Of a stretch of 64,000 bases of DNA, positions 1-64,000 are shown piece by piece. The notes beneath the pieces were generated by a model. It ran no database searches. It was not told the DNA's origin and saw nothing but the letters and a program-made list of their open reading frames with translations. Within the stretch, counting starts at the first letter, position 1; every line of letters begins with the position of its first letter. A program made the translations under genes and the position numbers. Where the stretch lies: IMG/VR virus record IMGVR_UViG_3300026097_000009, positions 90,862-154,861 of that record, one strand, 5' to 3'. The DNA is from a virus.

Positions 1-519
1 AAAATGACTGGCCCTGAGATTACCGTGGTCTGGCATCTGTACCATTGCATTCATATAAAAACTAGGCAGTTCAAGATGTCCAAATATATATTTTGAAGTA
101 TCTTTTTCGATTTCTTTCCACTCGTCTCCTACAAGCCAAGGCAAAATAGTAACATTGCCTTCGCGTAACGGTTCTCTGATAGGAACAACATTAGGAAATA
201 ATCGCATAAACTCTACAGAGTTAATTTCTCGCTTGTCTTTGTAAAACAAATCGTGATTACCGAGGATAAAATATACTTTTTCAAAGTTCTGACTTAGCCT
301 TTCGAGATTACTAAGAGTATAATTCATAGTCGATACATCTGTCGAACTGCGATTGTGATGCCAGTCACCTAAAAAGATACAGGTTTCTGCACCTTTTTCT
401 CGTGCTCTTTTGCAAAACCATGCTACAAAATCTTCACAGTCTGTATTATGCACACGGCTTCCACTTTTCATACCGAAATGTATGTCAGTGAAACAGGCCG
501 CTTTTTTAAATAAGTTCAT
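1..519 (-). CDS. 47: gp47-like recombination endonuclease subunit, C-terminus off the window
   Basis: The open frame runs from an ATG at 519 to the window edge (173 codons, no stop), so the C-terminus is missing. The translation shows calcineurin-type metallophosphoesterase motifs in order: DIHFG near residue 12, GDWHHN near 51, and GNHD near 87. It then follows T4 gp47 closely, with a phosphoesterase LPWL segment and FGHLELPSFY. T4 gp47 is the SbcD/Mre11-like nuclease subunit that works with gp46 in recombination-dependent replication and host DNA degradation. It lies 31 bases after gp55, and gp55 and gp47 are also near neighbours in T4. The gp46 partner is not in view. The metallophosphoesterase call is firm; the gp47 assignment rests on motif spacing and context. 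Confidence 0.85.
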   Translation of the reverse strand, partial: MNLFKKAACFTDIHFGMKSGSRVHNTDCEDFVAWFCKRAREKGAETCIFLGDWHHNRSSTDVSTMNYTLSNLERLSQNFEKVYFILGNHDLFYKDKREINSVEFMRLFPNVVPIREPLREGNVTILPWLVGDEWKEIEKDTSKYIFGHLELPSFYMNAMVQMPDHGNLRASHF

Positions 520-550
520 AATTGTATAATACCTTATTTTGTTTTAAAAA

Positions 551-1384
551 TCAATCATTATCTTTGTCAGACGAACGATCGCCAAATGAATCTTGCCATT
601 GTCTTGTCCAACTTGGATTCATACCGTTTATTTCAAGGATATCGTCACGAATGTTTTGATTTCGTTTTTCGATATTAATGATCCTCACAAACGAATTTGT
701 AACAGCGGCCGTATAATATGCAAAAGGATTATCCGATTTTGACTCGTCGAACTGTAATCCAATCTGTGTTAGTTGAAGGATTGCTTGCCCACGCATTTCG
801 TCGTTGTATGTATACCCTCGAACATTGCTTCGTGTTGCATATCTTTCGCATAATTTCATCCACATTTTTGCAAGTTCGTTAGTAGCTTGTCCGTGTTCTT
901 TACAGAATTCGCCTTTTTCTAAATCTCCTTTCCAATGACTTTTACCTACACAGAATAAATTTCCTTCATCGTCGAATTTCCAGTGCTGGAACGGTGGAAA
1001 ATTTACTTTTTCGTGATGATCGGCTACTGATTTGGGGTTTTTCTTACGACCCGGCGCAAGCGGAATGTGTTCGAACGTCATAATACGAAATACAACATCT
1101 GTTTTTTGAATTTTTTTATAATCGATATCAAATTCTTTTGCAGGAATTTTTTTGTTTTGCTTCCTCATTTCAGCTTCGTGTGCTTGTTTAGCAAGTCTTG
1201 ATGCTTGATTGCGTTTTGCATCTGCAATTGTTCTTATATTAATTTTATCTAAACTCGGAAGAATAAGATCGTACTGATTATACTCTGGTTTTGTAAAACT
1301 ACAATATGTAGTTTTGCTTTTATGAATTTCTCTTAGTAAATCACGATTATTTAAATACTTTACACGTGGGAATGGACTAGACAC
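551..1384 (-). CDS. 55: Late-transcription sigma factor, gp55-like
   Basis: Sigma-like factor that in T4 directs RNA polymerase to TATAAATA late promoters together with gp33 and the sliding clamp. The N-terminal YLNNRDLL segment matches T4 YVNNKELL. The C-terminal half (from about residue 185, RGYTYNDEMRGQAIL through SDNPFAYYTAAVTNSF) matches the gp55 core. About 110-130 extra residues lie between these two parts, giving 277 residues against 185 in T4. The longer frame reaches 1477, but its first residues are unlike the family. I chose the GTG at 1384, which has an AAGGAG at 1395-1400 and directly precedes SSPFPRVKYLNN. It is divergent from the baseplate operon, whose putative late promoter lies in the shared 77-base gap. 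Confidence 0.88.
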   Translation of the reverse strand: MSSPFPRVKYLNNRDLLREIHKSKTTYCSFTKPEYNQYDLILPSLDKINIRTIADAKRNQASRLAKQAHEAEMRKQNKKIPAKEFDIDYKKIQKTDVVFRIMTFEHIPLAPGRKKNPKSVADHHEKVNFPPFQHWKFDDEGNLFCVGKSHWKGDLEKGEFCKEHGQATNELAKMWMKLCERYATRSNVRGYTYNDEMRGQAILQLTQIGLQFDESKSDNPFAYYTAAVTNSFVRIINIEKRNQNIRDDILEINGMNPSWTRQWQDSFGDRSSDKDND

Positions 1385-1429
1385 AATAGATAATCTCCTT
1401 ATAAGATTATAGTAGCATATTTTATCTAA

Positions 1430-1438
1430 AATAAATAC
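1430..1438 (+). promoter_or_regulatory. Late-promoter-like motif upstream of baseplate operon
   Basis: The octamer AATAAATA (one base off T4 TATAAATA) sits about 25 bases before the first baseplate ATG, and an AAGGAG ribosome binding site lies between them at 1443-1448. Distance and context fit a gp55-dependent late promoter for the plus-strand structural block. Assigned by motif only. Confidence 0.5.
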
Positions 1439-1461
1439 CATAAAGGAGTAATTTTGGATCA

Positions 1462-2541
1462 ATGAGTAGACCAACAAATCCTCTTGCAGAACTTGTATCT
1501 AAAGTCGAAGAAGAAATAGGAGCCGCATCAAATGCCTTTAGCTCAGATTTACAAGCGGCAGGCGAACAATTTGCAAAAGACAAAGCAGAATTAAGTAAAA
1601 AAATTGCAGAATTATCTGACGCCGTAGGCATTCCGGACATAGGAGATAATCTTACATCTCTTGGTGAAGAGGTAGGCGGCTTCTTTGATGGTTCTGGAAG
1701 TTCTATCCAAAGCAGTATAACTGACGGTATTTCTACATTACAAGAAACAACAGGTGCGATTAGTCAATTTACCAGCGATATATCAGGTGCTTTAGACAAA
1801 GTAGGCTTAGGAGATATTGCTGGAGGATTGCAATCAGCGGCAGGAGCCGCATCGCAAGTTGCAGGAGTTATAGATGATGTTCTGAGTTTAAAAAGAGCTT
1901 CGTCAATACCTCCAGGTGCTGAAACATTTAAACAAAAATCTGACGCGATTGATGTAACAGTGAATTATGAAAATGATTGGCGTGTTAGGATTGATTGTGA
2001 AAGTTGGAATGCTTTTAACAGCCAACTATTTGATCAGATAAAAAATACAGGAGGAGTAGTATTTCCTTACCTTCCGGAGGTAAAAGTTGCGACTACAGCA
2101 GAGTATTCACAGATAGAACCGGTTCATAATAACTATCCGTTTCAGGCATACAAAAACAGTCGTGTAGATGACATTACAATAAGTGGAGAATTCTCTGCAG
2201 AAACCGCTAAAGACGCAGATTATTGGTTAGCATCTAATTTGTTTTTTAGAACAGCAACAAAAATGTTTTTCGGACAAGGCGAAAATGCAGGAAATCCTCC
2301 TATAATTTGCAGGTTGCACGGATACGGAACAGGTATTTTTAATAATGTTCCTGTGGTTATTAAAAACTACAATGTAGATTTAGGATCAAGCACACAATAC
2401 GTTAAAAGCGTAAATTATAACACATGGGTTCCTATTGTAAGCACTGTGAGTGTTACTGTTGCTCCGATATACAATAGAGAAAGATTAAGAAACTTCGATC
2501 TTGCAACGTTTGCAAAAGGCGGAATGGTAGGATACATATAA
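1462..2541 (+). CDS. 48: Baseplate tail-tube cap/junction protein (gp48-like, or gp54-like)
   Basis: 359 residues. The first ~165 residues are low-complexity, alanine/serine/glycine-rich and predicted helical (ISQFTSDISGALDK-type). The C-terminal ~190 residues form a beta-rich domain with the gp48/gp54 pattern: a polar strand pair, then a helical stretch (DADYWLASNLFFRTATKMFFG), then a Pro/Gly loop and a last strand rich in V and T. In T4 these proteins cap the baseplate hub and start the tail tube. Length is close to T4 gp48 (364). It is directly followed by gp53 with no gap. The N-terminal half is unlike T4. Distinguishing gp48 from gp54 needs a profile search. Confidence 0.6.
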   Translation: MSRPTNPLAELVSKVEEEIGAASNAFSSDLQAAGEQFAKDKAELSKKIAELSDAVGIPDIGDNLTSLGEEVGGFFDGSGSSIQSSITDGISTLQETTGAISQFTSDISGALDKVGLGDIAGGLQSAAGAASQVAGVIDDVLSLKRASSIPPGAETFKQKSDAIDVTVNYENDWRVRIDCESWNAFNSQLFDQIKNTGGVVFPYLPEVKVATTAEYSQIEPVHNNYPFQAYKNSRVDDITISGEFSAETAKDADYWLASNLFFRTATKMFFGQGENAGNPPIICRLHGYGTGIFNNVPVVIKNYNVDLGSSTQYVKSVNYNTWVPIVSTVSVTVAPIYNRERLRNFDLATFAKGGMVGYI

Positions 2542-2841
2542 ATGGCAACATATTCTAAATTTAGTCCTTACAGAAACACACCATCTAATGATTTATATCT
2601 AGAATTATTAGAAATTGTTCCAGTGCCGGCCGAAGATGATGATTTCTTTTATCAAATTGAAACACAATATACGCATCGTCCTGATTTATTGTCATATGAT
2701 GTTTACGGAACTCCGAAGCTTTGGTGGGTGTTTATGCAAAGAAATATGGACGTTATTAAAGATCCTATATATGATTTTCAGCCAGGTACACAGATTTACC
2801 TACCTAAAAAACGAAACCTACAGAAATTTTTAGGAGTTTAG
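2542..2841 (+). CDS. 53: Baseplate wedge protein gp53
   Basis: 99 residues. Shows the gp53 family core: an aromatic N-terminus, then Y-T-H-R-P-D-L-L-S-Y-D-V-Y-G-T-P-K-L-W-W-V-F, which matches the T4 gp53 segment containing ELANAIYGNPQLYWVL. It ends with a LysM-like PGTQIYLP. T4 gp53 links neighbouring baseplate wedges round the hub; T4 gp53 is twice as long, but the short form is normal in marine relatives. The gene starts immediately after the preceding stop and ends right at the next ATG, so the three genes are translationally coupled. Confidence 0.85.
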   Translation: MATYSKFSPYRNTPSNDLYLELLEIVPVPAEDDDFFYQIETQYTHRPDLLSYDVYGTPKLWWVFMQRNMDVIKDPIYDFQPGTQIYLPKKRNLQKFLGV

Positions 2842-5202
2842 ATGGCAGATATAATAGAAAGAAGAATACAATCTAGCGGAAGCACTACTAATTTTAATAT
2901 TGACAGGACTCAGCCTTCTCGTGTGATTACTGTTAACGGACAGAAAACCAAAGTCTATGGATCTAAGTCTCAACTAGATGCATACGAAGAGCAACAAAAC
3001 AACAAAGCGTCGTCCACTTCAAATGTACAACAATCTACAGCAAACAGAATAACAGATCAACAAGGAGCCTCGGCGGTTTTTAATTTGTTTAAAGACGGTA
3101 AAAAGGAAAAACCACCTACTGATCCGAATAAAACTTCATCTGTGCCCGGAATAAATGTAGAAGCCGCAGTAAATCCTCTAGAACAATTTGCTTCTTATAC
3201 AACTCTTTTTACTTTAGCGGCAATACCTCCAGAAATGTACAACGATCCAGAGACATATCGGAATGATCCTAGTGCTTTAACAAATGTAGTGGTTGCCAGC
3301 GCAGGGAGGTTCGGCGATGCAAGACCTCAAACAGTTAACGGAACTCCGGAATTCTATATAGACAATGTTGAAATCGACTCGTTTGTTACAGGTTCGAAAA
3401 AGACAGGTAACAGTAATGCAGTTGGATTCAGTTTTGATTTGTTTGAACCATACTCTGTTGGACTGTTTTTAGAAAGTTTGCAGATAGCCGCATTACAAAC
3501 TGGTGCGTATGCCAGCTATGGAGAAGCAGTATTTCTTTTGAAGATAGATTTTTTAGGGTATAAAGATACTGGGGAAACTTTTGAAGGTGTAAAATCAAAA
3601 TATTTTACGGTTAAGATTAGAGAAGTTAAATTTGAAGTAGACGAATCTGGTAGTCGATATACCGTTAAGGCAATCCCCTTTAATCATCAAGCATACAGTT
3701 CTGTGATCAATAAAGTTTATACTGATATCTCTATAGTAGGCGAAGGCGTAAAAGAAGCATTATGCATTGGAGAAAAATCTCTAGTGAGTGTCCTTAATAG
3801 AAGAGAGCAAGATGCCGTTAAAAAAGGAACACAAAGTGTTGCTGATCAATTTACCATAGAATTTCCAAAGACCTATTGCGAAAAAATCAGCCAAGGTTCG
3901 GTCTCTAAAGATAATAAAGCGGTTGTTCATCCATTGTATGGGTATCCAACTACTACTTCTGTTGGATCTAATTCTCAAACTGGTATATCGGAGTTTGGAG
4001 ATAACAATATAGGCTCTAGCTCGTTTGGGTTCAGCTCAGCAAACGGCGGAAATTTTGTAATGCCAAGAGAAGCAGATGTAATAGATTCTGAAACTGGCAA
4101 GGTTAACAGAAATTCTATGATTATTGATCCTAGTAGAAGACAATTCCAATTCCCCCAGGATACATCTATCACAAGAATCATTAATGATATTGTGTTAAGC
4201 TCTGAATATGCCGGAGACGCAATAACTAAACCTTATTCTCCGGAAGGGTTTGTGAAATGGTACAAAATAGATGCACAAATAGAACTTTTAGAATTTGACG
4301 ACAAACGAGGGCAGTATGCAAAGCGAATTATATATAGGGTATTGCCTTATGAAGTTCATATTAGTATTTTCTCTAACACTCAAGCAGTGCCTCCGGGATA
4401 TGAAGAACTAGAAAAACTAATAGCAAAACAGTATGATTATATGTACACAGGACAAAATAATTCTATATTAAAATTCGACATAAACATTAATAATTTATTT
4501 TTTACAGGATTTAATCCGCAAGCCCCGCAAGATACAGGAGATCAACAAAACCCTAATCTTAAAGGTGGACAAGAAGAAGGTCCTGATATTGTAGAAAAAG
4601 AAGAAGGTATTGAAACTAGAGCACGAGTATCAAATACAGGAACTGTGAGACAACAGCAAGATCCAGAATTAAACAATATCAATACTTCAACAGGATCAGA
4701 AACCAGCCCCAAAGAATTAGTTGCAAGAAACTTTCAACAGGCATTCCTTAATAACAGCGGAGATTTGATTGATATAGATTTAGAAATTTTAGGAGATCCG
4801 TATTGGATAGTCGATAATTCGATAGGAAATTATTTTACCTGTCCTTCGTCAAATAAGCTGGTAACACAAGACAACACAGCTAATTTCGAATCCGGCGATT
4901 CGTACATTTATATAAGATTAAGAACACCGAGCGATGTTGACCCTGATACTTCTCTCTACAAGTTTGCCAACGAAGGAAAAGACAGTCCATATTCGGGAAT
5001 TTACAAAGTTGTAAAATGTGTTAACAACTTTTCTAACGGAGTGTTCACACAAAAATTAAAGTGTCTAAGAATGAGAGGTCAAGCTATTGATTATGACGGT
5101 AGTTTAAATATTGATCCTTCGTCAACACCACTATATAACTACAACGGTAAAAAACCGCCATCAACATCGATTGTCGATGATGATTTAATAAGTCCATTTT
5201 AA
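2842..5202 (+). CDS. Large baseplate hub-type virion protein (gp27 position)
   Basis: 786 residues. The N-terminal ~110 residues are polar and poorly ordered (QQNNKASSTSNVQQSTANR). A compact region follows from about residue 115 (NPLEQFASYTTLFTLAAIPPEMY) with alternating beta-strand patterns, then a Gly/Asn/Ser linker around 375-410, a second folded part around 440-560 (IINDIVLSSEYAG, EGFVKWYKIDAQIEL), another disordered linker at about 560-630, and a C-terminal beta domain. The second part resembles hub/gpD-like proteins with a long insertion. The gene sits between gp53 and a gp5-like spike, the place where a gp27-type hub subunit would be expected. No motif proves this, so the role is inferred from order and size. 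Confidence 0.45.
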   Translation: MADIIERRIQSSGSTTNFNIDRTQPSRVITVNGQKTKVYGSKSQLDAYEEQQNNKASSTSNVQQSTANRITDQQGASAVFNLFKDGKKEKPPTDPNKTSSVPGINVEAAVNPLEQFASYTTLFTLAAIPPEMYNDPETYRNDPSALTNVVVASAGRFGDARPQTVNGTPEFYIDNVEIDSFVTGSKKTGNSNAVGFSFDLFEPYSVGLFLESLQIAALQTGAYASYGEAVFLLKIDFLGYKDTGETFEGVKSKYFTVKIREVKFEVDESGSRYTVKAIPFNHQAYSSVINKVYTDISIVGEGVKEALCIGEKSLVSVLNRREQDAVKKGTQSVADQFTIEFPKTYCEKISQGSVSKDNKAVVHPLYGYPTTTSVGSNSQTGISEFGDNNIGSSSFGFSSANGGNFVMPREADVIDSETGKVNRNSMIIDPSRRQFQFPQDTSITRIINDIVLSSEYAGDAITKPYSPEGFVKWYKIDAQIELLEFDDKRGQYAKRIIYRVLPYEVHISIFSNTQAVPPGYEELEKLIAKQYDYMYTGQNNSILKFDININNLFFTGFNPQAPQDTGDQQNPNLKGGQEEGPDIVEKEEGIETRARVSNTGTVRQQQDPELNNINTSTGSETSPKELVARNFQQAFLNNSGDLIDIDLEILGDPYWIVDNSIGNYFTCPSSNKLVTQDNTANFESGDSYIYIRLRTPSDVDPDTSLYKFANEGKDSPYSGIYKVVKCVNNFSNGVFTQKLKCLRMRGQAIDYDGSLNIDPSSTPLYNYNGKKPPSTSIVDDDLISPF

Positions 5203-5212
5203 GAGAGCATAG

Positions 5213-6952
5213 ATGTCAATAGAAACCAGACAGCCCGACGACAGTAATAATAAACTCAAAGAATCTCCTTACCTTGCTAAGGTAGTCGGGCATCTTGATC
5301 CTTCATTCGGCGGAGGGTTAAAAATACAACTATTAAGGACACAAGGCAATCCTGCTTCGGACGACACTACAACTTATACCGCAAAATATCTTTCTCCGTT
5401 TGCAGGAAATACCGCATTAGAATTTAATGGATTTAATAAAGATAGTTTTGACGATACTCAAAAATCTTACGGAATGACATTTATTCCCCCGGACGTTGGA
5501 AACACAGTTGTTGTGATCTTTATAGATGGCAACATAGGAAAATGTTACTATCTAGGATGTGTATCTGGAACATTTGTGAACAATATGATTCCAGGAATCG
5601 CCAGTAGCGACAAGTACGAAGCAACACCCGAACAAAAAGCCAAATACGGAAATGTTGATCGACTTCCTGTAGCAGAAATTAATAGAAAAATTTACAAAGA
5701 CGCTAATGGATTAGAAGTAGATCAAGTTAAACGTCCGGTTCATCCTATTGCAGATAGATTCTTAGAGCAAGGTACTCTAGAAGATGATGTTAGGGGCCCA
5801 ACAACCAGCAGTCAACGACGAGAAACTCCTAGTAATGTATACGGTATATCCACGCCAGGACCTCTCGACAAAAGACAAGGAAGCAATCGAAAAACAATAG
5901 GAACTAAACAAACCAAAACACTGTCGCCTGTTCCTGTTAGCCGATTAGGTGGAACCCAATTTGTAATGGACGACGGTGATGACCAATTTCAACGTGCAAC
6001 TCCTGCGAGCGAAGGACCGGTAGTTTATAAAGATATACTCGCCGGCGAAAAAGGTGATCCGACAATACCCTACAACGAACACGTAAGAATACGAACAAGA
6101 ACAGGTCATCAAATTTTATTGCACAACAGTGAAGATTTAATTTACATTGGCAATGCCCGCGGAACTACTTGGATAGAATTAACTTCAAATGGAAAAATAG
6201 ATATATTTGCAGAAGATTCGATATCTGTACATACAAAAACTGATATGAACTTTTATGCAGACCGTGATATTAACATGGAAGCTGGTAGAAACGTTAATAT
6301 TAAAGCCAGTGCCGAATACAGTAAATTAGCTCCTACAGATGAAAAAGGCCTCATCAAAGATGCAAAAGAATACGAAAGTGGTAGAATACAACTAGAAAGT
6401 GCTTTCAATACAAATATTCTTATAGGTGCAAACGGTAAAATTGAAACAAGAAAATACGTGAACGAAAATAGTGAAGAAGCGGATGGTAATTTAGATATTA
6501 ACATTAAAGGTAATACTAAATTAGCAACTGGTACTGGAGATGTCGAAGAGGCATACAGGTTAGATCTAAACACAGATGGAAATGTTTTTATTACTACAAC
6601 AGGAAGTTTAGATTTGTACTCAGAAGACAATAATAAGTTTACGGCGGCATTAGGAGCGACAGATATATTAAGCGGAAGTAACCATACAGAAACTGCCTCG
6701 GTTATTCACATGAACGGTCCGCAAGCCGCTGAAGCCGTCCAAGGAGAAGTGGCAAACATTGTTACAGATCTAATCACGCATGATAATTTAGTTACAAACA
6801 AAGATCTAACATGGTCTTCTAGTAAATTTATAGAATCGTATACACTAAAAAGTATTATGCGTCGAATACCACAACACGAACCTTGGTTGTTACATGAAAA
6901 TCAGGCACCGCAAAGTGTTGCGCCTGACTTTACAGATAGGGAGTTAGAATAA
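5213..6952 (+). CDS. 5: Central spike/hub protein, gp5-like, no lysozyme domain seen
   Basis: 579 residues, similar in length to T4 gp5 (575). Residues ~15-130 look like the gp5/VgrG OB-fold (LAKVVGHLDPSFGGGLKIQL, then GMTFIPPDVGNTVVVIFIDG and YYLGCV). Residues ~130-290 are polar and Pro/Arg/Thr-rich. From ~295 there is a gp5/VgrG-type region with HVRIRTRTGHQILLHNSEDL, then a repeating NMEAGRNVNIKAS-like beta-prism signature continuing to about 520. In T4 this spike pierces the outer membrane, and the middle domain is a lysozyme. Here the middle segment shows no lysozyme motif (no E-x8-D-x5-T pattern), so the spike is probably not enzymatic. AGAG lies about 8 bases before the ATG. Confidence 0.75.
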   Translation: MSIETRQPDDSNNKLKESPYLAKVVGHLDPSFGGGLKIQLLRTQGNPASDDTTTYTAKYLSPFAGNTALEFNGFNKDSFDDTQKSYGMTFIPPDVGNTVVVIFIDGNIGKCYYLGCVSGTFVNNMIPGIASSDKYEATPEQKAKYGNVDRLPVAEINRKIYKDANGLEVDQVKRPVHPIADRFLEQGTLEDDVRGPTTSSQRRETPSNVYGISTPGPLDKRQGSNRKTIGTKQTKTLSPVPVSRLGGTQFVMDDGDDQFQRATPASEGPVVYKDILAGEKGDPTIPYNEHVRIRTRTGHQILLHNSEDLIYIGNARGTTWIELTSNGKIDIFAEDSISVHTKTDMNFYADRDINMEAGRNVNIKASAEYSKLAPTDEKGLIKDAKEYESGRIQLESAFNTNILIGANGKIETRKYVNENSEEADGNLDINIKGNTKLATGTGDVEEAYRLDLNTDGNVFITTTGSLDLYSEDNNKFTAALGATDILSGSNHTETASVIHMNGPQAAEAVQGEVANIVTDLITHDNLVTNKDLTWSSSKFIESYTLKSIMRRIPQHEPWLLHENQAPQSVAPDFTDRELE

Positions 6953-7392
6953 TGGCAACACGATTATATAAAACAAAAACAGTAGCGGAAAACGCACAAA
7001 GTTTAGGAAATCAAAACGTTGAAACTTTCACTTATGTAGGATTTTCAAGTAACAGCGATAATACAAATTATAAGTTGTATGATGTAGAGTTAGTAAAGCA
7101 AGATTTAATAAATCATTTCTACATCAAAAAAGGAGAAAAACTAGAAAATCCTGCATTTGGAACAGTTATTTGGGATCTGTTGTTTGAGCCGTTTACAGAA
7201 GATGTAAAAAAATTAATTGCAAAAGATGTTCAAGAAATTGTTAACTATGACCCAAGAATCTCAGTTAATTCGGTTACTGTAGATTCTACGTCTCAGGGTA
7301 TACGTATTGAAGTATCTTTGGTTTATATACCATTTAACATTAATGAGCAAATGACTTTTAATTTTAACAAAGAAAATCGAATAATAAACTAA
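6952..7392 (+). CDS. 25: Baseplate wedge protein gp25
   Basis: 146 residues. Matches the gp25/GPW family: LYDVELVKQDLINHFYIKKGEKLENPAFGTVIWDLLFEPF covers the family signature (the G-x-R/x-x-x-P-x-F-G-x-x-x-W-x-x-L-F-E-P core), and the C-terminal beta strands follow. gp25 joins the gp6 ring in the wedge and starts sheath assembly. The ATG overlaps the last base of the preceding stop codon, so the two are coupled. gp6 follows after 29 bases, the usual neighbour. Confidence 0.88.
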   Translation: MATRLYKTKTVAENAQSLGNQNVETFTYVGFSSNSDNTNYKLYDVELVKQDLINHFYIKKGEKLENPAFGTVIWDLLFEPFTEDVKKLIAKDVQEIVNYDPRISVNSVTVDSTSQGIRIEVSLVYIPFNINEQMTFNFNKENRIIN

Positions 7393-7408
7393 GCACTTAA
7401 TTTTATCA

Positions 7409-7416
7409 GGTAAATA
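7409..7416 (+). promoter_or_regulatory. Weak late-promoter-like motif before gp6
   Basis: GGTAAATA lies 6 bases before the gp6 ATG. It keeps the TAAATA core but not the first positions of the late motif, and it is close to the start codon. Listed as a weak candidate only; AGG within it could also serve as the ribosome binding site. Confidence 0.2.
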
Positions 7417-7421
7417 TTGAT

Positions 7422-10400
7422 ATGACAACTTCTGTAAGACAAAACAATTTATTGGTTAATCAAGATTGGACTAGAATCTACCAAACGTTTAAAAATGCGG
7501 ACTTTAAATCTTATGATTTTGAAAATCTCCGCAGGGTAATGATTAACTATCTGAGAGAAAATTATCCTGAAGATTTTAATGATTATATAGAATCTTCAGA
7601 ATATATGGCTCTCATCGATCTACTGGCATTTTTAGGACAGAGCCTTTCTTTCCGATTAGATTTAGCAAGCCGCGAAAACTTTATTGAGCTTGCAGAAAGA
7701 AAGGATAATGTTTTACGAATTGCAAGATCTCTTGCGTATAATGCTAAAAGAAATATACCAGCAACTGGGTTGCTAAAGTTCGATACTGTGTCCACAACAG
7801 AAAGCGTTTTAGACAGCAGTGGAAGAAATCTAGCAAATCAAACAATCGTTTGGAATGATCCAAGTAATTCCAATTGGGCAGAACAGTTTATTGCTGTTGT
7901 AAATTCAACGATGGTTGCAAATACTGAATACGGTCGCAGCCAAGGCAATGCAACAATTGAAGGTATTGAAACTGATCAATATCGATTTAACACGTTTTCT
8001 AACGATGTTCCTATCTATGCATTTAATAAGAGTGTAGCAGGAAGATCTATGGTATTTGAAGTTGTATCAACAGCATTTACTGGTGAAGAATTTATATATG
8101 AAGAAGATCCCGAACCAGGTAATCAACCGGGGTTTGTGTACAGAAATGACGGCAAAGGTCCAGGGAGTTCTAACACTGGATTTTATATGCTTTTCAAACA
8201 AGGAAGTTTAGAACTTGCAGATTTTACCATAGAAGAGCCTACTACAAATGAAGTTGTTGCTGTAGATTCTACAGGAATCAACGATGCTGATGTTTGGTTA
8301 TATTCGTTAAACGGTGCAGGGATTCAAACAAACCAATGGACCAAAGTTCCTAGTTTAAGCGGTAATAATATAGCCTATAATAGCATTGCAAATAACATAA
8401 GAAATATTTACAGTGTAATTACAAAAGATAAAGATCGTGTGGATCTTGTTTTTGCAGACGGTAATTACGGAAATTTGCCTCAAGGCCCTTTCAGATTATA
8501 CTATCGTGTATCAAATGGATTGAACTATGTTATACGTCCTACCGAAATGACAGGTATAAATCTTACTATCCCGTATGTTAATTCGTCAGGCGATGCACAT
8601 ACTTTAACTGTCGGGCTAAGTTTAAAATTCACAGTAGATAATGCTTCTGCTACTGAATCGATAGCCAGTATTCAGCAAAATGCACCTGCAACTTATTATA
8701 CCCAAAACAGGATGGTAACTGCTGAAGATTATAATTTAGCACCCTTAGCAACATCGCAAAATATTTTAAAAGTAAGAGCAGTTAACAGAATCAGTAGCGG
8801 CATATCGAGAAATTTTGATTTGATAGACAGCACTGGAAGATATAGTGGTGTAAATGTTTTTGCAGACGATGGATATATCTACAAAGAAGACACGGAAACA
8901 ATTTTAAATTTTAAGGCACAAAATAGATTTGATGCCATAAACTTTATCAGAGATTCGATTGAACCTATATTTTCTAGTAATTCGGTGTATAATTTCTATA
9001 TTACTAAATTTCCCAAAATTTTATTTACGGATTTAACCACTGAATGGGTAGAAATCACAAACGAGATAAATCAAAACACAGGTTATTTTATTAACAATGT
9101 CGATCAAACAGTTTTAAAAACTGGAGTATACACAACAAATACCCTGAAGTATCTTTCAGTCGGATCATTAATTAAGTTTGTAGCACCTTCTGGTTATTAT
9201 TTCGATAAAAATAACAATTTAGTACAAGGAACTGCATCGCTGTCCACTGATAAGACATATATATGGACTAAAGTTGCAAGCTTAGTTGGCGACGGAACCA
9301 ACGCAGGTCGAGGTGTGTTAAGCAATGGGCTAGGACCTGTAACTTTTACAGATCGGGTTCCTTCCGAAGCAATTGCCTCGAGGATTGTCGCAAGTTTTTC
9401 TAATAACATTCAAACAGGGTTAGAAAACGAAATGGTTAACCTTATATCAAACGGGGTTAATTTTGGAATTCGTTATGATTATGAATCAGGCGAATGGAAA
9501 ATTATCGATAAGGATAATTTGAATCTAAATGATAGATTTGCACTCGGTAAAGCAGGCGACACAACTAATAATAATTTAGATTCTTCGTGGTTAGTCTCAT
9601 TTGTAAAAGTTGCAGACACATATAAAGTAACTGTAAGACAAGTAGACTATCGATTTGGAAGTGTTAAACAAAATAGATTTGCAATCGAAGAAAATCGTAA
9701 AATATATGATCCTAATACAGGATTAACAGTTTTTGATCAAATTAAAGTTTTAGGAATAAACACAGATTTTGCTCAAATTGACCCATTGAAACAAGATAAA
9801 GTTTTCTTTGTAGATAGTGCTATACAAGAGCCGGACGGGTATAAAAAACCTGATGAAGTTAATGTTGCCTTTGCTGATTCCGACGACGATGGTGTAATCG
9901 ATAATCCGGATTCATTTGTTGAAATAGCCGGCGATGACAGCGAATTAAAATTTCTGTTTTTTATAAAAGACACAACTACTCAGTTCGATACATATAATTA
10001 TTTTGATAATTCAGACGAAACTATTATATTAGTTAATAGAGAAGTAGATGCTGATATCAATAATTATACAGACGGCCAGTTAATCTACTTTTATGACATT
10101 GATGAAGATGTTGTAAAACAGGTAAACAGAACCACAAATACATTTGATATTCAGCCTAATTACAAAGCAAATTACGGCAGAGACAATTTAAAATTTCAAT
10201 ATATTCATAACGCCGGAAACGACAGAAGAATTGACCCTAGTGCAAGTAATTTGATAGATGTATACCTTCTTCCAAAAAATTACGATACCGAATTTAGAAA
10301 TTTTCTAAAAGGAGCTGTATCTACAGTGCCGGTTGCACCTACGTCCGACGAGCTACGAATTGCTTACGGAAGCACTTTAAATCAAATAAAAACAGTAAGC

Positions 10401-10835
10401 GATGAAATTATCTATCATCCAGTAACATATAAAGTTTTATTTGGATCTAAAGCTGAGCCTAATTTTCAGGCACAATTTAAAGTAGTTAAGAATCCAAATA
10501 GAAACATAAATGACAACAATTTAAAAGTTAGAATTATAAGTGCTATCGACGAATTTTTTGATATTAACAATTGGGATTTTGGTGATAGATTTTATATAGG
10601 AGAATTGATAACCTATATAACAACAACTGTTGCTCCGGACATTAGCAATATGGTTATTGTTCCTCGACAGTCTAATCAAACATTTGGCACTCTATTTGAA
10701 GTACAAAGTTTAAATGATGAAATTTTTGTTAGCGGAGCAACTGTGGACGATATAGAAATTGTAGAAGCTATAACACCTTTTGAAATTTCAAGATCAACAG
10801 GATCAACAACCAATACCGGAGGCACCAGTAACTAA
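7422..10835 (+). CDS. 6: Baseplate wedge protein gp6
   Basis: 1137 residues (T4 gp6: 660). The N-terminus has the gp6 signature: RRVMINYLRENYPEDFNDYIESSEYMALIDLLAFLGQSLSFRLDLASRENFIELAERKDNVLRIARSLAYNAKR at about residues 30-110. A (gpJ-like) middle with ATYYTQNRMVTAEDYN follows at about 425 and a C-terminal part with YKVLFGSKAEPNFQAQFKVVKNPNRNINDNNLKVRIISAIDEFFDINNWDFGDRFYIGELITYI near 1000-1070 (each string shown in the protein, condensed here as landmarks). gp6 forms the hub-encircling ring of the baseplate. The middle of the protein is much longer than in T4, with Asp/Asn-rich beta segments. The stop overlaps the next ATG by one base (TAATG). Confidence 0.88.
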   Translation: MTTSVRQNNLLVNQDWTRIYQTFKNADFKSYDFENLRRVMINYLRENYPEDFNDYIESSEYMALIDLLAFLGQSLSFRLDLASRENFIELAERKDNVLRIARSLAYNAKRNIPATGLLKFDTVSTTESVLDSSGRNLANQTIVWNDPSNSNWAEQFIAVVNSTMVANTEYGRSQGNATIEGIETDQYRFNTFSNDVPIYAFNKSVAGRSMVFEVVSTAFTGEEFIYEEDPEPGNQPGFVYRNDGKGPGSSNTGFYMLFKQGSLELADFTIEEPTTNEVVAVDSTGINDADVWLYSLNGAGIQTNQWTKVPSLSGNNIAYNSIANNIRNIYSVITKDKDRVDLVFADGNYGNLPQGPFRLYYRVSNGLNYVIRPTEMTGINLTIPYVNSSGDAHTLTVGLSLKFTVDNASATESIASIQQNAPATYYTQNRMVTAEDYNLAPLATSQNILKVRAVNRISSGISRNFDLIDSTGRYSGVNVFADDGYIYKEDTETILNFKAQNRFDAINFIRDSIEPIFSSNSVYNFYITKFPKILFTDLTTEWVEITNEINQNTGYFINNVDQTVLKTGVYTTNTLKYLSVGSLIKFVAPSGYYFDKNNNLVQGTASLSTDKTYIWTKVASLVGDGTNAGRGVLSNGLGPVTFTDRVPSEAIASRIVASFSNNIQTGLENEMVNLISNGVNFGIRYDYESGEWKIIDKDNLNLNDRFALGKAGDTTNNNLDSSWLVSFVKVADTYKVTVRQVDYRFGSVKQNRFAIEENRKIYDPNTGLTVFDQIKVLGINTDFAQIDPLKQDKVFFVDSAIQEPDGYKKPDEVNVAFADSDDDGVIDNPDSFVEIAGDDSELKFLFFIKDTTTQFDTYNYFDNSDETIILVNREVDADINNYTDGQLIYFYDIDEDVVKQVNRTTNTFDIQPNYKANYGRDNLKFQYIHNAGNDRRIDPSASNLIDVYLLPKNYDTEFRNFLKGAVSTVPVAPTSDELRIAYGSTLNQIKTVSDEIIYHPVTYKVLFGSKAEPNFQAQFKVVKNPNRNINDNNLKVRIISAIDEFFDINNWDFGDRFYIGELITYITTTVAPDISNMVIVPRQSNQTFGTLFEVQSLNDEIFVSGATVDDIEIVEAITPFEISRSTGSTTNTGGTSN

Positions 10836-13800
10836 TGGCCGTTAAAAAGTATCCAGAAAGCAATCTTCCTATACGACAAACATCGGATTTATTGCCTTCC
10901 ATTTTTAAGACCGAACAGAATGAAAAGTTCTTAAACGGAACTTTAGATGCACTTGTTCAACCAGGCGTTCTTAATAAGATAACCGGTTATGTTGGTAGAA
11001 GATACGGTAAAACATTTAACGGAAATGATGTTTATTCCGGAAACGACGAAACACTTAGAAGTAGATATCAGTTAGAAACTGGAGTTACTGTTGAAGAAAA
11101 CCAAGAAGTTAAACAATTTTATGACTATCTAGATTTTAAAAATATACTTAACTTTTTCGGAAATAATACCGATATTGATTCTGTAACTACAGATGCTAAA
11201 CATTATTCTTGGAATCCGCCTATTGACTGGGATAAGTTTATTAATTATAGACAATATTATTGGATTCCTGAAGGCCCGCCTGATGTTAATATATCGGGAC
11301 AATCTCAAAGTATTGTTAGCACATATAAAGTTAGGACCAGCGATCCTCAGAATTGGTTAATTACACCTGACGGATTAACACCGAATCCTACTTTAGAACT
11401 ATATAGAGGTCAAACATATAAGTTCGATATTAATTCTCCTGATAATCCTTTTGTTATAAGAACAAATTACGATACAGGTAGTTTACTATTTGATTCTAAC
11501 AAAGCATATGATTTGGGCCAACTTGCTCTTTATTCGAATGTTTTATATCGAGCCACCGAGTCAATACCTATTCTTCAAGGAGTTTTTAACCCTGAACAAT
11601 GGGAAATTGTCGATGCACAAGAACAAGAAACTGTTTTAGATTATAATGATGGTGTTGTTAATAATAATATTGAAAGCGGAACCGTAACTTTTACTGTTCC
11701 TTTAGATTCTCCAGATATTCTTTATTATCAAAGTTCCACAGAACCCGATCGTTTAGGACAGTTTGTTATTAAAGATATAGAAGAGAATTCCTTTGTTGAT
11801 GTAGAAAAGGAAATTATTGGAAAAGAAACTTATACAAGCGGAAACGGTATAGAATTAACTAATGGATTAGTAATTTCATTTATTGGACAGGTTACTCCGT
11901 TGTCCTATTCTTCAGGAAAATATTTGGTCGAAGGCGTAGGTGATGGAATACGATTAATACAATTTGATGATTTAGTTGTTCCGCCTACTGTTTCTAGTTC
12001 TAACCTAGATGTAATTTTTGATAATGAAGGGTTCGATACTCAGCCTTTTGATAACGCTTCGACATACCCGGGCGAAAAGGATTATATCACTATCAATAAG
12101 TCTAGCATAGATAGAAATCCGTGGAGTCGGTATAACAGATGGTTCCATAAAGATGTTTTAGAGTTTGCATTTGCACAAAACGATAGTAGTTTTTCAGCTA
12201 ACGAAGATTCTAGAGCAAAACGGCCGATAATAGAATTTCAACCTGATTTACAATTAACAAACCACGGCGGTACAGCGAAAGATACTGTAGATTTAATTGA
12301 TACTTTCACTACAGATGTTTTTTCTATTATTGAAGGAAGCCAAGGTTACAATATTGATAATATTAGTTTATATGCCGGAGCAAGAATTCTTTTTACCGCA
12401 GACACTGATTCTTTAGTTAAAAATAAAATTTATGAAGTTCAATTCATTGATCACAATGGTACTAACATAATTCATTTAGCAGAAACTGAAGATACCCTGC
12501 CTCAGGATAACGATTGTGTTATTATAAGATATGGTCAGGCCAATGGCGGCAAAATGTTCCATTATGCTAACGAAACATGGATAGAAAGTCAATCAAAAAC
12601 CGAGGTAAATCAAAGTCCTTTATTTGAATTATTTGATGAATCTGGAAATCAGTTTTCTGACATAACGATCTATGATACTACTACATTTGTAGGAACTCCG
12701 ATTGTATCCTACAAAGAAGGAACAGGGAACAATGATGCAGAATTAGGATTTCCGATAAGTTATCTTAATATTAGCAACGTAGGTGACATTGAATTCGATT
12801 ATGACTTAGATGTAGGTTCGTTTGATTATATTGATAATCAAGTACTGGTATCTAAACAGTATTCAACAGGGTATTTAAAATTTAATAATGAAAAATCTTA
12901 TGACAATTGCTGGACAGTATCTGATAATACATTCCATAGTCCTATTGTTGACAGTGTTGTTATATCTGAATCAACAACAGAACTTACATTAACCACGGTA
13001 AACTTTAAAGAAGTTACAGATGAACAAATACACCTATATGTAAACGATTTAAAAGTTGAAAATTATCAAAGATCTGTCAACACTTTTGTTTTTGATACAG
13101 CATTAAAAGAAAACGATGTATTAACAATTAAAATTTTTGCCGATGTCGAACCAGTAGATGGATATTTTGAAATACCTAAAGGTCTCGAACAAAACCCATT
13201 GAATGGCGATATCCAAGAATTTACACTCGGAACAGCGATAGATCATGTAGCGACTGCGGTAGAATTTAACAGTTCGTTGATTTCTACTGCTGATAATTCT
13301 GTTAACAAAGTAATCGGAAATAATAATCTAAGAGATTTATCGGGTTATATTCAAAATGCTACCAGATTTATGAAGCATGATGGGATTAATGCACTGGCTC
13401 TATATTTGCTGTGTGATAAAGAAAATAATGTAATTAAATCTTTAGAGTATGCAAAAAGTCAATATCGTGTATTTAAAAGTGATTTCATTAAGAACATTAC
13501 CGAAGAAGAAATATTCGATAACCCATCCGAATCTGTAGATAACATCATGAAGAAAATGACTGATAATAAAACAAATCAGTCAGCGTTCAAATATACGGAC
13601 ATGATAGGTTTCGGTGCGTATACTTCTATTCAATTAACAGTTGATGATACAGAAATAAAAACTTTTTCTTTATCCGATAATTTCGATCTAGACACTTCTA
13701 GCAATAAAGCTGTATACGTTTATCTAAATAATGTTCAGCTATTTCACGGCTACGATTACGAGTTCAATTCTGATTTTGGGTTTGTTACATTGGATGTAGA

Positions 13801-16800
13801 ATTATCAGAAGGCGACATTATCGAAATAAGAGAATACTTGTCAACAGTTTCTGGGTTTATACCAGCAACTCCTACCAAGTTAGGACTATACAAAAAATTT
13901 AAACCTGAAATTTTCATAGACGACACATTTGTAGAACCTAAGAAAATGATTCAAGGACACGATGGTAGTTTGTTTGCCGCGTTTGATGATTATCGAGATG
14001 ACATTATTCTAGAATTAGAAAAAAGAATCTACAATAATATTAAAATTTCATATAACGAAAATCTTTTGGATATAGATTCGTTGCTATCGAGTTATTACGG
14101 CAACGGCGATTTTGAAAAAGAAACATTTGATTCTATAATCGGAAAACAGTTTTTAAAATGGATATCTAATAGCACACTTGATTATACTCAGAATGAATAC
14201 TTAGATACTGAAAACAGTTTTACCTACACGTATTCAAACATGCTAGATCCAACAAGATCTATAAACCTTCCAGGGTATTGGCGAGGAGTGTATCGATGGT
14301 TTTTCGATACAGATCGTCCACATACAAGACCTTGGGAAATGTTAGGATTTTCAGAAGAACCGTCGTGGTGGCAAACAGAATACGGTCCTGCTCCCTACAC
14401 TAAAGGAAACTTAGTTCTATGGGAAGATATAGAAAACGGAATTATTAGACAAGGGTCTCGTGCAGGAACATATGACAAGTATAAACGTCCAGGGCTGACT
14501 AACTATATTCCGGTGGATCACAGTGGAAATCTTCAAAGCCCTTTAAATGCAGGCATTGCTAAGAATTTTGTATTGGTCAATAACCAAGGTGCATTTAAGT
14601 TCGGAGACGTAGGCCCGGTTGAAAGTTCTTGGAGATATAGTTCAGATTATCCTTTCAGTGTTATTATAGGATTATCACTTTTACAGCCTTTTAAAATTAT
14701 ATCACAAAATTTGGATAAGGTCGGATTTACCACAAATTTATTAGGACAAACTGTTGATGTCGATACATTTAAATTTAAAAATGTAGATCAAATTAATGTT
14801 CCTACAGCAACAAACATTACTGGAGGAATAATAAATTATGTTACAGACTACATTTTAAGCCAAGGACGAACTTCGGAATCTTTACAAAATGTATTCGAAA
14901 ACTTTAATGTAAGATTGTCGCATAGACTATCTGGCTTTGTGGATCAAGATAAACTTAATTTTGTTTTGGATAGTAAAAATCCTAGATCTGCAAGCGAAAG
15001 CGTATTTTTGCCTGCAGAAAATTACCAGTTATTTTTTAATGAGTCTGCTCCTATAGAAACTTTAGAATACAGCGGAGTTATTGTAGAAAAAGTTTCTACA
15101 GGATTCAAGATAAACGGTTACAATCAAAATAAGCCATATTTTAACTACATTAAACCTGTAGAATCAAAAGGCGATCCGGTGTTTGAAGTCGGCGGAATTT
15201 CTGAATCTTTTGTAGATTGGACTCCTGAACAATTTTATGCCAACGGCACACTTGCAAGATTTAATAACAGATATTATAGATCCAAGCAATCGCATACAAG
15301 CGGAACGGATTTTGATTCGTCTTTATGGTCAGCATTACCTAAGCTACCGATCGAGGGCGGTGTTGAAGCATTTAGAAGAAGAACTTTTTCTAATAAAATA
15401 ATAGAAGTTCCGTACGGAACTATCTTTACAGATATACAAAGTGTTGTTGACTTCCTTTTAGGCTATCAAAAACATCTAGAATCGAAAGGTTTTGTTTTTG
15501 ATTCTTACGATACTGAACTTAAAGTAAACAGAGATTGGCTCACCTCAGCAAAAGAGTTTATGTTCTGGAGTACACACGAATGGGCAACGGGATCTTTAAT
15601 CTCATTAAGCCCGATGTCGTTACAGGTGAGTATACGATATCCTGTAGGAGTTTCCGAAGATATTTTTGATTCGTTTTATGATTTTAATATCTTTAAGAGC
15701 GACGGCACTCCATTAAAAACAAATGAAATAGACGTTAAGAGATCTTTTCAAACTTTAGAAGTTACGTCAAAGTTATCTAACGATGGAATTTATTTCCTAG
15801 CAGTTAACTATGTGTTAAAAGAACACGTTGCATTGTTTGATGACAGAACTGTTTTTAACGATGTTGTTTACGAAAAAACTTCTGGTTATCGACAGCAACG
15901 AATAAAAGTTAGAGGATTTAAAACAGCAGATTGGGACGGAGACTACACAAGTCCGGGATTTATATTTGATAATGTAGATATAAATGATTGGCAACCGTTT
16001 ATTGATTATAAACTAGGCGATATAGTTTCGTATAGAGAGTTCTTTTATACAAGTTTAATGAACCAGTCCGGATCTGCTGAATTTATAGAGTCTAATTGGA
16101 CCAAACTAGATCTAGTACCTAAAAAAGAGTTAATTCCGAATTACGATTACAAAATTAATCAATTTGAAGATTATTTCAATTTAGATAGTGATGCAGTTGT
16201 CGGAAGCCAACGAGAATTAGCACAGCATACCTTTGGCTATCAACCAAGAAACTATCTATCTAATATTATCCAGGATGAAGTTACACAATTTAAGATTTAT
16301 CAAGGATATATTAGAGAAAAAGGTTCACTGAACAGCATATCAAAAGTTTTCGATAAGATAAGTCGAATTGACGGAAATTCTATTGATGTGAAAGAAGAGT
16401 GGGCATTTAAAACTAATACATTCGGCGGAGTGAACACCTTAACTGAAACAGAATTTAGATTACCTTACGAAAGTTTTGATTTATCTCCACAGCCTATAAT
16501 AATTCAAGAATCTGATAATATTGAACAGTCAAACGATCAATATACTCGGATTACTCCGAAGGAATTTACAATTAATAAATCTCCGTTTACAAAAAATATT
16601 TTTTCAAAGAAATTATTTAACGGAGACTCGAGAAATGCGGGATATGTTAGCACACTAGATGTTGATTATATTGTAAGAGATATTCCGGAACTTTTGTCAT
16701 TGGATATTTCTGATATTAGTGAAAATCAAAATATATGGATTACCTTTGAAGACGCATCCTGGAATGTATATAGATTTAATAGATCTGAAATTTTAACTGT

Positions 16801-19800
16801 TGAAAATGCAGAAGTAATCGATAACAATGTTGAAATTACTTTTAATCGAGCACACAATTTTTCAGTAAACGATATCATCGGATTCAAACAAATACCAGGA
16901 ATAAACGGACTCCATAAAGTTACATTCGCTGGTTTAAAAACCTTAAGATTTGAGATAACGCCACCTCTAGAAATTTCGTTTGATTCAAGCACAGTGATAA
17001 GAATTTATCAATTAACCAGTGCTAGATATTCTGGTTACGACAGAATATCCGACGAAAGTATATCGGTTCTTAATACCGGATCTAAAGTATGGATCGATGA
17101 GAACGAAAATCAAAAATGGGAAGTGTTAGAGAAGGCACAACTTTATCAAGATAAATCTATTGTTGATTATGGTGTATCACTGCCTGTAAAAACAGGGTAC
17201 AATGTTTTATACTTAGAAAATCTTAAACAGTCTGTAGTGTCTATTCCTGGATCTAACATTGTTTCAGTATTAGTAGAAACTGCTAACGGATTAGCGGCTA
17301 AGCAAGTTTTACAACCGCCGACTGGATTTAATTTTATTGATCAAAGCTTTGGTTATGGACTAGGTGTAAGTCCTGACGAAAAATATCTAGTGATCGGCGC
17401 ACCGTTAATTTCAGATATTCCTACTCCGTACAAAGGGAAATATTCGCCATCGGCAACATATGCTTCAAACAGTATTGTTGAACACGACGGTAAACTCTGG
17501 AGGGCATTGGTAGGAATAACCGGTGCCGACGGAAGTACCATTAACATATATTCCGGCGACTGGACCGAAGCAACTAATATTCGTGTAGATACGGATGAAA
17601 CAGGCAGTGGGTTAACTTCGCAAGGATTGGTTCTTGTATATGAAAGATCAAATAATAGATGGGAATTCCACTCATCTTTTGTAAGTCCAAGACCGAACGA
17701 CAACGAACGATTTGGCGAAACTATTTCTATTAGTAAAAACGGATCCAGCTACCAACTTGCTGTAGGAGCACCCGGTGCGTTAAGAAATCGAGGAAGAATC
17801 TACTTTTTTGATTTAGTTGCAAACGAGTGGAAAATCCAACAAAATGTAAATTACAGAGGGCTTTACAGTTCCGATGTTGATACTTTTTATCCAGCCGGCA
17901 GTATTGTTTACTATAATAACAACCTCTGGAGAACAAGTGTAGATGTTTACAGCGACGGAAGCACAATTACAGTAGAAAACGAAGAATGGCAGCTTATAGA
18001 TCCAGTATCTACACATTGTTCGTTGCCAACTAATATAAGTTTGCCATTCGATGGTTCGACAATCGACGATAGCACATCTAAAATAGGAATATTGTCATCC
18101 GAACAAATTGCTGAATTAACCAAAGAAGGCGATCAGTTTGGTAGAAGTTTTGCATTAACATCAACAGGTAATGTGTTAGTTGTCGGTGCTCCGTTTAGCG
18201 ACGAAAAGTTTTTCCAAAATTATCGAGGTTCTTGGCAACCGTTTGTTGAATATCTAGAAGGAGATGTAGTTAGGTATCAAGGTTCGTATCATATATTAAC
18301 CGATCCTAGCGGAAACGACAGTGCAATTACATCTAATAACGAACGTCCCGACGACGGATTACCTTGGGAAAATATCGGAGATAGCTCCAGACTGTTTATA
18401 GGAAAGGTATTTGTTTATGTTAAAAATGAATTTGGATTCTACGATCTAAAACAGACAATCAGTTCTGAGAATTTTGACAATGGACCGTTTTATGTTTACG
18501 GCACAAATGATGACATTAAAGGACATTATTATCCGCTATATACCAATGAAAGTTTAGCTAACTCTATAGGCGAAACATCGCAAGCATTTACTTTTACTGA
18601 GTATCCTGGTGTAACGTTCTATATGCCTAGCACTGATATAAATTTATACAAAAAAGAACAACCGCAGAATTTAAGAAATTACGACGATAAAGAAGTGGTA
18701 GACTTAGGAGATCAATTCGGATATCGAGTAGATGTAGACGGATCGGGATCCACTATTGTTGTTAGTAGCCCACTTTCGGATATTGAATTACAAGATCAAG
18801 GCGCAGTTTATGTGTTTAAAACGGATAATCTTGTAAGCCCTCATTACCAGTTGCTACAAAAATTAACCAGTTATGAAAATTATGTAAGTGAATTTTTTGG
18901 ATCTGATGTTTCAATAAGTAAAAACAATGAAAAAATTGTAGTAGGAGCTAAAAACTCCCCATTTGTAAAACCAACTTCGTTTGACTTAGAATCTGGAACT
19001 TCTTTTGATTCTGGCACTACTAATTTTATATTCGATCTCGGCTATCCTGGACAAGCTTATGTCTTTGAAAGAAAGCCGGAACGTTATTTCTTAGCTGAAA
19101 AACTGCAATCTGAAAACTTCCAAGATGACGAGAGTTTCGGATCGTCTGTTGATTGCTCGAGTGATAAAGTATTGGTAGGTTCGCCTGATTTTATAGTAGG
19201 AAATTCTGCATTCGGAAACGCAAGGTTATTCAGTAATGCAGGACTAAAAAGTATTTCTACAATTGGTATACAAACAGAACTAACTGATCCGTTCGAGATA
19301 CAGAACATAAGTTTGTTTGATAATTTTACCAACACTAAGACTGGTGATATCGAGATTGTCGATTCCTATAAATTTAAATTTTTAAGTTTAGTTGAACAGG
19401 AATTAAGTTTTAAAACAATGTACGATCCTGCAATCTACACCGCAGGAAATAATGAAACTACCGTACAACAAAATCAAGCGTGGTTTGAGAAAAATGTCGG
19501 AAAGCTATGGTTAGATCTTTCTACAGTAAAATGGTTAAACTACGAACAAGAAGATGTCGGATACCGTATTAGCAATTGGAATCGTACTGCATACGGATCG
19601 TCTGTAGATGTTTATGAATGGGTAGAAACAAAATTACTCCCTAGTGAATGGGCAGCCATTGCAGATACTACAGAGGGATTGTCTGCAGGGATTTCGGGAC
19701 AACCTTTGTATGCCGACGATACTGTATATTCACAGAAAATACTTTATAATATAGAAACAGGACAAACTTCCGAGACTTTGTATTATTATTGGGTAAAAGA

Positions 19801-22800
19801 TAAAAAAATTACTCCTAACTTGACTACTAGGTCAATAAGTTCGTTCGATGTTAAAACTTACATTGAAAATCCAGCAGCCGCACAAATTCCGTTTGTTGCA
19901 TTAATAGATGAAGACAAATTTATTTTATATAATTACGAAACAGTTTTAAGAAATAATGAGACATATATTAACTTCTTAAACAAAGATAGTGAAATTGTAA
20001 ACCCTGTTCACAAAGAATATCAACTATTAACTGAAGGAAATATAGAAAAAGAATTAAGCGAAGACTTAGAGTTGAAATGGATTGATAGTCTAATAGGCTA
20101 TGATTTAAATGCAAACAAAGTTCCCGATCCAAATCTTCCAGAAAGACAAAAATATGGTATCGGTTTTAGACCTAGACAGGGTATGTTTGTCGATAATAGA
20201 GAAGCTTTAAAAATCGTCGTCAACAGAATAAATCTTATTTTAAGTTCTCAACCTTATGTTGAAACATTAGATTTAACTGATTTCTTTGATAGTCAAGAAA
20301 TTCCAAATTCTACGTTAAACTTATACGATACATCCGTAGAAAATTTTGCTGACCTAGACAACGTCGGAGCTATAAGATTAACTTCTGCTTCTTTGCAAGC
20401 CAACATTGTGAATGGTGAAATTGATACTGTTGATATAATAAATCCCGGATTTGGGTACCGAGTACCGCCAACTGTTGAAGTAATCGGAAACGGTGAAAAT
20501 GCAGAAATTACCACAGTTATTAATTCTATAGGCCAAGTAACAGCAGTTAATGTTGTTAATGCAGGAAGAAAATATACAACTGTCGATCTCAAAATAAGAG
20601 CATTTTCTGTTCTTGTAGAGAGTGACGAAACTTCAAACAATTTTTGGAGTGTATATGAATATGACGAAAATAGAAATACTTTTTATAGAAGTATAACTCA
20701 AGATTATGATGTATCTCGTTATTGGGATTATGTAAATTGGTGGCAGGACGGATACGGCCCAGATTCTAAAGTTTCGTTCGAAATCGAAAACTTTAGTTTA
20801 ATTCCTACATTAAATTTAACGTCCGGTAATCTTATAAGAATCAAAGAATACGGCACAGGCGGTTGGGTTGTTCTAGAAAAGAATGAATCTAATACAGGCG
20901 ATATTGGAACAGATTTTAATATAGTAGGTAGACAAGACGGAACTATTTCTTTAAAATCGAGCTTATATGACGATACTGCATTCGGACTAGGGTTCGACAG
21001 CATAGATTCTTTTGATACAACTAAGTATGATAAAGAACCGTATTTAGAAACAAGAAAACTATTGTATGCAATTAAAAATAATATCTTTGTAAATGAACTT
21101 GCCACTGAATGGAACAAGCTGTTTTTTGCAAGTATTAAATATGCATTTACAGAACAAGAATATGTTGATTGGGCGTTCAAAACAAGTTTTGTTAATGTTA
21201 AACATACTGTTGGGGATCTTGATCAGCCTACAAATTATCGTCCAGATGGATTAGACAGTTATCTAAGTTACCTAGAAGAAGTAAAGCCTTTTAGAACATC
21301 AATACGAGAATTTATTAGTAGCTATAATGAAATTGAAGATACTCCTACTATAACCACTGACTTTGATTTGCCTCCTTACTATAACACTAATGCAGGAAAG
21401 GTGTTAAGCGTAAATCAATATGATTCTAATCTCCAGAATTATCCGTGGAAATATTGGTCCGATAATCAAGGGTATGCTATAACCGAAATTGAAATAGCCA
21501 ATGCAGGTAGTGGTTATACAAATCCTCCAAGCGTAGTTATTACTGGCACTGGCTCCGGCGCATCCGCTAGAGCTTTTATTAGAAACGGTTCAGTAAGTAG
21601 AATACAGATTATTAATAAAGGCTACGGATACACTTCTAACACAGTAGTGTCGTTGGTTGGAGGTAATGGTAGTAATCCTGATAATGCAAAAGCAGTTCCT
21701 ATACTTGGCGATAATTTAATTAGAAACATCGATACAAAAATTAAATTTGATCGTATTTCTAAAAATCCTCTATACTCAACACTTACTAAAGAAGAGTCGT
21801 TTATTGCAACAGGAAATACATCTGTATTCACATTAAGTTACGCTCCTACTCGTAATAAAAATGATATTGTAGTTTATAGGAATAATCAAATATTATTAAA
21901 CAGTGATTACTCTATAACACTCTTTACTCAGTATAACAATCAATATACACAGTTAAAAGGAAGGTTAACTCTAACAGAAGTTCCTGATGCTAATGATGTT
22001 ATTACAGTAATGTATAATATTAACAATGAATTACTAGATTCAGTAGCAAGAATTAACAAATTCTACAGTCCATTGGCAGGAATGAAAGGTAAAGAATTAA
22101 ATCAACTAATGACAGGTATAGATTTCGGCGGTGTGCAAATCCAAGGAAATACATTCGATGTTACTGGAGGATGGGATGCATTACCTTGGTTTACTGATAA
22201 TTGGGATTCAGTAGAGAGTAATACTGATTTCTATGTAGTCGCCGATGGTAGTACCACATCTGTAACATTACCGTATACCCCAGAGTCTGGCGAAATCATA
22301 ACGGTTTATTTGAAACGGTCGGGGTCTGATTTAGTTCAAACAATCGATGATTTGCAATATTCAGATGTTCCAGATGAACCTAAAACTGTTCGTATAGATG
22401 ATCCTTATTTTGATCAGTATGACGGAACTACAGTACAACCGAACGGAAGAACTACTGCTCCGGATAGTGCGTTGATGCCTTCTTTTATTGGAGACGGTAG
22501 CACAAAGACTGTTGAAATAGGGTCATACGTAAGAACCTATGAAAATGATATTTTAGTCTTTAGAAAGTTAGAAAGTGATGGTACTGTAACAATTGAAGAT
22601 GAAAACATTGTAGATACAAACCTATCCGGAGGTAATTTAAATTTTGCAGGAGGCGCATACAGCACCGCTAATGGAACAACTGCTGAAGAGATAGTAATAG
22701 AAGGTGGAAAATTTATATCTCCTGAACAATCAACAGGCCCCGAAGAAAATCTTCCGGGACAAGTTTTAGAAAGTCTTAGTTTTAAAGTATTCACTAAAAA

Positions 22801-24787
22801 AACAGATGGAGCCGCACCTGTATTATCGAAAATTTATGTTGCCGACGGAACTTCTTCGACGTATTTTATAGGACAACCAATTTTAGAAAACAGTTCTATT
22901 AAAGTTTACTTAAACAAAGTAGAACAAGATGTAACTTCGGATTTTGAAATTGATTATGTAGATAATTCGATAAGTTTTGTAACAACACCTACTCAAAACG
23001 ACAAGATTGAAATTTTCAGTATAGGAATCGGCGGTGTTGGAATAATAGATTATCAGGAATTTATCGGCGACGGCGAAACTGATCAATTTCTAACCAAAGC
23101 TCGATTTGATAGCACATCTCAAATTTTTGTAACAGTAGATGGAGATCCGGTTACCGGAACTTTCGAAGAAAGCAGTATCACAACCGATACCCAAGGAAAA
23201 ACATTGGTTAAGTTAACAGTAACTCCTGGTTTTAGAAATGTTGTAAAAATCATATGTTTAGAAAGCAATATAGGAGAATTAGAAGGTGTAGTAAGAGTTA
23301 ATGAGCAACAATTTATATATGACGGCTCGACAAGAAATTATCCCGTAGATAATTTTGTAACTTATGAAGGAATAAATGCAACTTCTAGTGTATTGGTTAC
23401 TAAAAATGGTGCAGAATTAACAGCAGTTGATACAATTGTAGAAATTTATGACGGAACTAACGACGAAATAGAATTAGGTATTGATCCTGTAGAATTAATT
23501 GGTTCGATAACATCTGGTAACATTAAAGTTTATGTTAACGATGAATTAAAAGAGTTTGTTATTGATTATGTGTTTGACGGTAATCGTAATGTAATAACTT
23601 TAGGCGAAGGCACAGCCAGCATAGGAGACAGAATAAAGATCGAAACTAATGTAAGAGCTGACTATGCAATGATCACTTCGTTTGACAGTGCTACTGACGG
23701 AGTATTACAGTTATCTGAAGACTTATCGATAAATCCGGGAGACACAATCGAGATAACATGGTTTGAACAATATCCTTCGATGGATATAATTTCCGATCAA
23801 TATACTGGCGGACAACTAAAATATAAATTGTCTAGACAACCAGTTAGTGTAAATTTTGTTAAGGTGTTCTTAAATGGAGTTAGACTAATACAAGATTTCG
23901 ATTATTATATCGACGAACCTGGATTAAATGTTTATCTTAAAGATTTAACCACTACCTCTGATGATTCGATCAAGATAGTCCAGTTTGGTACTTTGTCTTA
24001 TTCTAGTCCAAGTATCTACGAAATACACAAAGATATGTTGAATCAATATCAATTTACTAGAATTTCTATCTCTTCTGATATAAAATTAGATAGAAATTTA
24101 AATTATTATGATACTGAAATAGTAGTATCAGATACTTCTACTTTATTTGAACCTATTAGAGAACTTAACCGTCCCGGTGTTCTTTTAATAGGTAAAGAAA
24201 GAATTGAATATTTTGTAAAGACTGGAAATGTTCTTAGCCAATTAAGAAGAGGCACTAAAGGAACCAGCGTCGGCGAGGTATATCCTGAGGGATCAGATGT
24301 AGTTGATGTCAGTCCGTCAGAAGAAATTCCTTACAACGAAACAATTATAAAAGAAGATTTTGTCAGCGATGGAAGCACAACTTTAATAGGACCGTTGAGC
24401 TTTACGCCGTCTAAAACAACTATTACAGGCTGGTACAGAGATACTATACCTACGGATTATGGTCAATGTGATGATGTAGAAGTGTTTGTTGCCGGTACTA
24501 GATTAAGAAAGCAACCGGTTAGTTATTATAGTGAATCTTTAGGAGATTTAGGTAATGCAGATGCAGAGCAGACTTTAGAAGCAGAATTTTCAACCAATGG
24601 CGAAAATGCATACATTAGACTTACCGAAGCACCGCCAGCCGGCACAAGAATATTTGTAATTAAGAAGCAAGGATATACTTGGTATGACAGGGGATTAACT
24701 ACCGCATCTGCTGGTATATCACTACTACAGAACGAAACTGACATTGCAAAATTCTTAAGACAAAAATCTAGTGAATTACCCGAATAA
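10835..24787 (+). CDS. Giant 4650-residue tail/baseplate protein in the gp7 position
   Basis: One uninterrupted 13.95 kb frame. The N-terminus (SDLLPSIFKTEQNEKFL) is typical of large structural proteins of marine myophages. Landmarks: short aromatic G-(D/S)-I/V-V-x-Y-x-x-x-x-Y/W motifs, like carbohydrate-binding ChtBD3 modules, near residues 224, 1461, 1720, 2210, 2352 and 2466; FG-GAP/integrin-like repeats (FG-x-S/G-V/I-x-x-S-x-x-G-x-x-x-x-V-V-G-A-P) six times between about 2160 and 2790; two GxGY-x-x-PP motifs near 3207 and 3560; tandem beta modules with GDGST-type starts from about 3655 to the end. T4 gp7 (1032 residues) also follows gp6, so this may be a fused and expanded wedge protein. 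It could contact both baseplate and cell surface. Position and composition support a virion role; gp7 homology is not shown. Confidence 0.7.
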   Translation: MAVKKYPESNLPIRQTSDLLPSIFKTEQNEKFLNGTLDALVQPGVLNKITGYVGRRYGKTFNGNDVYSGNDETLRSRYQLETGVTVEENQEVKQFYDYLDFKNILNFFGNNTDIDSVTTDAKHYSWNPPIDWDKFINYRQYYWIPEGPPDVNISGQSQSIVSTYKVRTSDPQNWLITPDGLTPNPTLELYRGQTYKFDINSPDNPFVIRTNYDTGSLLFDSNKAYDLGQLALYSNVLYRATESIPILQGVFNPEQWEIVDAQEQETVLDYNDGVVNNNIESGTVTFTVPLDSPDILYYQSSTEPDRLGQFVIKDIEENSFVDVEKEIIGKETYTSGNGIELTNGLVISFIGQVTPLSYSSGKYLVEGVGDGIRLIQFDDLVVPPTVSSSNLDVIFDNEGFDTQPFDNASTYPGEKDYITINKSSIDRNPWSRYNRWFHKDVLEFAFAQNDSSFSANEDSRAKRPIIEFQPDLQLTNHGGTAKDTVDLIDTFTTDVFSIIEGSQGYNIDNISLYAGARILFTADTDSLVKNKIYEVQFIDHNGTNIIHLAETEDTLPQDNDCVIIRYGQANGGKMFHYANETWIESQSKTEVNQSPLFELFDESGNQFSDITIYDTTTFVGTPIVSYKEGTGNNDAELGFPISYLNISNVGDIEFDYDLDVGSFDYIDNQVLVSKQYSTGYLKFNNEKSYDNCWTVSDNTFHSPIVDSVVISESTTELTLTTVNFKEVTDEQIHLYVNDLKVENYQRSVNTFVFDTALKENDVLTIKIFADVEPVDGYFEIPKGLEQNPLNGDIQEFTLGTAIDHVATAVEFNSSLISTADNSVNKVIGNNNLRDLSGYIQNATRFMKHDGINALALYLLCDKENNVIKSLEYAKSQYRVFKSDFIKNITEEEIFDNPSESVDNIMKKMTDNKTNQSAFKYTDMIGFGAYTSIQLTVDDTEIKTFSLSDNFDLDTSSNKAVYVYLNNVQLFHGYDYEFNSDFGFVTLDVELSEGDIIEIREYLSTVSGFIPATPTKLGLYKKFKPEIFIDDTFVEPKKMIQGHDGSLFAAFDDYRDDIILELEKRIYNNIKISYNENLLDIDSLLSSYYGNGDFEKETFDSIIGKQFLKWISNSTLDYTQNEYLDTENSFTYTYSNMLDPTRSINLPGYWRGVYRWFFDTDRPHTRPWEMLGFSEEPSWWQTEYGPAPYTKGNLVLWEDIENGIIRQGSRAGTYDKYKRPGLTNYIPVDHSGNLQSPLNAGIAKNFVLVNNQGAFKFGDVGPVESSWRYSSDYPFSVIIGLSLLQPFKIISQNLDKVGFTTNLLGQTVDVDTFKFKNVDQINVPTATNITGGIINYVTDYILSQGRTSESLQNVFENFNVRLSHRLSGFVDQDKLNFVLDSKNPRSASESVFLPAENYQLFFNESAPIETLEYSGVIVEKVSTGFKINGYNQNKPYFNYIKPVESKGDPVFEVGGISESFVDWTPEQFYANGTLARFNNRYYRSKQSHTSGTDFDSSLWSALPKLPIEGGVEAFRRRTFSNKIIEVPYGTIFTDIQSVVDFLLGYQKHLESKGFVFDSYDTELKVNRDWLTSAKEFMFWSTHEWATGSLISLSPMSLQVSIRYPVGVSEDIFDSFYDFNIFKSDGTPLKTNEIDVKRSFQTLEVTSKLSNDGIYFLAVNYVLKEHVALFDDRTVFNDVVYEKTSGYRQQRIKVRGFKTADWDGDYTSPGFIFDNVDINDWQPFIDYKLGDIVSYREFFYTSLMNQSGSAEFIESNWTKLDLVPKKELIPNYDYKINQFEDYFNLDSDAVVGSQRELAQHTFGYQPRNYLSNIIQDEVTQFKIYQGYIREKGSLNSISKVFDKISRIDGNSIDVKEEWAFKTNTFGGVNTLTETEFRLPYESFDLSPQPIIIQESDNIEQSNDQYTRITPKEFTINKSPFTKNIFSKKLFNGDSRNAGYVSTLDVDYIVRDIPELLSLDISDISENQNIWITFEDASWNVYRFNRSEILTVENAEVIDNNVEITFNRAHNFSVNDIIGFKQIPGINGLHKVTFAGLKTLRFEITPPLEISFDSSTVIRIYQLTSARYSGYDRISDESISVLNTGSKVWIDENENQKWEVLEKAQLYQDKSIVDYGVSLPVKTGYNVLYLENLKQSVVSIPGSNIVSVLVETANGLAAKQVLQPPTGFNFIDQSFGYGLGVSPDEKYLVIGAPLISDIPTPYKGKYSPSATYASNSIVEHDGKLWRALVGITGADGSTINIYSGDWTEATNIRVDTDETGSGLTSQGLVLVYERSNNRWEFHSSFVSPRPNDNERFGETISISKNGSSYQLAVGAPGALRNRGRIYFFDLVANEWKIQQNVNYRGLYSSDVDTFYPAGSIVYYNNNLWRTSVDVYSDGSTITVENEEWQLIDPVSTHCSLPTNISLPFDGSTIDDSTSKIGILSSEQIAELTKEGDQFGRSFALTSTGNVLVVGAPFSDEKFFQNYRGSWQPFVEYLEGDVVRYQGSYHILTDPSGNDSAITSNNERPDDGLPWENIGDSSRLFIGKVFVYVKNEFGFYDLKQTISSENFDNGPFYVYGTNDDIKGHYYPLYTNESLANSIGETSQAFTFTEYPGVTFYMPSTDINLYKKEQPQNLRNYDDKEVVDLGDQFGYRVDVDGSGSTIVVSSPLSDIELQDQGAVYVFKTDNLVSPHYQLLQKLTSYENYVSEFFGSDVSISKNNEKIVVGAKNSPFVKPTSFDLESGTSFDSGTTNFIFDLGYPGQAYVFERKPERYFLAEKLQSENFQDDESFGSSVDCSSDKVLVGSPDFIVGNSAFGNARLFSNAGLKSISTIGIQTELTDPFEIQNISLFDNFTNTKTGDIEIVDSYKFKFLSLVEQELSFKTMYDPAIYTAGNNETTVQQNQAWFEKNVGKLWLDLSTVKWLNYEQEDVGYRISNWNRTAYGSSVDVYEWVETKLLPSEWAAIADTTEGLSAGISGQPLYADDTVYSQKILYNIETGQTSETLYYYWVKDKKITPNLTTRSISSFDVKTYIENPAAAQIPFVALIDEDKFILYNYETVLRNNETYINFLNKDSEIVNPVHKEYQLLTEGNIEKELSEDLELKWIDSLIGYDLNANKVPDPNLPERQKYGIGFRPRQGMFVDNREALKIVVNRINLILSSQPYVETLDLTDFFDSQEIPNSTLNLYDTSVENFADLDNVGAIRLTSASLQANIVNGEIDTVDIINPGFGYRVPPTVEVIGNGENAEITTVINSIGQVTAVNVVNAGRKYTTVDLKIRAFSVLVESDETSNNFWSVYEYDENRNTFYRSITQDYDVSRYWDYVNWWQDGYGPDSKVSFEIENFSLIPTLNLTSGNLIRIKEYGTGGWVVLEKNESNTGDIGTDFNIVGRQDGTISLKSSLYDDTAFGLGFDSIDSFDTTKYDKEPYLETRKLLYAIKNNIFVNELATEWNKLFFASIKYAFTEQEYVDWAFKTSFVNVKHTVGDLDQPTNYRPDGLDSYLSYLEEVKPFRTSIREFISSYNEIEDTPTITTDFDLPPYYNTNAGKVLSVNQYDSNLQNYPWKYWSDNQGYAITEIEIANAGSGYTNPPSVVITGTGSGASARAFIRNGSVSRIQIINKGYGYTSNTVVSLVGGNGSNPDNAKAVPILGDNLIRNIDTKIKFDRISKNPLYSTLTKEESFIATGNTSVFTLSYAPTRNKNDIVVYRNNQILLNSDYSITLFTQYNNQYTQLKGRLTLTEVPDANDVITVMYNINNELLDSVARINKFYSPLAGMKGKELNQLMTGIDFGGVQIQGNTFDVTGGWDALPWFTDNWDSVESNTDFYVVADGSTTSVTLPYTPESGEIITVYLKRSGSDLVQTIDDLQYSDVPDEPKTVRIDDPYFDQYDGTTVQPNGRTTAPDSALMPSFIGDGSTKTVEIGSYVRTYENDILVFRKLESDGTVTIEDENIVDTNLSGGNLNFAGGAYSTANGTTAEEIVIEGGKFISPEQSTGPEENLPGQVLESLSFKVFTKKTDGAAPVLSKIYVADGTSSTYFIGQPILENSSIKVYLNKVEQDVTSDFEIDYVDNSISFVTTPTQNDKIEIFSIGIGGVGIIDYQEFIGDGETDQFLTKARFDSTSQIFVTVDGDPVTGTFEESSITTDTQGKTLVKLTVTPGFRNVVKIICLESNIGELEGVVRVNEQQFIYDGSTRNYPVDNFVTYEGINATSSVLVTKNGAELTAVDTIVEIYDGTNDEIELGIDPVELIGSITSGNIKVYVNDELKEFVIDYVFDGNRNVITLGEGTASIGDRIKIETNVRADYAMITSFDSATDGVLQLSEDLSINPGDTIEITWFEQYPSMDIISDQYTGGQLKYKLSRQPVSVNFVKVFLNGVRLIQDFDYYIDEPGLNVYLKDLTTTSDDSIKIVQFGTLSYSSPSIYEIHKDMLNQYQFTRISISSDIKLDRNLNYYDTEIVVSDTSTLFEPIRELNRPGVLLIGKERIEYFVKTGNVLSQLRRGTKGTSVGEVYPEGSDVVDVSPSEEIPYNETIIKEDFVSDGSTTLIGPLSFTPSKTTITGWYRDTIPTDYGQCDDVEVFVAGTRLRKQPVSYYSESLGDLGNADAEQTLEAEFSTNGENAYIRLTEAPPAGTRIFVIKKQGYTWYDRGLTTASAGISLLQNETDIAKFLRQKSSELPE

Positions 24788-24790
24788 ATA
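24783..24790 (+). promoter_or_regulatory. Late-promoter-like motif at the end of the giant gene
   Basis: AATAAATA includes the stop codon of the giant gene and ends 4 bases before the ATG at 24795. A start site 6-8 bases downstream would fall at or after that ATG, so it would fit only if translation begins at the second ATG (24834). Uncertain. Confidence 0.3.
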
Positions 24791-24794
24791 GCTT

Positions 24795-25445
24795 ATGAAG
24801 AAGAAAAAATCTCAGCAACAAGAAGATAAAAAAATGAAAAAACCTGATGAAGTTACTGGCTGGAAGTTCGATGGCCATATTAAAATTTTTGATCCGGAGA
24901 CTGATAAAGTTTATGTAGATCAACGAAATGCGATTCATTATGAAAATATGAGTATTGCAATTGTGAATTCTTTGTCAAATCAAAATCTTGGTTACATTTA
25001 TCAGATGGATTTTGGTAACGGCGGAACCAATGTTGATCCTACCGGCTTAATTGCATATTTGACTCCTAATACTGTAGGTACAAATTCTAGTTTATACAAC
25101 AAGACATACAGTAAAATAGTGGATCAAAATGCTACCGTAAACGAAGACCCAATTAGAAATAAAATGGAAATTCGTCATATTGCTGGTGCAACCTATAGCG
25201 ATATTATTGTAAGTTGTACTTTAGATTATGGCGAACCGGACGGACAAGAAGCATTTGATAATAGTCAGGATTTAAATGGTGAATTTGTCTTTGATGAGTT
25301 AGGATTAAGATCCTACTCTCCATCAGGAACCGGAAAATTGTTAACACACGTTATTTTTCATCCTGTACAAAAATCATTAAACAGATTGCTCCAAATTGAT
25401 TATACAATTAGAGTACAAAGCTTAACAGGCTTCAGCGAGGAATAA
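24795..25445 (+). CDS. Virion-associated protein of unknown function after giant gene
   Basis: 216 residues. The first ~14 residues are Lys/Gln-rich (MKKKKSQQQEDKK); an in-frame ATG at 24834 begins MKKPDEVTGWKFDG and may be the real start, because no clear ribosome binding site precedes 24795. From there the protein is beta-rich, with DFGNGGTNVDPTG near 75-87 and a C-terminal FDELGLRSYSP near 170. It lies between the giant protein and the first fibre gene, with one base to the next ATG, where T4 has gp8. I cannot see gp8 homology. It is most likely a baseplate-fibre connector, by position only. Confidence 0.5.
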   Translation: MKKKKSQQQEDKKMKKPDEVTGWKFDGHIKIFDPETDKVYVDQRNAIHYENMSIAIVNSLSNQNLGYIYQMDFGNGGTNVDPTGLIAYLTPNTVGTNSSLYNKTYSKIVDQNATVNEDPIRNKMEIRHIAGATYSDIIVSCTLDYGEPDGQEAFDNSQDLNGEFVFDELGLRSYSPSGTGKLLTHVIFHPVQKSLNRLLQIDYTIRVQSLTGFSEE

Positions 25446-25446
25446 T

Positions 25447-27531
25447 ATGCCGTATCAGGTTAATTTTACAGACAGAGAAAATAAAGTACCGATTACTGTT
25501 TTCGACAATACTTCAAATGAAGACACCAGCTTAACCATACCGGGAAGAAATGTCACCGGCTACGGTCAAATAATTGCTGAAAATTTTGTTTCTTTATTAG
25601 AAAATTTTGCAAGTGAAACTGCACCAGCTAACCCTATTGAAGGACAGTTGTGGTACGACGTAAGCAATAACACTCTTCAAATTTACGATAGTACTAATTG
25701 GAAAGCAGCCAGTAGCATACAAAAAAGCATAACCGAACCGAGTGTAGAAACTGCTAATGTAGGTGAACTTTGGGTTGACACTATTAATCAACAACTTTAT
25801 ATTTTCAGCGGAACACGCTGGATTTTGGTAGGCCCTAACTTTAGCTCGGGATTAAGAAGTGGACCTATTGTAGAACAAATTGTTGACAGTGACAACTTAG
25901 ACAGAATTATATTAACATTCTATATCGACGATAATCCTATATTCATTGTTAGTAAAGATACATTTACACCTAAAACAAGTATTGCAGGATTTACTACTAT
26001 CAGTAGTGGATTAAATATTACCGATTCAAATGTCGATGTTGCAGGATTGGATGCTATCTTAAACAGTAGAGCCCAGTCGGCAGATGCATTAAACATCTCA
26101 GGCACTGAAGTTCCTGCTACAAGATTTTTAAGATCAGATGTTGTTAATACTTTAGAACAAGGTCTTAATATTAGAAATAATTCTGGTATTACTTTAGGAG
26201 CAGACGGTAATGTCTCTCTATCCAACACAGCGGCGGGTGTAAGGTTATATAATAACTCTCCAGGCAGCAGTATTGATTTACAAACTAATAGAGATGGTAC
26301 ACCATCGACTGTTTTGCGTGTTCAAAATCAAAATATAGGTATTAACAAACAAGATCCGGACTTTGCGTTAGATGTTGTAGGTGATATTGCTTTGACTGGA
26401 GAACTAACAGTTTCTAATACAACAGAATCTACAAATTTCTCTAACGGATCTATTCAGACAGCCGGCGGCGTAGCTGTATCTAAGAATTTGTTAGTAGGAA
26501 CAACTGGTGACATCCAAGGAACTTTAACAACATCTAATGTTGAGCCTAGAGTCACAGAAACTTATGATTCTGGGACTGCAACAAAGCGATGGAATACAGT
26601 AAGAGCAAAAACAATTATAGCAGACGAGTTACAAGGTGTGTTATCCGGTAATATTGTAGGTAACGCCAGCACCGCTACCAACTTACGATTTGCAACTTCT
26701 TTTCAGCTTTCGGGCGATGTAACTTCGCAAAGCGTACAGTTCGACGGACAAGTAGGCGGACTTACTAAAATTTTTAATACAACTCTTACAACAGACATTA
26801 TTAGTGGAAAGTCCGAACCTACCGGTGTATATGGGTTACGATCAGTAAAAGATGACTTTGTTTTAGTATTTAGAGCAGGATCCGGACTTTTAAAAGTCAA
26901 AAGAGATAATTTTATAGCCGATCTGGGAGTTCCAATCGGAACAATACTTCCTTTTGCAGGTGCGAATGCCCCATACGGATATCTTTTATGCGATGGTAGT
27001 GAAGTAGAAAGATTGAAGTATCAGAATTTGTATGATGTTATTTCAACAACTTATGGAACTCCAGCAGTCGGATTCGATACATTTGTTCTTCCGGATTTAA
27101 GAGGAAGATTCCCTCTAGGTAGAGATAATATGGATAACGGTGAGATTGTGCCTGATGATTCCGGAGCATTTGTAGACGCTGGCGGCGGAAATGCTGACAG
27201 GGTTGCTGGTACAGCGGCAGATAATCTCGGCGGCTCCGGCGGACAAAGCACTAACACATTAAGTGTAACTAACTTGCCAGATCACGAACATAACATGCAA
27301 GGTAGTACCGGCGAACAATATTATGCAGTTCGACCAGATACTGCTAACCCGTTAGATGACGGAGCATCATTAAGAGTAGGTCCTACTGTTGCAGGACAAA
27401 TGCAATATCTTCCAAGTTCCGGAGGTGTAAAAACCGCAGATATTTTAGGAGATGCTTTTGCGTTAATGAATCCATATCTGACTATTAATTACATTATAAG
27501 ATCTGGACCACCAGCTGAGGATTATATCTAA
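25447..27531 (+). CDS. Fibre protein with tail collar domain (gp12-like)
   Basis: 694 residues. Residues 1-130 are the N-terminal module shared by the four fibre genes here: an intro strand, FVSLLENFA, then GQLWYD and GELWVD half-repeats ending in LVGP. Residues ~200-470 are a repetitive fibre shaft with GITLGADGNVSLSN-like and SAxxx-ATNLRFA segments. Residues ~494-640 are a phage tail collar domain: PIGTILPFAG, PYGYLLCDGSE, YGTP, LPDLRGRFPLG, NLPDHEHNM. The tail collar fold is found in T4 gp12 short tail fibres and many fibre tips, so this is probably a short fibre or adhesin. HEH in the collar may bind metal. It is separated from the next fibre gene by one base. Confidence 0.8.
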   Translation: MPYQVNFTDRENKVPITVFDNTSNEDTSLTIPGRNVTGYGQIIAENFVSLLENFASETAPANPIEGQLWYDVSNNTLQIYDSTNWKAASSIQKSITEPSVETANVGELWVDTINQQLYIFSGTRWILVGPNFSSGLRSGPIVEQIVDSDNLDRIILTFYIDDNPIFIVSKDTFTPKTSIAGFTTISSGLNITDSNVDVAGLDAILNSRAQSADALNISGTEVPATRFLRSDVVNTLEQGLNIRNNSGITLGADGNVSLSNTAAGVRLYNNSPGSSIDLQTNRDGTPSTVLRVQNQNIGINKQDPDFALDVVGDIALTGELTVSNTTESTNFSNGSIQTAGGVAVSKNLLVGTTGDIQGTLTTSNVEPRVTETYDSGTATKRWNTVRAKTIIADELQGVLSGNIVGNASTATNLRFATSFQLSGDVTSQSVQFDGQVGGLTKIFNTTLTTDIISGKSEPTGVYGLRSVKDDFVLVFRAGSGLLKVKRDNFIADLGVPIGTILPFAGANAPYGYLLCDGSEVERLKYQNLYDVISTTYGTPAVGFDTFVLPDLRGRFPLGRDNMDNGEIVPDDSGAFVDAGGGNADRVAGTAADNLGGSGGQSTNTLSVTNLPDHEHNMQGSTGEQYYAVRPDTANPLDDGASLRVGPTVAGQMQYLPSSGGVKTADILGDAFALMNPYLTINYIIRSGPPAEDYI

Positions 27532-27532
27532 T

Positions 27533-29359
27533 ATGGCATACACAATTAATAAATCAGACGGAACAATATTAGCTTCGGTCCCTGATGGACAGTTAGATCA
27601 GTTTTCGACTGATTTAGCATTAATAGGAAAGAATTATAGCGGTTTCGGCGAAGTTTTCAATGAAAATTTAGTTAAACTTCTTGAAAATTTTGCAGATAGT
27701 TCTGCACCTGATAATCCTATTTCAGGACAATTATGGTTTGATACAACAGAACTCAAATTAAAAGTTTATAGCGGAACAGGATTTGTACCGGTTAGTTCCG
27801 CTACAATTTCAGAATCTCAACCCTCTGATTTAGGAGCTGGCGATTTATGGTTTAATAACGTTGATAGTCAACTGTACTTTTTTGATGGAACAAACATTAT
27901 TCTTTTAGGACCTGATTACAGCTCTAGCCAAGGAATATCGGGATTAAAAGTTGAAAATATCTTAGATACCTTGAATCAAAACAGAGTTGTAACTTTTTTA
28001 TATAATAATGGAATATTATTAGGTATCTTTTCAAAAGACACATTTACACCTAAAAATCCTATTGCTGGGTTCAGTGGAAGCATTATTCCTGGCTTCAACG
28101 CAGGAACATTAGATGGACTAAAGTTTGATGTTACTGTTACTAATTCGGAACAGTTAGGATCACAACCCGCAAGCTCTTATGTAAGAAACGATACTTCTAA
28201 TATTGTTAACGGACAATTAATTCTTGCATCGAATTTAGGACTAATTATAGGTGACGGCTCTCAAGCTCAGGTGTTTGTTAGTGATGGTAATATTTTCTTT
28301 GCAAACATTGCTCGAGAAAAAGATATAAGTTTCAATGTAAGAAAAGCAGTAGAATCAGAATCCGCCATAAAAATAAGTTCTGCAACACGCCAGGTTAGTA
28401 TATACGAAGATTTTACAGATAGCAAACTATTTACAGGCGGAGATGTAGAAATCACCGGCGATGTTACCATTAAAGGTAATCTAGTAATTAATGACGGGGA
28501 TGTTGCCCAAATTAAAACTTCAGAATTGTTGGTAGAAAATAAAGCAATTATATTAGCAGAAACTGGAGATAGTGCGTCGAACACAGATGAATATGCCGAC
28601 GGCGGCGGGATGATTTTAAAAGGAGCAAGCCCCCACGAATTTTTATGGAATAGAAATACTGAGGCATGGGAAAGTACTGAACATATTAATCTTGCTACAG
28701 GCAAAGCAATTAAAGTCAACGGAGTTACTGTAATTGACGGTTCTAGTTTAGGACCAGGTATTACCAGCATTCCGGGTGTAACCAGTTTTGGTACGCAGAC
28801 TACTGTGTCAGTAGGACCTATTTTATCTCCAGGAAATCCTCCAACAACTTATTTGCAAATACAATCTAATAGAATTTCAACGGTTACTGATAACTTAGAT
28901 TTAGAATTAGATCCTAACGGAACTGGAAATATTGCATTAATTGACAGTCCGAAGATTACAGGGTTAGCAGATCCGACATCTGATCAGGACGCTTCAACTA
29001 AAAAGTATGTAGACGATACTGTTGAAAGCAGGCCTTTGGCATTTAGTTTAGATATCTCTGATGGTTTACCAAACTCCGGTATTGCGGCAATACTTGAAGA
29101 CATTGCTCCTGTTGCTGATTATGCAGAAGGAACATATGCAAGGGTTCTTTGCAGTTCTGCATCCAACAGTCCTAACACAGTTGATGTTCAAAGTAATGTT
29201 AGTGTTAACCAAACAGAGGTAAACACTCCAACAGGAACAGCATTTGTTGTAGGTAATTTTGCAATATCTGATGTGACAGTTCCTGGACAGGCAATATCTA
29301 TTACCAGGGTAACAAAAATATTTAGAATTGTTTCTGGAGCATGGACGTTTATTTCGTAG
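27533..29359 (+). CDS. Fibre protein, paralogue 2
   Basis: 608 residues. The N-terminal ~125 residues repeat the shared module: YTINKSDGTILASVPDGQ, LLENFADSSAPDNPI, SGQLWFDTTELKLKVY, GDLWFNNVDSQLYFF, LLGPDYS. A beta-rich shaft follows, with an ITGDVTIKGNLVINDGD segment near 305 and a DPTSDQDASTKKYVD motif near 485, which is common in trimeric fibres and intramolecular chaperone-free tips. The C-terminus (last ~100 residues) has no collar and no YADLAE module and is unlike the other three. Likely a trimeric tail-fibre protein; the tip probably gives its receptor specificity. Confidence 0.72.
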   Translation: MAYTINKSDGTILASVPDGQLDQFSTDLALIGKNYSGFGEVFNENLVKLLENFADSSAPDNPISGQLWFDTTELKLKVYSGTGFVPVSSATISESQPSDLGAGDLWFNNVDSQLYFFDGTNIILLGPDYSSSQGISGLKVENILDTLNQNRVVTFLYNNGILLGIFSKDTFTPKNPIAGFSGSIIPGFNAGTLDGLKFDVTVTNSEQLGSQPASSYVRNDTSNIVNGQLILASNLGLIIGDGSQAQVFVSDGNIFFANIAREKDISFNVRKAVESESAIKISSATRQVSIYEDFTDSKLFTGGDVEITGDVTIKGNLVINDGDVAQIKTSELLVENKAIILAETGDSASNTDEYADGGGMILKGASPHEFLWNRNTEAWESTEHINLATGKAIKVNGVTVIDGSSLGPGITSIPGVTSFGTQTTVSVGPILSPGNPPTTYLQIQSNRISTVTDNLDLELDPNGTGNIALIDSPKITGLADPTSDQDASTKKYVDDTVESRPLAFSLDISDGLPNSGIAAILEDIAPVADYAEGTYARVLCSSASNSPNTVDVQSNVSVNQTEVNTPTGTAFVVGNFAISDVTVPGQAISITRVTKIFRIVSGAWTFIS

Positions 29360-29367
29360 GATAAAAC

Positions 29368-31167
29368 ATGGCATATATTATAAACAAATATAATGGAGAA
29401 ATTTTAGTTTCATTACAAGATGGAACTTTAGACAATAGCACAAGTTTAGGGTTGCTCGGCAGAAACTATACAGGCTATGGAGAAACCCAGAACGAAAACT
29501 TCCTGTTTCTCTTAGAAAATTTTGCAAACGACACTGCTCCTCTGCGTCCGTTAGCTGGCCAGTTGTGGTATGATACAACAAATGATGTTTTAAAAGTATA
29601 CGACGAAGCATGGTCTGTTGTAGGCTCGGCAATTGTTGGCACTGAACTTCCAGATACCGCAGTTAACGGAAGTTTGTTTTTAAAAAACAACGAGGAAAAA
29701 CAGTTTTATGTTTATGCCGATAATGACTGGCAACTTATTGGGCCGAGTTTTGTTGAAGGGTTTGGTGTAACAAGAGATGTAGGGTTATCTATTGTAGATA
29801 CTCAGGGTGTTTCACACCCTGCTATATTAAGAATTGTCGATAATATTGTTATTAGTATAACATCTAGCGATGATTTTTCTTTTAGATATGCAGATCAAGA
29901 CAGTATTTCTGTAACAGGAAATCAAAATTTGGTTAGATCTATATCTCAAGGAATTAATGTTGTTGAATCTAATTATCCGTTTGTAGGCAATCTTCAAGGA
30001 ACGGCGCAGTTTGCTGACCAATTAAAAACTCCCAGAAGTATCAATGGTGTTCAATTCGATGGAACACAGGATATAACGATCTCCTCGGCAACAACTAATT
30101 CACTCATTGCTGGAGATTATATATCAGGAAACAGCTTTGACGGATCGAGCGATGCTACATGGAGCGTTTTTGCTACACCTAACAATACTGTAGGTGCTAT
30201 TGTAGCGAGAGATAATTCAGGGAACTTCACTGCCAACGAAATCACTGCCGATCTTGTAGGGGATGTTACAGGAAATATTACTGCATCGTCTGGAACAAGC
30301 ACGTTCAACCGCTTAGAAGCTAACGAAATTGTAGGATTGACTTTTTCAGGAAACTCTTTTACTGCACAAAAACTTCAAACAGCTAGAAAAATAAATGGTG
30401 TAGATTTTGATGGCACAACAGATATTACTGTTCCTGCAAGTGCTAATACATTAACAGGAAATACACTTGCTTCTGGAGTAACAGAAAGTAATTTACAAAC
30501 ATTAGGAACAATCTCCAGCTTAGATATCGGTACAACTGGAATAAATGTTAACAATTTAATGACAATATCTGCCAATGATACACCTACAGTTTCGGCAGAT
30601 TCAGAAATTGATCTAACAATAGGTATTAATTCTCCTCTTAAATTAGTCGATGGAGATAAAGCATCGATTCTAGGCGGAGATGACGTTTTAACTTTATATT
30701 CTCAGTCTATAAATATTGGAATTCCTTCGGTTCCTATTAAAAAAATATACGCTAATGAGTTAAATGGTGTTGCCTCAAGCGCACAGTATGCCGATTTAGC
30801 AGAAAACTATGAATCGGATTTAGAATATCAACCAGGGACTGTTGTTATTTTCGGAGGATCGCATCAAATAACACACAGTGTTAAATCGAATGACCATAGG
30901 GTAGCTGGAGTTGTATCCGAAAACCCTGCATACTTAATGAATCGCGATGCTGTTGGAACACATGTTCTTCCGATAGCACTACAAGGTTTAGTTTCTTGTA
31001 AAGTTGTAGGCCGTGCGAAAAAAGGTGATTTATTGGTAACAAGTCATTTACAAGGAATAGCAACAGTAAATAATACTCCGTTGCCCGGAACCATTATAGG
31101 GAAGGCAATCGAAGATAAAAGTAACGACGGTGTAGATACAGTTATGATCGTTGTGGGCAAACACTAA
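29368..31167 (+). CDS. Fibre protein, paralogue 3, with YADLAE C-terminal module
   Basis: 599 residues. Shared N-terminal module (YIINKYNGEILVSLQDG, FLFLLENFANDTAP, GQLWYDTTNDVLKVY, LIGPSF). The shaft carries two copies of a fibre repeat, INGVQFDGTQDITI and INGVDFDGTTDITV. The last ~130 residues begin AQYADLAENYESDLEYQPGT and continue VVSENPAYLMN to the end; the same module closes the fourth fibre protein. The YAD-AE-Y start is similar to Peptidase_G2-type autoproteolytic tips, but I cannot point to catalytic residues. Probably a trimeric tail fibre. Eight bases separate it from the gene before. Confidence 0.72.
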   Translation: MAYIINKYNGEILVSLQDGTLDNSTSLGLLGRNYTGYGETQNENFLFLLENFANDTAPLRPLAGQLWYDTTNDVLKVYDEAWSVVGSAIVGTELPDTAVNGSLFLKNNEEKQFYVYADNDWQLIGPSFVEGFGVTRDVGLSIVDTQGVSHPAILRIVDNIVISITSSDDFSFRYADQDSISVTGNQNLVRSISQGINVVESNYPFVGNLQGTAQFADQLKTPRSINGVQFDGTQDITISSATTNSLIAGDYISGNSFDGSSDATWSVFATPNNTVGAIVARDNSGNFTANEITADLVGDVTGNITASSGTSTFNRLEANEIVGLTFSGNSFTAQKLQTARKINGVDFDGTTDITVPASANTLTGNTLASGVTESNLQTLGTISSLDIGTTGINVNNLMTISANDTPTVSADSEIDLTIGINSPLKLVDGDKASILGGDDVLTLYSQSINIGIPSVPIKKIYANELNGVASSAQYADLAENYESDLEYQPGTVVIFGGSHQITHSVKSNDHRVAGVVSENPAYLMNRDAVGTHVLPIALQGLVSCKVVGRAKKGDLLVTSHLQGIATVNNTPLPGTIIGKAIEDKSNDGVDTVMIVVGKH

Positions 31168-31173
31168 TAAATA
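31166..31173 (+). promoter_or_regulatory. Late-promoter-like motif before fibre 4
   Basis: AATAAATA begins at the stop codon of the third fibre gene and ends 21 bases before the next ATG, leaving room for a start site near 31180 and a GGAG ribosome binding site at 31184-31187. Spacing is the best of the late-type motifs in the structural block. Confidence 0.5.
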
Positions 31174-31194
31174 CATAGTTAATGGAGCACTTAA

Positions 31195-32946
31195 ATGGCA
31201 TATAGAGTTGATAAATTTAACGGTACGTTTTTAACATCAGTAGATGACGGAACGATCGATACTACTACCGACATAAGATTTGTTGGTAAGAACTATGCAG
31301 GCTACGGCGAAGTTCAAAACGAAAACTTTCTTCATCTTTTAGAAAATTTTGCCAATACTTCTGCTCCGCCTAAAGCTATTACAGGTCAGCTGTGGTACGA
31401 TACGACAAATAAGCAGTTAAAGTTTTATGATGGTACACAGTTTAGAGCAGGATCAGGAACAGAAGTAAGTGATACTGCTCCTTCCGGATTAGCAACTGGC
31501 GATCTTTGGTTTGATTCTAGTGCAGATCAACTGTATGTTTGGACAGGAACAGAATTTGTATTGGTTGGCCCTGAGTCGACCCCGGAATTAGGTAATACTA
31601 CATTCCTTGGACAGGTTGTTAAAGATGACCAAGGCTCTAACCGAACATTAGGTAGATTGATTATTGGAGATCAAACGGTTGCTGTAGTAAGTAAAGATTC
31701 ATTTACTTTAGATAGTTCATTGAATCCGATTGCTGGTTTTACTTATATACAGCAAGGTATAACATTAATTAACAGTGCTTCAGGCGACACTACTTCTTCG
31801 CACAAATTTTACGGAACCGCAAGTAACGCAGAGTCATTAAACGGATTCACAGAGGATTCTTTTGTTAAAACCGGCAACGAATCGTTCGCTACTGTGGTTA
31901 CTTTTTCAGACAGCGGGTTTACTGTAGGTGGAGTAGAAAAAGATTTATTAATTTTTATTGATGGCGGCGACGATGCTACTATTCGAAATCAGCTAGGTAA
32001 ATCTATTTTCATGCAGGTAAAAGTCGGAGATCAAGATATTCGTACACCTGCAAAATTTACTTCTACATCTATGGAGCCTGGTACTAACAATTTTTATGAT
32101 CTAGGCGCAGTGAGCAATGTTTGGAAAACTGTCTATGCAAATTCTATAGTAGGTGATCTTACAGGAAACGTAACTGGAAATACTACTGGCATACATAAAG
32201 GTAATATCAGAGCAAATGATAATTCTGTAATGCTAGACGCAGATACTAAAACGTTTAGCGGAAGTTTCGCCGGAACACTAACAGGGACAGTAATTGGAGA
32301 GTTAGTCGGAACTGCTAACAATTCAGTGACATTAGGTGGCTTAAGCGCCGACGCCAGCGCAACAGCAAACACAGTAGCTATCCGAGATAACGATGGTAAC
32401 ATTACTGCTAATCAATTCGAAGGAGTATCAGATAAAACTGATAGGGTAAGAATAAATGATTCAGCAAATGACTCTGATCCGAATTATAGAAGTGCAAAAA
32501 CCACTGCTTCTGCTTTAACAATTGCCGCAAGAAATTCCTCAGGAGATCTATTCGCAAATATTTTTAGAGGAACAGCAACCAGTGCTAGATTTGCAGATCT
32601 AGCAGAAATTTATTCTACTGAAACTGAATTAAAAACTGGAACTATTGTAGCAGTTAGCGCAGATGAAGATTATGAAGTATGCGAAGCAATGCATACTGAT
32701 GTTCCGATAGGAGTTATTTCTGCAAATCCTGCTTATCTAATGAACAGTGAAGCAGAAGGACAAGCTGTTGCTCTAAAAGGAAGAGTACCGGTAAGGATTA
32801 AAGGATCCGTCAGAAAAGGAGATAAAGTCTTTCTTGATGGCAATGGAATAGGTTCTTGCTTAAATACAGGCGACTTAATAGGTATTGCATTAGAATCTAA
32901 TGATAATTCGGATGAAAAGCTTGTTGAATGTGTTTTGAAGGTATAA
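31195..32946 (+). CDS. Fibre protein, paralogue 4, with YADLAE C-terminal module
   Basis: 583 residues. Shared N-terminal module (YRVDKFNGTFLTSVDDG, FLHLLENFANTSAP, GQLWYDTTNKQLKFY, GDLWFDSSADQLYVW, LVGPEST). The shaft includes NFYDLGAVSNVWKTVYANS near 300, a common fibre repeat, and TGNTTG-type turns. The last ~120 residues (ARFADLAEIYSTETELKTGT, GVISANPAYLMNSEAEG, then a KGDKVF segment) match the module at the end of the third fibre protein. Likely a trimeric tail fibre. It has its own late-type promoter motif 21 bases upstream. Confidence 0.72.
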   Translation: MAYRVDKFNGTFLTSVDDGTIDTTTDIRFVGKNYAGYGEVQNENFLHLLENFANTSAPPKAITGQLWYDTTNKQLKFYDGTQFRAGSGTEVSDTAPSGLATGDLWFDSSADQLYVWTGTEFVLVGPESTPELGNTTFLGQVVKDDQGSNRTLGRLIIGDQTVAVVSKDSFTLDSSLNPIAGFTYIQQGITLINSASGDTTSSHKFYGTASNAESLNGFTEDSFVKTGNESFATVVTFSDSGFTVGGVEKDLLIFIDGGDDATIRNQLGKSIFMQVKVGDQDIRTPAKFTSTSMEPGTNNFYDLGAVSNVWKTVYANSIVGDLTGNVTGNTTGIHKGNIRANDNSVMLDADTKTFSGSFAGTLTGTVIGELVGTANNSVTLGGLSADASATANTVAIRDNDGNITANQFEGVSDKTDRVRINDSANDSDPNYRSAKTTASALTIAARNSSGDLFANIFRGTATSARFADLAEIYSTETELKTGTIVAVSADEDYEVCEAMHTDVPIGVISANPAYLMNSEAEGQAVALKGRVPVRIKGSVRKGDKVFLDGNGIGSCLNTGDLIGIALESNDNSDEKLVECVLKV

Positions 32947-32949
32947 ATT

Positions 32950-33903
32950 ATGGCAATAGGTGATAGAATAACCGCCGCAGAATATAATAGAATTAGAAAT
33001 AAAGCGGCAAAAATACTCGGTGAAGGAACTGGTAACTTTGGATGGGGACAAACTGTTCAGAGTTCCACAGTATCAGCGGGTGAACTAATTACAGAAGAGC
33101 AGTTTGACAATTTAAGATTTGATATATTTAATATTCTTAAACATATCGATGGAGTAGATCCTGTTATTACTAATATTTCAGACGGAGATATTATTGCATT
33201 CGGAGCTACCGAACCGGTAGAGCAATATGAAACTCTTGTTGATACTGCAACGTTGAATAGATTTAACTTAGGTACAGGAAATTTTGATACAATTGTTAAT
33301 CAAACAGGAGCCGCTGTAGATTTTGATCCGTCCCCTTGGTCTAACGCTATAGTTTCGGCTACTACTGTTGGTTTTACATCTGCAACAGAAGCTAGATATT
33401 TTTGGAACTCTGGAGGAAAGTTACGTTTCGATCCCGAAAGACCCAAGCAAGTGGGCGATTCAGACCAAGAAGACCAGTGGTCAGAGTTTCTTGACGGGTT
33501 AGGATTTGTAGTGTTTGATGAAGAAAATTCGGATACAAGGGTAACACTAGGACCTTACGATCTAACAAACACTTATCAAACAGTTTTTCAAGAATTTAAT
33601 ACCAGTACATATGCGGCCAACAGTTGGAAAATTGAAGCAAGGGTAAACACCCCTACAAATGCAAACGGAGAAGCAGACACTTTCTTCTTCCAATACACGT
33701 GGTCAGATGCTTATACAGATCCCGACTTAATAGACGGAAGACCGGATACTTATGTGCTCCCAGCAGATGAAGTCGGAGGAACTTTTTCGATTCAAGTAGA
33801 CGAAATACTACCGTCCGGAACATTACAACCTGCTCCTGCAACAGGAGATTTTTTAATACTCGGACCGAATTCCTATTCTACAACCACAATAGTCGGAACG
33901 TAA
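32950..33903 (+). CDS. Presumed virion protein, unknown
   Basis: 317 residues. The N-terminal MAIGDRITAAEYNRIRNKAAKILGEG is found in marine myophage proteins that follow fibre genes; the rest is beta-rich and aromatic, with low lysine. It closes the structural block, three bases after the last fibre gene, and a TATAAATT motif overlaps the gap before its ATG. No catalytic motif was seen. A fibre-associated, neck or decoration role is possible. Confidence 0.55.
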   Translation: MAIGDRITAAEYNRIRNKAAKILGEGTGNFGWGQTVQSSTVSAGELITEEQFDNLRFDIFNILKHIDGVDPVITNISDGDIIAFGATEPVEQYETLVDTATLNRFNLGTGNFDTIVNQTGAAVDFDPSPWSNAIVSATTVGFTSATEARYFWNSGGKLRFDPERPKQVGDSDQEDQWSEFLDGLGFVVFDEENSDTRVTLGPYDLTNTYQTVFQEFNTSTYAANSWKIEARVNTPTNANGEADTFFFQYTWSDAYTDPDLIDGRPDTYVLPADEVGGTFSIQVDEILPSGTLQPAPATGDFLILGPNSYSTTTIVGT

Positions 33904-33912
33904 CTTAAACAG

Positions 33913-33944
33913 TTGACTCACCCATAAATATGTGCTAATATAAT
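33913..33944 (+). promoter_or_regulatory. Sigma70-like promoter overlapping late-type motif, before the glycosyltransferase cassette
   Basis: TTGACT (33913-33918) is followed 17 bases later by TAATAT (33936-33941); an exact TATAAT overlaps it at 33939-33944, but with 20-base spacing. A CATAAATA late-type motif lies between the boxes at 33923-33930. Downstream are AAAGG and the ATG at 33962. This suggests the cassette can be read by host polymerase early and again late. Confidence 0.45.
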
Positions 33945-33961
33945 ACAAAAGGTACATATTT

Positions 33962-34312
33962 ATGGATCCACGCTTTGAAAAAGCTCTTGATTTTGCAAAC
34001 TATCAAAAAACTCTAACAGTTCAAAAAGAAACACTAAAAGAAAAAACCATTAAAAAGATGCTAATCGGCTATAACGGTGGACTATTTTCTGTTGATCGTA
34101 ATTTAATGTGTTTTGTTAAAATGTTAGTTGACTCAGACAGAATCAAAGATATTCCACTTCTAGATTTAAATGATAATCCAATATTAATTGAAGATTTAAT
34201 CGATTTTTGGGAAACAATTTTAGATAATTATCTTCAAAATATGAACGATTATTATAAAGGGTACGAAGATTTAAAAAAACAAAGATCGGTAGCAAAAATT
34301 ATCGAATCATGA
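33962..34312 (+). CDS. Small conserved phage protein, unknown
   Basis: 116 residues. Mainly helical; begins MDPRFEKALDFANYQKTL with Lys-rich helices (KETLKEKTIKKM), then IGYNGGLFSVDRNL, and a C-terminal helix ending in KGYEDLKKQRSVAKI. Proteins with this N-terminus occur in marine T4-like phages near fibre genes, to my recollection, without known function. The AAAGG 10 bases upstream and the promoter before it mark it as the first gene of the accessory cassette. Its stop overlaps the next ATG (ATGA). Confidence 0.6.
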   Translation: MDPRFEKALDFANYQKTLTVQKETLKEKTIKKMLIGYNGGLFSVDRNLMCFVKMLVDSDRIKDIPLLDLNDNPILIEDLIDFWETILDNYLQNMNDYYKGYEDLKKQRSVAKIIES

Positions 34313-35154
34313 AGCAAGGAATACTTTTATACGCACATAATAGTCGAGAGGTTGACTATGTAAAAATTGCTACATTAGCTGGTAGTCTTGCATCAAAAAA
34401 TCTTCAAAAAAATGTTTCAATTATAACAGACTCCGCCAGTTTAGAATACGCTAAGACGCAAAGTTACTACAATACTTTTGAAAATGTTTTTGAACATGTA
34501 GTTTTGACCGATATCGAATATGATAAAAACTTCAGAAATTTAGCTGATGGCCCTGATTCTAAAAAAGTTCCTTTTATAAATCATAATAGACCAAATGTTT
34601 ATGATTTAACACCTTACGATCAGACTTTATTAATTGATGCTGATTTTTTAATTTTTACAGATCAGTTAAACAAATATTTTGATATCGGTTCCGAATTAAT
34701 TTTATGTGATAGTGTGTACGATATTGGTAATAGACTAAAATACGAAGATAACTACATTTCGCAGACTGGTCCTAAAATGTATTGGGCTACCTGCATACTC
34801 TTTAGTAAAACCGAATACACTAAAACATTTTTTGAATTGTCTAAATACATTCAAGAAAATTATAGCCATTTTGCGAATATTTACAACTATAATCCTAACA
34901 TGTATAGAAATGACGTTTGTATAAGCATTGCTAAACATATATTAGACGATTTTCAAAATAACGATAGCGGCTGTTTTGATAATTTATTTTTAACTATTGA
35001 CAAAGATGTATTATTAAAAAAAGAACAAGACAACTTGGTTTTTATTTTAAGTTACCCTACAGACAATTACGTTGCTTGCACACTTAACGAAGTGGATATA
35101 CACATAATGAACAAACAGAGTATTTTGAGGAATTTTGATAATTTAATACAATGA
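34309..35154 (+). CDS. Glycosyltransferase-like protein, GT-A fold, DXD
   Basis: 281 residues. A Rossmann-like beginning (ILLYAHNSREVDYVKIATLAGSLAS) and LLIDADFLIF at about residues 107-116 give a D110-A-D112 metal-binding motif, as in GT8-type GT-A glycosyltransferases. A Cys/Trp-containing YWATCILFSKTEY follows at about 155. Acceptor and sugar are unknown. It overlaps both neighbours by four bases (ATGA), so it is part of one operon with a paralogue next to it. Substrates could be phage fibre or host surface sugars, inferred only from position after the fibre genes. Confidence 0.65.
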   Translation: MKQGILLYAHNSREVDYVKIATLAGSLASKNLQKNVSIITDSASLEYAKTQSYYNTFENVFEHVVLTDIEYDKNFRNLADGPDSKKVPFINHNRPNVYDLTPYDQTLLIDADFLIFTDQLNKYFDIGSELILCDSVYDIGNRLKYEDNYISQTGPKMYWATCILFSKTEYTKTFFELSKYIQENYSHFANIYNYNPNMYRNDVCISIAKHILDDFQNNDSGCFDNLFLTIDKDVLLKKEQDNLVFILSYPTDNYVACTLNEVDIHIMNKQSILRNFDNLIQ

Positions 35155-35987
35155 ATTTTGGATATTTAATTTTTGTAAAAACATCAGATAATGCTGATTA
35201 TATTAAATTGGCCTATACTCTAGCTATGAGCATAAAACTGACACAGCCGGAAGGGTACAACGCTGTAGCTCTGGCTATTGACGATTTATCTGAATTAAAA
35301 AATGTAAAATCTCCTTGGGTCTTTGACGAAGTATATGAAGTTTCGTTGTTTAGTGGATGGGATAACAGGTCTTTAATGTATGATATTAGCCCTTGGGAGT
35401 ATACAGTTTGCTTAGACGCAGATATGCTGTTTACTCGAGATATCAGCCATATAATAAAATATTATGCTTCTTTATACGATATCGGACTTCCTGGACAGGT
35501 TTACAATTATAAGGGAGTTGTTGCCGATGACTCGTATTTTAGAAAAGCACAAAAACAAAATAATTTTCCGTCAGTATATACACTATTTTCTTTTTTTAAA
35601 AAATGCCAAGATAATGAAAATTTTTTCGATTTGGTAAAAAATATTACAGAAAATCAAGAACCATATAAAAACTTATTTTTAGAAAAATTTAAGCCTCAGG
35701 TATTAGGAACAGACGAAATTTTTGGATTAGCTTCGTACTTGTTGGATTATTCAATAATTTTTAAAGATGATTATATAAAAGTTTTACATATGAAAGGACA
35801 GATACAAGGCTGGCCCGGAAGTGAATCTAGAGTTTCGAACAGGGTGGGATTTTATATTGATGTCGATACCGAGATAAAAATAGGGACATATAAACAAAAT
35901 AGTATTGTGCATTATGTTGAAAAAGATTTAATTACGGACGAAATTGTCAGTCTTTATGAAAATAAAATGTGGGAATTAGATGTTTGA
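35151..35987 (+). CDS. Glycosyltransferase-like protein, GT-A fold, DXD, paralogue
   Basis: 278 residues. Same layout as the preceding gene: GYLIFVKTSDNADYIKLAYT at the start and VCLDADMLFTRD near residue 87-98 with D89-A-D91. C-terminal YIKVLHMKGQIQGWP supplies a conserved-looking His (HMKGQ) typical of GT8 ends. It overlaps the previous and the next gene by a few bases. Sequence similarity to the preceding gene is weak beyond these landmarks, so the duplication is old or the two were acquired separately. Confidence 0.65.
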   Translation: MNFGYLIFVKTSDNADYIKLAYTLAMSIKLTQPEGYNAVALAIDDLSELKNVKSPWVFDEVYEVSLFSGWDNRSLMYDISPWEYTVCLDADMLFTRDISHIIKYYASLYDIGLPGQVYNYKGVVADDSYFRKAQKQNNFPSVYTLFSFFKKCQDNENFFDLVKNITENQEPYKNLFLEKFKPQVLGTDEIFGLASYLLDYSIIFKDDYIKVLHMKGQIQGWPGSESRVSNRVGFYIDVDTEIKIGTYKQNSIVHYVEKDLITDEIVSLYENKMWELDV

Positions 35988-36525
35988 AAATTTATCGATC
36001 GATGCATCGAACAAATCGTTTTGTGTAGGGTATGATCCTGCTAATGGAAAAATATTAGGAATATTCCGAGAGAATAGCAGAAATAAAACCGATTTTGTAA
36101 TCAGTATTGATGACGAAATTGCAGATAGATTTAATTGTGGAGAATTTAATCCTTCGAAGTTTGTAGTTGATATTAAATCTAAAAAACTTAGAAGTTTAGA
36201 AAATAAAATTCAGGATTATAACGATGTATTATTGCGTGTTCCGCTCTTAGAATATATTGAAAATCCTGAATGTGTAGTTACATTCGATTCTGCAGAGAAT
36301 ACATTGGAGTTTAATTTAAATACCCAGTTCGAGTATCCGGATCATGTAACCACAGTTTTTTACCTTACTAAGTACAACGATCCTACAATTTTTTATGAAA
36401 TTGTTGAATTGTCCGTAAAACAAATTAGAAGAAATAGCAAAATTAAAATTAAATCTAGTTTTGATAATCAAATTAGTTTTTTTACAAAAAAACTTTTTCA
36501 CAGTTATGGTTTAGAAATAAAATGA
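35980..36525 (+). CDS. Unknown protein in glycosyltransferase cassette
   Basis: 181 residues. No recognisable motif. Rich in Asn, Lys and Asp, predicted beta-strand alternation with VTFDSAENTLEFNLN and ISFFTKKLFHSYGLEIK at the end. It starts inside the last codons of the preceding glycosyltransferase gene and its stop overlaps the next ATG, so it is co-translated with the cassette. Being between two pairs of glycosyltransferases, it may be an accessory or carbohydrate-recognition protein; this is an inference from position. Confidence 0.5.
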   Translation: MFENLSIDASNKSFCVGYDPANGKILGIFRENSRNKTDFVISIDDEIADRFNCGEFNPSKFVVDIKSKKLRSLENKIQDYNDVLLRVPLLEYIENPECVVTFDSAENTLEFNLNTQFEYPDHVTTVFYLTKYNDPTIFYEIVELSVKQIRRNSKIKIKSSFDNQISFFTKKLFHSYGLEIK

Positions 36526-37418
36526 AAGTATTAGAATTGGACATTATCTTTTTAAGTTATGACGAACCGAATGCAGATCTGCACTATGCAGATTTGTGTT
36601 CAAAGGTTCCATGGGCAAAACGTGTTCACGGTGTTAAAGGATCCGATGCCGCACACAAAGCCGCCGCACATCATAGCGAAACAGATTGGTTTATTACTGT
36701 AGATGCAGACAACATAGTAGATAGATCTTTTTTTGATCTTGATATAGATGTCGATAACCCTGCCATCCAAGTATATGGGTGGTGCGGCCGTAATGCAATC
36801 AATGGCCTTCGCTATGGCAACGGAGGTTTAAAAATCTGGAAAAAAGATTTTGTTTTGAATATGAAAACACACGAATCCGCTGAAGAAGATAGAGCCCAAG
36901 TTGATTTTTGCTGGGAAGATGGATATCAAAATTTTCCAAAAACTTATAGCGAAAGCATTGTTAACGGTAGCCCATTTCAAGCCTGGAGAGCAGGATTCCG
37001 CGAAGGCGTTAAAATGACACTACTTGATGGAATTAAAATAGATAAAAATGAAGTGACCAAAAGGATTTGGTGGCACAACATACATAGATTGAAAATATGG
37101 AGCACCGTCGGTAGTCATGTAGAAAATGGAAAATATGCTATTTTAGGAGCTCGACAAGGTACCTATATGACTAACTGTACAGACTGGGATTATGTTCAAG
37201 TTCGTGATTTTGATTATTTGACATCTCTTTATGCAGAAGTTGTAGATCCGTTGCATGACAATATAGATCGAGAAATTGAGTTGTTAGGCGAAAAACTACA
37301 CATGCAAATGGGATTAAATTGGCCGTATTTTTCTGCAAACGAAAGTGAATACGTTGTTGATTTATACGAAGAATCGATAAATCTCGGTCTTACATATTTT
37401 AGTAATCATAATGTATGA
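36522..37418 (+). CDS. Glycosyltransferase-like protein with DAD motif
   Basis: 298 residues. Starts LDIIFLSYDEPNAD with RVHGVKGSDAAHKAAA and WFITVDADNIVD (D61-A-D63) as in GT-A family 2-type proteins. A basic, aromatic C-terminal half holds NGLRYGNGGLKIWKK and RAGFREGVKM, which also occur, in altered form, in the next gene. Substrate unknown. ATG overlaps the previous stop by four bases; eight bases overlap the next gene. Together with the downstream paralogue it forms a second glycosyltransferase pair. Confidence 0.62.
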   Translation: MKVLELDIIFLSYDEPNADLHYADLCSKVPWAKRVHGVKGSDAAHKAAAHHSETDWFITVDADNIVDRSFFDLDIDVDNPAIQVYGWCGRNAINGLRYGNGGLKIWKKDFVLNMKTHESAEEDRAQVDFCWEDGYQNFPKTYSESIVNGSPFQAWRAGFREGVKMTLLDGIKIDKNEVTKRIWWHNIHRLKIWSTVGSHVENGKYAILGARQGTYMTNCTDWDYVQVRDFDYLTSLYAEVVDPLHDNIDREIELLGEKLHMQMGLNWPYFSANESEYVVDLYEESINLGLTYFSNHNV

Positions 37419-38448
37419 TATCTTATTTTTAAACAAAGATCCAGATAAATGGAAAGAGTTCAGCAATGAATACCCTAACGCTATATGGGTAACGTCTGTT
37501 AATGATTGGCAACAATTAAAAAAGATTGCTTTTACTAGAATGTTTTGGGTTGTTTGGAAAGATATTGATTTTTTATATAATTACAATCTTTACGAATATG
37601 CTCCAGATTTCGGACAAGACGAGTATGTTCACATCTTCAAAAATGGAAACTTTTTTGACGGAGCATGCTTGTTTGCAAAGTATCATTACCCTACAAATAA
37701 AGAAATTGAACATAGATTTTTCATAAACAAAGTAGAAGTAAATCGAACAATATCAAAACCTAGACCTTATGATATTGTTTTTATTTCATATCAAGAACCT
37801 AATGCGGAAGAAAATTATAAAAAAATAAAAACCAGATTTCCTAATATAAAACGTATACACGGAGTTAAAGGAATCCACCAAGCACATATCGAAGCCGCAG
37901 AAATTTGTGATACTGAAATGTTTTGGGTAGTAGACGGCGATGCAGTTATTGATGATAATTTTAATTTCGATCATCAGGTTGCAAGTTGGGACAAGGATGT
38001 AGTTCACGTTTGGAGAAGTTTAAATCCGATAAACGATTTAGTTTATGGATACGGGGGTGTGAAGTTATTACCAAGAAAACTTACACTGGCAATGGATACG
38101 ACTAAACCTGATATGACTACCAGTATATCAAGTAAATTTAAAGCAGTACCAGAAACATCAAACATAACTGCTTTTAATACCGACCCATTCAATACCTGGA
38201 AGTCGGCCTTTAGAGAATGTGTTAAATTATCAAGCAAAACAATACAAGGACAAGTAAATGAAGAAACAGAGCAGAGGTTACAAGCCTGGACAACACAAGG
38301 TCGAACTCGGCGATTCGGAGATTCCGCGATACGAGGAGCAATCGGCGGTCGTGATTTTGGTTTCCGTAATCGGAATAATCCTGTTGAGCTGGCTCGTATA
38401 AACGACTTTGATTGGCTCGAACAAGAATTTGCAAGGAATTATCAATGA
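37411..38448 (+). CDS. Glycosyltransferase-like protein with DGD motif and extra N-terminal domain
   Basis: 345 residues. Residues ~118-345 are a paralogue of the preceding protein: PYDIVFISYQEPNAEENYKK, RIHGVKGIHQAHIEAA, FWVVDGDAVID (D175-G-D177), LVYGYGGVKLLPRKL, WKSAFRECVKL. Residues 1-115 are additional and end with a linker (RTISKPRP). The N-terminal part has aromatic TRMFWVVWKDIDFLYNYNLY, so it may be a second, degraded copy of the same fold: a W-V-V-W-K-D-I-D string sits where W-V-V-D-G-D-A would be. The start is within the last codons of the preceding gene. Confidence 0.62.
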   Translation: MYDILFLNKDPDKWKEFSNEYPNAIWVTSVNDWQQLKKIAFTRMFWVVWKDIDFLYNYNLYEYAPDFGQDEYVHIFKNGNFFDGACLFAKYHYPTNKEIEHRFFINKVEVNRTISKPRPYDIVFISYQEPNAEENYKKIKTRFPNIKRIHGVKGIHQAHIEAAEICDTEMFWVVDGDAVIDDNFNFDHQVASWDKDVVHVWRSLNPINDLVYGYGGVKLLPRKLTLAMDTTKPDMTTSISSKFKAVPETSNITAFNTDPFNTWKSAFRECVKLSSKTIQGQVNEETEQRLQAWTTQGRTRRFGDSAIRGAIGGRDFGFRNRNNPVELARINDFDWLEQEFARNYQ

Positions 38449-39785
38449 AATCAATTAGACCATTAATAAAAGAATATTACCGTAAATACAAAAGATATAT
38501 TACTAAAGGAAATCTCTCAATGACCGAAGGAAATACACTTTGCGCTATACCTTGGACACACCTAAATTTTGAACCGAACGGAAAAGTAGTTCCTTGTTGC
38601 TTGACAAGTACACATAATTACTTTGCTGGAGATTTAAATACCGATTCAATTGAAGAACTCTGGAACAGCCAGAATATGAAAAATCTAAGAAAAGAAATGA
38701 TGTCCGGTATTGAACCTAAGATTTGTAAAAAATGTTTTGACGCAGAGAGAGTTACAGGAGAAAGCGGAAGATACTACAATAATAAAGCGTATCCTGAAGT
38801 GTTAAAGCAAATACCCGATATTACACTTGAGGACGGAACATGTACGACTATGGAGTTAAAATATTGGGACTTTAGATTTAGTAATTTATGTAATTTCAAG
38901 TGCCGTAGTTGCGGCCCGAGATACAGTAGTGCTTGGGTTCCCGACGCTAAAAAATTAGGGTATGCAGATCAAGAAAAGGTTTGGTCTATTGATTCTGTTG
39001 ATGATATGAGTAATTTTGATTTTTTAAATGATCAAGTACAGCATGTGAAGGTAATTTATTTTGCTGGTGGCGAACCTTTGTTAATGCCCGAGCATTGGCA
39101 AATATTAGAACTCCTTGTAAAAAATAATAGATTTGATGTTAAATTAAAGTATAATACTAATGCTTCTGTTTTAGAGTATAATAAACAAAATGTTTTAGAT
39201 TATTGGAAACAGTGGCAAGATTGGAAAATTGAGGTCTGGCCCAGTATTGATGAAATTGATGACCGTGCAGAATTAATTAGATCCGGAACAGTTTGGAAGA
39301 CAGTGGAAACAAATCTAATTGAAATGAACAAACTAGATAACGTTACAGTACGTCCAGGATTAACTATCGGTGCTTGGAATGTATTTCGCCTGCCGGAAAT
39401 AATTACGAGACTTGTAGACTTAGGTATTGTTCGAGAAAAACATAAATTTCAAAACTTTTTTATAAATTTAATTTTTGAACCAGATCATTATCATGTAGAT
39501 ATTCTACCTAACGATTACAAGAAAGAGATCTCAAAAAAATTATTAGATTTTATTGAAAGTTTTAATAAAAAACATAACACCAAAATAGATCATATCTTTA
39601 CACACATTCTACACGAACTAGATAAACCTTTTAATGTTCGCCTTGCGAAAAAGTTTCTAGATGTGACTAAACAAATTGACGGGATTAGAAATGAAGATCT
39701 ATTTAAAACAATACCGGAAATGGTAAAGGTAAGAGATGCTATTGAGCATAAAGAAAAGAATTTGATATCTTTAAGAAATATATAA
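38445..39785 (+). CDS. Radical SAM enzyme with N-terminal twitch/SPASM-like cluster domain
   Basis: 446 residues from the ATG at 38445, which overlaps the preceding stop as ATGA and has AAGGAA upstream; a longer frame begins at 38412. C149-x3-C153-x2-C156 (CNFKCRSC) is the radical SAM 4Fe-4S motif, followed by AGGEPLL near 215. N-terminally, C33, C51-C52 and C94-x2-C97 with PWTHLNFEPNGKVVPCC and IEELWNSQNMKNLR look like a SPASM/twitch auxiliary cluster domain, placed before the SAM domain rather than after it. Such enzymes modify peptides or sugars. The partner substrate is unknown; the glycosyltransferases before it suggest sugar or surface chemistry. A terminator follows directly. Confidence 0.75.
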   Translation: MKSIRPLIKEYYRKYKRYITKGNLSMTEGNTLCAIPWTHLNFEPNGKVVPCCLTSTHNYFAGDLNTDSIEELWNSQNMKNLRKEMMSGIEPKICKKCFDAERVTGESGRYYNNKAYPEVLKQIPDITLEDGTCTTMELKYWDFRFSNLCNFKCRSCGPRYSSAWVPDAKKLGYADQEKVWSIDSVDDMSNFDFLNDQVQHVKVIYFAGGEPLLMPEHWQILELLVKNNRFDVKLKYNTNASVLEYNKQNVLDYWKQWQDWKIEVWPSIDEIDDRAELIRSGTVWKTVETNLIEMNKLDNVTVRPGLTIGAWNVFRLPEIITRLVDLGIVREKHKFQNFFINLIFEPDHYHVDILPNDYKKEISKKLLDFIESFNKKHNTKIDHIFTHILHELDKPFNVRLAKKFLDVTKQIDGIRNEDLFKTIPEMVKVRDAIEHKEKNLISLRNI

Positions 39786-39810
39786 AAAGGAGTAGCAATG
39801 CTACTCCTTT
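39786..39810. terminator. Bidirectional hairpin terminator between convergent operons
   Basis: An 11-bp perfect stem (39786-39796 with 39800-39810) with a 3-base loop starts at the base after the radical SAM stop codon and lies six bases from the stop of the converging minus-strand gene. On the minus strand the stem is followed by TTTTTATA, a good U-tract; on the plus strand only TTT is present. It probably stops both, more strongly from the minus side. Confidence 0.75.
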
Positions 39811-39816
39811 ATGAAG

Positions 39817-40452
39817 TTATGCTTCTTCTTTTTTCTTAGAAGTAGTTTTCTTAGGAGCTGGATCTAAATCTTCAGCTTCTCTCCGCATACGAGCCGCTTC
39901 TTTATAAAGAGCATCTGCTTGACTACGCAGTGATTTAGCAAGGTCTTTATCCGACAATGCGGCATTTTCAGCTTGAGATGATTCAGCCGCCGGTGTTTGC
40001 ACAGGAGATTCTGCAACTGGGTTGTTAGTAGTTTTATTTGCAGTCGAGTCTGGAGTCCCTCCTTGTACAAAATTACATAGATCGTCAACTGTGCAATTTT
40101 TTTGTACCGCAATTTGCTGGTTAAGATTGTCTAAACGGACTGACTGGCTGTTATTAGGAACCATTTCAACTGAATCAGTAGGAACTTTCTGCAAACGATT
40201 CTCTACTCTTAGCGAGTTCAGCATATTTTGTCCGTCGGCAAAATAGTTTCTAAATAACACTTCCCCAAATTCGTATGCATCTTGTCCAGGAACACTTTCA
40301 ATTAATTCCATAATAGAATCGTGTTTATGATCAGGCAGATTGTTTACCGGTAATACCAGTGCTTGATCCGATTCTCCCGGTAGTGTTCTAAAAACTACAA
40401 CAACCCTGGCACCTGTGTTAATAATTCTTCCAACATGCTTTAAATTTGCCAT
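39817..40452 (-). CDS. Conserved myophage protein, unknown
   Basis: 211 residues. The first ~110 residues form a compact conserved part (MANLKHVGRIINTGARVVVV, FRTLPGESDQALVLPVNNLPDHKHDSIMELIES, then QKVPTDSVEMVPNN). The second half is disordered and charged: Ala/Pro/Thr/Ser-rich (PAAESSQAENA), then a helix rich in Ala/Arg/Lys and a KKTTSKKKEEA tail. To my recollection, relatives of the N-terminal part are found in marine T4-like phages without known function. It ends the minus-strand operon, 7 bases from the terminator. AAAGGA lies upstream of the ATG; gap of one base to the next gene upstream. Confidence 0.55.
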   Translation of the reverse strand: MANLKHVGRIINTGARVVVVFRTLPGESDQALVLPVNNLPDHKHDSIMELIESVPGQDAYEFGEVLFRNYFADGQNMLNSLRVENRLQKVPTDSVEMVPNNSQSVRLDNLNQQIAVQKNCTVDDLCNFVQGGTPDSTANKTTNNPVAESPVQTPAAESSQAENAALSDKDLAKSLRSQADALYKEAARMRREAEDLDPAPKKTTSKKKEEA

Positions 40453-40453
40453 A

Positions 40454-40696
40454 TTATTGTTCCTTTGATGTTACTGTTTCAATGAATGTGTTGAGTCTAT
40501 TATAAGTTTTACCCACAGCTTCGAGTTCATTTGCTTTAAATGCACCTCGTTGCGAAGCAATATCGATAATACTTTTAATTGATACTAAATCGTTGATATT
40601 AAGCTCTGTACCGGCTTGCCCTTGTTCAGCATTCGTAGCTGGTTGGGGTTGTGCTGGCGCAGTTTCTTCAACATTGTCTTTTACTTCTTCAGTCAT
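40454..40696 (-). CDS. Small conserved protein, unknown
   Basis: 80 residues. The N-terminal ~30 residues are acidic and Ala/Gln/Pro-rich; the C-terminal half is helical (LNINDLVSIKSIIDIASQRGAFKANELEAVGKTYNRLNTFIETV). The helical part with RGAF-ANEL-AVG-TY is a signature I recognise from small proteins in marine T4-like phages, always next to the MANLKH-type gene that follows here. Function unknown. It overlaps the upstream gene by four bases. Confidence 0.55.
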   Translation of the reverse strand: MTEEVKDNVEETAPAQPQPATNAEQGQAGTELNINDLVSIKSIIDIASQRGAFKANELEAVGKTYNRLNTFIETVTSKEQ

Positions 40697-40959
40697 AACT
40701 TCTCCTTAATGTACGGACATGCTAACATAAAATATGTCAATTCTTTCTTAGTTTCAAATCCTACTACAAGTACCGGTTTATTTTTTCCTATTGAACTAGG
40801 CAACATACCGATGAAAAATCTATCCTGTAATTTTTTTGAAATCCAATTTTCTATTTCATATAATGTATACTCAGCCAAGTCTTTAAACTCGTATTTTGTA
40901 AAATGGCTAGGTATAAAATTTACCTGTCTCTTTTTTAATGCGTCTAATGGTTTAAGCAT
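40693..40959 (-). CDS. Small unknown protein
   Basis: 88 residues. Basic and aromatic, with QVNFIPSHFTKYEFKDLAEYTLYEIENWISKKL and a C-terminal VLVVGFETKKELTYFMLACPY. No catalytic motif. Downstream genes overlap it, and a CATAAATA late-type motif lies 9-16 bases upstream of its ATG, suggesting that transcription of the last genes of this operon may restart here. Confidence 0.45.
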   Translation of the reverse strand: MLKPLDALKKRQVNFIPSHFTKYEFKDLAEYTLYEIENWISKKLQDRFFIGMLPSSIGKNKPVLVVGFETKKELTYFMLACPYIKEKL

Positions 40960-40967
40960 TGTTTCTT

Positions 40968-40975
40968 ATTTATGA
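40968..40975 (-). promoter_or_regulatory. Late-promoter-like motif (minus strand)
   Basis: CATAAATA reading on the minus strand, 8 bases before the ATG at 40959, in a 32-base gap between genes. Same core as the plus-strand late-type motifs. Weak because the leader would be very short. Confidence 0.3.
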
Positions 40976-40991
40976 TTAAAATAGTAGCACT

Positions 40992-41378
40992 TTATTTTTT
41001 TTGGTTTTCGATTCTGTTATTCATTGCTTTCGCATATCCATATTTTTTAATATCGCCTGAAAACAAATATAATTCAAAGGCAACAGATTCTTTAAAAACA
41101 TATATTTTATGCTTATCTATATAATACGGAGAATCGATGTAGTTGTCAAGCCATAAAAGTACTTGAGGTGATATTTTGATTTCTTTTGGTAGATCTACAG
41201 GATATGATTTAATCTCGTTGTCATTTAGATGTTCAAATCCTTCTTCTGTCAATCGAAGTCCCCCTACTTGTTTGTCTCGTATATTGAACCACCACCTAGA
41301 TTTGTATAAATGCAGATCTTTAAGGTTGTCGTCGATAAGGTTTAAAAAATTTTTAGTATATAACTCTTTTTTACTCAT
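40992..41378 (-). CDS. Unknown phage protein
   Basis: 128 residues. Features KSRWWFNIRDKQVGGLRLTEEGFEHLNDNEIKSYPVDLPKEIKISPQVLLWLDNYIDSPYYI, which looks like a small winged-helix-like or DNA-end-type fold, followed by YVFKESVAFELYLFSGDIKKYGYA. No catalytic residues identified. Overlaps the upstream gene by eight bases. Confidence 0.45.
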   Translation of the reverse strand: MSKKELYTKNFLNLIDDNLKDLHLYKSRWWFNIRDKQVGGLRLTEEGFEHLNDNEIKSYPVDLPKEIKISPQVLLWLDNYIDSPYYIDKHKIYVFKESVAFELYLFSGDIKKYGYAKAMNNRIENQKK

Positions 41379-41661
41379 CTTCTACAAGAGTGCCGTTATT
41401 CAGTTGATAAACAGCAAAATCTGAGGTATTAAACAACTTGTTTAATTTTTTTGCTAAGTTGTGTGCATGCCCGGGATTTGAGAAGCTAACCTTCTTATAT
41501 TTAGGACCTGGATAACTAGACAGCATATTTCCGCTTTTTAGATTAAAAGGGTTTCCTTTATAGAATACAGCCCAAATGGCTTCTGCTTCTAGTATCTGTT
41601 CTACTTTATAAGTTTCTTTCTGAACGTGTTCTAAAAGAATAGTAGGTTTTGGTCTACTCAT
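41371..41661 (-). CDS. Unknown small protein
   Basis: 96 residues; KETYKVEQILEAEAIWAVFYKGNPFNLKSGNM then KKVSFSNPGHAHNLAKKLNKLF. A mixed alpha/beta protein with no recognised motif. A 33-base gap with a late-promoter-like motif precedes its ATG, so this gene may start a sub-operon of small unknown genes. Confidence 0.45.
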   Translation of the reverse strand: MSRPKPTILLEHVQKETYKVEQILEAEAIWAVFYKGNPFNLKSGNMLSSYPGPKYKKVSFSNPGHAHNLAKKLNKLFNTSDFAVYQLNNGTLVEDE

Positions 41662-41683
41662 ACATACATATCCATAATATATG

Positions 41684-41691
41684 TATTTATT
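41684..41691 (-). promoter_or_regulatory. Late-promoter-like motif (minus strand)
   Basis: AATAAATA on the minus strand, 22 bases before the ATG at 41661 and inside the only sizeable gap in this part of the operon. Position and motif fit a late promoter for 41661 and downstream genes. Confidence 0.45.
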
Positions 41692-41694
41692 CTT

Positions 41695-41937
41695 TTAGAA
41701 ATCGCCACCGTCGAATTTTACATCTACTACTTGTGAATCCTGAACCAGCTTTTCTAATTTTTGATGTATTTCTAACACTGTTTTGTTTAATCTTCCAGAA
41801 ACAAGTGCTAATTCGTCTACTACTTCTTTAGCTTCTTTCATGGTTAATCTAATTTCTTTTGCATTAGATTTCTCTGCTGATCTAATTCTCATTAATAGTT
41901 TTTCGATATTTGGTAAATTATTTGGTATTTCTTGCAT
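41695..41937 (-). CDS. Small coiled-coil-like protein, unknown
   Basis: 80 residues. Largely helical, charged: IEKLLMRIRSAEKSNAKEIRLTMKEAKEVVDELALVSGRLNKTVLEIHQKLEKLVQ, ending in acidic FDGGDF. It starts inside the C-terminal codons of the upstream SGNH gene (20-base overlap). Could be a small structural or regulatory coiled coil. No motif. Confidence 0.45.
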   Translation of the reverse strand: MQEIPNNLPNIEKLLMRIRSAEKSNAKEIRLTMKEAKEVVDELALVSGRLNKTVLEIHQKLEKLVQDSQVVDVKFDGGDF

Positions 41938-42739
41938 TGTACTTGTCCACTGCTTGAATATTTAACTCCTTCGTTGCAAATTCTGGAGTATTCCATATAT
42001 ACTTTTTAATAATATTTTTATAAAATCCTAAATTTAAATTTACGGGTTCGTCGTCTGTAAAAAAATTATAAATTTTTCTTGCTAAAATATTATGATTTGA
42101 TAGGCATAGATGATTATATCTGAGATCCATTCCTTTCCACAAGACAAACGTATCTGCTTCATTACATTCGTTTTTTTGAACATTAGCTAAGGTACCTATC
42201 GAGAACGATAAATCTTCCCATCCTTTCTCTATATTATCGTTATCGAACCCTTGCAATATTAAAGGAGTTCTTAAATTTTTTGTTTTGTAAGCTAACCAGC
42301 CGAATCTCCATTCGTTCCACAAATCGTCTAGCTTATCTCGTTGTATTTGAGATATAAATCCTAAAATTGCATCTTGTTTTTCTTTACTTTCTATATATTT
42401 CGAAATACCTGCTGTTCCGCTACCGAGTATTGTTGAAAAATTAGATAATTCAGGATCTTCTTGAATAAACCAAAATCTAGATTTTTGGGTAGTTACTACG
42501 ATTAAATAGTCTTCTTTGGTAATGTTGGAAAATACTTCTTTGTTTAGCTGATCGAAAATATAATCTTGAGCTACACCTGCTACACTGTAATTTTTAAGAT
42601 ATGTAACACCTAACATATTTGCAATTTGTCTGTGCCAAAAAGGAGCACTTTGAGCATGCGGACTATTTTTATATTCATCGCATCTGAAATGATAAGAAAA
42701 ACTATCACCAACAATGTAAAGAGTACTATTTGTTGGCAT
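41918..42739 (-). CDS. SGNH/GDSL-type hydrolase-like protein 1
   Basis: 273 residues. The N-terminus TLYIVGDSFSYHF contains the SGNH block I Gly-Asp-Ser (G11, D12, S13). Late in the protein, DLRYNHLCLSNHNILA carries the Asn/His pairs usual for block V (D-x-x-H). Such hydrolases remove acyl groups or esters from sugars or lipids; phages use them to change surface polysaccharides. It is weak in the middle, where block II/III residues are not obvious. Transcribed with the unknown gene 42726, which it overlaps. A second SGNH-like gene lies at 45879. Confidence 0.6.
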   Translation of the reverse strand: MPTNSTLYIVGDSFSYHFRCDEYKNSPHAQSAPFWHRQIANMLGVTYLKNYSVAGVAQDYIFDQLNKEVFSNITKEDYLIVVTTQKSRFWFIQEDPELSNFSTILGSGTAGISKYIESKEKQDAILGFISQIQRDKLDDLWNEWRFGWLAYKTKNLRTPLILQGFDNDNIEKGWEDLSFSIGTLANVQKNECNEADTFVLWKGMDLRYNHLCLSNHNILARKIYNFFTDDEPVNLNLGFYKNIIKKYIWNTPEFATKELNIQAVDKYNARNTK

Positions 42740-43214
42740 TGCTTAATGCTTGCTTCATCTCTAGTTCTGTTTTAAAAGGTCCGTTGTACGGATATCTTTG
42801 AATTGTAATAAGTTTAGGACAAAAACTTTTAACCCATCCTTTATTAAATTTAATAATATAATATCCAGCACAATATAAACTTTTAGAATCTTTACTCTTT
42901 GTGAAAAGCGGAATTTTTCTATGCAAATCGTACATTGTGTTGAATGGTTTGCAACTTGAAGAAAATCCGTGAACAGTGTGCTCGTCTATTTTACTATCGT
43001 TTGTTGTATCGACTGGAATAAAGAATTCGCTTCCAAATTCGCTTTCAATATGTTTTTTATTTTTAAAGAATACTACACCGTTTTCATTACTCAACACAAA
43101 CCGGTTATCTTCGTTTTTTCGAAGGGTAGCACAAGTAACTCCATCTTGTTCAACTAACCAAAATTTATCTTTTAATACGGGTTTTGCCCGTAACATAGTT
43201 TTAGATTTATTCAT
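42726..43214 (-). CDS. Conserved phage protein, unknown
   Basis: 162 residues. Begins with a Lys-rich tail and KDKFWLVEQDGVTCATLRKNEDNRFVLSNENGVVFFKNKKHIESEFG, giving a small beta-barrel-like domain, followed by KPFNTMYDLHRKIPLFTKSKDSKSLYCAGYYIIKFNKGW. A similar N-terminal phrase (FWLVEEDGV-TLRKNEDNRFVLSN) is one I recall from marine T4-like phages, without function. It overlaps both neighbours. Confidence 0.5.
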   Translation of the reverse strand: MNKSKTMLRAKPVLKDKFWLVEQDGVTCATLRKNEDNRFVLSNENGVVFFKNKKHIESEFGSEFFIPVDTTNDSKIDEHTVHGFSSSCKPFNTMYDLHRKIPLFTKSKDSKSLYCAGYYIIKFNKGWVKSFCPKLITIQRYPYNGPFKTELEMKQALSNANK

Positions 43215-44196
43215 TTATGTACCTTGCATTTAATGGTTCAGCATAATACTGTACTTGGTCTGAAATTTTTTGTAAATCATACAAATGACAGAATTTAAGT
43301 AGTCTAATTCCAACTTGATTTATATTTTTAGGATTATCCGTTGCTTCGTTTATTGTTTCTTTGATTATGTTTCTAATGTCATCAGGTTGTGCCGTTAGAT
43401 CTATAAGTTGACGATTACGTTCGTAGTCATCTAGCACACGATGCTCCTCACCTTTGTGATCAACCCAGCGTTGAAGCATTAGGTTATTCCAGTTAAACCC
43501 TTTCGAATTTTTATCTTCGAACGCTTCTAACAGGCCTACTTTGTTCTTGGTACCTTTTTTACGAACACCCGGATAAGCACTGAATACGTTATCGCTTGTG
43601 TCACCCCTTACACATTTTTCAAACAAAAGCCATTGTGGATCTGGAGCCGGTTTAGGTTCTCCGGTTTTTTTATCAACCACAGACTTTCCAGCATCAGTAA
43701 AATACCCTTCGTGTGTTGTTGTTGTATTACTTACACCGTTATACTGTTTTACATTAGGAGAAATTAACTGTGCAAAGTCTGAGTCAGTTGAAATAATTAC
43801 ATGATCTTCATTTGGGTGTTGTTGAATCCATCCTGCAATCAAGTCGTCTGCTTCCAGTTGTTTATGCTGTAGCACCGTGCAATTCGTTTTTTCAGCAATA
43901 AAATCCTTGAATGTGTCAAACGCTTCCCAAAATATTTTTTCTTCTTCTTGTTCTTTTTCAGTGAGTGCGGCTCGTGCCTCGGTCCTGTTTCTCTTATAAG
44001 GCTCATAATAATCTTTACGCCAACTGCGTCCTTCTAAACAAAAAACAACATGGCTTCCGTCGAAATCTTGCCATGCTTTCTTAATACTATTCAATGTAAT
44101 ATGAAAAGCCATTCCGAGCTTAATATCAGCATCACCTTTTATTGCATGCCTAGCTCTAAAAAATGTGTTTGCGGTATCTACTAAAATATATGTCAT
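43207..44196 (-). CDS. 5'-3' exonuclease, FEN/RNase H type
   Basis: 329 residues. FEN-family motifs: YILVDTANTFFRARHA (metal-binding D7), EADDLIAGWIQQH, VIISTDSDFAQLI and KCVRGDTSDNVFSAYPGVRKKGT (helix-hairpin-helix with catalytic Asp residues). This is the layout of the 5' nuclease that in T4 (RNase H, rnh) removes RNA primers from Okazaki fragments. It starts with an ATGA overlap to the gene before and has a few bases overlap at the end. The FEN assignment is firm; T4 rnh is the likely counterpart. Confidence 0.85.
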   Translation of the reverse strand: MTYILVDTANTFFRARHAIKGDADIKLGMAFHITLNSIKKAWQDFDGSHVVFCLEGRSWRKDYYEPYKRNRTEARAALTEKEQEEEKIFWEAFDTFKDFIAEKTNCTVLQHKQLEADDLIAGWIQQHPNEDHVIISTDSDFAQLISPNVKQYNGVSNTTTTHEGYFTDAGKSVVDKKTGEPKPAPDPQWLLFEKCVRGDTSDNVFSAYPGVRKKGTKNKVGLLEAFEDKNSKGFNWNNLMLQRWVDHKGEEHRVLDDYERNRQLIDLTAQPDDIRNIIKETINEATDNPKNINQVGIRLLKFCHLYDLQKISDQVQYYAEPLNARYINE

Positions 44197-44588
44197 GAAT
44201 TATTTCTTTTTACTGAGTTAATATCAATTACTCCAGTATTAACTGGACCACCATACTCTCCGTCTACTACTACATTAGCACACAGTTCTCTAAACCAACG
44301 ATCTACAACTTCTTCGTCGGGATCTCCTTCTAACCCATACCCTTGTCCTCTTAGTTGTTCGATGAAATACTTGTTCCAGTCAAGTTCAAAAAATCCGTTG
44401 CGAACATTTTCTTTATTAACATGTGTTTCTACTACGCCTACCCAAGGTTCTTTTTTTCGTGTAGCTCGTTCTTTTTCGCTGAGTGTTTTAAGTTCTGCTT
44501 GTTCTTCTAGTTCTTTAGCTTTAGCAAGAGTAGCTTCTGCCTCTGCTTTAAGCTTGTCAAGACCTGTTATTTTTTCTAACCATTTCAT
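44193..44588 (-). CDS. Conserved phage protein, unknown, helical N-terminus
   Basis: 131 residues from the ATG at 44588, which lies one base after the upstream stop and gives MKWLEKITGLDKLKAEAEATLAKAKELEE; a longer frame to 44639 would read through the upstream gene and is unlikely. A charged helical region is followed by a compact part, KKEPWVGVVETHVNKENVRNGFFELDWNKYFIEQLRGQGYGLEGDPDEEVVDRWFRELC. This second part is well conserved in marine T4-like phages in my memory. Function unknown. It overlaps the downstream exonuclease gene by four bases. Confidence 0.55.
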   Translation of the reverse strand: MKWLEKITGLDKLKAEAEATLAKAKELEEQAELKTLSEKERATRKKEPWVGVVETHVNKENVRNGFFELDWNKYFIEQLRGQGYGLEGDPDEEVVDRWFRELCANVVVDGEYGGPVNTGVIDINSVKRNNS

Positions 44589-44589
44589 A

Positions 44590-44871
44590 TCAATACCACC
44601 CCATTGCTCTACCAAAACCGAATATGTTAACAATTGCAAAGTAGAAAGTTAACAGCATGATCCATGCCGCACCTCTACGCCAACTTGCGTAAACCTGTGT
44701 AATTGCACCAATAAAGAAATTAGGATAAACAAATCTCATATCGGGATCGTCGGCATTTATTGCGAGATACAAACTTGCAATAACTGTAAAAACAAAACTA
44801 ACAAGTTCAAATCCAAATGCTACACGATCTGATTGATAACTGTTGATCCAAAAATCTTTAACAGTTTGCAT
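44590..44871 (-). CDS. Small membrane protein, three hydrophobic segments
   Basis: 93 residues from ATG 44871 (overlapping the QueE stop as TGATG); a start 12 bases earlier is possible. Hydrophobic segments: VAFGFELVSFVFTVIASLYLA, YPNFFIGAITQVYASW, AAWIMLLTFYFAIVNIFGFGRAMGWY (about residues 15-35, 47-62, 68-92). Short acidic loop ADDPDMR between the first two. It is probably an inner-membrane protein. Its position directly after QueE might indicate a transport or precursor role, but this is unproven. No RBS-like AGGAG; GTGGGG lies upstream. Confidence 0.6.
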   Translation of the reverse strand: MQTVKDFWINSYQSDRVAFGFELVSFVFTVIASLYLAINADDPDMRFVYPNFFIGAITQVYASWRRGAAWIMLLTFYFAIVNIFGFGRAMGWY

Positions 44872-45719
44872 CAAGTGCCCCACTCATTCTTAAACAACGG
44901 CACTTGTAGTCTATCTGAATACCTAACACCGTTTGCCATAGCAAGTTCCGCTACACGGCGGTTGTTAAGCTCGTAGACACCTTCTGTGCCACCTACAGGC
45001 ATCAAATACACAGGCCCTGTAAACCCTTCCGCACGATAAATGTCTGCGGCTTCTAGTGCTTCCTCTGCATCTTCTTCTGTAGCAACTACAAACTTCAAAT
45101 ATGTATAACCCGCTTCTTCATACTCGCATACGATATCAGGGCGAATAGCTTCACTGGAATCTTCACCACTACAACTAAGTTTAGCACTTACTGAAAATGT
45201 AACTTCTCTATCATCTCGCTGTGCCGTCCACGACCTCAAATACCGTTTAAAGTCTGCGTGTAACTTCTGGGTACCATTTGTTTCAAATGTAATCTCTTTA
45301 AGCAGTTGCATACTTTCGTTATCCAGTAAGTCAGGATATGCTCTCTGCCATCCTAACAACGGCTCACCGCCTGTGATTACAAGATGCTCATCTTCCCAGC
45401 CATCCCCTGGCAACAATTCACAGATGCGATCAGCAATGCCATCTGTTTCCATCATAGGTGAAAGATGTTTAAATCTTGGATCCCACGAAGCATAACTGTC
45501 ACAGCCTGTTGCCACAATAGGCAACTCTTCATATGTGCTATACTTGTCAATGTCTTTTGCGATAACGTCGTGTGCTGTGCTAGATTCGCCTTTAGGCATA
45601 TTAAAGCCACTACAGGTAAAGTTACACCCGAATGTACGCAAGAAAATACTAGGCACGCCCATATAGCGGCCTTCGCCTTGAATGCTGTAAAACAGCTCTG
45701 CTATTTTAATTTTGCTCAT
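44871..45719 (-). CDS. queE: QueE, 7-carboxy-7-deazaguanine synthase
   Basis: 282 residues. Radical SAM enzyme turning 6-carboxy-tetrahydropterin into 7-carboxy-7-deazaguanine. N-terminal FYSIQGEGRYMGVPSIFLRTFGCNFTC is the QueE family signature; HLVITGGEPLL near 118 is the SAM-binding motif; PVYLMPVGG near 238 is conserved. The cysteine motif is unusual: C32-x3-C36 is present, but position 39 is Phe, and the next Cys is C73 (GCDSYASW), giving C-x3-C-x36-C. Other QueE proteins are known to have extended cluster loops, so this is probably the third ligand. It overlaps or abuts neighbours on both sides. With FolE and QueD-like genes in the same run it forms the deazaguanine path. Confidence 0.85.
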   Translation of the reverse strand: MSKIKIAELFYSIQGEGRYMGVPSIFLRTFGCNFTCSGFNMPKGESSTAHDVIAKDIDKYSTYEELPIVATGCDSYASWDPRFKHLSPMMETDGIADRICELLPGDGWEDEHLVITGGEPLLGWQRAYPDLLDNESMQLLKEITFETNGTQKLHADFKRYLRSWTAQRDDREVTFSVSAKLSCSGEDSSEAIRPDIVCEYEEAGYTYLKFVVATEEDAEEALEAADIYRAEGFTGPVYLMPVGGTEGVYELNNRRVAELAMANGVRYSDRLQVPLFKNEWGT

Positions 45720-45901
45720 TGTTCTATATTACTATCTTTATCTTTCTTTGTCAAGGTAATATTACCGTTGTCGTCCTTACCCCACAACAATGTGTCACCT
45801 TCAGTCCAACCCATTTTTTCCAACATCTCGTCCGGAAATTGAAGAATTAAATCCTTAGTATCTGGATCTTCTACGAGTTCAACTTTCCATTGATTTTTCA
45901 T
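45716..45901 (-). CDS. AbrB/MazE-like small protein
   Basis: 61 residues from the third ATG (45901), which is 6 bases after AGGAG; two in-frame ATGs at 45904 and 45907 are nearer. NQWKVELVEDPDTKDLILQFPDEMLEKMGWTEGDTLLWGKDDNGNITLTKKD resembles the swapped-hairpin AbrB fold (V-E-D-x-x-T-x-D-L-I-L-x-F-P-x-E-x-L-x-x-x-G-W-x-x-G-D-x-L). AbrB-like domains bind DNA or act as antitoxins, but no toxin gene lies beside it here. Similar proteins are common in marine T4-like phages, role unknown. Stop overlaps QueE start (ATGA-like). Confidence 0.6.
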   Translation of the reverse strand: MKNQWKVELVEDPDTKDLILQFPDEMLEKMGWTEGDTLLWGKDDNGNITLTKKDKDSNIEQ

Positions 45902-46721
45902 CATCATCTCCTAGTATGTACGGAATATATTTTTCAGCAATCAATTTATGATATTCTGTATTATAGTGTTCCGTATCTTCTAATAAATAATCAAGATGAT
46001 TTACACCATTTTGCAAAAAATATTCGCTTGCTGAAATCTTATTAAAATTTCCCTTTATTTTTCCATAATAATTTATATCAAAATCATAATATGTTTCTGG
46101 CTTCATTTTAAATAGATGAAGATTTACATTTCTTTCTCTACACATATTGTCAATGGTATACAACCACATCATTTGATCTTGTTTTTCTAACCAAGTGTTT
46201 AATTCAAAAAACAGTTTGATTTTCCAAAATTTTTCTTTCCATATATCAGGCTGAGATATGCCATCATCCATTGACACTCCTATTCCTGGAAATTTATCCC
46301 AATCTTCAGGGGAAGGCTTAAAGAATGCTTGAACTACATCTTCATATAGAGTATAATCCATCATTCTTATAAAGTATTCATCTCGATGAATCACTTTTGA
46401 CAGATAATCACAATCGATTAAATCAGTCCTAAAACTATCAAATGCAATTACAATTCTACTGGGGTATGTAAGTTGAATCACTATGTCTTGTAGATTTTCA
46501 AATTTATCTAAAACATTTTTTGCCCAATTTACAAAAACTCTATTAGAAGCCCCTCCCATTGCATAAACTGCTCCGGGGGTTTTAGTTGTATCTAAAAAAT
46601 GTTCAGCATAATTGTTATCGTTCCACATAGTGCCGCCCTTTTCAGGGTCTAAATCGCCGATGTAACCGTTTGTGTGACTATCACCAATAAAAGCAATTTT
46701 TACCTCAGCATCCGTCGCCAT
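45879..46721 (-). CDS. SGNH/GDSL-type hydrolase-like protein 2
   Basis: 280 residues. KIAFIGDSHTNGYIGD carries the block I motif (G13-D14-S15), GGASNR at about 55 fits the Gly of block II, VIQLTYPSR at about 81-89 gives the oxyanion region, and HLDYLLEDTEHYNTEYHKL near the end contains the block V D-x-x-H candidates. It looks more complete than the other SGNH-like gene. The two do not look like recent duplicates. Possible deacylase or esterase, target unknown. It overlaps the neighbouring genes by 17-23 bases. Confidence 0.62.
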   Translation of the reverse strand: MATDAEVKIAFIGDSHTNGYIGDLDPEKGGTMWNDNNYAEHFLDTTKTPGAVYAMGGASNRVFVNWAKNVLDKFENLQDIVIQLTYPSRIVIAFDSFRTDLIDCDYLSKVIHRDEYFIRMMDYTLYEDVVQAFFKPSPEDWDKFPGIGVSMDDGISQPDIWKEKFWKIKLFFELNTWLEKQDQMMWLYTIDNMCRERNVNLHLFKMKPETYYDFDINYYGKIKGNFNKISASEYFLQNGVNHLDYLLEDTEHYNTEYHKLIAEKYIPYILGDDDEKSMES

Positions 46722-47094
46722 ATATCACATCCCCTATTTCATCTGTGTTTACTTGATCCTTTTTGTAGTTGCCCTTCTCGGGGATAACGTGTCGAACACC
46801 GCCTCGTGGATCCTTCATATCGCCTGCCCTTCGTGGAATAAGATGAACGTGTGGATACATAACAGTCTGTCCAGCACTTTCGCCGTGATTAACTCCAACA
46901 TTAAATCCATCGCAATACCCTGCGAGAACAAGTTCCTGGCCGTGCTTGTATGCTTCTACAAGACATTTTCCGACAAGTTCAAACTCGTCTTCTCGAGGAA
47001 CAAACAATAAATGTCCTTCTGTTACAGGATATCCGTCATTGTAAACTGTAAAATCGTCTTCTTCCCAAACTACATCAGTCCAAGGTCCGTTCAT
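46705..47094 (-). CDS. HIT-family hydrolase, degenerate triad
   Basis: 129 residues from ATG 47094 (overlaps the upstream stop as ATGA); a start at 47127 adds 11 residues. HIT fold: VVWEEDDFTVYNDGYPVTEGHLLFVPRE then GFNVGVNHGESAGQTVMYPHVHLIPRR. In the H-x-H-x-H triad the first His is Tyr80; H82 and H84 remain, and H82 aligns with the nucleophilic middle His. Members act on nucleoside phosphoramidates or dinucleotides. The PRTase beside it and the nucleotide pathway genes nearby fit a nucleotide role, but the substrate is unknown. Confidence 0.75.
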   Translation of the reverse strand: MNGPWTDVVWEEDDFTVYNDGYPVTEGHLLFVPREDEFELVGKCLVEAYKHGQELVLAGYCDGFNVGVNHGESAGQTVMYPHVHLIPRRAGDMKDPRGGVRHVIPEKGNYKKDQVNTDEIGDVIYGDGC

Positions 47095-47591
47095 TGTCCT
47101 ACATTCTCCCAGGGATATACAAGCCAAACGTCTTCTTCGGCTTTGTTAACTTCGTGTGTGTAATAGTTTACACCGTCAAACTCTGAACTTAGGTTTTCTG
47201 TGATAACAGCAAAGCGAACATTATCGCCCCATACAGTTTCCGCACCGTTGTATACACTGCTGTGCCAATCCTGTTTGATCCAGTTGAATGTAGCCCCAGT
47301 GTCGTTAATGTCATCCACGATGAGAATTTTTTTCTGTGCAGTCTCGTCACTGCCAAATGCATCTTCAGCCATCCAGCAGTTTGTTTCACACTGATCACCG
47401 TCTCTTAGACTTATTTTAAGGGCCTCTCCGCGGATTCCTAGCATATTGCTTAGTATGGTAGCAGGGACATTGCCACCGCGTGTAATACCTACAATGTAGT
47501 CAGGACGCCACGCATCTTTGTACATTTGTAGTGCGATGTTTACGCAGGCTGTCTCTACATCCTGCCAACTATAATAATGTTTCTTAATCAT
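47091..47591 (-). CDS. Purine-type phosphoribosyltransferase
   Basis: 166 residues. PRTase fold: YIVGITRGGNVPATILSNMLG for the first core strand and loop, KILIVDDINDTGAT at residues 88-101 for the PRPP-binding loop (acidic pair D93-D94), and YPWEN at the end, as in Gpt (xanthine-guanine PRTase) which ends in VPWE-like segments. It could provide GMP from guanine and so feed the FolE GTP route, but the base preference cannot be read. ATGA overlap with the HIT gene and a small overlap with the next. Confidence 0.75.
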   Translation of the reverse strand: MIKKHYYSWQDVETACVNIALQMYKDAWRPDYIVGITRGGNVPATILSNMLGIRGEALKISLRDGDQCETNCWMAEDAFGSDETAQKKILIVDDINDTGATFNWIKQDWHSSVYNGAETVWGDNVRFAVITENLSSEFDGVNYYTHEVNKAEEDVWLVYPWENVGQ

Positions 47592-47799
47592 TTTCTTTCC
47601 TTGCTTTTACTTTAGGATGAATTGTTTTATCATTATAAATATCTCCTGCTAGAGCTTGAATCTGATCTACAAGGTGATCTACATACTCTGCGTTATAAGA
47701 TTCGCCCGCGGCAACTCGATATTTTTCTCGATGTGCTAAGACAGCAAGACCGTGCATAGCACTTACTTTGTCCATTAACTGTTGTATGGTGTGTTGCAT
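47584..47799 (-). CDS. Small unknown protein
   Basis: 71 residues, almost entirely helical: IQQLMDKVSAMHGLAVLAHREKYRVAAGESYNAEYVDHLVDQIQALAGDI, with a Lys-rich tail. Overlaps the PRTase gene by eight bases at its end and the cupin gene by one base at its start. Its place between two enzyme genes suggests co-translation. No motif. Confidence 0.45.
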   Translation of the reverse strand: MQHTIQQLMDKVSAMHGLAVLAHREKYRVAAGESYNAEYVDHLVDQIQALAGDIYNDKTIHPKVKARKEND

Positions 47800-48227
47800 T
47801 ACACACTTCCTTCATATTTGTCTTTTAAATATGTATGATTGTCTACCCATTCACCTTCGCGGACGAATCCCCACTCTCTTAGTTTAGGACCTGGAATAAA
47901 GAGTGTCCAAGTATCAACGCCAGGCACAAGCTCAATGCGATGGAGACTCTTAGGACTACATATTCTAAAATGCCCAGGGGCTCTCCAGAACCGTCCTTTT
48001 GGAGTAGTTTCCCAGTAACCCCCACGCAAAATAAGAGCGAAATAAGGCCAAGGGTGATCGTGTAAGTCATCTAAGTCTCCTTTGTGAAAGTTGTGTAAAA
48101 AGACATTAAACGGAAACCATTTACGATCTTTTAAAAATAAGTAGTAGCGAGTTAGGTAAGGCTCATTAGCATAGCGATCCATAATAATTCGCTTTCGGCC
48201 TAATTTTTCAAGTGCTTTTAGGATCAT
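47799..48227 (-). CDS. Cupin-fold protein
   Basis: 142 residues. H-D-H-P-W-P-Y-F-A-L-I-L-R-G-G-Y-W-E at about 77-94 followed by APGHFRICSPKSLHRIEL (about 103-120) gives two cupin motifs with His/Asp/His ligands for a metal. C-terminal WTLFIPGPKLREWGFV. Cupins of this size include sugar isomerases and dioxygenases; no more precise call possible. The start at 48227 is preceded by a 20-base overlap with the gene before; an internal ATG (48182, MDRYANEPY) could also be used. Confidence 0.65.
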   Translation of the reverse strand: MILKALEKLGRKRIIMDRYANEPYLTRYYLFLKDRKWFPFNVFLHNFHKGDLDDLHDHPWPYFALILRGGYWETTPKGRFWRAPGHFRICSPKSLHRIELVPGVDTWTLFIPGPKLREWGFVREGEWVDNHTYLKDKYEGSV

Positions 48228-48429
48228 TGTTTGTCCTCTTGTGTGCTTTGTGCATATTTGCCCATTCTTTGCGTCTATCTTTCTTGCTCTGAACGTTTTC
48301 TATATCAATCAGTTCACTTAAATGAAAGTCCGGGTGTTCGGCATAAAATTTTTCACAGGCTTTGATGTGATTTTCAGCCTTGATCTTTTTACGCTTGCGT
48401 CCCTTGGTGTAAAAAATAAAAGTGTCCAT
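48208..48429 (-). CDS. Small basic protein, unknown
   Basis: 73 residues from ATG 48429 (overlapping the stop of the gene before as TAATG); a longer frame to 48474 lies wholly over that gene. Sequence IFYTKGRKRKKIKAENHIKACEKFYAEHPDFHLSELIDIENVQSKKDRRKEWANMHKAHKR; strongly basic with helix-forming stretches, possibly nucleic-acid binding. No family recognised. Confidence 0.5.
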   Translation of the reverse strand: MDTFIFYTKGRKRKKIKAENHIKACEKFYAEHPDFHLSELIDIENVQSKKDRRKEWANMHKAHKRTNNDPKST

Positions 48430-48602
48430 TAGTCTAAATCCTTGTACTCTACTACAACACCATTCTCTCCCCAAATTTTAGCTTGTTTTTCTGCTTCTTC
48501 TCTTGAGTCGTGTAAAACAATTTCAAGCCCATCGGGACCTTCTTTCGTCACAAATATCCAATCATCGTCCGGCATTGGAACTTTTACTGCATATTTAGGC
48601 AC
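48429..48602 (-). CDS. 57-residue small protein, GTG start
   Basis: A short frame from GTG 48602, overlapping the end of the glycosylase gene by 8 bases, to TAA at 48429, whose last base is the A of the next ATG. Product begins PKYAVKVPMPDDDWIFV with an alternative ATG at residue 9, then SREEAEKQAKIWGE and VVVEYKDLD. The beta-alpha-beta character with PDDDWIFV resembles small conserved proteins of marine T4-like phages. The end-to-end overlap with both neighbours supports expression. Confidence 0.65.
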   Translation of the reverse strand: MPKYAVKVPMPDDDWIFVTKEGPDGLEIVLHDSREEAEKQAKIWGENGVVVEYKDLD

Positions 48603-48987
48603 AGAGTTCTTCCTTGATATATCTTTTTAGTTCTTTATCTTCTACATCTGCTGGGATATCATTTTGATAAAAGATTCTGTAACTGTCTGAACCGTATTTT
48701 CCAATACCGCACAGATCCAAAGCATCTTTCTTGTCCCAGTTAATATATTGTAAACTCATTTTCCAGATACGTCTAGCTCTTACATTTTGCATACCGAGCG
48801 GTTCTAATTGTTCTGCGATTTCGTCTACAGTGGCATACAGCAACAGTCCTGCCGTAGGCCAACGCTCAAAAAATTCTGTGAGCACAGGCTTTGTTTGCCG
48901 TCTGTCAACTTGGTTAAGGCAAATGACACCAACCATGTGTTGCCATTCGCACTCAACTTGCTGTTGTACCATTAGTTCGTCTTTCAT
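48595..48987 (-). CDS. MBD4-like HhH-GPD DNA glycosylase
   Basis: 130 residues, only the catalytic domain. The HhH-GPD order is VGVICLNQVDRRQTKPVLTEF, AGLLLYATVDEIAEQLEPLG, NVRARRIWKMSLQYI, LCGIGKYGSDSYRIFY, and the C-terminal VEDKELKRY. The last two match human MBD4 (ELHGIGKYGNDSYRIF and PEDHKLNKY) residue for residue at the key places: D117 aligns with MBD4 D560, the catalytic Asp. MBD4 removes T or U opposite G. In a phage this could repair deaminated bases, remove a modified base, or act on host DNA. It overlaps the small GTG gene. Confidence 0.8.
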   Translation of the reverse strand: MKDELMVQQQVECEWQHMVGVICLNQVDRRQTKPVLTEFFERWPTAGLLLYATVDEIAEQLEPLGMQNVRARRIWKMSLQYINWDKKDALDLCGIGKYGSDSYRIFYQNDIPADVEDKELKRYIKEELCA

Positions 48988-49587
48988 TTAAATTTCTGCC
49001 TTACAATTAAATGCAATTGTGATTCTTTCACGCTCGCCTTTATGTTCATTTACGCCGTGTTCAAAGTAACTAGGAAAAATATAAAGCCTGCCTGTTTTAG
49101 TTTCGCATTGCATCGATTTTGCAGTATATTGATTTTCACCGGTTTTGTAATGCCAGGGCCAGTTTGAATCTTTGTTTTTGTCTAAGAATTCAATCGGACT
49201 GCTATCTTCGTCTGACTGAACATAAAAAACCCCACTCCATAAATTAGGAAGATGGTTGTGAGATCCATGCCAGCTATTTTTTTCTCCAACAGTAGCCCAG
49301 CTATCGGAAATATAAACTTTTCCTTTAAGTTGAACTGTGTTATGAACTGTCTGCACCATATCAACAATAAAATTTTTAATTTTTTCTAGCTCTTCATGAT
49401 CTAAGAAATTTTGCAGAGTGCGGTATGTTGTAAACCCGTGACCTTTATAGTTTCCGTCATTTACTTCTTTATATAACAAAATACGTTCGATAATCTCTTT
49501 TTGAATTTCGTCGGGCAAGTCAAAATCGCACCAGAAAAGCCCGGCAGGAAAGCAATCATGCCTAAACAATTCTAGTTTGTCTGTCAT
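48988..49587 (-). CDS. 2OG-Fe(II) oxygenase
   Basis: 199 residues from ATG 49587 (overlapping the small membrane peptide stop as ATGA). DSWATVGEKNSWHGSHNHLPNLWSGVFYV contains the H-x-H iron pair (H110, H112 in WHGSHNHLP), and FPSYFEHGVNEHKGERERITIAFN supplies the distal His (H177) and the Arg that binds 2-oxoglutarate (R188). This matches the 2OG-FeII_Oxy_5 type. Substrate unknown. It is in the same run as FolE, QueD-like, DpdA-like and a GT-B glycosyltransferase, so a nucleobase or sugar target is possible. Confidence 0.8.
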   Translation of the reverse strand: MTDKLELFRHDCFPAGLFWCDFDLPDEIQKEIIERILLYKEVNDGNYKGHGFTTYRTLQNFLDHEELEKIKNFIVDMVQTVHNTVQLKGKVYISDSWATVGEKNSWHGSHNHLPNLWSGVFYVQSDEDSSPIEFLDKNKDSNWPWHYKTGENQYTAKSMQCETKTGRLYIFPSYFEHGVNEHKGERERITIAFNCKAEI

Positions 49588-49685
49588 AGTAAAAAGTCCT
49601 GCACAAATCCTAGTACTCCTAATGCTAGAGCACAAACTAATAAACCTTTTGCCATATTAACAGCAACAATATCTAAATCATTCAT
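49584..49685 (-). CDS. 33-residue membrane peptide
   Basis: ATG 49685 overlaps the FolE stop (ATGA), and the stop overlaps the next ATG (ATGA). Product MNDLDIVAVNMAKGLLVCAL followed by hydrophobic ALGVLGFVQDFLL: one transmembrane helix of about 18-20 residues. The double coupling argues for real translation. A similar short hydrophobic gene next to FolE occurs in marine T4-like phages in my memory. Function unknown. Confidence 0.65.
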   Translation of the reverse strand: MNDLDIVAVNMAKGLLVCALALGVLGFVQDFLL

Positions 49686-50380
49686 CGTGGTGCAAACTCC
49701 TGTTGTAGTTTGATATTGTCAAAAAACTCTTTCTTTGTTCCTGCGTCATCTTTAAACGCACCTTTCAGCACAGTTGTCTGTGTAAGACTGCTATGTGCCA
49801 TAATGCCACGATTTTCGCAACAACCATGCACCGCCTGGACATACACACCTACGTTTTCGCTACCAGTAGCTCGCATAATTTCACGAGCAATGTCATTACA
49901 CAGTTCTTCTTGTAGTGTGCCACGTCGAGCACACCACTGTGCAATGCGAGTATACTTAGATAATCCAATCAGTGTATCTGCGGCAATAATACCAATATAT
50001 GCTACACCTGTAACAGGCTGGTGATGATGACTACACATGCTTTTAAGTTCGCTTCGAACCACAAGCATGCCTTCATATTTTTCATTGGTAATGTCATCTG
50101 GCTCGTTAGGGAATGCTGTAGCATCCGGACGATAGTCATAGCGTCCTGCCATGATCTCATTAAAGTACATCTTAGCCAGTCGACGTGCTGTACCTTTTGA
50201 GTTAGGATCTGTGTGTCGATCGATGATCAGTGTGTCTAGTACAGTTTCAAATGCTTCTGTAGCTTCGTCGATCAATTGTTCTTTGTCGCCGCTTTGTAGC
50301 AAGCGAGCAATGTTGTCGCCAGCCCAGTAACGCTTGTCTGCATTTTTACAGCGTTCGATAATTTCTTCGTATTTCTTCAT
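49682..50380 (-). CDS. folE: FolE, GTP cyclohydrolase I
   Basis: 232 residues. First step of the deazaguanine route: GTP to dihydroneopterin triphosphate. Zinc residues are C116 and H119 in ELKSMCSHHHQP and C187 in AVHGCCENRG. The family landmarks TDPNSKGTARRLAKMYFNEIMAG, GVAYIGIIAADTLIGLSKYTRI and RGTLQEELCNDIAREI are all present. Complete in length. It starts a sub-run (FolE, small peptide, 2OG oxygenase, glycosylase), coupled by ATGA overlap, after a 35-base gap. Confidence 0.92.
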   Translation of the reverse strand: MKKYEEIIERCKNADKRYWAGDNIARLLQSGDKEQLIDEATEAFETVLDTLIIDRHTDPNSKGTARRLAKMYFNEIMAGRYDYRPDATAFPNEPDDITNEKYEGMLVVRSELKSMCSHHHQPVTGVAYIGIIAADTLIGLSKYTRIAQWCARRGTLQEELCNDIAREIMRATGSENVGVYVQAVHGCCENRGIMAHSSLTQTTVLKGAFKDDAGTKKEFFDNIKLQQEFAPR

Positions 50381-50415
50381 TGTTTCTCCGAGTTAATGCG
50401 GTGGATCGCACATGT

Positions 50416-51507
50416 TTATTTTAAATTATTTAGAAGGTTTTCGCAACTGAAATAATTTTTCTTAAGTATATCTACCTGTTTATTTAGGCTAGGAAGATAA
50501 GAATCATAATTTTCTACATAGTCTTGAACACGAGCAACAACCTTGTCTCTGTTTGCTTTATAAGCCGCAAAGTCCTCTGTCCATTCTGAAGGGTATTTAA
50601 AATCGTCCACAGCCATTTCTGTATAGCTTAATCTATCAGGAACCATAGGAATAGTATCTACTAATGCTCCTTCGTACCAACTAATACCCAATGTTTCTTG
50701 TAAGTTAGCTGAGAACACAAGTTTAGCACGACCTAGCAAGTTGTGATATTCATTCTTTGTAAGTTGTTGATCCTGACAAACTACAAATTCGTATTGTGGA
50801 AGCTGTTCTTTTAAATCACGGAATATATCAACTTGTTTTTCAGGAGCGATACGATGCGGGAACAACACAATATCTTCCTTGGGCATGCCTTTATACAGTG
50901 TGAACATATCATCCATGTATTCCATAGGCCAGCCTGTTTTTACAATTCTTCCGTTTTCTTTTAAGGCAGTTATTGTTTGATTCGCCCATGGCATATTTTC
51001 ATTGCTTGCAAAAACCATAGTGTCTGCAAACATGTTAATATGAAAGTTAGTAGCAAAGTAGTTGTGATGCGCGGCAGCAAAAAACGATTTTTCAGCATGT
51101 CTTACCCACGGAGCATCTCCAATCAGTCTGCCTAAAAAGTCTTGAGGATCATAACTACCAGCATGCCACAATGCGTGAATTCTTACGCCAATGCCAAGTA
51201 GCTCTGCCATATAACGTAAGTTAATAATGCCAGGATGCCAAGCATCAGTAAAAATAAAATGATCGCCGCTGGCAACGTCCCCGGCTGTGAATAGTCTAGA
51301 GATCTTTTCAACCTGCGAAGCTTTGTAGATATTAGTACCACCAAAGTTAAGAAACGCACCTGGAGTAGTAGCAGATGGTATGTCAGTTGGACCTTCAATA
51401 ACTTCAACATCAAACCCTTTATTACGAAGCAGTACAGGCAAGTGGGTTTTCCACTCGCCTGTGTATCTTGTTTCTACTGCCTCAATGTCAACAATAAAAA
51501 CTTTCAT
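50416..51507 (-). CDS. GT-B glycosyltransferase
   Basis: 363 residues. A GT-B fold with the GT4-type pattern near the C-terminal half: VLFPHRIAPEKQVDIFRDL, then ETLGISWYEGALVDTIPMVPDRLSYTEM with the conserved E-x7-E. The N-terminal half begins VFIVDIEAVETRYTGEW with HFIFTDAWHPG and LWHAGSYDP. Sugar donor and acceptor unknown. It is placed between FolE and the QueD-like gene, four bases overlapping the small gene before it. Possible targets are a modified DNA base or cell-surface sugars; the first would be novel and is only inferred from context. Confidence 0.75.
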   Translation of the reverse strand: MKVFIVDIEAVETRYTGEWKTHLPVLLRNKGFDVEVIEGPTDIPSATTPGAFLNFGGTNIYKASQVEKISRLFTAGDVASGDHFIFTDAWHPGIINLRYMAELLGIGVRIHALWHAGSYDPQDFLGRLIGDAPWVRHAEKSFFAAAHHNYFATNFHINMFADTMVFASNENMPWANQTITALKENGRIVKTGWPMEYMDDMFTLYKGMPKEDIVLFPHRIAPEKQVDIFRDLKEQLPQYEFVVCQDQQLTKNEYHNLLGRAKLVFSANLQETLGISWYEGALVDTIPMVPDRLSYTEMAVDDFKYPSEWTEDFAAYKANRDKVVARVQDYVENYDSYLPSLNKQVDILKKNYFSCENLLNNLK

Positions 51508-51713
51508 CGTCTATTGTAGTTATTATTGTTGTGCTTGTGTTTGCTAACATTTGGACGCTTTTTAAAACCGTTCTTATAGTTTAAGAAAGCCCTCCAATTC
51601 CAATTGCTCTTTTTATAAAGATGAGCAGGGTTAAACTCACGAAGTTCCCACCGACAAAAATGGTGGTACTCTTCAAGATCGTTGAAGATTTTTTCAACTT
51701 GTTGTTTCATCAT
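51504..51713 (-). CDS. Small basic phage protein, unknown
   Basis: 69 residues. KVEKIFNDLEEYHHFCRWELREFNPAHLYKKSNWNWRAF resembles small proteins in marine T4-like phages that I recall only as hypothetical; the C-terminus is Asn/Lys-rich. AAGGA lies 3 bases before the ATG and 6 before a second in-frame ATG at 51710, so either can be the start. Overlaps the glycosyltransferase start by four bases. Confidence 0.5.
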   Translation of the reverse strand: MMKQQVEKIFNDLEEYHHFCRWELREFNPAHLYKKSNWNWRAFLNYKNGFKKRPNVSKHKHNNNNYNRR

Positions 51714-51722
51714 AATTCCTTA

Positions 51723-52127
51723 TTAATATTTGATGAATGATCCATTTTCTCCGTCTTCGGAGACCTCAATCCAAACCTCACGGCCTGGGTATTGCTCTAC
51801 AATTTGCTGATGTAATTCATCAGAAATCATTTCGCAACTCTTGTGATTCAGTTCCAATATGGAAGTTGAATGGTCAACTTCTTCATAGAGACGTTGCAAC
51901 CAACGCTTGAACTGAATAAACTCAATGTCTCGATCGTCGTGAAACACTTCGATCCAAACTTTAAACTTGAAAATGTGTCTGTGTAGATAACCAAGGAAAC
52001 TTACATCGTCCCAATCACCTGTTGCCAGTTTGGGATCAGTGTCTGCACCTGGATAGTAATGAACTCCTTCCTTGTCGAAAGTCACCCAAATCATTTTCTT
52101 AGGACGAGTGTCTTGTTTAATAATCAT
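51723..52127 (-). CDS. queD: QueD-like 6-carboxytetrahydropterin synthase homologue
   Basis: 134 residues. Pterin-binding T-fold: H23 in GVHYYPGA and H49-R-H51 in LGYLHRHIF give the three Zn ligands of QueD/PTPS; ELNHKSCEMISDELHQQI and WIEVSEDGENGSFIKY provide the second His and the Glu that anchors the pterin. The Cys normally found about five residues before H-x-H is absent (SFLGYLHRH), though one Cys is at KSCE, so the catalytic mode may differ. In the pathway it would turn the FolE product into the substrate of QueE. Overlaps the nuclease-like gene by four bases. Confidence 0.72.
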   Translation of the reverse strand: MIIKQDTRPKKMIWVTFDKEGVHYYPGADTDPKLATGDWDDVSFLGYLHRHIFKFKVWIEVFHDDRDIEFIQFKRWLQRLYEEVDHSTSILELNHKSCEMISDELHQQIVEQYPGREVWIEVSEDGENGSFIKY

Positions 52128-52720
52128 AAGCCTTCAAATAAATTCCTTCTGGTAGTTTTAGTTCTTGATAGTGATTCAAATTCTTTCATAGCTTTATTGC
52201 TGATTCTATATCTATATGATCCTTCACTAACATAACCGTCTAGTACAGCGGTTTTACAATCGCTGGTGATATTTTTTCGTGTGTCGCCGTTTAGAATTTT
52301 ATCTCGAAGATTGTCGTATGCCTTTTCTAATTGTTCTTGTATTTCTGGCAAATCTAAATCGATACAAGTAGCGCCAACTACTTCATCAAAATCCGCATCC
52401 CATTCTACAGTATTTCGATTAAGTGTCTTTTTATAATATCTGGTTTTGTACCAGTTTTTTGTATTTTTGATATCTTTCACAGTCATTGATCCGGTGTTAT
52501 GAGCGGCTTTGCTACCACGCTTTCTTGTTTTATTTTCCACACCTTCAATTGGTAAATCAACATCGCCAAATTTATCAATGCTATATCCGTTTTCTAACAA
52601 TGTATCGTCGACCCACCTTCCTACATCACCGTCATTTTTAGGACTCGGAATTTGATCACCTACTTTTACATTGTTCTTGAGAGTTTTTACCCTATAAGTT
52701 TGTTTTTGGTATTCGGTCAT
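52124..52720 (-). CDS. Putative PD-(D/E)XK nuclease, MutH/Sau3AI-like motif
   Basis: 198 residues. The N-terminal region NDGDVGRWVDDTLLENGYSI (about 29-48) resembles the MutH/Sau3AI G-x-V-G-x-x-x-E opening, and D55-L-P-x4-E62-N-K64 (VDLPIEGVENKTR) matches the MutH D-x6-E-x-K catalytic set with the same 7-residue spacing as MutH D70/E77/K79. The rest is helical and basic, with the C-terminus TKTTRRNLF. MutH and Sau3AI cut at GATC. The gene lies between QueD-like and DpdA-like genes. The nuclease call is from motif spacing only; the first acidic residue is D38/D39 instead of Glu. Confidence 0.55.
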   Translation of the reverse strand: MTEYQKQTYRVKTLKNNVKVGDQIPSPKNDGDVGRWVDDTLLENGYSIDKFGDVDLPIEGVENKTRKRGSKAAHNTGSMTVKDIKNTKNWYKTRYYKKTLNRNTVEWDADFDEVVGATCIDLDLPEIQEQLEKAYDNLRDKILNGDTRKNITSDCKTAVLDGYVSEGSYRYRISNKAMKEFESLSRTKTTRRNLFEGL

Positions 52721-53229
52721 TTTAAAACCTCATCGCCTTTGTATTTTTCCCAAGGTGTGAAAACATTTGTATCCATTAGATCGTGCAGTCGATGACACCA
52801 TACACCTGGATTGCTTGCACGAAAATCTTTGTCGTCGATCTTGATCATTGTGTTGTAGTTCCACTGACCGATGTAAGGCAGTGGCACACGAATCTGCGGA
52901 ATAAAATAGTCGGATTCAGTGAGAGGACCTTCTAGAAACTGTTCTGCATAACTGATTGGAATATCCAGTGTGCAGAGATAGTCCTCATTGAGAAAGTCCA
53001 TGATCATGGCTTCCCAAGAATCCCAGTCGTCAAATGACTTGGGGTTGAAACTGTGATTCGCACCAAAGAAGATGTGTTCAATGCCTTCACAGTGTTCGAG
53101 GATTTCTGCAGTGTCCTGTATGCCTGTGACAAACAGTGTTCTCATACCGTATGCCGGAGTCTTTTCAACTTCGATGCCTCGGAAGAACACTACGTCTTCT
53201 GCAACGCCAGATTCATAATCTCTTTTCAT
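52717..53229 (-). CDS. Conserved phage protein, unknown
   Basis: 170 residues. KRDYESGVAEDVVFFRGIEVEKTPAYGMRTLFVTGIQD, HIFFGANHSFNP, LCTLDIPI, and PYIGQWNYNTMIKIDDKDFRASNPGVWCHRLHDLMDTNVFTPWEKY. I recall the same protein from marine T4-like phages; function unknown. DDKDFRASNPGVWCH is well defined, suggesting a compact fold, and W-C-H-x-L-H-D-L may form a metal or catalytic site. Four-base overlaps on both sides place it in the nuclease/DpdA run. Confidence 0.55.
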   Translation of the reverse strand: MKRDYESGVAEDVVFFRGIEVEKTPAYGMRTLFVTGIQDTAEILEHCEGIEHIFFGANHSFNPKSFDDWDSWEAMIMDFLNEDYLCTLDIPISYAEQFLEGPLTESDYFIPQIRVPLPYIGQWNYNTMIKIDDKDFRASNPGVWCHRLHDLMDTNVFTPWEKYKGDEVLK

Positions 53230-53435
53230 TCGTTATCCAAATCCATAACTTCGTGGGTTTGTTCGTGTTGCTGTTTATACAGTTTAGCAAGTTCGTCTTT
53301 AAGATGCAACCTCTTTTTCTTTTTTTCTGTCAACCCTAAATCATCGAAAGCTTGACCTTTTTCAATACGATCTATTTCTTTATTTAGGTATGCGTGTGTT
53401 TCTTCTAAAAATTTGATTCTATCTGCCAATGTCAT
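53226..53435 (-). CDS. Small coiled-coil protein, unknown
   Basis: 69 residues, one long charged helix: LADRIKFLEETHAYLNKEIDRIEKGQ, then EKKKKRLHLKDELAKLYKQQHEQTHE. Resembles YdcH/DUF465-type coiled coils in composition. Starts one base before the DpdA-like stop. Could be a partner for it or the 170-residue protein, based only on position. Confidence 0.5.
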   Translation of the reverse strand: MTLADRIKFLEETHAYLNKEIDRIEKGQAFDDLGLTEKKKKRLHLKDELAKLYKQQHEQTHEVMDLDNE

Positions 53436-54986
53436 TTACTTCTCCTTAAGAGATTCCTCTAATCTATCAAGTTCTAGATCTTCACGATCATCTGTCCACG
53501 GCTCTTCTTCTTCGCCTTCGTCGTTGACTTCGACAAACATGCGATTATACTCATTTGTCACACCGCCACGCAAACGAGCACCTTCTAGATCTTTTAAGAA
53601 ACTGTCTGCTTCTTTGATCATTGCAAATGCAGATTCTTTAGAATCACAGTCAAACAGTTCTTCCACAAACCGATCAAAGTATAGAATGTTGCGTGGTACC
53701 CAATCTGAATACTCATCACTCTTGTCTGCTTGCTTGACTTTCTTCCACTGTCTCCAATCTGGCTGTGCTTTTGCACGTTCAATATCCATTAGATTGTTAG
53801 CACGTTGTACTGCTACAATATGGCAGTATACATTGTGATTCATCATAAGTGCGTATGCAAACGAATCCCACGATGTTTTACCTTCCTTGCCGATCTTGTT
53901 AAGCATACCGGGTGCATAGTGACAGATATCAGCAACGGTTAATCGTCTGCCAATTTCTGACTCGAACGGGAATGGAATATCGTGTCGTTCTGCAAGTGCC
54001 TTGTTATCCGGAGCTTTGTCCATAATAACCGCCCAACGCTTTGCACTGTGCTGTGCATTAGTGTATACCAGTCCATGTGCTGTTGCAATAAACGGAGAAG
54101 CACAATCGAAACTGATAGTGAAGTTTTCATTCACATGCTTGCGAACTTGACGCTGAATAGAAGTTAAGTAGCACGACCAATCAAGTTGTGCAGTACCTAG
54201 GAAGTGCATCCAATCCTTGCCTTCCAGCATGCCGTCGAACTTCATGGTGATCAATCTTCGCAGTGTAATAGGCATCTTGCACATATTAGCACCGCCCATT
54301 GCCCAACCTTCGCAGGCCTTATCACCCCATACTGAAGGATCTGAAAACTCTTTAACACCTTCATACCACTCTTCCGCAGTTTCCCAATCCGAACCTTGCA
54401 AGACATTTAGGAACTTAGTTTGGCCTAATCTGCGCTCTAACCAGTATTTGTTGTTGAAGCGAGTCTTTTCCAAGCAATCTTCAAAACTCTTTAATCCAGT
54501 TTTCGGACTGTGAATATGATCGCATGCCCAAGTCGGAACATCAAGCGTCATTGACCAATCCGCCGTAAGTTCAAGCCAATTGAGGATTTTGTCACGAGTC
54601 TTGTTTGCTTCTGGGCCTTCAAAGTTTAACCAATCAAACTTGAGAATGCCTTTACCTACCTGATATCCGCCGGAGTCTCCTAAGATCATCGAAGTTGATC
54701 GATCTCTGTCGTGGATCATTGCATCTTGCACAAGACTTTTCTGTAAATCTAATTGTGCATGACCTGCAGAATACAACCCGTAGTCGTAAGTAAAATAGCC
54801 CTGTTCTTTGTTTAGAAAGTTCATGCCTTCAATACCACGATCAAACCCTTGAGGAATACGATCAGTGGGCACAAATTCTTCCTGCCTTTGCTTTGCAATG
54901 TATGTGCTAAAGAAACTGCTAATAGCAGGCAAATACACAGCATAGTCTTTCTGTAATGGTGTAAGATTTACTGGTGGATTCTTCAT
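53436..54986 (-). CDS. dpdA: DpdA-like DNA/tRNA guanine transglycosylase
   Basis: 516 residues. TGT-like TIM barrel: ILGDSGGYQVG (D104, the general catalytic Asp), TLDVPT near 148, FLNVLQGSD near 192, GWAMGG near 227, HFLGTAQLDW near 261, and FTISFDCASPF (D294, the nucleophile). Length and a long acidic C-terminal tail (EDLELDRLEESLKEK) are unlike tRNA TGTs; this fits the phage DpdA type, which exchanges guanine in DNA for a 7-deazaguanine. It overlaps the clamp-like gene by four bases. It could act on tRNA instead, so the DNA role is an inference from family and from co-transcribed FolE/QueD/QueE. Confidence 0.82.
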   Translation of the reverse strand: MKNPPVNLTPLQKDYAVYLPAISSFFSTYIAKQRQEEFVPTDRIPQGFDRGIEGMNFLNKEQGYFTYDYGLYSAGHAQLDLQKSLVQDAMIHDRDRSTSMILGDSGGYQVGKGILKFDWLNFEGPEANKTRDKILNWLELTADWSMTLDVPTWACDHIHSPKTGLKSFEDCLEKTRFNNKYWLERRLGQTKFLNVLQGSDWETAEEWYEGVKEFSDPSVWGDKACEGWAMGGANMCKMPITLRRLITMKFDGMLEGKDWMHFLGTAQLDWSCYLTSIQRQVRKHVNENFTISFDCASPFIATAHGLVYTNAQHSAKRWAVIMDKAPDNKALAERHDIPFPFESEIGRRLTVADICHYAPGMLNKIGKEGKTSWDSFAYALMMNHNVYCHIVAVQRANNLMDIERAKAQPDWRQWKKVKQADKSDEYSDWVPRNILYFDRFVEELFDCDSKESAFAMIKEADSFLKDLEGARLRGGVTNEYNRMFVEVNDEGEEEEPWTDDREDLELDRLEESLKEK

Positions 54987-55720
54987 GATGCCTGCGCTGG
55001 AATAATGTATTTGTAGTTTGCCAATCCTGAATCTAGTGTGATCTGGATTGCACCTTCGTTTGATAAACTCATTTTTGTGTTGTTTACATCAGCAATTTTA
55101 AGAATTGCAAGAATTTGTGATACAGGCCAAGCCCATCCTTTATCCATTTTGCCATCTACGCCCATTGCAAATACAAATTCGCCGCCGTGTGTGCTTGCAT
55201 CTCCAAACACAAACTTTAAGTTGCCGTCTTCTGTTTTAGCAACAAACGTAGGATGTTCAGAGTTTGCACCTGCCTGGAAGTTAAAACGCTGTACTGCCGC
55301 AACACTAGGCTCGATTTCTACATCCCAGTTTACACCACGGAACTTCACAGTCTTCATCTTTTCGTTGATGATTTCTTGATTCATAAAGCGATAATCGTTT
55401 TTAAAATCACCTGCCGCATTTTCGAAGTGAATCCCAACAGGAATGTCAACACCGTTGCGTTCTGCATTTTTGATTGTGATCTTTGCGTCTTCTTTGTACT
55501 CAGCACCGTCTAGCAGATACTTCAGCTTTTGCAGTGCAGGCATACCGAACACACCCATCATATCCGGGTAAGTGTTGTGTGTTTCTGCTTCCATAATGAC
55601 AGAACGATCGTCTGCCATAGAGTTGAACACAGTCTTGTCTTCCGAACCTGTGACCTTTACGGTTGTAAGGAAACCAAGATTCTGTGTGTGATTTACAATG
55701 TCTTGTAAGATGTCTTTCAT
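54983..55720 (-). CDS. Sliding-clamp-like protein (gp45-like candidate)
   Basis: 245 residues. Two similar halves with beta-strand alternation, for example VFGMPALQKLKYLL and NDYRFMNQEIINEKMKTVKFRG, ending LDSGLANYKYIIPA, as in PCNA/gp45-type clamps. Location between the DNA polymerase and DpdA-like genes fits a polymerase clamp. Sequence identity with T4 gp45 is not obvious and the length is a little greater than T4 gp45 (228). A promoter candidate and a 36-base gap precede it. Confidence 0.5.
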   Translation of the reverse strand: MKDILQDIVNHTQNLGFLTTVKVTGSEDKTVFNSMADDRSVIMEAETHNTYPDMMGVFGMPALQKLKYLLDGAEYKEDAKITIKNAERNGVDIPVGIHFENAAGDFKNDYRFMNQEIINEKMKTVKFRGVNWDVEIEPSVAAVQRFNFQAGANSEHPTFVAKTEDGNLKFVFGDASTHGGEFVFAMGVDGKMDKGWAWPVSQILAILKIADVNNTKMSLSNEGAIQITLDSGLANYKYIIPAQAS

Positions 55721-55736
55721 TTATTTTCTCCGTATA

Positions 55737-55764
55737 ATGATAGTATATAGGTTTGTTTAGTCAA
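55737..55764 (-). promoter_or_regulatory. Sigma70-like promoter candidate for the clamp-like gene
   Basis: On the minus strand TTGACT at 55764-55759 (overlapping the polymerase stop codon) and TATCAT at 55742-55737, 16 bases apart. A GGAG ribosome binding site follows, then ATG 55720. The -10 box is one base off consensus. It would allow the clamp to DpdA segment to be expressed apart from the polymerase. Confidence 0.4.
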
Positions 55765-58426
55765 AGTCAAATAATTTGTTGAATGTGTTATCGCTTCGAG
55801 TAGAAGAAATATCCCAATCCAACACTCCGATAAGGTTTTTTAGTTTTTCGTCAATCACTGTTGTTTCCATTGCGGAATCGTCGAACGGCAACTCTTTAAA
55901 CCAATCCGGTAATCTCAGCTCATCCACTGGATAAGCCACTGAAGTGAAGCTCATTGGATTATCCTTGAGCTTGCACACAATTACCTTTGCACCGTCTGTA
56001 ATGCTCATAGAATACTTGTCATCGTTCATACGCTTGAGCGTATTCCAGTTGATCGAGGCACGAACGTGTCCAGGCATATTAGTCTTGCCCGCTTTCTTTT
56101 CTTTTGCCTTGTATTCTGTGATTTTGTTTGCTCGCTTGGGCGAACCTTTTTCCCAACCCGGGCGAGCTTTAAAGTCTGTGCGGAATGCTGTGATATATTC
56201 AAGACAGTCTTCTTTGCTGTATCCTTCTAGTACCATAAGCAGTACGTTTGTAAGGAATTCCTGAATTGCTACTGGTGTATCTGAACGCTTGAGATCAAGC
56301 CCCATAGGTTTCATCTTTCCAGACTTGCCGTCTACGTCTAAACGCTTGCCTTCATTGTCGTATACAAGAGCCGCATAGCGTTTTTTAGTAATGAACAGAC
56401 CTTTTGATGCTACAATCTCGCGACCTGCTTTGATTACTTCTCCGCGTGTCTTAGGACAGTGAAACGCATCTTGCATAAACTTAGGGAATGTATCACTGGC
56501 AGAGTCGCCTATTGTGTCATACAGTTCAATCACTGAATCTTTGGTCCACGGTACTGATCCGTTTTCAATATCATCTCTCAGCGTAGTGTATGCAGAAAAA
56601 TAACAAGAGTCTGTATCACCATAGATAATTGCTTTACCTACGTGATCATATTCGCCTGTGATAATCTCGTTGATCTTACCAGCCATGTGTTTTGTGATCT
56701 GCCTACCAGTTAGTGTGGTACTTTGACCGATCCTGTTATCAAAGAAACGACATCCTGCGTTTAGGATTGCACCGTATAACGAGTTCAAGTTAATCTTTTT
56801 AACCAATTGTCGTTTGTCCCAATATTCAGTTTCAATATCATTGCCCGCACCGATAGCTTCTTTTAGTTTTTTCTGCATGTCTTTGCGTTCTGCATACCAA
56901 CGCTTTAGCAGTCCGGGAATAATACCTTCTTTCTCATAGGTAAAGATTGTGCCATTTGCACTTAACACCCACGGCTGATTAGAGTTAAAGATAAGTTCAT
57001 AGATCTGTGCGGCACTTAGCGTGTCACTGCCGCCTTCTTCCCAATCGATAGTAATTTCTCTGCCAACTTCTTGCTCCATAACCGCAGTGTATTCTAAACT
57101 ACCAAATACTCCTTCCCAAGCACCGGCAAAACTTTTACCTTTACCCATCTGTGCTTCAAGGAATGCTTTTGTTCCGTCTTGACGCAGTTGTCCTACAATA
57201 GTCTCTGGACCCATATTAAGGGCACGAATCACTGACGGATACAGTGAGTTGATATCCACACTTCCGATCCATTCATGAATGCCTTTTTTAGGAAATGCAA
57301 CATATGCTCCGGCGGCCGCTGTGTTTTCTAGTTGATCTCGTCTAATTCTGTTTGGGACGACAAACCCTCGACGATGTGCTTCATTGATAATTGCCTGCTC
57401 CGTCACCGCAACAGCACCCATTGTGGTTTGGATTAACACAGTGTTTTCGTGTGCAATTGTGTTTGCAAGATCAATAAACTTCAGCTTCTTGTCTAGCTTG
57501 TCTAACAGTGCGGTATCCTGTCTGTTATATTCAATGAACGTTTTGAAGTCGTTGTTATATAACTGATCCAGTGTGCCTTCATAGACAGTTTTGTTTTCGC
57601 CAATCTCCATTTCACCGATGGCATCCAGTCGATAGGTATGGCGTTCTTCATAGGTATACTTTCTGTAAAGTTCTAAGCTGTCAACGTGTACCCTACCAAT
57701 AAGATCGTAAGTCACACTCATCTTACCGAACTTTTCAAACTCACGTTTTTTAGGAAGTTGATTCCACAAACAGAAACGACGAGTGTCTTCCTTGGAAAGA
57801 ACCTTAATCACACGGTTCACTGTATAGGGAATATCAAAACCTTCTGAGTTCCAACCACTTAACACATCGGCATCTTCGATGATATCCAAAAATGTATCTA
57901 GCATTTTTCGTTCGCTGTCAAACAACATCATGTTGTCGAAGTCTTTGGTTGCTTCCTCAGCTTCCGCCATACTCATAGTCTTCGGTGGAATGGCAAGACA
58001 GATAAGACTGTCCATCCACTGCAAATGTATAGCAATCGAAGTGATCGGCATAAATGCATCTTCTGGAGATGCATAGCCACGTTCTGGATCAAAATCAACC
58101 TCGATATCGAAGAATGCCACGTTCAGTTTAGGTGCATCTGCATTTAGATAGTTGTCTTCTAAACAGCGATAGATCGGATTAATATCACTTTCGTATTGTT
58201 TTTTATTGGAATGAATTTTTAATTCTTTGTGTAGCTCTTTGAGGTTCTTACAGGAAACTCTGCTTACAGGGTTGCCATAAATTGATTGGTACTTGCCTGA
58301 AGGATCATCATAGTAAAAGATGTGACGTGCAGGGTATTCTTTGTATTGTCGTTTCCCGTTGCTGTCTCTTTCAACAACGTGAATGACATCCTGATCTCGA
58401 TCGTAATATGCGTCGACGTAGCTCAT
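55757..58426 (-). CDS. 43: DNA polymerase, family B (gp43-like)
   Basis: 889 residues (T4 gp43: 898). Exonuclease motifs: FFDIEVDFD (D107, E109), LSGWNSEGFDIPYT and YNRQDTALLD. Polymerase motifs: SVDINSLYPSVIRALN near 388, KKINLNSLYGAILNAG near 555, and IYGDTDSCYFS near 598. Complete order and spacing of gp43, so it should be the replicative polymerase with proofreading. It is transcribed from the promoter at 58806-58834, together with 58505-58777. The leader carries small hairpins described separately. AAGGAG lies 5 bases before the ATG. Confidence 0.95.
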   Translation of the reverse strand: MSYVDAYYDRDQDVIHVVERDSNGKRQYKEYPARHIFYYDDPSGKYQSIYGNPVSRVSCKNLKELHKELKIHSNKKQYESDINPIYRCLEDNYLNADAPKLNVAFFDIEVDFDPERGYASPEDAFMPITSIAIHLQWMDSLICLAIPPKTMSMAEAEEATKDFDNMMLFDSERKMLDTFLDIIEDADVLSGWNSEGFDIPYTVNRVIKVLSKEDTRRFCLWNQLPKKREFEKFGKMSVTYDLIGRVHVDSLELYRKYTYEERHTYRLDAIGEMEIGENKTVYEGTLDQLYNNDFKTFIEYNRQDTALLDKLDKKLKFIDLANTIAHENTVLIQTTMGAVAVTEQAIINEAHRRGFVVPNRIRRDQLENTAAAGAYVAFPKKGIHEWIGSVDINSLYPSVIRALNMGPETIVGQLRQDGTKAFLEAQMGKGKSFAGAWEGVFGSLEYTAVMEQEVGREITIDWEEGGSDTLSAAQIYELIFNSNQPWVLSANGTIFTYEKEGIIPGLLKRWYAERKDMQKKLKEAIGAGNDIETEYWDKRQLVKKINLNSLYGAILNAGCRFFDNRIGQSTTLTGRQITKHMAGKINEIITGEYDHVGKAIIYGDTDSCYFSAYTTLRDDIENGSVPWTKDSVIELYDTIGDSASDTFPKFMQDAFHCPKTRGEVIKAGREIVASKGLFITKKRYAALVYDNEGKRLDVDGKSGKMKPMGLDLKRSDTPVAIQEFLTNVLLMVLEGYSKEDCLEYITAFRTDFKARPGWEKGSPKRANKITEYKAKEKKAGKTNMPGHVRASINWNTLKRMNDDKYSMSITDGAKVIVCKLKDNPMSFTSVAYPVDELRLPDWFKELPFDDSAMETTVIDEKLKNLIGVLDWDISSTRSDNTFNKLFDFD

Positions 58427-58439
58427 TGTTCTCCTTGTT

Positions 58440-58484
58440 GCGACTTCTGGCTCGCTTGACCTAACATGCGGTTTATGGCCCGCA
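58440..58484 (-). promoter_or_regulatory. Two hairpins with 8-base loops before the polymerase gene
   Basis: On the minus strand, a 5-bp stem with an 8-base loop (58484-58467) is followed by a 4-bp stem with an 8-base loop (58455-58440), which ends 4 bases before the ribosome binding site of the polymerase. T4 gp43 represses its own translation by binding a hairpin with an 8-base loop at this place. The loop sequences here differ from T4. A 14-codon frame (58468-58426, ATG to TGA overlapping the polymerase ATG) occupies the same DNA. Confidence 0.35.
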
Positions 58485-58504
58485 GACCTTGTTCTTGATT
58501 TTAT

Positions 58505-58777
58505 TTATTCTCGGTTATCTTCTGGTAGATTTTTTGTGATGCCTAGAATGCCTTCGATTTCTTCCCATTCTTCCTGATGCTTATACCATTCGTCTTTGTG
58601 GGCGATTTTAATACTCTTGTTAATAATAGCGGGTTTGATTTGCAGTTCTTCCGCTACGGCCTTCACAGTTTCTTTCAGTCCTTCCTGTAGGTCTTCAACT
58701 TCTCTTAACACGTTTGAGCCTTCGCGGATCAAACGTTCCAATTTTGCCTTTTCTTCAGGACCATAGATTTTTGACAT
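58505..58777 (-). CDS. Small helical protein, possible DsbA-type DNA-binding factor
   Basis: 90 residues from ATG 58777, which has AAGGAG upstream and starts MSKIYGPEEKAKLERLIREG; a longer frame would begin inside the promoter. Helical: SNVLREVEDLQEGLKETVKAVAEELQIKPAIINKSIKIAHKDEWYKHQ. Size, charge and KPAIINKSIKIAHK resemble small DNA-binding proteins of T4-like phages such as dsbA, but the match is by feel, not alignment. First gene after the promoter, directly before the polymerase. Confidence 0.5.
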   Translation of the reverse strand: MSKIYGPEEKAKLERLIREGSNVLREVEDLQEGLKETVKAVAEELQIKPAIINKSIKIAHKDEWYKHQEEWEEIEGILGITKNLPEDNRE

Positions 58778-58805
58778 TGTTGTATTTCTCCTTGATAATA
58801 TATAG

Positions 58806-58834
58806 ATTATACAGCCACAAAAAAGGCTGGTCAA
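58806..58834 (-). promoter_or_regulatory. Sigma70 promoter before the polymerase operon
   Basis: Minus-strand TTGACC (58834-58829) and exact TATAAT (58811-58806), 17 bases apart. The start site would be near 58799, then AAGGAG and ATG 58777. The -35 box and spacer lie inside the hairpin of the terminator of the preceding gene, so end of one unit and start of the next are fused into 30 bases. This is a very convincing host-type promoter. Confidence 0.7.
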
Positions 58835-58851
58835 GTGTTATTTGCCAGCCT
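58817..58851 (-). terminator. Intrinsic terminator after the 800-residue protein gene
   Basis: Minus strand: AGGCTGG stem (58851-58845) and CCAGCCT (58830-58824), 7 bp, 14-base loop, followed by a run of six T (58824-58819). Starts 8 bases after the stop codon at 58859. The long loop is unusual and holds part of the next promoter. Confidence 0.7.
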
Positions 58852-58858
58852 CTGATGC

Positions 58859-61261
58859 TTACTTTGATTCGTTCAGAACGTCTGTGAGTTCAAAAACGCC
58901 GCCATTGCGCTCGTAAATTACACCTGCATATAATTCTGCTTTAGAGCTTTCTGTGAATTTGTTAGAAGCCACACGCTTCGCCCAGGTCCACAATTTTGTG
59001 TCAACAGGATCAATTTTTTGTTGTCCGCCACTTTCACGAACAATTTTCATTGCTTCTTCAAATGATAGTTTATCGTTGTTCATGAACTTTTCAAAACTTT
59101 CGTTGATGCTTTCGCCCATGCTTGTTTGAAATTGATCCATCTTTTTAGCTTTCTGCATAAGGGCCTGATTTTTAGGATCTTTCATTTGCTGAGGTGTCGC
59201 ACCAATTATTCTTTGACCTTGGGGTGATTTAATCTTCTTTTGCCCTTCGGGAGACAACACCATTTGCAATAATTCCATTGCTTTGTTTTTATCACCGCCT
59301 AGTTTTTTAGTGTACATCTGTAGGATTTTATCTTTCATCCCTTGCGGCATTTGATTGAACATGTCGTTTTCGTTAATGCTTTCGTTCATGCCAGCCTTGC
59401 CTTCTTCGCCTTCGATGTAGGCATGAAGTGTCATCATTGTGCCATGCATTCTGGCCAGTTTGTTCTGGAACCATTCTTCCATTTCAAAGCCCATTTTAAA
59501 GTGACCTTTGATTTCTTCAGCGGCATATTTGATGAACTCTAATTGTCCCATTGCCATATCAATCTCATCTGCTTGATCGATTGCTTGCTCTGGGCTTGCT
59601 GTCATTTCTTGATCTGGATCTACTGGCATGTCCATGTCAAACTCTAGATCGTCTTCTGCAAGTTCTTCGTTCATTGAAGCATGCTTTGCGGCCATCTGCT
59701 TTTTATACTTTGCAGAACCCTTAGGGTGCTTGCTCTTGCCTTCTTCAACTGATTCGTCTTTCTTGCCGAAGTATTTCTTCTGCTTGTCAGTCATGCCCTT
59801 TTTACCAGACTCTTCTTTGCCGCCTTTTTCTTTGGCATCTTTAGCCGCTTTTTTCATTGGCTCTTTCTTGTCGCCATCCTTGTCTAGGTCAAGAAAGTCT
59901 GGCTTGCTTTTTGCTTCGACCATACGCATAAAACTTTCACGGAACGAGTTTCTGTCGAAATCTTCTTTGTTTAATTCACTATGAAGGAAATCACCTGCTT
60001 GTTCTGCCGCTTCTGCTTGTGCGTCTGGACCGTCATGTAATGCATCCATGACTATGCCAATAGCCTTTTCATAGACAGACCCTTCTGGAGCATCACCATT
60101 TCTCAAATAGTCGCCTAGTTCGTCTGCAATGTCGTCGGCCATATCATTGCCTTCCATTGCACCTTTTTGAATTTCATTGATATCACCCATAAGTCTTGCA
60201 TACATTGAGTTTGGATCTGCTGGCTTGGCATTACCACCTACTACACTTTCGTCTTGCTTGTTCAACTGAGCACGAATCTTACGGAACAGTTCTTCTTCTC
60301 GACCTATTTCCATACTGCTTCCGCCATAATCAACTGCCATCTTATTCAATTCTGCATCACTGGCATTTTTGATTTTATCTAGCATTTCTTTGCTATACTT
60401 GCTGAGATCGATGTCAGCCTCTTCTTCTAAACTTTCGTCATACTGCGAGTCGAGGTAGTCAGCCAGTTCTTCTGGATCAATACCAAATGCTTCAGCGGCT
60501 TCGTCCTGTGCTTCTTCTGGCTCCATGCCCTTGTCCATCATAACTTCTTTGAGTTTCAGGATGGCTTCTACAGTTTCACTGTCAAGACTTCCGGCACCCT
60601 CTTGAATGCTTTCGCCGATACCGATAGCACTTGATACTGAACGAGCAAGATCTTCATCTGCTTCACTTGCACCTGTGATCTTTAGAAGGTCGTCTATCAT
60701 TGCTGAAGTGATTGGTGAGTTGTCCGGATCATCTAAAAATGCATCAATCTCAGCATTATCCATGTCAGTAATGTCTTTGCCTAGTTTTTCTTGATAGGCT
60801 TCCCACTCATTCTCTTCCCAGCCGTCTGGACTAACACCAGTGGCTGTCATCGACTTGATCCAACCCATTGGTAGTGCGTCACCGTTATCGCCTCTGTAGT
60901 CATCATACTTTAGAACCCACTGGGTAAGTTCTTCAGTTTTGTCGCTAAGATCCATATCTGCTTCTTGAATACTTGCCTCAGGAAGTCCGGCCAATCTTCT
61001 TAACTCTGCTTCTTCAAAACTTTCATTGGTTTTCTTTTTAGGAGCACCCTTTTTTGCTTTGGTAAAGTCTTCGAGGTCCGACTTACTCATTTTCATCATC
61101 TCAGCACTGGCAGTTCCCGCTTTGGGCTTTGTGCCTTCTTTTTTGTGCTTGAGAGCAATGCGAGCCGCAGTAGCTTGATTTTTGCTTTCTGCCTTTTCTG
61201 ATACAACTTCAACGTCTTCGTTAAGTTGATTTAGTGTTCCGAGTAGATTTCTAAAATCCAT
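58859..61261 (-). CDS. Large acidic protein, probable internal/scaffold-like, many protease sites
   Basis: 800 residues. No globular enzyme motif; charged, Glu/Asp/Lys/Met-rich, with long helices. Motifs like the T4 prohead-protease consensus (L/I-x-E before A/S/G) occur at L93-P-E95/A, I98-Q-E100/A, I219-Q-E221/G, I718-N-E720/S and others. Near residue 455-505 is an EF-hand-like DLDKDGDKKEP with a basic KKGMTDKQKKYFGKK module, common in marine myophage proteins. The N-terminal ~95 residues could be removed to release the rest. Its ATG overlaps the stop of the 39-residue gene (TAATG). Role as internal head protein or scaffold is inferred. Confidence 0.55.
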   Translation of the reverse strand: MDFRNLLGTLNQLNEDVEVVSEKAESKNQATAARIALKHKKEGTKPKAGTASAEMMKMSKSDLEDFTKAKKGAPKKKTNESFEEAELRRLAGLPEASIQEADMDLSDKTEELTQWVLKYDDYRGDNGDALPMGWIKSMTATGVSPDGWEENEWEAYQEKLGKDITDMDNAEIDAFLDDPDNSPITSAMIDDLLKITGASEADEDLARSVSSAIGIGESIQEGAGSLDSETVEAILKLKEVMMDKGMEPEEAQDEAAEAFGIDPEELADYLDSQYDESLEEEADIDLSKYSKEMLDKIKNASDAELNKMAVDYGGSSMEIGREEELFRKIRAQLNKQDESVVGGNAKPADPNSMYARLMGDINEIQKGAMEGNDMADDIADELGDYLRNGDAPEGSVYEKAIGIVMDALHDGPDAQAEAAEQAGDFLHSELNKEDFDRNSFRESFMRMVEAKSKPDFLDLDKDGDKKEPMKKAAKDAKEKGGKEESGKKGMTDKQKKYFGKKDESVEEGKSKHPKGSAKYKKQMAAKHASMNEELAEDDLEFDMDMPVDPDQEMTASPEQAIDQADEIDMAMGQLEFIKYAAEEIKGHFKMGFEMEEWFQNKLARMHGTMMTLHAYIEGEEGKAGMNESINENDMFNQMPQGMKDKILQMYTKKLGGDKNKAMELLQMVLSPEGQKKIKSPQGQRIIGATPQQMKDPKNQALMQKAKKMDQFQTSMGESINESFEKFMNNDKLSFEEAMKIVRESGGQQKIDPVDTKLWTWAKRVASNKFTESSKAELYAGVIYERNGGVFELTDVLNESK

Positions 61262-61380
61262 TACTTTTTCCTTTTACCTGCACAGTGTGCTTTTTGACTA
61301 AAACCTTTTGGATTTGAACAATTTATAGAACTTTTGTATTTTTTGCTCCACTTCTCTGTCAAAATCTCTGATATACGCAT
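61261..61380 (-). CDS. 39-residue Cys-containing small protein
   Basis: A short frame from ATG 61380 to TAA overlapping the next ATG (TAATG), with AAAAGA close upstream. Sequence MRISEILTEKWSKKYKSS then INCSNPKGFSQKAHCAGKRK. The N-terminus has the IS-EI-LTE type start seen in several genes of this block; the C-terminal NCSNPKGFSQKAHC-G-KKK is a small basic module with two Cys that I have seen fused to larger phage proteins. Likely real, function unknown. Confidence 0.65.
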   Translation of the reverse strand: MRISEILTEKWSKKYKSSINCSNPKGFSQKAHCAGKRKK

Positions 61381-61382
61381 AT

Positions 61383-61976
61383 TTATCTTTTTATTGCACC
61401 TTGACCACTCATTAGGCCAACATTCATGTCCAGTGCATTTTTAGCAGTACCGTCTTTTTTCTTAGGTTGATTTACTTTTGCCTGCTTAGGAGCTTTCGTA
61501 CCACTTTTACCAGGAGAACCTGTGTATGATTTTCCTACACTGTGAGCCGCTACTGGTGTGCCCGAGGCAACATTTGCAGAACTGGTAGCACCTGCTGTGG
61601 CGGCTTCTTCTAGGCCTTCTTTCATCTTTTCGCCAATGTTAACACCTTTTGCATATGCGGCGTAATACGGCCCGTATGCTTCACCAGCACCGCGATCAAC
61701 GTATCCACGCTTGCCGTGTTCTAGGCCTTTTTGGAAGTAGCTTATTTCTTTCGGCTCTAGATCAAAACCGTGTTTCTTGGCGAATGCTATGATTTTGTCA
61801 TTTTCTGCTTGCTGTTTAGCGGCTTTTTCAGCATCGGCTTTGGCTTTAGCTTCGGCGTCTGCCTTGGCTTGGACTTCATCGTCAGCATGCACTTTGCCCA
61901 AAACGTCTCGCATTTTTGGATTCATTGGCCCTAGTTCTGCTGGATCTGCTTCTACAATAATGTCTCTAATCTTCAT
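61383..61976 (-). CDS. Unknown protein with capsid-targeting-like N-terminus
   Basis: 197 residues. MKIRDIIVE/ADPAEL resembles T4 internal-protein starts (MKTYQEFIAE/A) that are cut by the prohead protease after Glu; E9/A10 fits. A second L122-E-E124/A125 site lies between the middle and the Ala/Gly/Ser-rich end. A helical ADAEAKAKADAEKAAK part (about 40-55), a compact IIAFAKKHGFDLEPKEISYFQKGLEHGKRGYVDRGAGEAYGPYYAAYAKG part (62-111), then a low-complexity basic tail (KAPKQAKVNQPKKKDG). Likely packaged in the head, by analogy only. Confidence 0.5.
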   Translation of the reverse strand: MKIRDIIVEADPAELGPMNPKMRDVLGKVHADDEVQAKADAEAKAKADAEKAAKQQAENDKIIAFAKKHGFDLEPKEISYFQKGLEHGKRGYVDRGAGEAYGPYYAAYAKGVNIGEKMKEGLEEAATAGATSSANVASGTPVAAHSVGKSYTGSPGKSGTKAPKQAKVNQPKKKDGTAKNALDMNVGLMSGQGAIKR

Positions 61977-61980
61977 AGCA

Positions 61981-63030
61981 CTATTTACCCTTTTTACGGC
62001 CCGATTTCATATTTGCACACCAATGATACATTTTGGCCTTTTCACCACTGGCGTTTTTAGCTCGCTTTCTTAAATCTGTAACTGATCCATTACAACTTGC
62101 CCCGGCTCGCTTTACACGCCCCGGTCTGCTTTTGCCTTTTACCTTACCATCCGCAAAGTTTTCTTCTAGATCTGCAATTTCGTCTGGAACATCGTATATC
62201 CAAGCCTTGGCTTTTCCAAGTTCACGCATCATACCAGTTAATCTTGTATTACCAGAAATAAGTTCTAGTTGCCCGTCACTGTATCTAGCAATAATAGGCA
62301 GTTCAATTTGTCCTAAAGATAGAGCTTTTGTAAATCTGTCTCTCTTAGCCTTAACTAAACCGTCCCAATGATCATCTCTATATTCTTCACCTGCTTCGGT
62401 GTTTTCTATGTCGTTTGCCATACGGTTGTCAACATCCACTACTTTGCCAGTTTTAGCAAGTTTGATCCACTCTTCTTTACCAATTTTTCTATACTGCTCA
62501 TAGCGGTTTGCTTCTTCCCATTCAAAATCGAAATTTGGCATTGTATAGTTTACTTTACCATCAGCGAAGTTTTCGTCCAGTCTGTTTCCTTTACGATCCA
62601 CAACAGGAATCCCAAGTTCTTTTGCCAGAGGAATATAGTCTTTTGCCGCCACATTATATTGAGACTGAACAACTATCTTTTTGACATAACTTAACGGAAT
62701 GTCTTTAAACACACGCTCTTCACTTTCTAACCTGCGTCCGTAGGCCTCGTCATCACTATACCCGCCATAATCAAACGGCGTTATTTTATGTGTGTTTGCG
62801 AGTTTGCTTTGATCAATAACAAACTGTGCATCACCCATACCGTGAAAATCAAATCTAGGATCTCTTGTGAGACTGATAAAAGGTTTTGCGTCTTTGCTTA
62901 CTTCGTGATCGTTTCTGGTGTCCAGGAATGCTTTTATTTTACCACTTTTTAATATTTCCACAGGATGCATAGTATTATGATACAGGTCTGCTGATTTTCT
63001 TTCAGCCAAAATAAATTCAAAAAATCTCAC
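61981..63030 (-). CDS. Possible ADP-ribosyltransferase-like plus ParB-like fusion protein
   Basis: 349 residues. Starts MRFFEFILAE like a capsid-targeting sequence. Residues ~14-125: YHNT (H18), ISLTRD (S53) and ESEERVFKD (E102/E104), in the order of an ART-type H-S-ExE set. Residues ~243-283: LPIIARYSDGQLELISGNTRLTGMMRELG, a ParB/Srx-like motif (G260-N-T-R263). Residues 298-349: basic two-Cys module (GASCNGSVTDLR, MYHWCANMKSGR). The linker ENFADGKV appears twice, at 153 and 290, dividing the parts. T4 injects Alt ADP-ribosyltransferase from the head, so this may be a similar effector; activity not proven. Confidence 0.5.
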   Translation of the reverse strand: MRFFEFILAERKSADLYHNTMHPVEILKSGKIKAFLDTRNDHEVSKDAKPFISLTRDPRFDFHGMGDAQFVIDQSKLANTHKITPFDYGGYSDDEAYGRRLESEERVFKDIPLSYVKKIVVQSQYNVAAKDYIPLAKELGIPVVDRKGNRLDENFADGKVNYTMPNFDFEWEEANRYEQYRKIGKEEWIKLAKTGKVVDVDNRMANDIENTEAGEEYRDDHWDGLVKAKRDRFTKALSLGQIELPIIARYSDGQLELISGNTRLTGMMRELGKAKAWIYDVPDEIADLEENFADGKVKGKSRPGRVKRAGASCNGSVTDLRKRAKNASGEKAKMYHWCANMKSGRKKGK

Positions 63031-64000
63031 GCTTCGCCGTCTCCTCTCAATCCCATAGCCCCTGCAACTTTTTCAAAACGATCCTGTCTGCTGTCCAGAC
63101 CGTGCATACCAGGATTGATCTTTTTAGTGACCGCTCTAACGTCTGTAAAATCACTGACTTTAGATTGCACTCGTTTTTTCCAATATGCAACAGCAATATC
63201 AGCGGCAATGTCTGGATCAGCTGCCTTTTGTGCGGCACTCCACGAACTTGTTAAATCAATGCCTAGTTCTTTTTCCATCCACTCGTAGTTCCAGCGTCCT
63301 GTAAGTTGAATGTATCCGCGACCTTTAAAACGAACTGCATCGTTTTCGCTTTTGTTCCCCAGTATCTTTGCAATCTTGCCCGAACCATATTTTTTAGCGG
63401 CTCTTTCATGTGAAATATCTTCAATCATGTCTGAAAAGTTTTCTGACTCGTGTGCCATCTGTGACATAAATGATGCAAGTTCAATGCCTTTGATTCCTTG
63501 ATCTTGAGCATGTTTAGCCAGTATGATTTCATTTTTGTTGCTGGTAAAAGGCTTGTATTCAGTTTTTGCTTGTGTGTCTTGTTTTGTGGGAAGTTCTATT
63601 TTGCTAAGATCTTTTTTATCCTGTGCAGGTGCTTGTGCCACTTTAGCGGTGTCTGTATCTTTGGCATCCTTGTAGTCCTGTGCGGCATTGTATGCACCGG
63701 CACCACCGGCGGCAACAGCACCAACCAAACCCAGTTTAGCAAGTGTGCTGCCTACGCCTTCTTCAATACTTTCTGTGGTCTGAATGAACTGAACTACTTT
63801 TTTGAGGAATCGTTTCAGTGTAGGATCGCCAGGCTTGAAACTATCAAGATAGCGTTTTAGATCGCTTCCTTTTTTGCCAGCCAGTTTATTTTTTAATTCT
63901 TCCGCATTGCGAGCATTTCGCAAAATCTCTAAGGCACGCTGTTTGTCATTCCGAGCATCACGCATTAACTGCTCAGCCGAATTCATAGCAAATGCTTCTA
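63027..64000 (-). CDS. GH19-type lysozyme/chitinase domain protein, 5' end probably off the window
   Basis: At least 319 residues. Residues ~145-300 are a GH19-like muralytic domain: FMSQMAHESENFSDMIED (E180 as catalytic Glu), RFKGRGYIQLTGRWNYEWM, AADIAVAYWKKRV. Before it are a helical N-terminal region, an I74-E-E76/G77 site with the prohead-protease pattern, and a hydrophobic KLGLVGAVAAGGAGAY stretch (83-100). It overlaps the preceding frame by four bases. The frame stays open from ATG 63986 to the window end, so the true start may lie further upstream. May act on peptidoglycan at entry, inferred. Confidence 0.72.
   Translation of the reverse strand, partial: EAFAMNSAEQLMRDARNDKQRALEILRNARNAEELKNKLAGKKGSDLKRYLDSFKPGDPTLKRFLKKVVQFIQTTESIEEGVGSTLAKLGLVGAVAAGGAGAYNAAQDYKDAKDTDTAKVAQAPAQDKKDLSKIELPTKQDTQAKTEYKPFTSNKNEIILAKHAQDQGIKGIELASFMSQMAHESENFSDMIEDISHERAAKKYGSGKIAKILGNKSENDAVRFKGRGYIQLTGRWNYEWMEKELGIDLTSSWSAAQKAADPDIAADIAVAYWKKRVQSKVSDFTDVRAVTKKINPGMHGLDSRQDRFEKVAGAMGLRGDGEA

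Follow-up and report, generated by a model that had tools for sequence, protein, structure and literature searches.

The window analysed here is a 64-kb stretch of DNA that forms the terminal part of a 154,861-base viral record. An intact open reading frame with an ATG start at 52124..52720 on the minus strand encodes a candidate endonuclease of the MutH/Sau3AI fold (198 amino acids), which we call NUC. The gene lies in a co-directional series in the order DNA polymerase, putative sliding clamp, DpdA, o69, o170, NUC, o134, o69b, GT363 and FolE, with QueE located farther away. Overlaps of 4 bp (ATGA) join the clamp to DpdA, o69 to o170, o170 to NUC and NUC to o134, and DpdA and o69 abut. The original prediction had placed the nuclease candidate in a DpdA operon, and the co-directional, mostly overlapping arrangement from the clamp to o134 agrees with this.

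The gene at 53436..54986 (minus strand) encodes a 516 amino acid DpdA-like DNA guanine transglycosylase of the TGT superfamily, recognised by its TGT-like motifs and by hhalign. No Pfam, NCBIfam or PHROGs model matched it above noise. A profile of the DpdA family aligned to Escherichia coli TGT (hhalign E 0.003) across the LNVLQG, GWAMGG and FDCASPF motifs, and the LGDSGG motif is retained. DpdA is predicted to insert a deazaguanine mark into DNA. Members of this DpdA-like family are annotated as "hypothetical protein" in the Pseudomonas jumbo phages PA5oct, Paride and others, and in the Sinorhizobium phage Phosso.

Three further minus-strand genes are candidates for synthesis of the base. FolE (49682..50380; Pfam E 1.3e-37) is a GTP cyclohydrolase I, the first step in deazaguanine synthesis. 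A QueE-like radical SAM 7-carboxy-7-deazaguanine synthase is encoded at 44871..45719 (NCBIfam QueE E 1.8e-13, under the curated cut-off). The o134 protein (51723..52127) is a QueD-like candidate that matches phrog_17812; its hhalign match to E. coli QueD (E 0.011) is weaker than that of DpdA to TGT, and Pfam PTPS had zero matches across the record. QueC was sought in the record and none was found; possible marks are therefore 7-carboxy-7-deazaguanine and, with the help of a host QueC, preQ0, judging from the pathway described in PMC6884629.

The remaining genes of the operon are less readily assigned. The o69 gene (53226..53435, minus strand) encodes a small DUF465 protein, and o170 (52717..53229, minus strand) a conserved protein with no assigned function, on either side of which NUC homologues occur. 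The 245 amino acid protein at 54983..55720 (minus strand) was read by eye as a DNA polymerase sliding clamp from its size and its adjacency to the polymerase; library searches with it gave no match, and it is a member of a conserved block. GT363 (50416..51507, minus strand) is a weakly glycosyltransferase-like protein of 363 amino acids that is conserved and nearly always found downstream in the DpdA operon, and it might further decorate the modified base. The same operon encodes a short HhH-GPD DNA glycosylase-like protein (48595-48987; Pfam E 1.5e-6), whose substrate could be deazaguanine or a mismatched base. A xanthine phosphoribosyltransferase-like protein (47091-47591; NCBIfam E 3.4e-13) and, by eye only, a 2-oxoglutarate oxygenase look-alike (48988-49635) are encoded in the same gene block.

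Predicted fold and active site of NUC

The original prediction had pointed to a VG-x3-DD motif followed by D55-x6-E62-x-K64, and these residues are found in the 52124-52720 frame (V33-G34-x3-D38-D39 for the first motif). Taken alone, D-x6-E-x-K is weak evidence, as it occurs in 12.5% of shuffled NUC sequences and in 4 of the 46 open reading frames of the window. The full pattern occurs in 0.005% of shuffles, a number that is only indicative because the pattern was picked post hoc. Since the short motif is common by chance, its conservation across homologues serves as a non-circular test.

Single-protein searches with NUC of Pfam, PHROGs, PDB sequences and annotated phages returned no match, and a search of IMG/VR returned two contigs, L001, which is identical, and L002, a sister with 95% identity. 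We used the neighbouring proteins o134 and o170 as queries, which yielded 160 related loci in which NUC homologues with 25-47% identity were then spotted. We then scanned 2.9 million viral contigs without regard to context, with profiles built for three NUC subfamilies together with a pattern of 9 residues. The family comprises 45 distinct homologues with 20-47% identity (except the one 95% sister) on approximately 64 viral contigs, counted as contig names; two members were added later beyond the 45. No homologue was found in bacterial genomes scanned with two NUC patterns, or in plasmids searched with the NUC of locus L213. A structural match in BFVD is a protein of a S-CAM7 phage; a search of an S-CAM7 isolate gave no match. 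PADLOC models scanned against the operon proteins gave no match. The NUC family is new: in Pfam, PHROGs and PADLOC, the model libraries used here, it stays under every cut-off.

D-x6-[ED]-x-K is conserved in all 45 distinct homologues, and G34, D55, K64, K98, R172 and F195 are invariant columns in an alignment of 34 sequences. AlphaFold2 modelled NUC with a pLDDT of 86.8 and a pTM of 0.83 from a 19-sequence alignment; homologues were needed, as the pLDDT was 33 without an alignment. The closest PDB structures to this model in Foldseek were complexes of MutH with DNA (2aor, E 5e-5, probability 1.00; 2aoq, E 1e-4, probability 1.00), followed by Sau3AI (4pxg, E 0.012, probability 0.97). Nothing apart from MutH and Sau3AI exceeded a probability of 0.25. 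An hhalign comparison with E. coli MutH gave an E of 0.0017 with a low probability column (15%), one side being a single sequence, and placed D38, D55, E62, K64 and K98 of NUC in register with E56, D70, E77, K79 and K116 of MutH. The E56- and E77-equivalent positions are E or D in the family, and L125 has Q at the E56 position. The window NUC itself had no match to Pfam MutH (PF02976). Six of the 19 members had sub-threshold matches to this model at the same place (best E 0.004), those scored singly giving 15-17 bits against a cut-off of 23, and none of the 19 reached the curated cut-off.

The structure prediction that the original prediction had proposed as a check therefore gave a PD-(D/E)XK fold with MutH as the best match, and AlphaFold2, Foldseek, hhalign and the weak Pfam MutH matches bear out the assignment of NUC as a MutH/Sau3AI-like nuclease. 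We consider a MutH/Sau3AI fold with an intact active site to be computationally established with high confidence. D38, D55, E62, K64 and K98 are the predicted catalytic residues, and R172 may, judging from topology, be the counterpart of the base-reading arginine of MutH. The replacement of E62 by D in part of the family would suit a DNA-binding remnant that is inactive as a nuclease, but the motif also accepts D there and all catalytic positions are conserved across 20-47% identity, and we find this explanation barely credible.

Because the closest fold is that of MutH, a nickase that requires MutL, NUC could alternatively nick the phage's own DNA during repair, recombination or replication. 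However, searches of the 154.9-kb record, which is possibly incomplete, for MutL, MutS, Dam and N6 or N4 methyltransferases found none (host proteins could serve), and NUC is missing from most close relatives. A role in the phage's own DNA transactions is therefore very unlikely.

Distribution, exchange and selection of NUC

The region is visible in 61 contigs, and in each of them NUC adjoins DpdA, in either the DpdA-o170 gap or the o170-o134 gap; two further contigs begin too late for the arrangement to be seen and are not among the 61. The sole exception is L213, where NUC starts 3 bp past the open reading frame of an N6-methyltransferase, which itself follows three Eco57I-type methyltransferase genes. 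The L213 NUC is nested within the family tree (98/99 support). Every NUC context found includes a DNA-modifying enzyme, so nuclease and modification gene are linked, as is required of a restriction-modification-like pair. The L213 contig (L213:1-10552) holds three tandem Eco57I-type N6-methyltransferase paralogues, a truncated fourth and the MutH-fold nuclease, and it also encodes two large Vsr-like/DUF7487-type proteins that resemble mobile endonucleases.

NUC is an optional gene. It was present in 9 and in 13 members of two sets of 80 best relatives, and most such DpdA operons are without it, which counts against a pairing of nuclease and mark. Comparison of the window with L085 showed a precise presence/absence of 593 bp between the ATGA overlaps. 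Intact empty sites of this kind are expected of a homing endonuclease, and NUC could be a free-standing MutH-fold member of that class. It would then cut NUC-less o170/o134 alleles when relatives infect the same cell and be copied into them during repair, without benefiting the phage. The gene has also been exchanged among phages with very different DpdA proteins: NUC identity does not follow DpdA identity (rho 0.20), with extremes of 84% NUC identity beside 42% for DpdA and of 21% beside 80%. The low correlation gives no sign of fine co-adaptation between NUC and DpdA. The GC content of NUC is below that of DpdA in 38 of 38 loci, which also speaks for homing. An HNH endonuclease, a further point for homing, fills the equivalent o170-o134 slot in two loci (L063:3585-4001 and L090:4525-4959) and NUC slots elsewhere carry unrelated cargo, so the location of NUC could reflect hitch-hiking in a variable slot.

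The identity around NUC also seemed to favour homing. The window and L002 share 95% identity over 1.35 kb around NUC in a background of 78%. In a control comparison, however, L085 and L005, both without NUC, had equally high identity at o134. Between the window (51723-52127) and L005 (L005:4001-4396), o134 has 94% DNA identity and the neighbouring genes only ~57-60%. Among 137 loci, o134 swaps involved 41 pairs in which both loci lack NUC, 33 in which one carries it and 2 in which both do, against expected shares of 53, 40 and 7%, so the swaps are not enriched in NUC-carrying pairs. We dropped the island, which had been the strongest sign of homing, as NUC-less phages show it too. Co-conversion of flanks that could be attributed to the gene was not seen, islands being equally frequent without NUC. 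o134 is a strong general recombination hotspot independent of NUC, and NUC rides along with it.

Other properties of NUC also depart from those of a homing parasite. Omega values of 0.06-0.30 show strong purifying selection on the gene. Decayed copies were not seen, the sole partial one ending at a contig end; omega values near 0.1 and the lack of decay are unlike the degeneration cycle of such parasites. Approximately two slot changes were counted on the tree, compared with 12 in shuffles. Each genome has one copy of NUC or none, with no spread to other sites in phages of up to 236 kb. The single locus outside the DpdA operon places NUC beside methyltransferases. We consider homing without benefit to the phage unlikely, although it is the most serious of the alternatives.

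NUC and the predicted deazaguanine mark

Deazaguanine in phage DNA is a shield against host restriction. If NUC respects the mark, deazaguanine would also be a licence to attack unmarked DNA. That NUC cleaves DNA, which site it reads (GATC or a related one), that the mark blocks it and what it targets in the cell are all inferred. GATC occurs 307 times in the 64-kb window, against 299 expected, and is neither avoided nor enriched. A GATC-cutting NUC would thus need some form of self-protection; the count excludes only the combination of an unprotected genome and a GATC cutter. Counts of GATC and other palindromes did not differ between loci with and without NUC, although these loci overlap and are not independent.

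Deazaguanine-marked DNA of phages 9g and Rosebush resists BamHI, which recognises GGATCC (PMC6884629, PMC5567051), and the cytosine-specific endonucleases of T4 spare T4 hydroxymethylcytosine (HMC) DNA (PMC6071114). The unavoided GATC sites that would need protection, the blocking of BamHI by such marks and the T4 precedent favour a restriction-like reading. By analogy with these cases, we see about an even chance that NUC is the restriction half of a phage restriction-modification-like pair that spares deazaguanine-marked DNA. The 7-deazaguanine base would be made by the phage FolE, QueD-like and QueE proteins and exchanged into phage DNA by DpdA. NUC would then cut or nick its site only where it holds ordinary guanine, attacking host DNA and unmarked rival phage DNA and sparing the phage's own. 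A likely physical explanation is recognition of guanine by MutH-type enzymes through the major groove, in which a 7-deaza substituent would remove N7 and add bulk. In other phages with DpdA, the measured deazaguanine is often only ~30% of G (PMC6884629), and this would give protection only if the NUC site is covered by the mark.

The suggestion in the original prediction that unmodified host GATC sites are cut while DpdA protects those of the phage is plausible and fits this context. Host DNA and the DNA of rival phages are equally good candidate targets of NUC. A narrower alternative is superinfection exclusion, in which NUC acts mainly against rival phages and plasmids in the same cell, with deazaguanine as the sign of self and host degradation incidental. 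The anatomy of the locus would be identical, and optional, horizontally exchanged cargo is typical of genes for competition between phages. However, no evidence separates this from host-DNA degradation, and most related phages would bear an identical mark. We therefore regard a mainly rival-directed NUC as rather improbable. The restriction-like pair can be put more broadly as a phage self/non-self system in which the 7-deazaguanine inserted by DpdA identifies self and a nuclease of MutH fold does the cutting, carried by large phages as an exchangeable cassette with possibly lineage-specific sites. This fuller version is a real possibility that we hold slightly less firmly than the pairing itself. 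A purified NUC member might serve as a reagent that senses deazaguanine in DNA.

Comparison with known systems

NUC shares its predicted fold, the D-x6-E-x-K spacing and five catalytic equivalents with MutH (PF02976) of E. coli mismatch repair. The two are 12-14% identical in structural alignment, NUC falls under the Pfam cut-off and, unlike MutH, it is located in a deazaguanine operon. Like free-standing phage homing endonucleases (HNH, GIY-YIG and PD-(D/E)XK), NUC is optional, AT-rich and exchanged between conserved genes; unlike them, it is undecayed, restricted to a single locus and always beside a DNA-modification gene, and the identity island does not depend on it. Sau3AI, a type II enzyme that cuts GATC, has a fold in common with NUC and the restriction role that we propose for it. 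The Sau3AI chain has 466 residues, whereas NUC is a single short domain, and Sau3AI pairs with a methyltransferase, whereas the partner of NUC would be a base-exchange enzyme.

Bacterial dpd islands (DpdA-K) couple a DpdA-based guanine mark to restriction. The mark would likewise be DpdA-based here, in combination with one small phage nuclease that has no PADLOC match. The proposed likeness to T4 endonucleases II and IV (denA and denB) is one of strategy, with the phage's own DNA marked and its nucleases specific for ordinary DNA. The T4 mark is HMC, whereas deazaguanine and a MutH-type fold are predicted here. If our reading is correct, NUC and DpdA would be an independent counterpart of the T4 hydroxymethylcytosine strategy that uses another base and another fold.
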